A stretch of DNA of 21,280 bases. Source: a virus. The notes beneath the pieces were generated by a model. The model searched no databases and was not told the DNA's origin. It was given only the letters and a program-made list of their open reading frames with translations. The stretch lies in IMG/VR virus record IMGVR_UViG_3300024518_003477, positions 1 to 21,280 of that record, one strand, 5' to 3'. Each line of letters begins with the position of its first letter. Within the stretch, counting starts at the first letter, position 1. Positions 1-21,280 of this stretch are shown here, piece after piece. The position numbers were made by a program, and so were the translations under genes.

Positions 1-92
1 ACATGGGACGGCGAGCCAATAGCAATCACCTTGGCGGTCCAGTCCCCGGCCGTTCCCTTGAATTGGACAGCGATGGCCTCCGGAGCTCGCAT
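1..92 (-). CDS. Partial duplicate copy of alanine-rich head protein gene (5' end only)
   Basis: This is the first 30 codons of the gene given in full at 20775-21245, present a second time because of the terminal overlap. The ATG is at 92 on the minus strand, four bases after the stop of the major capsid gene, and the frame runs off the left edge. It is not an independent gene. Confidence 0.9.
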   Translation of the reverse strand, partial: MRAPEAIAVQFKGTAGDWTAKVIAIGSPSH

Positions 93-127
93 AGTATTAG
101 GAGGACTCTTGGAGGGTCAGGGCGCCG
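1..127. repeat. Terminal direct repeat, left copy (circle closure)
   Basis: These 127 bases are identical to the last 127 bases of the window, as read base by base. The repeat contains the 5' end of the alanine-rich head protein gene and the 3' end of the major capsid gene. Genes run through the join without disruption, which shows that the molecule is circular or circularly permuted. A length of exactly 127 matches a common assembler k-mer size, so the duplication itself is probably an assembly overlap rather than a biological terminal repeat. Confidence 0.95.
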
Positions 128-954
128 GCATCGGCTACTGCTATCCCGTAGCAGAGCGCCAGGGAAGCATACTGAGCCCGGGATTCTGTATCCGCCCAAA
201 CTGCCAACTCTACTTCAAGGCCGCCAGGAATCTGGAGGGTCTCGATGCGGCCGGTGTTGTTGATGGCATCTCTGACTGCCGGCGGGCGAAGGGGCACGCC
301 GTGATGGACAACCATGGCCTGGGGCGAGCAGGCGAAGCCATAGGCATTGGTCTCGGCATTTGTCCAGTAAGTCTGGCCGTGGATTCCGTCGAATCCATAA
401 GCGCCCTCTGTGGAGAGCTGGAAGCTGTTCTTGTCGCTCGGGAGCATGGACGAAAGCGCCGTCTTGTCCAAAACAAGGTGGATGGGCTCGGTGCCGTTAT
501 TGACTGAGGCCCAGAGCGCCTGGCGATTGGTAGCGCCGAAAGTTGCTTCAGTAACGGCTGAAACCGTATTGGTGAAGGTCGCCGCCTGGAGGAGAGTATT
601 TACCGCGCCCCAAACCGTCTCGGAGAGCGCCTGGGCATTGCGGCCCGGGCCGGTGGCAAACCGGTGTCCCTGAAGTTGCTCCGGGGATGTTATCACCCAG
701 GAGACTGAGTACTCCTTCACCTCAATGGCGGCGTTGTTGTTGTCGCTGCCAACGTTAGTCTGGTAGTTGGTTGAATTGGTCTGAACAGCCGAGGCGTCCT
801 TGGAGACTTCCACCTGAATTTCATTGGTGCCGGTGGGGACTCCGCCAGGAATTGCCTCCAATGAAAAGGCGCGGTGGGGGGCGAATTCGTTGCCCAGCTT
901 CACTATGAAGCGGTCAGCGAGGCGGTCAATTACGAGGTCAGCGTCGAGTGCCAT
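97..954 (-). CDS. Major capsid protein (probable)
   Basis: This 285-residue protein is probably the major head subunit. Support comes mainly from position: it follows portal, ClpP-type protease and a coiled-coil scaffold-like protein, and it precedes head-tail completion genes. It begins MALDADLVIDRLADRF and contains a region rich in Asn, Gln and Thr (about residues 50-75), then a mixed alpha/beta body (for example DKTALSSMLPSDKN and EVELAVWADTESRAQYASLALCYG near the C-terminus), which suits an HK97-fold shell protein. The length fits small capsids. The start is ATG at 954; no Shine-Dalgarno sequence is visible upstream. The stop (97-99) lies inside the terminal repeat, so the last codons are duplicated at 21250-21280. 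I recognise no family-specific motif, so the call rests on synteny and composition. Confidence 0.83.
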   Translation of the reverse strand: MALDADLVIDRLADRFIVKLGNEFAPHRAFSLEAIPGGVPTGTNEIQVEVSKDASAVQTNSTNYQTNVGSDNNNAAIEVKEYSVSWVITSPEQLQGHRFATGPGRNAQALSETVWGAVNTLLQAATFTNTVSAVTEATFGATNRQALWASVNNGTEPIHLVLDKTALSSMLPSDKNSFQLSTEGAYGFDGIHGQTYWTNAETNAYGFACSPQAMVVHHGVPLRPPAVRDAINNTGRIETLQIPGGLEVELAVWADTESRAQYASLALCYGIAVADAGALTLQESS

Positions 955-973
955 TGGTCAATTTGGTGAGAGA

Positions 974-1468
974 TTAGAGGGAAGAGGTAAAGCGTTCCAG
1001 AGCCTCGCGGTTCTTTTCAGCAAAGGCCAGGCGGTCAGCGCCGGCGGCCATGGCCTGGTAATCGTTCCAGGTCTTTTCGTCATGGCCCAGCGGGCCGGTG
1101 GCGGCGTCAGGATCGATATTGGCATCTGCCACTGGAGCGTGGCCGGCACCGCGGAGCATCTCCCGGGCCTTGTCGGATGCGGAATCCTTGGCTGCCTCAA
1201 CCTCCTTCTGGAGTTGGACAAGCTGGGAATCCCGGTCCTCCACTTTCTGGGCCAGGTCCAGCCGGTCAGCGCGGAGACTTTCGATGTCTTCGCGGAGGCG
1301 GTTCTCGGTCCAGGCCTTGTCGTCCTTCAGCTTCGCAATTTCCTGGCGGGCAGTTTCAAATACGCCCGCGATTTCGTCCGGAGACCCGGCAATCATCTCA
1401 ACCGCTGATTCACGGGTGGGGCGTTCCGAGTTGTTATCGATGCCTAGCAATGAAAATAATTTTCTCAT
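974..1468 (-). CDS. Capsid assembly scaffold-like protein
   Basis: This 164-residue protein is predominantly helical and charged. From about residue 40 to 105 there is a long stretch with heptad character (EIAKLKDDKAWTENRLREDI, VEDRDSQLVQLQKEVEAA), as expected of a coiled-coil scaffold that guides capsid assembly and is removed or degraded before packaging. It lies between the prohead protease and the major capsid gene, the classic scaffold position. I chose ATG at 1468 (MRKLFSLLGIDNN), which lies inside the last 35 bases of the protease gene in another frame. A longer reading from TTG at 1519 is possible but adds only low-complexity residues read from protease sequence. In lambda the scaffold is nested inside the protease gene; here it is a separate, slightly overlapping gene. 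Confidence 0.72.
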   Translation of the reverse strand: MRKLFSLLGIDNNSERPTRESAVEMIAGSPDEIAGVFETARQEIAKLKDDKAWTENRLREDIESLRADRLDLAQKVEDRDSQLVQLQKEVEAAKDSASDKAREMLRGAGHAPVADANIDPDAATGPLGHDEKTWNDYQAMAAGADRLAFAEKNREALERFTSSL

Positions 1469-2081
1469 GAAGTCTGGAAGGTTCAAGTGGAGTCTCGTTA
1501 ATCGGTGCCGAGTTGTCAAGATAGTTTAAACATTCCTCCGGGGCGGTGGCCGGCCGCGGCCAAGCACAAGCCGCCAGAGCGGCGCCGGTGCTGAGCTTGT
1601 CAGCGAGGCCGAGTGCCAGGGCCTCCTTGCCATCTAGCCACCATTCCGAGGCCAGGCGCTTATCAAGAACCTCGCGGCCGGGATTGTTCGGGCCCAGCCG
1701 GGCCTCCAGCTTGTCGAGGAGCGATTCATCCATGCGGTCCAGAACTCGCTTCTGCCGTGCCAGGTCCATTGCGGTTCCGCCCTCGTGGCTTCTGGTAAAA
1801 TGAAACATCATCCAACCATCCGCCGGCATGATTACCATATCCGCCTCCAGGGCGATATTGGCTGCCATCGAGAAAGCCATGCCTGAAATCGCCGCGATAA
1901 ATCCAGCCGGATGGGCTCGAAGATTCGTCAGGATTGCCTCGCCGTCTAGTACGCTCCCGCCGGGCGAATGAATGTTGACGACCAGAGGTTCCGCCGGATC
2001 GGCGGCCTTAATCTCGGGAATGATCGCCGCCGCGTTCGCGGTCGGCCCTCCAATTTGGTCTATCAGGTTAATCTCACTCAT
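1434..2081 (-). CDS. ClpP-type prohead protease (peptidase S14/S49-like)
   Basis: This 215-residue serine protease probably matures the prohead by cleaving scaffold and capsid proteins. Counting from the chosen ATG, it shows the ClpP-fold substrate-binding loop NIHSPGGSVLDG (about residues 36-47), a nucleophile region SGMAFSMAANIALEAD with Ser71 as the likely catalytic serine, and His94 in GWMMFHF as the likely catalytic histidine. A helical C-terminal part includes WWLDGKEALALGLAD, the usual ClpP/SppA ending where the third catalytic acid is expected. The start at 2081 overlaps the portal stop codon in an ATGAGTGA arrangement, indicating translational coupling; an upstream in-frame TTG at 2090 is less likely. 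The last residues overlap the scaffold start. Family identity is secure; its substrates are inferred from context. Confidence 0.92.
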   Translation of the reverse strand: MSEINLIDQIGGPTANAAAIIPEIKAADPAEPLVVNIHSPGGSVLDGEAILTNLRAHPAGFIAAISGMAFSMAANIALEADMVIMPADGWMMFHFTRSHEGGTAMDLARQKRVLDRMDESLLDKLEARLGPNNPGREVLDKRLASEWWLDGKEALALGLADKLSTGAALAACAWPRPATAPEECLNYLDNSAPINETPLEPSRLHEKIIFIARHR

Positions 2082-3711
2082 CTTCTTCAATTATGGTTGT
2101 TTGATCCGGCGCCATTGGCGCGAGGGTTATCGGTTGGCGGATCCCGCCCTGGTCGTCCCATAAGGCCCCGGCCGCTGGGCCAAGGTCAGGCAAGCCGGCG
2201 GCCGCCCGGAAGTGGCGTTCATCCTCTGACTGGGGAGTCAATGCCCCCGCCCTCACTCCGACTCCGTAGGAATCAAAATTCTCCTTCTGGCTGGGCCCGG
2301 CCTCGGTGCCGGGCGCCGCGCCGCCAGTCCCCGCCAAGAGTTCAGCGGGGAGAATAGGACGCTCCGGAGTCGAGAGGGAAGCGGCAACTTCCTCGGCGGT
2401 TTGGATTGTCCGGGCCTTTTCTGTCATGTGTTCCCGGAGACTCTTCCCGCGGTTCGCCTGGTATTCCTCCTCGCTCATTGCGCCAGCGAGAACCTTCTCC
2501 AAATCGGCGCGGTCCTCTCGGCCGTCGTCAACTGTTAGACGCGCCGGGCGGGTTACACTCCACCGCATGGACTCAACCCGCGGCGCCCGCGGATCCGCCA
2601 GCCCCCAGGTCATCACCCGGATGGCCGCTTCTGATAATGTCCGGAATCTATTTCTAACACTAAGCCGGGCCCGGACCACTTCCGCCCTTTCCGCCGTGCC
2701 CTGGCCGGGTGACTTCCAAACTAGAGCGTAGGCCCAGCCCGCTCCTATCACAGCCTCCCGCCATAGCCTGTCCTGGAAATCCTCCCAGATATTTCCGGGA
2801 GTTTTCTGCTGGATTGCTTCCGGTCCCTCCTCGCTCCCGTTCAGATACCAGATGCCAGGCGCCACTTGCTCCCGTGTCATCTCCTGGCCGGTGGTGGAAT
2901 TGACCGCCCCCTCAAATCCGGCGTCGGTAGATTGCGGCGTTCTCATTCCTCTATTCACCAGGAGGATGTTAGAAACGAGGATTTGCCGGAGAACTTCCAG
3001 TTCCTTGGATTGGAGGCCTTGGAGGATGTCGGAGAGCGCGTGAGAGAAAGCAGGATAGCCCCGGCGTTGCTCTGTGAAGTCCTGGTCATAAATATGAATC
3101 AGGCGCTCCGCGGGAATGTCCTCGAAATCGGTTTCGCTCGTGAAGACACGATAGAAGACCACCCGGCCGGCGGCGTCATAGCCTACCCCGTCGTCCAGCC
3201 TGGCGCCGTCATTCTCCCCGCCCATGATGTAGGAAGGGGAATCACTCCGGACCCGATAGGCCGGAATTGCCGTGATGGCGTGCCGGCCGTCTCCCGGCCG
3301 AACCGTCTTTAAAAGAAACGCCTCGCCGTCGCGGTCTATGGCCTTGGAGATGGTTTCCCAGAATGGGCGCCAGGGGCGAGAGTCGATGTAATCGAACTCC
3401 GAGAAATAAACATCCTCCAGCCAGTCCATGGCCCGGAGGCCTGCTGATGCGTCCGCGCCATGATATCGCGGCATGAAACTCTCGCCCACCGTCAGTTGGG
3501 CCTTCTGGGTTATCGCCGCCTTGGCCGGGCCGGTATTGAATACCACCTTGCGCGATAGCGCCGCCAGGGCCCGCCGGTCACAAGCCGGAATGAGCTTCCT
3601 GATCGAATCATCGCGGCGGTTGAATACAAGGCCCCGGCTCGTATCACGATTGACGGCCCGGGCGAATCGCTCGCCGGCTGGCCGGCCGAACTGGTCTAGG
3701 ATGGTTCCCAT
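2074..3711 (-). CDS. Portal protein (lambda gpB-like)
   Basis: This 545-residue protein should form the dodecameric portal ring through which DNA enters and leaves the head. It has the features of the lambda-type portal family: an N-terminal region followed by LRAMDWLEDVYFSEFDYID...FWETISKAIDRDGEAFLLK, a central IPAERLIHIYDQDF...RRGYPAFSHALSDILQGL segment, and a polar C-terminal tail (from about residue 420) that is low in predicted structure. Lambda gpB is of similar size. The start is ATG at 3711, one base after the stop of the preceding small gene; an upstream in-frame codon at 3756 would overlap that gene and is rejected. The C-terminus overlaps the protease start. The position between a gpW-like gene and a ClpP protease reproduces lambda order. 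Confidence 0.95.
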   Translation of the reverse strand: MGTILDQFGRPAGERFARAVNRDTSRGLVFNRRDDSIRKLIPACDRRALAALSRKVVFNTGPAKAAITQKAQLTVGESFMPRYHGADASAGLRAMDWLEDVYFSEFDYIDSRPWRPFWETISKAIDRDGEAFLLKTVRPGDGRHAITAIPAYRVRSDSPSYIMGGENDGARLDDGVGYDAAGRVVFYRVFTSETDFEDIPAERLIHIYDQDFTEQRRGYPAFSHALSDILQGLQSKELEVLRQILVSNILLVNRGMRTPQSTDAGFEGAVNSTTGQEMTREQVAPGIWYLNGSEEGPEAIQQKTPGNIWEDFQDRLWREAVIGAGWAYALVWKSPGQGTAERAEVVRARLSVRNRFRTLSEAAIRVMTWGLADPRAPRVESMRWSVTRPARLTVDDGREDRADLEKVLAGAMSEEEYQANRGKSLREHMTEKARTIQTAEEVAASLSTPERPILPAELLAGTGGAAPGTEAGPSQKENFDSYGVGVRAGALTPQSEDERHFRAAAGLPDLGPAAGALWDDQGGIRQPITLAPMAPDQTTIIEEDE

Positions 3712-3712
3712 G

Positions 3713-3988
3713 TTAGAAAGTTGGAATTGTTCGGTTGAGCAAGGCGGTTCCGCCATTCGTCAGGAGGCGGTGGAGCTTGTTGAGGATGGCAAGCATTTCG
3801 GGACGGGTGGCGGAGAGGCGGCCGGCGGCGGATTGGCCCGCCATGGAAAAGGAAGTAACCTCCAGCCGGGACTCGCCATCCAATAACTGTTGGCCGAGTG
3901 CCTCACGTTTGGAGGCCACCGTCGCCAGAATGCCGGGAATGTCTTTCAATGCCAGATAGAGCTCCTGGGCTTGTGCGTCGATATCCAC
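3713..3988 (-). CDS. Small head protein at gpW position
   Basis: This 91-residue protein is mostly helical at both ends (AQAQELYLALKDIPGILATVASKREALGQQLLDG and PEMLAILNKLHRLLTNGG), with a short central segment rich in Ser and Ala (VTSFSMAGQSAAGRL) that could form a beta hairpin. That helix-hairpin-helix pattern and its place between the small terminase and the portal resemble lambda gpW, a head-completion protein. Sequence similarity is too weak for me to assign the name. The start is GTG at 3988, nine bases after the small-terminase stop. The stop is one base before the portal ATG, so translation is probably coupled. Confidence 0.62.
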   Translation of the reverse strand: MDIDAQAQELYLALKDIPGILATVASKREALGQQLLDGESRLEVTSFSMAGQSAAGRLSATRPEMLAILNKLHRLLTNGGTALLNRTIPTF

Positions 3989-3997
3989 GGAATGCTT

Positions 3998-4633
3998 CTA
4001 ACCTTTTAAGGAATCCAAAGCAAGCGCTAGGGACTCTGCAAGTTTGCGGCGGTTCGCTTTCGATGGAATCCCGCCGGCCACCTGGGCCTCCAGGTCTGAG
4101 CACAAATCCTCCACCGTCCCAGGCCGGGCGCCTCGCTCCTCCATCAATCGCAAGACATCGCCGAGAATCCTCGCAATCTCCGCCCGCATCTTTTCGCGCA
4201 TCTTGGCTGGAGTGAGGCCCTCCAGAATTGGAGTCCATTGATTTGGAATCTGGAGCAGATGAGATCTGAAGATGGCGGCGATGGCCCGGCCGGCCTCCCG
4301 CGCCTCATCAGCGGTTACCCACTTATTCTTGGCGGCGTTTGCGTCGAGTTCCTTTTTAGTCGCATCGGCCGCCGCAATCCTGACTTTCTCCAACAGCAGT
4401 TGATACCGCAACTCCGCAACGGATGGGCCCTCGGTGGTGCCTGAATCCGGAGAGGGTTTCGTAATCAGCCAATCCGGGCATTTCCTTTGCTCCAGGAGAA
4501 TGCGGCGGAGTTCGGCGGCGTCATCTAGAGGATATCCCTTCGCCCGCCATTGCCGGACCATCTCCCGGGTGACATCCCCGCCGAGGAGTTTGGAGAGTCT
4601 GGCCTGGGACGCCGCCTCAGTTTCCTCAGTCAT
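3998..4633 (-). CDS. Terminase small subunit (Nu1-like, probable)
   Basis: This 211-residue protein is probably the DNA-recognition subunit of the packaging motor. The N-terminal 50 residues form a predicted winged helix or HTH (ARLSKLLGGDVTREMVRQWRAKGYPLDDAAELRRIL), as in lambda Nu1. A middle helix (SVAELRYQLLLEKVRIAAADATKKELDANAAK, split here by a short loop) and WVTADEAREAGRAI follow, a pattern familiar from small terminases that bind the large subunit. It lies directly upstream of portal and head genes but, unusually, 1.9 kb downstream of terL, with accessory genes between. I start at ATG 4633. A TTG at 4675 would add residues read from a repeated palindromic array and is less likely. Confidence 0.75.
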   Translation of the reverse strand: MTEETEAASQARLSKLLGGDVTREMVRQWRAKGYPLDDAAELRRILLEQRKCPDWLITKPSPDSGTTEGPSVAELRYQLLLEKVRIAAADATKKELDANAAKNKWVTADEAREAGRAIAAIFRSHLLQIPNQWTPILEGLTPAKMREKMRAEIARILGDVLRLMEERGARPGTVEDLCSDLEAQVAGGIPSKANRRKLAESLALALDSLKG

Positions 4634-4731
4634 GACCGCGGGAATTCCCCAAGTCCTAGCCAGGGAATTCCCCAAGTCCTAGCCAGGGGAATTCCCCTAG
4701 GCCGGTGGTTGGTTTGGTTGAACTGGTGCAT
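4630..4731 (-). CDS. Possible 33-residue leader ORF across the palindromic boxes
   Basis: An ATG at 4731 opens a 33-codon frame that ends with a TGA overlapping the small-terminase ATG (ATGA). Because it is read through the repeated boxes, the peptide is itself repetitive (RGIPLARTWGIP, then GLGEFPRS). A purine-rich GGCGGG lies about ten bases upstream. It could be a coupling leader for the terminase gene, but the sequence looks shaped by the DNA repeats rather than by protein function, so I give it low weight. Confidence 0.2.
   Translation of the reverse strand: MHQFNQTNHRPRGIPLARTWGIPWLGLGEFPRS
4640..4697. repeat. Three palindromic GGGAATTCCCC boxes in tandem (candidate packaging or operator site)
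   Basis: The boxes lie at 4640-4650, 4663-4673 and 4687-4697, with start-to-start spacings of 23 and 24 bases. The third is a perfect 12-bp palindrome, GGGGAATTCCCC (4686-4697). The linkers are also conserved (AAGTCCTAGCCA twice), so this is a tandem repeat of about 23 bp plus a third box. The array lies just upstream of the small-terminase gene. In lambda-like phages cosB, with three small-terminase binding sites, lies at this place relative to the small-subunit gene. A repressor operator is the main alternative. Confidence 0.7.
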
Positions 4732-4769
4732 AAAATTTTCCCGCCCTGCCCCCCGCAGCGCAGACCAGA

Positions 4770-5381
4770 TTAGAGGATATAGGGTTCCCACTCGTCAAAA
4801 CTCTCGGCAAGGATATCCACCAAGACCTGTTCATTTTGTGAATAAAAGCCCCATTCCTCCTCTGAATCGCCGAAGAACGGTTCCCACAAGCAAGCAATAG
4901 GCCGGGTTTTGCGGAGGAATTGACCGCCCCGCGTGTCCCTGGTGCCCGGTTTGGCGCCCCGCATCGGGAAAGATACCCCCTCCCCCTCCAGGTAGCGCCC
5001 CTGAACGTCCAGGAGGCGCCTGGCGTAGTCCTCGCCGGCTGTGCTACTATGCCAATAGAATGCCTCTCGGCCGCTTGCAGAGCCATTGTATGCGTTGAAA
5101 TGGAGTTCTAGCGCCAGGTCCGCTCCTTCCACTTGCTTGGCAATGTCAGTCATGGCCTCCGTATAGCTACGCCCGCCGTATACATCATACACCCGGACAT
5201 CATGCCGGCAGGGCTCAATCGCGGCCTTTGTCTTGTAGGCCACTCCCCGCCAAAAGCTCCACTCGTTTGTGGAACCATCGGCCGCAATGGCGCCGCCATC
5301 ATTGGTAGAGGCTGTCTGCCCGTCAGGCGTCACGCCGTGACTGATGCGCCGGGAATGCCCTATGCAGAGAGCTACCCTCAT
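4770..5381 (-). CDS. Endolysin, N-acetylmuramoyl-L-alanine amidase (Amidase_3)
   Basis: This 203-residue enzyme should cut the amide bond between N-acetylmuramic acid and L-alanine in peptidoglycan during lysis. The Amidase_3 zinc site is visible: His9 in ALCIGHS, Glu40 in TNEWSF and His94 in LELHFNA, plus the catalytic Glu167 in LWEPFF. The protein is a single catalytic domain with no signal peptide and no separate cell-wall-binding module, so export would need a holin. The start, ATG 5381, has a strong GGAGG sequence about nine bases upstream and overlaps the queD stop (ATGA). It sits far from the small membrane proteins at 10665-11195 that look like the rest of the lysis set. Confidence 0.92.
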   Translation of the reverse strand: MRVALCIGHSRRISHGVTPDGQTASTNDGGAIAADGSTNEWSFWRGVAYKTKAAIEPCRHDVRVYDVYGGRSYTEAMTDIAKQVEGADLALELHFNAYNGSASGREAFYWHSSTAGEDYARRLLDVQGRYLEGEGVSFPMRGAKPGTRDTRGGQFLRKTRPIACLWEPFFGDSEEEWGFYSQNEQVLVDILAESFDEWEPYIL

Positions 5382-5746
5382 TCGCCTGCCTCCTCACAAA
5401 TCACGATGCTAGTGGGCGTTTCCCACAGTGTGATGCGATGGCACCGGCCTAGCCGGTCCTCTACCTCTGTGAATAGCCAGGCTGCCAAATTCTCCGCCGT
5501 CGTCGCTTTTGCCATCAAATCATTCAGGTTTCTGTGGTCGAGCGTGGCCACTATAGGATCCACCGCCGCCGATATTTCCGCATAATCTATCACAAATCCC
5601 AGGCCGTTCACCGGGCCGGCAATCTCCACCAGAAACCGATATGAATGCCCATGAAGGCGTTTGCATTTGTGCCCATCAGGCAGATCAGGGAGGGAGTGCG
5701 CGGCCTCAAATCTAAACTCTTTTCCTACTGTGAAAAATTTAGCCAT
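5378..5746 (-). CDS. queD: 6-carboxy-5,6,7,8-tetrahydropterin synthase (QueD)
   Basis: This 122-residue protein belongs to the 6-pyruvoyltetrahydropterin synthase fold and matches bacterial QueD closely. QueD converts 7,8-dihydroneopterin triphosphate to 6-carboxytetrahydropterin, the second step of preQ0 (7-deazaguanine) synthesis. Zinc ligands are His17 (FEAAHSL), His32 and His34 (RLHGHSY). The catalytic Cys28 sits in GHKCKRLHGH, and Asp70-His71 in TLDHRNLND and Glu109 in LWETP complete the active site, so nothing essential is missing. It overlaps the dpdA-like gene by 22 bases and is coupled to the endolysin by ATGA. No FolE, QueE or QueC is present in the window, so the host must supply the other steps. 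A role in folate or biopterin metabolism is the alternative; the dpdA neighbour argues for DNA modification. Confidence 0.93.
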   Translation of the reverse strand: MAKFFTVGKEFRFEAAHSLPDLPDGHKCKRLHGHSYRFLVEIAGPVNGLGFVIDYAEISAAVDPIVATLDHRNLNDLMAKATTAENLAAWLFTEVEDRLGRCHRITLWETPTSIVICEEAGE

Positions 5747-6351
5747 GGTTCTCTAGTGATTGTTTTGCTCTCTTCTAGCCACAGGTCGAGTTCCCGAGTT
5801 CGCACAGGATCCCGGAACCACCCAGTCCCATCGCAAGACTCGGCGCCGGCAGAGGCCGCCTGGTTTAGCAAGCGCCGCGAATTCACGCGACCCACATGGA
5901 CTCGCGGGTAGTGGTCCGTCCATGTCCTCAAATTCTGCCATTTCCAACTGGTAGTTCCGCCTACGAAAATTACTGCGGCCTCTGATGGAACGTCCTCTGT
6001 TGTCATCCCGTCCTGTACTGCAAACGCCATGGGTATTCCAAAAGCCAGCAAGGCGGCGGAATGCTTTTCCCAGCGCCGCAACGTCTCATCCCTATCACCC
6101 ACCCAGTCCGGGCATATGACCCAAGAGGGATCCCAGGCCGCGTAGGCATCGAGGTACTTGTAGAGTGGTTCCTCCGACCATTCGCGGCCGGTTTGCCAGG
6201 CCCCGAATACTCCATTGTCCAGGGCCCATGGGATGCCTTGTTTCGGTTCTCGCGGGGAATCCACCGAGTGGAGATGCCCTATCTGGCCTGGGTATTTACC
6301 CGCGAGCCGGCCAGCGTCAAACCCGGTGTTATTGGAAATCATAACGATCAT
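5725..6351 (-). CDS. dpdA: DpdA-like / tRNA-guanine transglycosylase-like base exchange enzyme
   Basis: This 208-residue protein looks like a minimal TGT-fold enzyme of the phage DpdA type, which swaps guanine in DNA for a 7-deazaguanine base. Ordered motifs fit a TGT barrel: WALDNGVFGAW (Asp45, like the base-binding Asp of DSGG), VICPDWVGD (Asp82), AFAVQDG (Gln113, like the base-reading Gln), VIFVGGT (Gly131-Gly132), VHVGRVNS (about 151-158), and ESCDGTGW, where Asp174 is the candidate nucleophile. The C-terminal zinc site of tRNA TGTs (CxCxxC) is absent, and the protein is about half the length of bacterial TGT. It starts at ATG 6351, overlapping the previous stop, and overlaps queD, whose product feeds the same pathway. 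The assignment rests on my reading of motifs plus the queD pairing. The DNA rather than tRNA substrate, and the exact base, are inferred. Confidence 0.78.
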   Translation of the reverse strand: MIVMISNNTGFDAGRLAGKYPGQIGHLHSVDSPREPKQGIPWALDNGVFGAWQTGREWSEEPLYKYLDAYAAWDPSWVICPDWVGDRDETLRRWEKHSAALLAFGIPMAFAVQDGMTTEDVPSEAAVIFVGGTTSWKWQNLRTWTDHYPRVHVGRVNSRRLLNQAASAGAESCDGTGWFRDPVRTRELDLWLEESKTITREPWLNFSQ

Positions 6352-6539
6352 TCCCCAGCCTCCTCTATCTCTCTGGCCGCCTGTTCCGCCAGCCTGGCCG
6401 CCCTCTCCTTACGCCGGCGTCTCGCTAGCTTTATGTCGCGCTCCCGGACCTGGTTGAACGTCATCTTGGGAAATCCACGGGATTCCATGAACTTGTCACA
6501 AGCCGTGTTCATCGCGTTCTTGTACCTGTTATCACTCAT
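6348..6539 (-). CDS. Small charged helical protein between terL and dpdA
   Basis: This 63-residue protein of unknown function has a polar first half (NRYKNAMNTACDKFMESRGF) and a strongly basic then acidic helix (LARRRRKERAARLAEQAAREIEEAGE). The ATG overlaps the terL stop by one base (TAATG) and has a strong GAGGAGG just upstream; its own stop overlaps the dpdA-like start (ATGA). It is therefore certainly translated in the same unit. The Arg-rich helix could bind nucleic acid or serve as a partner for terminase or DpdA, but nothing in the sequence settles this. Confidence 0.75.
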   Translation of the reverse strand: MSDNRYKNAMNTACDKFMESRGFPKMTFNQVRERDIKLARRRRKERAARLAEQAAREIEEAGE

Positions 6540-8431
6540 TATTCCTCCTCTTTGCTCTCTTCGCTTAGGCCGGCCGAGATGACGCCCCGTAGGGAAGACA
6601 GCACAAGCCCCATCACTTCACAATCCCAGATGTGATTGGCCACCTTGTCCGATGCCTTGCCCTTGGCATTCACTTTCATCCAGTTCCATTTCCCTGGTGA
6701 TACCTCAATTTTCGCCTCGCTCTGCATCTGGGCCCCGTATTCCTCGCTGTGATTGGTGAAGACTCCAAACGGCCTGGATCCCGCCATCATGGCGGCCAGG
6801 GCATCCTTGGCCATCAGGTTGGAGAACTTCACAACCTGATAGGGCGTGCCCTCACTTGTTTTCATGGAAAGGGCGGGAGAATAGACCTTCCGAACCTTGA
6901 TTTTCTGACGGCCGCGGATTTCGTGATGCGGGAAACTCTCGGCCCGGTCTCCTCTGAGCATCACCCAGCAGGAGAATCCGACCACTTTACCGTTTCTCCT
7001 TACCTCTTTGCGGTATTTCCACCTGGCATTGGCCACCCGTTCGGGCTCAAACCCGCAATCGATGCCCACATTCTCGTTTGTGACCTCAAACCGCTTCTGC
7101 GTCTCCCTCACGATCTCCATGGAAGCCAGCCGCCCCTCGTATAATAGCCGGCTGGACCCGTCGAGGCGCCAGGCCCGGATGATGGCCCAGTAGTGGTCTC
7201 CCTGGACATCCACGGCCATGAAGCGGAATGCCTCCCGCTCCCACCGCGGCGCGGCCTCCCCTGACGGCGGGAAATAGTCATTTCGGGAATAGGGCTCGCC
7301 GGCATCCAGATTCAGCACCGGCGTGACTGGGCGCTCAGACCAGAACCTAGCCAGCCTCTTCATGACGAAGGCCCGCATCTTGCTGGTATCGCCCGCCATC
7401 TCGGCCCTCCTCGCCTGGAGGTATTGAACTACAAGCTTTTCCCATGGCACCCAGTGGGCCGCCAGCACCGATACAGTATGAGATACCCAGCCCGGGATAC
7501 CCTCATGATGGTCCAGAGCAATCAACACCTGGCGCATAGCAAGCCGGCGGCGATTAACAGGTGTATCCCGGAGGCCCTTCCCACAGCAGGGCGTGACATA
7601 CCGAACGGTCTTCAATAGCCGGGCCCATGGCACCTGGTCCGCGCTGGCCAGATCAGCGTCCCAAGTCATGACCGCCTCGAAATCCGCGGCCGGATCCCCG
7701 CTCTGGGGCATATAGGGCGCCTGTTCCTTGCACCAGGGGCAATCAAACCCGGTGGTATAGAGCGCACCGCCCAGGTATTCCCCCTCGAACTCGCTCCCCT
7801 CCACTCCTCCCTGGCCGCACCAGACCATTTTTTCGTCAAATCTGTCGTGGGTCCGGGCCTTGGCCTCCGAAATGGCGCCGTTCGCTGGCCAGTCCCATAC
7901 TTCCTGGCCCCCCACAATGGGCAGACTTTTATCCTGTAGGTTCCGCATATTGGCCCCTCCGAAATACAGCGTGCACCCGTTCGCCAGGGACAGCTCCAGC
8001 TTCCGCTTCTTATGCCGGTGGGTTGTCCGCATGATGGGCGCGGTGGCCGGGCACGCCTCCAGGGTTGGCACCACTCGCTTCTCAACCCACTGGGCCGCTG
8101 GGCGGTCTGTCTGATGCGAGAACTGGGCATCTGAGGGATTCTCTGCCACCGTGTGAGCGATCCAGGCCTCAAAAAATACGCTTTTCCCAAACCCGGTTGG
8201 CCAGACCAGTGTGATGTTGCGGATGTCCGGATTCCCTATCCAGTCAAAGGCGAAGCGCTGGCTAGGAACCGCGTCAGGATCAAAAAACGCCCCTTTTCCG
8301 CCCACCAGCTGGACGTTCTCGGCCGCCCATTCGTATATCGGCCTAGTGTCCGGAGGCGCCAAGGAATCGGCCGCTCCTGATAAGATTGGATTAATTTTCA
8401 AAGGTCTTCTTAATCTTAATGGGGCCAACAA
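6539..8431 (-). CDS. terL: Terminase large subunit (GpA family)
   Basis: This 630-residue packaging motor combines an ATPase and an endonuclease. The ATPase domain opens with PIYEWAAENVQLVGG, the usual GpA entry, and has a Walker A-like WPTGFGKS (about residues 77-84). The region LPIVGGQEVWDWP lies where the GpA Walker B/DEVD segment is expected, though the acidic residues are not canonical. A zinc-ribbon-like pair (DCPWCKEQ and PCCGKG) follows, as in GpA proteins. The nuclease domain begins FRFMAVDVQGDHY, with the metal-binding Asp after a beta strand. The start is TTG at 8431: an in-frame stop lies just upstream, an AAGG motif precedes it, and no upstream ATG exists. The stop overlaps the next gene. 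The GpA family is typical of cos-type lambda-like packaging. Confidence 0.95.
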   Translation of the reverse strand: MLAPLRLRRPLKINPILSGAADSLAPPDTRPIYEWAAENVQLVGGKGAFFDPDAVPSQRFAFDWIGNPDIRNITLVWPTGFGKSVFFEAWIAHTVAENPSDAQFSHQTDRPAAQWVEKRVVPTLEACPATAPIMRTTHRHKKRKLELSLANGCTLYFGGANMRNLQDKSLPIVGGQEVWDWPANGAISEAKARTHDRFDEKMVWCGQGGVEGSEFEGEYLGGALYTTGFDCPWCKEQAPYMPQSGDPAADFEAVMTWDADLASADQVPWARLLKTVRYVTPCCGKGLRDTPVNRRRLAMRQVLIALDHHEGIPGWVSHTVSVLAAHWVPWEKLVVQYLQARRAEMAGDTSKMRAFVMKRLARFWSERPVTPVLNLDAGEPYSRNDYFPPSGEAAPRWEREAFRFMAVDVQGDHYWAIIRAWRLDGSSRLLYEGRLASMEIVRETQKRFEVTNENVGIDCGFEPERVANARWKYRKEVRRNGKVVGFSCWVMLRGDRAESFPHHEIRGRQKIKVRKVYSPALSMKTSEGTPYQVVKFSNLMAKDALAAMMAGSRPFGVFTNHSEEYGAQMQSEAKIEVSPGKWNWMKVNAKGKASDKVANHIWDCEVMGLVLSSLRGVISAGLSEESKEEE

Positions 8432-8495
8432 GTGGCCTTTTTAGCAGTTAATCGCCTTAGCCTCAACCCGTTGCGTCTGGGAATAGCGTGTCAAT

Positions 8496-8525
8496 ATTAT
8501 GGGAACATCCTGGGCATAGGTTCAA
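8496..8525 (-). promoter_or_regulatory. Candidate sigma70-type promoter for the terL transcription unit
   Basis: On the minus strand a TTGAAC (8520-8525) and a CATAAT (8496-8501) are separated by 18 bases. The -10 matches the consensus at five of six positions and the -35 at four of six. The predicted transcript would start near 8489, about 58 bases before the terL TTG, in the 90-base gap between genes. A TTGACA at 8489-8494 has no good -10 partner. Confidence 0.45.
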
Positions 8526-8761
8526 TAGTCCGGAGTTGCTCGCTCTTGTTCGTTCTTGTCCACCGCTTGTTGACAGGTTGCCCGCAGCTTATCCACATTC
8601 CGAAGGTTCGCCCGGATCAGGGGAAGCAAGTCCAACGGCGGCCAGGGAATCTCCAGGCTGCCTGGCAATTCCAGGCGCCGGGAGAGTTCCGCCAGGATGC
8701 TCTGGCCGGCCTCCAGTTCCGCGAAGTAATGGCGGAGCACCTTTACCCCATCCTCTACCAT
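8522..8761 (-). CDS. Hypothetical 79-residue helical protein
   Basis: I do not recognise this protein. It begins MVEDGVKVLRHYFAELEAGQSILAELSRRLELPG, a helical stretch with heptad-like leucines. A Pro-rich centre (IPWPPLDLLPLIRANLRNVDKL) and a polar C-terminal tail follow. The start ATG overlaps the stop of a possible 25-residue membrane peptide (ATGGTAG), and the stop lies within the proposed -35 element of the terL promoter. It is the last gene before terL. A regulatory or small-terminase-like role is conceivable but unsupported. Confidence 0.6.
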   Translation of the reverse strand: MVEDGVKVLRHYFAELEAGQSILAELSRRLELPGSLEIPWPPLDLLPLIRANLRNVDKLRATCQQAVDKNEQERATPDY

Positions 8762-8832
8762 CTGGCGGTCATGAGAACCATCATGGCGCCCAGCATCAGC
8801 AGTTGAATCATCACTATAGGTATCAAGTCCAT
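8755..8832 (-). CDS. Possible 25-residue single-span membrane peptide
   Basis: An ATG at 8832 opens a 25-codon frame whose product is almost entirely hydrophobic and rich in Met and Leu (IPIVMIQLLMLGAMMVLM), ending TARW. It would be a one-pass membrane peptide with the C-terminal Arg on the cytoplasmic side. It overlaps the start of the next gene by seven bases, which suggests coupling, but it has no visible Shine-Dalgarno sequence and lies just after two strong hairpins. It could be a very small holin-like or signalling peptide, or chance. Confidence 0.4.
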   Translation of the reverse strand: MDLIPIVMIQLLMLGAMMVLMTARW

Positions 8833-8848
8833 GGTGTCAGGTAAGTGA

Positions 8849-8898
8849 TGGCCGGCGCCGAAACCCAAAACGGCGCCAGCCGGGAGGATTACCCTCCC
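8849..8898 (-). terminator. Pair of strong hairpins after the regulatory gene block
   Basis: The first hairpin has a perfect 7-bp stem, GGCGCCG/CGGCGCC (8854-8860 and 8871-8877), with a 10-base A-rich loop. It extends to about 12 pairs with one mismatch and one wobble pair (8849-8882). The second, GGGAGG/CCTCCC (8882-8887 and 8893-8898), has a 5-base loop and encloses the stop codon of the zinc-binding gene. There is no U-run after either, so they may attenuate transcription or protect RNA rather than act as a classical intrinsic terminator. Confidence 0.5.
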
Positions 8899-9089
8899 AA
8901 AGATTTCAGAAATTTCTCTGTTTCAGTCTGGAAATCTCGGATGTATCGCGTCCTGTGGGCCTCATTGCAGAACGGGACCGCGGGCGAGCCAGGTTGATTG
9001 GGATATTCCTGGCCCCAGATGGGACGATCCGGCGGAACGATCCGGCCGCATTCCTGGCATATCAGGGTGAATATCTGGCGCTCAATCAT
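8889..9089 (-). CDS. Small zinc-finger-like protein
   Basis: This 66-residue protein has CQECGR near the N-terminus (Cys11, Cys14) and PFCNEAHRTRYI later (Cys41, His45), a CxxC...CxxxH arrangement that should bind one zinc. The C-terminal helix (RDFQTETEKFLKSLGG) is charged. Similar short zinc proteins in phages bind nucleic acid or modify host transcription, but its target is unknown. I start at ATG 9089, which overlaps the stop of the preceding gene as ATGATTGA; a longer frame from 9113 would overlap further and adds residues without family features. The stop is inside a hairpin. Confidence 0.68.
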   Translation of the reverse strand: MIERQIFTLICQECGRIVPPDRPIWGQEYPNQPGSPAVPFCNEAHRTRYIRDFQTETEKFLKSLGG

Positions 9090-9303
9090 CGGCCGGTGGC
9101 AGTTCGGTATCAATCCAGTGCTCCAAGGCCCTCACGCGCCTCCTGATGGCATCCAGAGGCGGTATGCGGGCGGAGCCCAGGCCGTATTCAACCGGGCATA
9201 CCCCGTCAAACATGGTTTGCCAGGGCCGGATAATAGCTTGGCGCCGGATGATTTCCTTCGTTCGGACGCGGGCAATCAAGCGCCGCATATTTTCTTTTTT
9301 CAT
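9082..9303 (-). CDS. Small basic hypothetical protein
   Basis: This 73-residue protein has a strongly basic start (MKKENMRRLIARVRTKEIIRRQAIIR), a central segment MFDGVCPVEYGLGSARIPP, and a helical end (LDAIRRRVRALEHWIDTELPPADD). It is unrecognised. The basic half suits nucleic acid binding. The start at ATG 9303 follows a G-run (GGGGGGG) that may serve as ribosome binding site; an alternative start at 9330 lies within the proposed promoter. The stop overlaps the next start (ATGATTGA). Confidence 0.6.
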   Translation of the reverse strand: MKKENMRRLIARVRTKEIIRRQAIIRPWQTMFDGVCPVEYGLGSARIPPLDAIRRRVRALEHWIDTELPPADD

Positions 9304-9312
9304 AGCCCCCCC

Positions 9313-9340
9313 AGTATCCTTTAGTCTCATTAAATGTCAA
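9313..9340 (-). promoter_or_regulatory. Candidate promoter upstream of the small basic gene
   Basis: A consensus TTGACA (9335-9340, minus strand) and GATACT (9313-9318, four of six matches) are separated by 16 bases in a relatively A+T-rich gap. Transcription would begin almost at the ATG at 9303, giving a very short leader, which weakens the case. If the longer start at 9330 is used, the element would lie inside the gene. Confidence 0.3.
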
Positions 9341-9351
9341 CTCCAATCCAA

Positions 9352-9708
9352 TTAGAATCCTTGCCATTTTTCGTTCCGGTAGACCGGCCGCGGCATCCGG
9401 TTTGAGCCTATGCGTTTGGTTAAGCGGAAACTCTCGGTGCCAGTGATGTGGCCTCCGCTGATCAGGCGCCGCATCAGCGGCCCCATGGCGCGGTTATCCG
9501 TAAAGCCGTAGACCGCTAGGTCTGGAAGTATCATGTCTGATGTCACATATTCAGGCAGGCCGGCAAGGGTCTTGATAGCGTCCGCTTCCGCGACATCCAA
9601 TGGGGAAGGCGTGTTCGCCTCCTCCACCCGGGCAATGGCCACCTCGGTGGCCCTGTCCTCGAATAGTGGGCCCAGTGACCGTCTCTGATGGTCGTATGAA
9701 TCTCTCAT
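9352..9708 (-). CDS. Winged-helix-like hypothetical protein
   Basis: This 118-residue protein has a polar N-terminus (MRDSYDHQRRSLGPLFEDRATEVAIARVEEAN) and a compact C-terminal half that looks like a winged helix: AIKTLAGLPEYVTSDMIL, FTDNRAMGPLMRRLISGGHITGT, then SNRMPRPVYRNEKW as a basic wing. Comparable short domains occur beside replication or recombination genes in phages, but I cannot name a family. The start at 9708 has AAAGGAGG five bases upstream and overlaps the previous gene's stop (ATGA); the longer frame from 9759 is rejected. With no polymerase or primase in the genome, this is one of few candidates for a replication or origin-binding role, which is speculation. Confidence 0.62.
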   Translation of the reverse strand: MRDSYDHQRRSLGPLFEDRATEVAIARVEEANTPSPLDVAEADAIKTLAGLPEYVTSDMILPDLAVYGFTDNRAMGPLMRRLISGGHITGTESFRLTKRIGSNRMPRPVYRNEKWQGF

Positions 9709-9851
9709 TTGGCCTCCTTTACTAAGCGTTCCAACCATTCCCGGCCTTTGCGCCGGCATTTCTCTATCAGGCTTCCCTTCAATCGGAAGGGGAGAGGCTG
9801 GCGCTTGTCCTTGGCAAGTGGCCGGCCGCGCCCTCTTTTCTTGGCGGGCAT
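9705..9851 (-). CDS. AT-hook-like 48-residue DNA-binding protein
   Basis: This short gene encodes a very basic peptide that begins MPAKKRGRGRPLAKDKRQ and ends WLERLVKEAK. KRGRGRP is a textbook AT-hook core, which binds the minor groove of A+T-rich DNA; the rest forms one basic amphipathic helix (GSLIEKCRRKGREWLERLV). The start at ATG 9851 has a strong GGAGGAGG upstream and overlaps the previous stop (TGATG). The stop overlaps the next start (ATGA), so it sits in a tightly coupled row of DNA-binding proteins. In a G+C-rich genome an AT-hook would favour the few A+T-rich gaps. The function could be regulatory or nucleoid-related. Confidence 0.7.
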   Translation of the reverse strand: MPAKKRGRGRPLAKDKRQPLPFRLKGSLIEKCRRKGREWLERLVKEAK

Positions 9852-10075
9852 CAGGATTCCTCCTCCAGTAGTCTATAGGACGAGAGCACCACCCACCCGC
9901 ATTGCCGCCTGGTCCTCTCCTGCTTATTCTCTATCCGGTAGCCGGCCTCCCTCAGATTTGAAATCCGGGTTGCTGGGCTCAGGGATCCGCTGGCCTTGGC
10001 CAATGTGGGCAGCCCTACCCAGGCGCCGGGGCGCCGCTGTAGGGCCTGTAGGATTAAAGCATTCTGGCTTTTCAT
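9851..10075 (-). CDS. Helix-turn-helix protein (HTH_39-like)
   Basis: This 74-residue protein is a single winged-helix domain: SQNALILQALQRRPGAWVGLPTLAKASGSLSPATRISNLREAGYRIENKQERTRRQ is its core, here spanning residues 3 to about 58, followed by a wing strand CGWVVLSSYRL. The ATRISNLREAGYRIEN signature is typical of the short phage HTH_39 family, which occurs near replication and regulatory genes. The start at 10075 has GGGAGG four bases upstream and overlaps the upstream stop (ATGA). It is likely to bind DNA as a regulator or replication accessory; the target is unknown. Confidence 0.75.
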   Translation of the reverse strand: MKSQNALILQALQRRPGAWVGLPTLAKASGSLSPATRISNLREAGYRIENKQERTRRQCGWVVLSSYRLLEEES

Positions 10076-10488
10076 AGGCCTCCCTTGCCCTCCAGTTTCT
10101 CCATGATGTCTCGCTTCTGCCATTCGTGGACCCGTTCAAGGGTGTAGAGAATACATTCAAGAACCATTAAAATCCGGGGCAGATATGGCCAATCCGTTGT
10201 CTCTGCCAGGTCCGTTTCTTCCATTTCTATTGCGACATCAGACCCAAATCCCACCCGGGCCTCCTCCGCTTCCACCGCTTCTTGTGGTGTTCGGCCTGGG
10301 CGCTTTCTCGCTTTCGCCCACTCCAATAGAGATTTTCTCTCTATCAGGCGCCCGCCGCGGAGGCCTAGTTGGGAAAACCACCGGGACCGAAAAGCCCCTC
10401 TCTTTTCATGATTTCGGATTGTCTGCACACATACCCCGCAGAGTTCCGCCGCCTCATTAAAGCCTATCCAAGGCCGTTTGTCATTCAT
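10072..10488 (-). CDS. HTH DNA-binding protein (MerR/excisionase-like N-terminus)
   Basis: This 138-residue protein starts with a helix-turn-helix of the MerR/excisionase or helix-turn-helix_17 kind: WIGFNEAAELCGVCVQTIRNHEKRGAF, then a wing with GGRLIERKSLLEWAKARKR. An acidic linker (EAVEAEEARVGFGSDVAIEMEETDLAETTDW) leads to a helical C-terminal segment (ILMVLECILYTLERVHEWQKRDIMEKLEG) that may dimerise. It is the first gene after the intrinsic terminator at 10602-10636 and the hyphenated palindrome at 10551-10581, so it is the best candidate for an early regulator acting on that palindrome. The start is ATG 10488; a TTG at 10527 is possible but unlikely. No integrase is present, so an excisionase role is doubtful. 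Confidence 0.72.
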   Translation of the reverse strand: MNDKRPWIGFNEAAELCGVCVQTIRNHEKRGAFRSRWFSQLGLRGGRLIERKSLLEWAKARKRPGRTPQEAVEAEEARVGFGSDVAIEMEETDLAETTDWPYLPRILMVLECILYTLERVHEWQKRDIMEKLEGKGGL

Positions 10489-10550
10489 AGCGCCGGAGAG
10501 GCTACAGGGGCCTCGTAATTGCGTCAACCCAAAAGGCGCCCCTTGAATCT

Positions 10551-10581
10551 ATCTCCAGAAGATTTTTATTTTTCCGGAGAT
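10551..10581. promoter_or_regulatory. Hyphenated palindrome, candidate operator for the regulatory block
   Basis: Two 10-bp half-sites, ATCTCCAGAA (10551-10560) and TTCCGGAGAT (10572-10581), are inverted copies with nine of ten matches, separated by an 11-base A+T-rich spacer. They lie between the terminator and the first HTH gene, in a 176-base gap. The geometry suits a dimeric repressor or activator site. It could also form a weak hairpin. A TTGACG follows at 10522-10527, but no good -10 is seen after it. Confidence 0.45.
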
Positions 10582-10601
10582 CCCTTCCCAGGCCTTGGCC
10601 C

Positions 10602-10636
10602 CAAAAGCAAGCCGCCCAGAGTTTCCCCTGGACGGC
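10602..10636 (-). terminator. Intrinsic terminator after the late/lysis genes
   Basis: On the minus strand a 9-bp stem GCCGTCCAG/CTGGGCGGC (one G-U pair) closes an 8-base loop and is followed directly by TTGCTTTT. It lies about 30 bases after the stop of the membrane/coiled-coil gene, where the long structural and lysis transcript should end. It separates that transcript from the regulatory block beginning at 10488. Confidence 0.7.
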
Positions 10637-10664
10637 CCTGCTATGGTTGCTGCTTTCGATCCCG

Positions 10665-10931
10665 CTAGGGCTCAAATCTGTCTTCGATGTCTGCCAGCCG
10701 GGCCTCCATCCGGGTGAGGATTTCCGCGGTGGTCACGTTTATTTCTGTCTCCTGGGCCCGGTAGGCCATGTCCGCCTCCCGGTCTGCCCTCATATCCTTG
10801 TAGACAATCCCCAGGCCGAAGATGGCAATGACGCCAAACACGGCGCCGCCTCCCCACCTGGCGGCGACCCAGATCAGGAGAGTTTTCATATCAGCGCCGG
10901 CGGGTGGCGTAGTGGGTACTGGATCTGGCAT
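10665..10931 (-). CDS. Small membrane protein with charged helical tail (holin- or spanin-like)
   Basis: This 88-residue protein has a short Pro-rich start, a hydrophobic stretch (LLIWVAARWGGGAVFGVIAI, about residues 18-37, continuing to residue 44) and a charged helical tail (DMRADREADMAYRAQETEIN, then LTRMEARLADIEDRF). Such a layout occurs in small holins and in inner-membrane spanins. The basic residues after the membrane segment favour a cytoplasmic tail, which would argue for a holin-like protein over an Rz-like spanin, but the short protein cannot be placed firmly. It overlaps the lipoprotein stop by one base (TAATG), has GAGAAA upstream, and is the last gene before the terminator. With the lipoprotein and the 29-residue peptide it probably forms the lysis accessory set. 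Confidence 0.65.
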   Translation of the reverse strand: MPDPVPTTPPAGADMKTLLIWVAARWGGGAVFGVIAIFGLGIVYKDMRADREADMAYRAQETEINVTTAEILTRMEARLADIEDRFEP

Positions 10932-11068
10932 TATTTCTCGGGGGTAATGGTGGCTCCAATGGTAACGGAGCCGGAAGGATTGGCTTTGATGGTGAGAGCG
11001 CCCGGGAATTCAGAGCACCCGGCCAAGGCAAAGGCCGCCAACACCAAAAGGAAACGGGAGTATTTCAT
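10931..11068 (-). CDS. Very small lipoprotein (45 residues), possible outer spanin
   Basis: The peptide begins MKYSRFLLVLAAFALAGCSE: basic start, hydrophobic core and a lipobox LAGC with Cys18, a classic type II signal sequence. Ser follows the Cys, which in enteric bacteria favours sorting to the outer membrane. The mature part is only 28 residues (including NPSGSVTIGATITPEK). Size and neighbours fit an Rz1-like outer spanin, although it is not Pro-rich and does not lie inside the partner gene. The stop overlaps the next start (TAATG). An immunity or exclusion lipoprotein is the main alternative. Confidence 0.72.
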   Translation of the reverse strand: MKYSRFLLVLAAFALAGCSEFPGALTIKANPSGSVTIGATITPEK

Positions 11069-11105
11069 GCAGCATTCTTAACTAATCCGGCGCCAGTTGG
11101 CAAGA

Positions 11106-11195
11106 CTAACGGACAAGGAGGGACAAGATGAGAAACGCCACCCACAAGCCGGCGACTAGAAGCCAGAAGTGGACTTCTCTGATTCGCCGTCTCAT
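11106..11195 (-). CDS. 29-residue single-span membrane peptide (holin-like?)
   Basis: The ATG at 11195 overlaps the previous stop (ATGA) and opens a 29-codon frame. The peptide has a basic head (MRRRIREVHF) and one hydrophobic helix (WLLVAGLWVAFLILSLLVR), so it should insert with its N-terminus in the cytoplasm. It lies in the lysis-like row, just before the lipoprotein gene. Its size is at the low end for pinholins, and the call rests on the coupling and the clean membrane segment. A plus-strand frame overlaps this place but is less credible. Confidence 0.5.
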   Translation of the reverse strand: MRRRIREVHFWLLVAGLWVAFLILSLLVR

Positions 11196-11434
11196 TCAGG
11201 ACCGTTGTTCGGATCGCTCCAATCCGCGCTGGCCATGATTTCGAGGATCTCGGAGTGCGTGTATTGAGTGAGGCCGTCGAGGAAGGCCGGAGTAGGCCCG
11301 GCGTAGAAATTGACCACCACCGCGGTCTCGGCCAGGTTCCATCTCAGAGTTTCCTCAGAGGTTTCCAGGATCTCAGAGTAGTCTATTGCCGCCACATCCG
11401 CGGCCGGCACGATTACGTAAATATTTGTGTTCAT
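11192..11434 (-). CDS. Hypothetical 80-residue acidic protein after the fibre gene
   Basis: This acidic protein (start MNTNIYVIVPAADVAAIDYS) contains two similar segments, DYSEILETSEETLRWN and THSEILEIMASADW, separated by a beta-like AVVVNFYAGPTPAFLDG. It begins by ATGA overlap with the end of the LamG fibre gene and ends by ATGA overlap with the 29-residue membrane peptide. Position suggests a fibre chaperone, a fibre tip partner or an assembly factor, but no family is recognised. Confidence 0.68.
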   Translation of the reverse strand: MNTNIYVIVPAADVAAIDYSEILETSEETLRWNLAETAVVVNFYAGPTPAFLDGLTQYTHSEILEIMASADWSDPNNGPE

Positions 11435-13896
11435 GGGGTGTCAGTTGTCCAGGTGGGGGAGTTTTGAAGGCCGCCGGGATTGCCATATAGGACTTGTTTG
11501 ACGGAAATATTGTCAATGCTCCCTGCAAACGAACTTCCTTGAATGTAAAAGTTAGGTCCACTTAGCAAGGGGATCTGCTCGGTGTAAGTGCCATTTGCGT
11601 TTACCTGCGCTCCTGCGCTCGCCCCGCCTACATAAGCCCTCACAATCCCTGCACTGTAATTACTGACAGTATAAGTAACCTCATAAACAAGACCATCAAC
11701 GCTCAGGCCGGCGTCTTGGATGAGATAGCGCGGCGTTCCGGTCTCAGTCCCATCAGAGGTAGCTACACCATCGCCAATGCTCCACCCGGCCTGTACTGTC
11801 CAATCGGAATCTGTAGCAAAGTCACCATTGGTAATTCGCTCGCTGGGCGGCGCCAGGTTAATCCCAAAATCCCGGATGGTTGTCCCGCCGGGATTATCAA
11901 GATCCCCCATCCGGTACCACGCCACCGGGAGATGGCCGGACAAGTCGAAGGGGATTCCGCCATTGTAGATTTCCAGAATCTGGCCGGCCGTCAGGGCCCG
12001 GCTCCACAAGCCAACGGAATCAATCTGGCCATCGAAGTAATCGCCCGCCCCGGTCAGTGGTTCGCCTATGGTTGTGGTCCGGCTGGCCTGTTCCATCACA
12101 ATGGAAACGCTTTCCGTTCCGATGCTGGCGCCGTCCACAAATAGCGTGGCGGTGGCGCCGTCATAGGTCAACGCAACGTGATACCAGGTTCCATTGGACA
12201 TCCCATGAGCCTTGGAAATGCTATCGTTGCTGGCCCCGTTCCCAAAATTGCAGAACAGATTGGTGGCGCCTAGCTCAAATCGGTAGGCCTCATTGTAATC
12301 CGCTTGCCCTCTCGTGAACAGGTAATCCCAGTCAGTCAGGGCGTCAGGCTTTACCCACATCGCAATCGTGATGTTCGCCGGGTTGAGCGTGCTACTGGTG
12401 CCGAGGTCAACGTACTGATCGACGCCATCGAATTCGATGCTCCGGTTATTCCAAGAGGCATCCGCCGCCGGCACGCTTCGCTCAAAGGTAGGCGTATTGT
12501 ATAGGGTCAAATCGTCCGACTCAGATCCCATGTCCGTTACCGTGTAGCCCTCTCCCGCATTGTCCTCGCCCATCCGGAACCAGTGCTCCGGGCTCATCCC
12601 GTCCAGGGTGCCAGGTTTCCCGGCCCGGTAGATTTCATTCACCTGTGCGTTCGTCAGTTCACCATCGAACACAGCAAACTCGTCAAGGGAGCCTTCGTAA
12701 TACACAGAAGCTGCTCTCCCGATACGGAGTGCTGTGTCGTAGGCAGAAGCGGAACCAGAAACATTGCTGGAGTTGATGTCCTGAAGCACCCCATCGACAT
12801 ACCACTTGCTATTCAGAAGCGTATCGTGCTCCACATAAACAACGTGGTGGTGGAACGCATCGTCGTCCTGTGCCGCGTTGTCGTCCCACTTGACCCAGTA
12901 GGTTGAACCACTATACATGATGGGCAATCCAGAACCCCCATAGTTGAAAGAAAACGCTCCTTTACTAGCGTGTCCGTGGTCGAAGACCCCATTCGCTCCC
13001 GTCTCGTCGGACTTCGCCAAGAAGGAATAAGACTTGCTTGCCAAGGTAGCGTCGCCGGCGGATGCTCCGTATTGGTCCACCCCATCGAATCCCAAGGCCC
13101 AGTTGCTATAGTTCGGCGGGTTGTCCACGGTATAGGCCGGCTCGTTCTCCAGCGTCCCGTCATTGGATCCCGCCGCATCGGGCACGGTATCTCCCCCGCC
13201 CAGATTGATGTCTCCCATTCGCCACCAACTCACCAGGTCCGAGGAGTTGGCGTAGTCCCCGCGGCCATAGTTCAGATCGATGGGCCGGCCGGAATTGTAG
13301 ACGGCGGCCACGGCCTCGGCGGACAGGGCTACGTCCCAGACGGAGACTTCATCTACGTCTCCCGCCATGAAATAAAAATTTGCTGCGGCAGAGGAAACTG
13401 CTCCTATAAGGAAGTTTGTATCAGGGTTGGTTGCAGAGGCTTGTGTATAGGACATCGTGTCTCTAGCAATCCCATCCAAGTAATAGGTCGCAGTTCCCCC
13501 GTTAGCGACCATCGCGATGTGATGCCATTTGCCAACCGTGATGAAACTCGACAAGTCTGCCCCACTCCCCCCGAGATTGTTCGTGTCCTGCACTCCCATG
13601 CCTGCTCGTTGGTATGAAAACCCACAATAGAATCGTTTGTTGTTGTGGCACCCCATTATCTGATTATCCGCAAAGTCGTCCATCTTCACCCAGTAGGACA
13701 TCGTGGCATTCGTGTTGATGAAGTCGGGAATGAGGCCCGTGTCAACGTACTGATCGACGCCATTGAACGAGAGCGAATATTCATTCTCCGCGGCCGGCGG
13801 GAGGCCGTTCGGGAGGCGGGTGGCCAGCCGGGTGGCATTGCAAACGCCCGCCCGCTCTGGGCGCGGCCTCGATATGCGGCCGGCGAATTCTGACAT
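11431..13896 (-). CDS. Tail fibre / receptor-binding protein with three LamG-type modules
   Basis: This is the largest protein in the window (821 residues). Three concanavalin-A/LamG-like modules start at SLSFNGVDQYVDTG, ALGFDGVDQYGAS and SIEFDGVDQYVDLGTS. Each has a central W-H or W-Y-H strand (KWHHIAMVANGG, TWYHVALTYDGA) and an I-D-E-V/L-W-type ending (DEVSVWDVALS, DEFAVFDGELT, DSVGLWSRALT). Each module is followed by a W-R-M-G linker (SWWRMGD, HWFRMGE, AWYRMGD). The C-terminal 150 residues (NGDFATDSDWTVQAGWSIGDG...) resemble a carbohydrate-binding beta-sandwich. LamG modules commonly bind glycans, so this is likely the adhesion protein at the tail tip. It follows the tail-tip genes and precedes the lysis genes. 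Confidence 0.85.
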   Translation of the reverse strand: MSEFAGRISRPRPERAGVCNATRLATRLPNGLPPAAENEYSLSFNGVDQYVDTGLIPDFINTNATMSYWVKMDDFADNQIMGCHNNKRFYCGFSYQRAGMGVQDTNNLGGSGADLSSFITVGKWHHIAMVANGGTATYYLDGIARDTMSYTQASATNPDTNFLIGAVSSAAANFYFMAGDVDEVSVWDVALSAEAVAAVYNSGRPIDLNYGRGDYANSSDLVSWWRMGDINLGGGDTVPDAAGSNDGTLENEPAYTVDNPPNYSNWALGFDGVDQYGASAGDATLASKSYSFLAKSDETGANGVFDHGHASKGAFSFNYGGSGLPIMYSGSTYWVKWDDNAAQDDDAFHHHVVYVEHDTLLNSKWYVDGVLQDINSSNVSGSASAYDTALRIGRAASVYYEGSLDEFAVFDGELTNAQVNEIYRAGKPGTLDGMSPEHWFRMGEDNAGEGYTVTDMGSESDDLTLYNTPTFERSVPAADASWNNRSIEFDGVDQYVDLGTSSTLNPANITIAMWVKPDALTDWDYLFTRGQADYNEAYRFELGATNLFCNFGNGASNDSISKAHGMSNGTWYHVALTYDGATATLFVDGASIGTESVSIVMEQASRTTTIGEPLTGAGDYFDGQIDSVGLWSRALTAGQILEIYNGGIPFDLSGHLPVAWYRMGDLDNPGGTTIRDFGINLAPPSERITNGDFATDSDWTVQAGWSIGDGVATSDGTETGTPRYLIQDAGLSVDGLVYEVTYTVSNYSAGIVRAYVGGASAGAQVNANGTYTEQIPLLSGPNFYIQGSSFAGSIDNISVKQVLYGNPGGLQNSPTWTTDTP
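12406..13763. repeat. Internal DNA repeats in the fibre gene (modules 1 and 3)
   Basis: A 23-base sequence is identical at 12406-12428 and 13741-13763 (both begin GTCAACGTACTGATC). It encodes the GVDQYVD motif that opens LamG modules 3 and 1. The corresponding place in module 2 (near 13076) is diverged at both DNA and protein level. The identity suggests recent duplication or gene conversion between modules. Confidence 0.8.
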
Positions 13897-13899
13897 GGC

Positions 13900-14220
13900 C
13901 TATGTGGCGCGGCGTGAGACCAGGCCCGTGATGGTGATGTAGAAATCCGGGGCGGTCGAGCCGGTCACTTTATACCAGCACCGTCCCTCAGAGGAGGGAT
14001 TCGTGAAAACCTTCTGGGTATCCGCCGCCGTGATGGTTCCGCCTGGCAGGGCCGCGGTGGTGGAGGCGGAGTCGGAATCCCCGCTGATTGTGATGGTGGC
14101 GCCGCCCATGGTGCCCCCGGTGGGAATCCATACAGAGAATTCCTGGCCGGGCCGGATGCCGTCAATGACGGTATCCGCCACATCAGCGGTTATGTTTACA
14201 GTGAGGGGAGCGGTGGCCAT
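13900..14220 (-). CDS. Small beta-rich structural protein
   Basis: This 106-residue protein is rich in Thr, Ser, Gly and Ala with alternating hydrophobic residues (APLTVNITADVADTVIDGI, FSVWIPTGGTMGGATITIS, FYITITGLVSRRAT), as expected of a small beta sandwich such as a fibre base, decoration or tip protein. It starts at ATG 14220, three bases after the stop of the previous gene, and ends three bases before the fibre-gene start. It could connect the fibre to the tail tip. No specific family is recognised. Confidence 0.72.
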   Translation of the reverse strand: MATAPLTVNITADVADTVIDGIRPGQEFSVWIPTGGTMGGATITISGDSDSASTTAALPGGTITAADTQKVFTNPSSEGRCWYKVTGSTAPDFYITITGLVSRRAT

Positions 14221-14223
14221 GGT

Positions 14224-14769
14224 TTAAGCTGATTTAGCGCAATATGTGACTGTGACGGTGTCGCCAACGGCGGAGGCATGGGCCTCCCAGGTGAATTCCA
14301 AATTCGCTGGCGTGCCAGAGAAGCCCCCAGGAGGGGCCAGGAAGAGGGTGGTGAAGCCCGGCTGCATCTGGGGGATGTCCGGGGCGAAATTCGCACTAGA
14401 CGCCAGAGCGATGTATTTATCGTTCGCTGCGCCCACCTCCACTAGAAATCCGTAAACGTCTCCAGTGGTTATGGCCGGGATGTCAACGCCTTCATAGTCC
14501 TTCGCTGCAAGGTCCGCGATTTCCGATGTCCATCGCGTGACCCATGGTGTTCCCGTGTCCTGGGTGACGGCGCCTGTGGTGCCGTTCAAGGTCGCGACAT
14601 CGCCGGAGGCGGTCGCGGTCAGTTCCACCCGGTATAGGATGTCCGCGCCGGCATAGGAGACTCTTTGCTGGGTCCTTCCGATGCGGCGCTTGTTCGTGCC
14701 CGCGAGGGAAATCGGCGTAGCGTCTCCAAAGACTCCGTAATTCGCCTGGACATCTGACAGCGTGGACAT
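14224..14769 (-). CDS. Tail-associated beta-rich protein
   Basis: This 181-residue protein is rich in Thr, Ala, Gly and Val and mostly beta in appearance (RVSYAGADILYRVELTATAS, GDVYGFLVEVGAANDKYIAL, ANLEFTWEAHASAVGDTVTV with a TYCAKSA end). It is likely a virion protein of the tail tip or fibre base, judged by its place between tail-tip genes and the fibre gene. It starts at ATG 14769 after a 46-base gap that contains an AGACTT/AAGTCT inverted repeat but no convincing promoter. Confidence 0.7.
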   Translation of the reverse strand: MSTLSDVQANYGVFGDATPISLAGTNKRRIGRTQQRVSYAGADILYRVELTATASGDVATLNGTTGAVTQDTGTPWVTRWTSEIADLAAKDYEGVDIPAITTGDVYGFLVEVGAANDKYIALASSANFAPDIPQMQPGFTTLFLAPPGGFSGTPANLEFTWEAHASAVGDTVTVTYCAKSA

Positions 14770-14815
14770 GGTTTAGACTTAACCGCTTTAGTGAATTCTT
14801 ACAAGTCTGAACTAA

Positions 14816-15676
14816 TCAGAGGGTGATGGTTGTATTAGTGGTGGGACTGGTCAAAAGGCCATCCTTAAAGACCAGAGTTCCCTTCACACTGTAGCCATCA
14901 GAAAACTCTATCGTGACATCATTCCCGTTCCCCTCGATCCGGATTTCGTCAGTTCCCACCTGGGAAATATTGATCTGGTGGTCACTGGCCCTCTCTATCA
15001 GAGAGCGGAGGCGCTTCTTATCTGTGGGGGCGTAGTAATCCTTATAGATTTTCTCCCCGGATCCGACATTCTCCAAGGCATTCCAGCCCGCTTTCCACCA
15101 GAAATTCCCCCGCCAGCCGGCACGGGAGATGGAAGCCAGGCCATCCACCGTCTCCACTTGGCCGAGAAGAACGTAGTAATCTCCATCTGTAGCGCCAGAA
15201 TCGTTCCCGTCCGGAAGGACGTTGAAGGTGGAGGCCTGGGCGGATCCCAGCGCGACGATTTCGGCCGATATGCCGGCGGATAACTCCTTGATTTCCCCCT
15301 GGCCGTCAGTCTCAAAGTGAAGGTAAATGAAATCCCCCAGGTCAATATCCAAATCCGGCGCCGTGGAGGCAGAGAGAGCGGTGGCGCCTATGTAAATTTC
15401 ATGCTCCGTAATGGGCCCGGTCCCCGGACTGACTGGGTAGAGTTCGTAGAGGTATCCCGGCCGCCACTGGACCTTCCATTGCCCGGACTCCTTCCGGAGA
15501 TACATCGGAGTCAGCGGGCAATAGGGGCCGGCGTGATACCGCGGGCCCTCCTCTTGCGAGCCCCGGTCCCGTAGGCCCAGAACCGCGGAGCGCACATCCT
15601 TAGAGAAGCTCTCCAGGGCCCTATCCCCTAGAACTACTCCCGGCGGGCGGATAGGCTGTTCTGATTTGAGCGGCAT
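14816..15676 (-). CDS. Tail tip / baseplate-like protein
   Basis: This 286-residue protein lies two genes after the tape measure. It begins with a basic polar segment (MPLKSEQPIRPPGVVLGDRALESFSKDVRSAVLG) and has a beta-rich core (TPMYLRKESGQWKVQWRPGY, HEIYIGATALSASTAPDLDI, LGDFIYLHFETDGQGEIKEL). It ends with a repetitive beta segment (EIRIEGNGNDVTIEFSDGYS, then VKGTLVFKDG). This suits a tail-tip or fibre-attachment protein, but I recognise no named domain. It starts five bases after the previous stop. Confidence 0.72.
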   Translation of the reverse strand: MPLKSEQPIRPPGVVLGDRALESFSKDVRSAVLGLRDRGSQEEGPRYHAGPYCPLTPMYLRKESGQWKVQWRPGYLYELYPVSPGTGPITEHEIYIGATALSASTAPDLDIDLGDFIYLHFETDGQGEIKELSAGISAEIVALGSAQASTFNVLPDGNDSGATDGDYYVLLGQVETVDGLASISRAGWRGNFWWKAGWNALENVGSGEKIYKDYYAPTDKKRLRSLIERASDHQINISQVGTDEIRIEGNGNDVTIEFSDGYSVKGTLVFKDGLLTSPTTNTTITL

Positions 15677-15680
15677 CTAA

Positions 15681-16553
15681 TCAGGGAAGTTCCAGGTAGA
15701 TATCGGCAGACCATCCGCCGCGGTCCGACAATTCCCATTCCTTGGTGTGCCTGAATTTGAGGCCTTCCTGCTCCTGGGTGGCGTTCACCAGCATCCAGTC
15801 GCGGTCTCCATCTATCGCCGGCGGATCCCCGTCTGGGATGTCGATGTATCCCAGGTTATTCACCTCGGCGGGTTTGAGCGGCACGGTGGAATCCCAGGTC
15901 TTTTCCCAGGTGAAGGTGGGGAATTTGTAGGTATGGTAGCCCTTGGAGATGAGGCGGGCAAATGTCTCGGCATCCCCGGCGGATGGTTGGGTGGGGAGCG
16001 GCCGCCAGGTAACGTGGGATTGCTCGTCTATGTACTTGGAGCAAACCATCGCCCCGCCACCCAGCGGATCAGACCATTCATATACGCCATTCAGGAGGGA
16101 TGAAAGGATTCCTAGATCATCATCGGAGGCCGCTGAGACGGCGAGCACAGCCGGATGGAGTAGGATGCTTCGCTCTGTGACTCCGCCACGGAGGGTATAG
16201 GTGGGAACCGGCTCCGGGACATCCTCCTCATCCGGATCGGTCCCCTGTCCGCTGGGCCCGGTATATCCCGCAAACTTCACAGAAATCACCGTGTAATCTC
16301 CCGCGATATGCTTCACCCGGGGAATGGAAGCCAGCCCCAGGAAGCGCCAGAATCCCTCTATCTCCGGATAAAGGTCTTCGATGGGGCGATTAATGCGGAA
16401 ATCGTCCTGGAATGTCTCCAGGTCGAGAGTATCCCGGGCGATGGTGAAGGATTGAGTGGCAGTCCAGCCGCCCTCCTTGTCCTGTTGCGCCGCGAAATCG
16501 GGCTGGGGAACCCAGTCCCCCGCCTCAGGCGGTCCATATCTCGTGTATGCCAT
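15681..16553 (-). CDS. Distal tail / tail-hub-like protein
   Basis: This 290-residue protein is the first gene after the tape measure, the place of the distal tail or tail-hub protein in siphoviruses. It is rich in Trp, Tyr and Pro (MAYTRYGPPEAGDWVPQPDF, YPEIEGFWRFLGLASIPRV, SHVTWRPLPTQPSAGDAETF), has an acidic linker (GTDPDEEDVPEPVPTYTLRG), and ends with KEWELSDRGGWSADIYLELP, a typical strand-rich virion ending. The start ATG at 16553 comes three bases after the tape measure stop (TAGACCATG) without a Shine-Dalgarno sequence, so coupling is likely. Assignment is by synteny. Confidence 0.72.
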   Translation of the reverse strand: MAYTRYGPPEAGDWVPQPDFAAQQDKEGGWTATQSFTIARDTLDLETFQDDFRINRPIEDLYPEIEGFWRFLGLASIPRVKHIAGDYTVISVKFAGYTGPSGQGTDPDEEDVPEPVPTYTLRGGVTERSILLHPAVLAVSAASDDDLGILSSLLNGVYEWSDPLGGGAMVCSKYIDEQSHVTWRPLPTQPSAGDAETFARLISKGYHTYKFPTFTWEKTWDSTVPLKPAEVNNLGYIDIPDGDPPAIDGDRDWMLVNATQEQEGLKFRHTKEWELSDRGGWSADIYLELP

Positions 16554-16556
16554 GGT

Positions 16557-17861
16557 CTATTGGTATTTCAGGTCTAACCACTTGTCCTCAATCATTGGCC
16601 CTCCCCAGGCCTTCAGCCAGCCGGGGGCGTCTTTCAATCTCTCGTTCCTTATCCCCTTCAATTCCGCAATAACCTCGTCCAATTTATCGCCAGACCCGAA
16701 TTCCCCGGCCCACATCTTTTGGAAGTCTCCAAAGTCGAACAAATCCGCCATGGGTTGCTCCATTCCTTTCCAGATTCCCATCGTCGCGTTCCTAACTCCC
16801 GGCTGAAGGCCCCCCATGAATTTCCCCAGCGTGGTATCCTCGTAAAACCACCGCGTCTTTTCCTGCATTATTTTGGGGAGAATGCCGCCCATGAAAGTCC
16901 CTATGGCTTGGGTGAAAACGCCAGCGCCAATCTCAGCCAGCTTCTGGAAAAGGAAAGTAACCTGCAATTCCAGGAGTTTTGTATTCCCCTGAATTGCCTG
17001 GCCAATCCCTAAGCCGATAGCGTCCCCTAGTTTCTTGGCGCCCTCTATCATCTCCGGAATTTTCCTGTTCATCGCGTCAATTCCAAAGACAAGGCCCTTG
17101 TTTATTCCCTCCCCGAAAGCAATCTGGAGCATTTCAAAATGCCCCTTCATGGTGGAGACTTTGCCCACAACGGACTGGGAGAAATCTTCCATTGCCCCCT
17201 TGCTCCGACTCAGGCCCCGCTGAATCATTTCAAGGGCCTCCGCGGAATCCAGCCAGCCCTTTTCCCCTTTCTTGGCGGCATCGAATAGAGACTTCATTTC
17301 CCCCTTAACGTCTGCGCTCAGGATGCCTAGTTTCATCAGTTGATTAGACGCCTCCCCTAGTTCTCCTCCCTTAGTTAGCGCCTGGAATAGCAGTCCAACA
17401 TTTGTGGCGACCATCTCCAAATCCTCCCCCGTCGAGGCGGAGGCATCCGCCACCATGGTGAGACCTTCCCCAATCGCCGCCGTATCGCCGGCCAACGCCT
17501 GGAGAACTTTACTGGCCCGCATCAATTCGCCCGGCTCGAAAGGCGTTTTGATGGAGAATTCCTGAATGTCCTTCAATCGCTTGGCGGCCGCATCGGCGCT
17601 TCCCATGATGGAAGTAAACCCGAGCGCCATCTTCTCAAAATCCGCGGCCGCCCGGCTGGAATCCTTGATAAACTTAATCCCGGCGAATACCCCCATGGCC
17701 GCGGTGGCCGCGCCTATCCCGGTGGCGAGCTTCAGGCCCTTGCCGGCCAGGCGCCCCATGGAGCGGTTCAGCCGTTTGGCGCTTCGGCCGATATTGGCCA
17801 GCCCTCGCTCGGCGGCGGTACTATCCAATCCGACCTTAATTTTGAATCCAGAGGAAGGCAT
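16557..17861 (-). CDS. Tape measure protein (short)
   Basis: This 434-residue protein sets tail length and is ejected ahead of DNA. It starts with a basic region (SSGFKIKVGLDSTAAERGLA, then RSAKRLNRSMGRLAGKGLK) and a hydrophobic segment (ATGIGAATAAMGVFAGIKFI, about 46-65). The conserved tape-measure N-terminal domain follows (ADFEKMALGFTSIMGSADAA, IKTPFEPGELMRASKVLQAL, TKGGELGEASNQLMKLGI). A second hydrophobic region lies near residues 290-350. At about 0.15 nm per residue it would imply a tail near 65 nm, short for a siphovirus. It overlaps the chaperone frame upstream by 94 bases. Confidence 0.92.
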   Translation of the reverse strand: MPSSGFKIKVGLDSTAAERGLANIGRSAKRLNRSMGRLAGKGLKLATGIGAATAAMGVFAGIKFIKDSSRAAADFEKMALGFTSIMGSADAAAKRLKDIQEFSIKTPFEPGELMRASKVLQALAGDTAAIGEGLTMVADASASTGEDLEMVATNVGLLFQALTKGGELGEASNQLMKLGILSADVKGEMKSLFDAAKKGEKGWLDSAEALEMIQRGLSRSKGAMEDFSQSVVGKVSTMKGHFEMLQIAFGEGINKGLVFGIDAMNRKIPEMIEGAKKLGDAIGLGIGQAIQGNTKLLELQVTFLFQKLAEIGAGVFTQAIGTFMGGILPKIMQEKTRWFYEDTTLGKFMGGLQPGVRNATMGIWKGMEQPMADLFDFGDFQKMWAGEFGSGDKLDEVIAELKGIRNERLKDAPGWLKAWGGPMIEDKWLDLKYQ

Positions 17862-18088
17862 GGCGCAGTGTTTAACCTATCTAAGGCATTTCGTAAAGTC
17901 TCCCGCTCCTCTTGGAGCAGGTGGGCCCATTCCAGCTTGGCGCCGTTCGATATCGCCGAGCATCCCACTATCTGGACCAGGAGACAAAAGTGCATCTCCC
18001 GGATATCCGAGAGGGAGAGCCCGGCGGCCAGGCCGGCCGCAATCCATCGGGCCCGGAATGGGAACCGGATTTCGCCCCCTACCGTCAC
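17768..18088 (-). CDS. Second tail-assembly chaperone (gpT-like, probable)
   Basis: This 106-residue frame begins at GTG 18088, overlapping the stop of the previous gene (GTGA), and has a good AGGAG seven bases upstream. The product has a helical core (IAAGLAAGLSLSDIREMHFC, GAKLEWAHLLQEERETLRNA) and a less structured C-terminal tail read through the first 94 bases of the tape measure gene in another frame. Position just before the tape measure is that of the lambda gpT or GT extension. I see no clear slippery heptamer at the end of the first chaperone, so re-initiation seems more likely than frameshifting. Confidence 0.6.
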   Translation of the reverse strand: MTVGGEIRFPFRARWIAAGLAAGLSLSDIREMHFCLLVQIVGCSAISNGAKLEWAHLLQEERETLRNALDRLNTAPCLPLDSKLRSDWIVPPPSEGWPISAEAPNG

Positions 18089-18447
18089 CCGTCATCTCCT
18101 GCTAGCTTGGTGGCGGAGGCGGTCATTGCCGCCAGGTCCAGTTGGAAGCCGGCCGTGAATTCCTCGCCGGCCGCCAGGGAAAGCTCCCCCAGTCCCCTCT
18201 CGGTAGCCCGGACCCGCAAGAACTCGAAATCCGGATCGACGGTAGGGGCCTCTTCATTGCTCATCTGATAGATGGCCATGGCAACAAGGGTCTGGTCTGC
18301 TGCGGTGGGTGACTCCTCGGCGGCCTCCAGCTTGGCCCATACCGCCTGGAGCAGGCTCTGGCGCTCCAAATTCAGCGGGTGAAATGTGATGCCCTCGATT
18401 TCTCCTCCTCTCCAATAACTATTTTGGACTGTTTCTCTGGTTGTCAT
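18085..18447 (-). CDS. Tail-assembly chaperone (gpG-like)
   Basis: This 120-residue protein begins MTTRETVQNSYWRGGEIEGITFHPLN and continues with a helical domain (ERQSLLQAVWAKLEAAEESP, ADQTLVAMAIYQMSNEE) and an Ala-rich end (FQLDLAAMTASATKLAGDDG). It is soluble, acidic and the right length for the first tail chaperone, which coats the tape measure until the tail tube polymerises. It overlaps the previous stop (ATGA, with AGGA upstream) and is followed by a frame-shifted partner and then the tape measure, the usual G-T-tape order. Confidence 0.7.
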   Translation of the reverse strand: MTTRETVQNSYWRGGEIEGITFHPLNLERQSLLQAVWAKLEAAEESPTAADQTLVAMAIYQMSNEEAPTVDPDFEFLRVRATERGLGELSLAAGEEFTAGFQLDLAAMTASATKLAGDDG

Positions 18448-18845
18448 ATTCCTATTTTTGCCAGGATCGTTTCCTGGGTGGACCGCTGGCTCGCCGGATC
18501 AATTACCGCCTTAGATTTCCCCCGCTGAATGATGTATTTCGGGGCGTTCTTGCTGCACCTCTCCCGCAAATGGGCCCGGTTCTTCAGCATGATCATGATG
18601 TAGGACCAGGGATGGCGCGGATGTTTGGCATTGAATGCGTCTGGATCCGCCCAGGCCGCTATCAAATCCACCGTTCGCTCCCCTGATTCCGTAGTCCTAT
18701 CCAGGAAATGCCAGTTGAAAAACCGCCGGCCGTCCACATCGAAATGGTCCTCGAAACCCCGCGGATCGGGGGGGACATCATAGGCCACTAGCGCGGCCGC
18801 CAGGCTAATATCCTGGACGGTTAGGGTCTTGGCGAATCTTTCCAT
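18444..18845 (-). CDS. Hypothetical protein between major tail protein and chaperones
   Basis: This 133-residue protein is unusual in aromatic content and charge: DVPPDPRGFEDHFDVDGRRF, FNWHFLDRTTESGERTVDLI, then HPRHPWSYIMIMLKNRAHLR and a basic end (KYIIQRGKSKAVIDPASQRS). The HPxHPxxYI...LxNR pattern may define a family, but I cannot name it. Its place, after the major tail gene and coupled by ATGA to the first chaperone, points to tail assembly. The start is ATG 18845 in a 36-base gap; no Shine-Dalgarno sequence is seen. Confidence 0.7.
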   Translation of the reverse strand: MERFAKTLTVQDISLAAALVAYDVPPDPRGFEDHFDVDGRRFFNWHFLDRTTESGERTVDLIAAWADPDAFNAKHPRHPWSYIMIMLKNRAHLRERCSKNAPKYIIQRGKSKAVIDPASQRSTQETILAKIGI

Positions 18846-18881
18846 GGGGCGCCGGATTCAGGCTGGCCCGCCGGGTTGAGT

Positions 18882-19256
18882 TTACAGCGTCAGATTGATG
18901 TATCCGCGGGCCTCAAATGAGCCGGTTTCCCATCCTTGATTCGTCCGTTCCAAGGTGGCGGAGTGGACAAGAAAATCAGAAACGCCTGTGATGCCTTTCA
19001 TGGCAGTATTAGCAATCACGCCCATGGCGCTCCCGATGGTCACGCCGAGAGTGGCGGCCGTAACCGTCACGCCATTTGCGGAAAAAGTGGCAGTCTCATT
19101 GCCGCTCGAAACTCCATTCACTTCGCCCTGATGGTCCAGAACTTCCACGATGTCCTCGCTAGTAGCAAGGGTAGCGGATGCAATGAAAATACCCAAATCG
19201 GTTTCCTCATCAGCCAGGCCTCTGAATCCGCCGTCGCCATAAGTCGTCTGTGCCAT
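18882..19256 (-). CDS. Major tail (tube) protein, probable
   Basis: This 124-residue protein begins MAQTTYGDGGFRGLADEETDLGIFIAS and is rich in Ala, Thr, Ser and Val with alternating hydrophobic residues (ETATFSANGVTVTAATLGVT, MGVIANTAMKGITGVSDFLV). It ends GSFEARGYINLTL, like a tube-forming beta protein. It is small for the family, but it lies between the tail-terminator-like gene and the chaperones, where the tube gene is expected. An A+T-rich gap with promoter-like elements precedes it, in keeping with high expression. AGGG lies directly before the ATG. Confidence 0.72.
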   Translation of the reverse strand: MAQTTYGDGGFRGLADEETDLGIFIASATLATSEDIVEVLDHQGEVNGVSSGNETATFSANGVTVTAATLGVTIGSAMGVIANTAMKGITGVSDFLVHSATLERTNQGWETGSFEARGYINLTL

Positions 19257-19262
19257 CCCTAA

Positions 19263-19290
19263 TAGATACGGAATACAATCAAGAAATCAA
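19263..19290 (-). promoter_or_regulatory. Candidate promoter before the major tail gene
   Basis: The 30-base gap before the major tail gene is markedly A+T-rich compared with its surroundings. On the minus strand it has TTGATT (19285-19290) and TATCTA (19263-19268) separated by 16 bases, and a second TTGATT at 19277-19282. The matches are moderate, and the -35 overlaps the end of the preceding gene. It may boost tail-tube expression. Confidence 0.33.
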
Positions 19291-19685
19291 GATAATTGAA
19301 CAAGGGAAACCGTGGCGCTAATAGTCGTCACCCGGACTCCATCGGAAATACTGCTGGAGGTTGTCCTGGGATCCCAACACTGGGCTGCGGAATAGTTGTC
19401 TGCCAGGGCGATATCCATTGAATCCGTTCCGGCGAGCCGGCCCAGGATTTCATGGGCCCAGGAATCCACCGCCCCCTGGGTAGTTTCTTCCGGAAGAGTT
19501 CGGAGGGTTACGGATGCGGTCCCGTCATAGTTCCCCAGAAGCACGGGATGCTCTGTGAAGTCTGAGAATCTAACGACTCCGTAGGGTTTCTCCGCGGTTT
19601 CTGAGGCGCCGGCGGCGTGGAATGTCAGGCCGGAAATGTCGCCCAGGTCCGTTGCCAAAAGTTCGCTGCAAAGTTGCTCGTTCAT
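19287..19685 (-). CDS. Tail terminator-like protein
   Basis: This 132-residue protein starts with a helix (MNEQLCSELLATDLGDISGL). A typical terminator-fold pattern follows: strand VVRFSDFTEHPVLLGNYDGT, a helix QGAVDSWAHEILGRLAG, and C-terminal strands with SDGVRVTTISATVSLVQLS. Length and order match lambda gpU-like tail terminators, which cap the tube and join it to the head. It overlaps the previous gene (stop inside ATGA), has AAGGGA upstream, and is followed by the major tail gene, as expected. Confidence 0.68.
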   Translation of the reverse strand: MNEQLCSELLATDLGDISGLTFHAAGASETAEKPYGVVRFSDFTEHPVLLGNYDGTASVTLRTLPEETTQGAVDSWAHEILGRLAGTDSMDIALADNYSAAQCWDPRTTSSSISDGVRVTTISATVSLVQLS

Positions 19686-20440
19686 CGTTGTTCCCTTTCT
19701 CGCCGTTTAATGGCCTTTTTATACCATGCCAGGGTTGTCTCCTGAGCATCATCAAAGGCCTGGACCTGGCCGGCAAGGGTTAATAGCCCTTCAATATTTA
19801 CGCCGTAATTTGTCAGGAAAACATATCGGCGGTCCGCGTCCCACCGTGCCGCTCCCATTCTCATATGTTTCTGGGCCCAGGATGCGACGTTCTTCCCAAT
19901 GTTGGCGCGGTCTGGCCCGGATTGCAGCCGCCCGGCGGCCACTCCGGCGCCTAACCACCCGCCCTTGTGAATCCCCACCCGCTTGCGGCGGGCCGTCATG
20001 GCCCGGTTGAAAGCGGCATTACTCACCACAATCATAGAAGACCAGGGAAGATTGGGGGGCGGGTTGGCCTTTCCCCTTCGGACTTTATCGATGTGGCGAT
20101 TGATTTCGCTAGGGTCAGATTTGAACTGGCCTGGCTGGACTTCGTTCCATCCAAGTTTCCTTGATTTCAGTCTGGCGCCGCGGCCGCCTTGTTTGATTCT
20201 CCTCAAAAGCTCCGGCCGTTTCGGGGGGACGACGTAGCAAACCCGGCGGGCAGAGCGTTCCATACTCTTCTCGATTGTCTTCTTGGCCTTGGTCGTAAGG
20301 CCCCAGGGTTGAGTCTTGTTGGCAAGGTCTTTACCGAATCGAACCGCCAGCCGGGCGGTGGCCTGGCTTGCGTCCTCTTTGAATTCCTTTGCGAGGCGCT
20401 CCATGGTAATCCCAGGGTTTTCCTCAAATTCCAGCTTCAT
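19682..20440 (-). CDS. Head-tail completion / minor tail protein (gpZ- or gp10-like)
   Basis: This 252-residue protein is very basic, with a helical N-terminus (TMERLAKEFKEDASQATARL) and several Arg/Lys clusters (RRIKQGGRGARLKSRKL, RAMTARRKRVGIHKGGW, KKAIKRREREQR). It has a central segment SSMIVVSNAAFNRAMTA and a strand-like RRYVFLTNYGVNI. Proteins of this size and charge between the head-tail stopper and the tail terminator are often tail-completion proteins like lambda gpZ. Start ATG 20440 overlaps the previous stop (ATGA) and has AGGGGA upstream. The assignment is by position and composition. Confidence 0.65.
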   Translation of the reverse strand: MKLEFEENPGITMERLAKEFKEDASQATARLAVRFGKDLANKTQPWGLTTKAKKTIEKSMERSARRVCYVVPPKRPELLRRIKQGGRGARLKSRKLGWNEVQPGQFKSDPSEINRHIDKVRRGKANPPPNLPWSSMIVVSNAAFNRAMTARRKRVGIHKGGWLGAGVAAGRLQSGPDRANIGKNVASWAQKHMRMGAARWDADRRYVFLTNYGVNIEGLLTLAGQVQAFDDAQETTLAWYKKAIKRREREQR

Positions 20441-20778
20441 ATCCCCTGCTGGTCGTCCCGGAGGGAAATCGTATGGAAGCCGGCGTTCTCCGTAATCCCC
20501 GCAATCCGGAAATCCTCGCCGGCAAAATTGGCCAGTTTGTTCACGTAGGAAAGGGCCGGGTTTGAATATTCCGAAAGGAATTCCTCGGTGGTCACCACTA
20601 ACTGAAAAGAACTCTCCGGCTCTGCCACATCGTCCGGGTAGTCCTCTCCCCTCGTAATGTCGCCTCTGACGGCCTCTACGCCGCCTCCGCCGTCGATGTG
20701 AAGGGAATCACTTCCAAGGACATCGGAGCCCGTACGAGCGAGACAGCGAGCAAGGCCGGCGAGTATGCCGGGTTTCAC
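20437..20778 (-). CDS. Head-tail joining protein (stopper-like)
   Basis: This 113-residue protein has a helical start (LAGLARCLARTGSDVLG), a Gly-rich loop (HIDGGGGVEAVRGDITRG) and a beta-rich C-terminal half (SSFQLVVTTEEFLSEYSNPA, EDFRIAGITENAGFHTISLR ending DDQQGI). The last part has the F.I.GI....G.HTI.LR pattern familiar in head-completion or stopper proteins. GTG 20778 overlaps the previous stop as GTGA, with AAGAG just before it. Position right after head proteins and before the tail-completion gene supports the call. Confidence 0.68.
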   Translation of the reverse strand: MKPGILAGLARCLARTGSDVLGSDSLHIDGGGGVEAVRGDITRGEDYPDDVAEPESSFQLVVTTEEFLSEYSNPALSYVNKLANFAGEDFRIAGITENAGFHTISLRDDQQGI

Positions 20779-21245
20779 CTCTTACGCTTGCCGGCTTTTT
20801 TCGCGGCCTTCTTTGCCGGGGCGGCCTTTTTCGCCGGGGCGGCCGGTTTGCTGGCCTTGGCCGCATTCACCGCGGCCTCTGCTTTGTCAACCGCTGCCTG
20901 AGCGGCCGCAACGATTGCGGTGGCCTTGGCCTCTGCCGTTGCGAGTTCCGCGGCCTTGGCTTCCGCTGCCTGGGTGGCGGCGGAGATTCTGCCATCAATA
21001 GCGGCGGGCGCGGCAGCCTTGGCTGCCCGGCGGTCCTCTAGAATTTTATTCGCATCCGCCAGGCCGGCGGCTGCAAAATCAGCACCTGAATAAGTGCAAG
21101 CAATCCCGGATCCGCTCTTGATTGAAAGCGCCGCCTCACTGGCCGCGGCCTCCACATGGGACGGCGAGCCAATAGCAATCACCTTGGCGGTCCAGTCCCC
21201 GGCCGTTCCCTTGAATTGGACAGCGATGGCCTCCGGAGCTCGCAT
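20775..21245 (-). CDS. Alanine-rich head protein with histone H1-like basic tail
   Basis: This 156-residue protein has three parts: an N-terminal beta-like domain (about 1-50; MRAPEAIAVQFKGTAGDWTA), a long Ala-rich helix with heptad-like spacing (about 65-130; AATQAAEAKAAELATAEAKA and similar), and a basic tail of about 25 residues with PAKKA repeats ending AKKAGKRKR. The tail closely resembles histone H1 or bacterial Hc1-like segments and should bind DNA or acidic surfaces. It comes directly after the major capsid gene (four bases after its stop), so it may be a decoration, connector or internal DNA-binding protein. The start region is duplicated at 1-92. No family name is offered. Confidence 0.75.
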   Translation of the reverse strand: MRAPEAIAVQFKGTAGDWTAKVIAIGSPSHVEAAASEAALSIKSGSGIACTYSGADFAAAGLADANKILEDRRAAKAAAPAAIDGRISAATQAAEAKAAELATAEAKATAIVAAAQAAVDKAEAAVNAAKASKPAAPAKKAAPAKKAAKKAGKRKR

Positions 21246-21280
21246 AGTATTAGGAGGACTCTTGGAGGGTCAGGGCGCCG
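21154..21280. repeat. Terminal direct repeat, right copy (circle closure)
   Basis: Exact copy of the first 127 bases. When the two copies are merged, the major capsid gene is followed directly by the alanine-rich head protein gene, with only a few bases between stop and start. The true unit length is therefore 21,153 bp. Confidence 0.95.

What the first reader, a model, noticed from the sequence alone, without database searches (positions are those of the whole stretch)
5378..6351. dpdA-like and queD pair: likely 7-deazaguanine DNA modification in a 21-kb phage
Two overlapping genes encode a TGT-fold base exchanger with DpdA-type motifs (ALDNG, AVQDG, FVGG, SCDGT) and a QueD with its full active site. 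From established work on 7-deazaguanine DNA in phages and on the bacterial dpd system, this pair points to replacement of guanine by a preQ0-derived base that blocks host restriction. Known phage carriers that I recall have much larger genomes, so a set this small in a phage this small is notable. The substrate and the final base are inferred.
Basis: partly seen in the sequence, partly recalled or inferred. Interest (0 to 1): 0.85.

Follow-up and report, generated by a model that had tools for sequence, protein, structure and literature searches.

The report
Compact dpdA–queD cassette in tiny phage
A very small virus of bacteria carries two side-by-side genes that most likely let it swap some guanines in its DNA for a modified guanine made largely by its host, probably to hide from the host's DNA-cutting defences; the chemistry is known from larger phages, but this compact two-gene version is common in viral sequence and looks undescribed.

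Summary
Two overlapping minus-strand genes (5725-6351, 208 aa; 5378-5746, 122 aa) lie in an apparently circular 21.15-kb phage. The second is QueD (Pfam PTPS 8.7e-32), active site complete. The first has no Pfam or NCBIfam match. It folds confidently as a TIM barrel (pLDDT 91.9); TGT is the commonest family among its PDB matches, though other barrels score alike. A profile of known phage DpdA proteins aligns to its family through every catalytic motif (E 6.6e-9; controls far lower) and finds its relatives in DNA. All five catalytic positions are invariant in 81 of 81 sequences. In 29 of 47 distinct viral relatives queD lies within 650 bp; others carry queC, and one carries queD-queE-folE-queC. 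A relative of this phage lacks exactly this cassette. The best reading is post-replicative exchange of guanine for a host-supplied 7-deazaguanine, with QueD raising precursor supply. It is a compact DpdA lineage distinct from the DpdA1 and DpdA2 proteins compared here (DpdA3/4 not settled), hence a new variant of a known kind. DNA as substrate, the final base and restriction protection are not shown.

The parts
5725..6351 (-). compact DpdA-like transglycosylase (208 aa): Asp45 (ALDNG), Asp82 (CPDWVGD), Gln113 (AVQDG), Gly131-Gly132 (FVGG), His152 (VHVG), Asp174 nucleophile (CDGTGW)
5378..5746 (-). QueD (6-carboxytetrahydropterin synthase, 122 aa), active site complete
   Evidence: PF01242 8.7e-32; TIGR03367 87.2 bits (cut-off 89.25)
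6348..6365 (-). 18-nt boundary repeat, upstream copy: end of the 63-aa gene, RBS-like GAGGAGG and dpdA start (GAGGAGGCTGGGGAATGA)
   Evidence: 16/18 identical to the other copy, no other site in the genome at 14/18 or better
5378..5395 (-). 18-nt boundary repeat, downstream copy: end of queD, RBS-like GAGGAGG and endolysin start (GAGGAGGCAGGCGAATGA)
6348..6539 (-). 63-aa gene directly upstream; its counterpart in related contig L179 abuts the endolysin gene with no cassette between them
4770..5381 (-). endolysin (N-acetylmuramoyl-L-alanine amidase), directly downstream; 59% identical to the L179 endolysin
6539..8431 (-). terminase large subunit (630 aa), upstream in the same gene string
1..127 (.). 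127-nt terminal direct repeat, identical to 21154-21280; reads as the overlap of a circular assembly, unique length 21,153 bp
21154..21280 (.). second copy of the terminal repeat

Best explanation
The pair is a compact phage DNA-modification cassette. Inferred mechanism: the 208-aa protein is a minimal TGT-superfamily transglycosylase (DpdA type). Asp174 attacks C1' of a target deoxyguanosine, guanine leaves, and a 7-deazaguanine base (most likely preQ0, possibly ADG or CDG) takes its place in DNA that the host machinery has already replicated. QueD converts the host's dihydroneopterin triphosphate, made by host FolE for folate, into CPH4; this first committed step raises flux through the host's own QueE and QueC to preQ0. 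The result would be partial replacement of G in the virion DNA and resistance to some host restriction enzymes. Supported by computation: homology to DpdA1, a barrel fold matching TGT among others, complete catalytic residues in both enzymes, recurrent linkage to preQ0 genes, and gain or loss as a unit. Inferred: DNA rather than tRNA as substrate, identity of the base, dependence on the host, protection from restriction.
For: AF2 model pLDDT 91.9, pTM 0.88. TGT is the commonest family among the best PDB matches (E about 3e-5, TM about 0.60); viral matches are annotated queuine TGTs (Mufasa8, Megan, Bella96, Sonali gp87) and nt-1 DpdA2. hhalign against a DpdA1 alignment gives probability 95.8, E 6.6e-9, score 65.6 across all motifs, against 13.1 reversed and at most 31.3 in 60 shuffles. 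The DpdA1 HMM detects this family in DNA at E down to 2.7e-9. Shared signature: DpdA1 DSSxW, here DGTGW, but FDCVMP in TGT. queD lies within 650 bp in 29 of 47 distinct viral relatives, downstream in 25 and upstream in 4. L021, L025 and L026 carry queC instead. L027 carries queD-dpdA-queE-folE-queC with no DpdA1 gene found. A relative of this phage lacks the cassette. Published precedent: CAjan loses dPreQ0 when dpdA is deleted; dpdA-only phages 7-11 and MED16 carry low dADG, consistent with host supply (PMC6884629, PMC8306585).
Against: No direct match to Pfam TGT, and none to E. coli TGT or nt-1 DpdA2 by profile comparison. Generic TIM barrels (ribulose-phosphate epimerase) score as well as TGT in Foldseek and one is the top PDB hit, so fold alone does not decide. 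15 of 47 viral clusters show neither queD nor queC in the sequence held. Distant members occur in phages of Mycobacterium smegmatis, which lacks preQ0 genes (PMC6884629), and in phages that also encode DpdA1, so the family may not be uniform in function. No preQ1 riboswitch or other Rfam match. The host, and whether it makes preQ0, are unknown.
Confidence: 0.75

Rival explanations
1. tRNA rather than DNA: the pair raises queuosine-type modification of host GUN-anticodon tRNAs during infection, with QueD boosting precursor and the TGT-like protein inserting it.
For: Catalytic order and the Gln113 base-pocket residue match E. coli TGT (TDSGG, FDE, IIQG, VGG, FDCVMP in the translation); QueD serves tRNA queuosine as well.
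Against: Closest profile relatives are DpdA1 proteins, whose studied members modify DNA (PMC6884629). No PF01702 match. The cysteine-rich zinc motif of TGT (CDCYTC) is absent and the protein is about 170 residues shorter. The CDGTGW and His152 signatures are DpdA-like.
Confidence: 0.1
2. A TGT-fold enzyme that exchanges or removes another base, or inserts a pathway intermediate other than preQ0 (for example CDG, made when QueD is in excess and QueC limiting). The compact subfamily would then have its own substrate.
For: Sonali, R29Z and phiG7 carry both DpdA1 and a compact homologue (intact or, in phiG7, split), implying non-redundant roles. Compact homologues sit beside a PAPS-reductase-like gene in ReqiPine5 and near one in R6L. 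Members occur in mycobacteriophages whose host lacks preQ0 genes (PMC6884629).
Against: The window's own clade is repeatedly joined to queD or queC and once to the full preQ0 set; the exceptions are the distant 28-35% branch.
Confidence: 0.13
3. The two genes are unrelated neighbours: queD acts on host pterin or folate metabolism and the TGT-like protein is degenerate.
For: queD alone cannot complete preQ0 synthesis; tight packing of phage genes makes neighbours common.
Against: Adjacency recurs in 29 of 47 clusters and in more than one order; dpdA and queD similarities correlate across loci (Mantel r 0.40, 0 of 2000 permutations); catalytic residues are invariant and purifying selection is strong.
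Confidence: 0.02

Closest known systems
Phage DpdA1 (phages 9g, CAjan, Rosebush): 7-deazaguanine DNA transglycosylase
   Same: Homologous by profile; same order of catalytic motifs; D-x-[ST]-x-W nucleophile motif and a His in the preceding strand motif; linked to preQ0 synthesis genes.
   Different: About 200 aa against 251-332 aa in the set compared; Gln113 in place of the His of FHxGE (invariant in 81/81); here paired with queD only. Several phages carry both proteins, so it is a separate lineage rather than a truncated DpdA1.
DpdA-only phages (Salmonella 7-11, Pantoea MED16, Mycobacterium Orion)
   Same: Rely on the host for preQ0 synthesis; 7-11 and MED16 DNA carries low dADG (PMC6884629, PMC8306585).
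   Different: They carry no preQ0 gene; this phage brings the first committed step, QueD.
Mycobacterium phage Majeke gp54, Arthrobacter phages Sonali gp81 and Aoka gp40 (annotated as DpdA-like tRNA-guanine transglycosylase or hypothetical)
   Same: Same compact family (29-35% identity by tblastn; alignment A3).
   Different: No queD beside them in the stretches read; no experimental study of these found in the papers searched.
Bacterial and archaeal tRNA-guanine transglycosylase (PF01702)
   Same: Fold match among TIM barrels and five catalytic positions in the same order.
   Different: No PF01702 match, no cysteine-rich zinc motif, about 170 residues shorter.
DpdA2 (Vibrio phage nt-1)
   Same: Foldseek match (R9TGF0, E 1.1e-4).
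   Different: No profile-level sequence match; the nt-1 protein is 464 aa.

Membership tests
TGT superfamily (fold level) | TGT-type beta/alpha barrel | tested here: met
   pLDDT 91.9; TGT the commonest PDB family, but generic barrels score equally
TGT superfamily (fold level) | general-acid/base Asp, base-binding Asp, Gln, Gly-Gly, nucleophile Asp in that order | tested here: met
   D45, D82, Q113, G131-G132, D174, invariant in 81/81; order matches E. coli TGT
tRNA-guanine transglycosylase PF01702 | match to the Pfam TGT model | tested here: not met
   no match at E up to 1 (protein; genome)
tRNA-guanine transglycosylase PF01702 | C-terminal cysteine-rich zinc motif | tested here: not met
   absent from the 208-aa sequence; present in E. 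coli TGT as CDCYTC
Phage DpdA, broad sense | sequence homology to characterised phage DpdA | tested here: met
   (E 6.6e-9), controls; DpdA1 HMM detects relatives, (the window's own gene does not reach the threshold there)
Phage DpdA, broad sense | D-x-[ST]-x-W nucleophile motif | tested here: met
   CDGTGW here, DSSSW or DSSGW in most DpdA1 proteins compared
Phage DpdA, broad sense | genomic link to preQ0 synthesis genes | tested here: met
Phage DpdA, broad sense | exchanges guanine for a 7-deazaguanine in DNA | not testable with these tools
   needs LC-MS/MS or an enzyme assay
DpdA1 subfamily | His in the FHxGE motif (H132 in CAjan, invariant in the ten compared) | tested here: not met
   Gln113 in 81/81
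DpdA2 subfamily | profile similarity to nt-1 DpdA2 | tested here: not met
DpdA3 and DpdA4 subfamilies | similarity to Campylobacter-phage or archaeal-virus DpdA | tested here: inconclusive
   A3 finds nothing in Campylobacter phage NCTC12673; archaeal type not retrieved. These subfamily names are from memory of Cui et al. 2023, which is not held
QueD (TIGR03367 / PF01242) | Pfam PTPS match | tested here: met
   8.7e-32, 110 bits (cut-off 22.4)
QueD (TIGR03367 / PF01242) | zinc His triad, catalytic Cys, Asp-His and Glu | tested here: met
   HKC...LHGHS, LDH and ET motifs line up with solved QueD enzymes
QueD (TIGR03367 / PF01242) | NCBIfam equivalog cut-off | tested here: not met
   87.2 against 89.25 bits, narrowly below
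Bacterial dpd defence system | dpdA with further dpd genes | tested here: not met
   no PADLOC match for the two proteins; neighbours are terminase and endolysin

The most novel reading that the evidence does not exclude
The compact proteins form a separate DpdA subfamily with its own base or sequence preference. It travels as a one- or two-gene cassette that adds a single preQ0-pathway step (queD or queC), so that each phage tops up only the step its host is short of. Some phages carry it beside DpdA1, implying two guanine-exchange activities in one virion.
Probability: 0.25. Interest if true: 0.72.

Novelty: new variant of a known kind. Interest (0 to 1): 0.52.

Why it matters
If true, DNA camouflage by 7-deazaguanine does not need a large genome or a full biosynthetic cluster. 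About 970 bp, placed between two genes of a 21-kb phage, would suffice with host metabolism supplying the rest. With at least 241 relatives in IMG/VR the compact form is common, yet it has no model in Pfam or NCBIfam and is of unknown function in PHROGs. It also offers a roughly 200-residue enzyme, smaller than the 251-332 aa of the DpdA1 proteins compared here, for structural and enzymatic work on DNA base exchange.

Tried and rejected
Fold alone as proof: rejected as insufficient, since epimerase barrels score like TGT; sequence profiles with shuffled controls were added. Direct match to PF01702, E. coli TGT and nt-1 DpdA2: none. PDB sequence search with the single protein and with the alignment: nothing meaningful. 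PADLOC: nothing. preQ1 riboswitches or other Rfam families in the window and 12 loci: none. Canonical DpdA1 elsewhere in the window or in L027: not found (the L027 hit is the compact gene itself). The other preQ0 genes in the window: QueC, FolE and radical SAM families absent. Campylobacter phage NCTC12673 as a source of DpdA3: no match. DNA-level similarity of 4600-8600 to named phages: none. The DpdA3/DpdA4 paper is not held. Host prediction: not achieved; terminase relatives among named phages are all distant (best coverage Verrucomicrobia phage P8625, 21% identity).

Full report
What is there. The window is an IMG/VR virus record of 21,280 bases with a 127-nt identical terminal repeat, which reads as a circular assembly of 21,153 unique bases. 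The recognisable genes are on the minus strand: terminase large and small subunits, portal, head protease, endolysin, tape measure and a large virion protein. No replication gene was recognised among the ORFs scanned. On the minus strand the order is terminase large subunit, a 63-aa gene, dpdA-like (5725-6351), queD (5378-5746), endolysin, terminase small subunit. The junctions around the pair are short overlaps (4 nt, 22 nt, 4 nt), so it sits in the packaging and lysis gene string.

QueD. The 122-aa product matches PF01242 at 8.7e-32 and TIGR03367 at 87.2 bits, just under its 89.25 cut-off. phmmer against solved structures gives 3e-25 and aligns HKC...LHGHS, LDH and ET with solved QueD enzymes. 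It should be an active 6-carboxytetrahydropterin synthase.

The DpdA-like protein. There is no Pfam or NCBIfam match and one strong PHROG of unknown function (phrog_15826, 2e-30); the queuine TGT PHROG is only marginal (phrog_887, 0.05). A 30-sequence alignment gave an AlphaFold2 model with pLDDT 91.9 and pTM 0.88. Foldseek against the PDB lists mostly TGT structures (E about 3e-5, TM about 0.60), but ribulose-phosphate epimerase barrels score as well and one ranks first. In the viral library the matches include annotated queuine TGTs, Sonali gp87 and nt-1 DpdA2.

Sequence evidence is stronger. hhalign of the family against ten DpdA1-type proteins gives probability 95.8, E 6.6e-9, score 65.6, aligning LDSGAFSA with ALDNGVFGA, LDxIGD with PDWVGD, FHxGE with VQDGM, IGG with VGG, the HxxGxT motif with HVGRVN, and CDSSSW with CDGTGW. 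The reversed profile scores 13.1 and 60 shuffles at most 31.3. An HMM of the same DpdA1 set finds the compact gene in 11 uncultivated viral contigs at E 3e-9 to 2e-6. The window's own gene does not reach that threshold on its own.

Residues. In E. coli TGT the order is TDSGG, FDE, IIQG, VGG, FDCVMP; the zinc motif CDCYTC follows. The compact family keeps Asp45, Asp82, Gln113, Gly131-132 and Asp174 in 81 of 81 sequences. Gln113 is as in TGT, where the DpdA1 proteins compared have His. The tryptophan of the nucleophile motif and His152 are as in DpdA1 and not in TGT. The zinc motif is absent. This makes it a compact lineage of its own within the DpdA/TGT group.

Genomic association. Among 80 viral loci, 47 are distinct at 95%. 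In 29 of these queD lies within 650 bp, most often overlapping, downstream in 25 and upstream in 4. Three more have queC beside the gene (L021, L025, L026). L069 has queD-queC-dpdA, and L072 and L073 carry queC and queD together as well; L005 has queD and queE; L027 has queD-dpdA-queE-folE-queC in one run. L093 (an acidobacterial genome contig) has queC-dpdA. No DpdA1 gene was found beside the L027 set. dpdA and queD similarities correlate across loci (Mantel r 0.40, 0 of 2000 permutations). Such recurrence in different orders is not expected of chance neighbours.

A movable cassette. The terminase large subunit finds two clear relatives (L179, 82%; L180, 90% over the part held). In L179 the counterparts of the 63-aa gene (38%) and the endolysin (59%) abut directly, with no dpdA or queD match anywhere in that 18.2-kb record. 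In the window the cassette is bounded by two 18-nt copies, GAGGAGGCTGGGGAATGA and GAGGAGGCAGGCGAATGA (16/18), with no other site in the genome at 14/18 or better. Each spans a ribosome-binding-like sequence and a start-stop overlap; queD and the 63-aa gene both end in EEAGE. This suggests insertion by short homology. It is one comparison and an inference.

Mechanism. Phage DpdA proteins exchange guanine in DNA for preQ0-type bases: CAjan loses its dPreQ0 when dpdA is deleted, and phages carrying DpdA without preQ0 genes (7-11, MED16) have low dADG, consistent with host supply (PMC6884629, PMC8306585). Here QueD is the only pathway gene. QueD acts on the product of FolE, which folate synthesis provides, so the simplest reading is that it diverts this pool towards preQ0 while the host supplies QueE and QueC. 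With no replication gene of its own recognised, the phage would need a post-replicative route, which base exchange is. Shown by computation: homology, fold class, intact active sites, linkage, gain or loss as a unit. Not shown: substrate, final base, dependence on the host, protection from restriction.

Doubts. Compact homologues at 28-35% identity occur in phages of M. smegmatis, a host reported to lack preQ0 genes (PMC6884629). Sonali and R29Z encode an intact compact homologue as well as DpdA1; in phiG7 the compact homologue is split over two ORFs. ReqiPine5 and R6L have PAPS-reductase-like genes beside or near it. The distant branch may do something else.

Known or new. The chemistry and enzyme class are known. 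The compact subfamily, its pairing with one pathway step and its presence in a 21-kb genome look undescribed in what could be searched. The main paper on DpdA3 and DpdA4 (Cui et al. 2023, from memory) is not held, so overlap with those subfamilies is not excluded. I rate it a new variant of a known kind.

Noticed in passing
window 6348-6365 and 5378-5395: 18-nt near-identical sequences (16/18) at both ends of the dpdA-queD cassette and nowhere else in the genome; a possible footprint of cassette insertion.
   Followed up: partly
L027 5663-8322: Complete compact-dpdA preQ0 operon (queD, dpdA, queE, folE, queC) in about 2.7 kb of a 22-kb viral contig.
   Followed up: partly
L091 3884-4501 and 6871-7761; L086 2638-3588 and 4767-5351; L087 3384-4304 and 5720-6312: Phages Sonali, R29Z and phiG7 encode both a DpdA1 and a compact homologue; in phiG7 the compact homologue is split over two ORFs beside the DNA polymerase gene.
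   Followed up: partly
L089 3896-5527 and L085 3890-6395: Compact homologue directly beside (ReqiPine5) or near (R6L) a PAPS-reductase-family gene; a possible further partner in base modification.
   Followed up: no
L001 1551-2303 and L180 2565-3473: Cytosine-methyltransferase-like genes (GGFPC motif, judged by eye) upstream of dpdA in L001 and of the terminase in a close relative of the window phage, suggesting that DNA-modification genes recur near this part of these genomes.
   Followed up: no
L005 6531-7022: Between dpdA and queD lies an ORF whose sequence suggests a nucleoside 2-deoxyribosyltransferase-like protein; judged by eye, not searched.
   Followed up: no
L178 (MT835752.1, 19,253 bp, human faecal contig): Another small phage-like record with a weak DpdA1-type match (27% identity); completeness unknown, record flagged unverified.
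   Followed up: no
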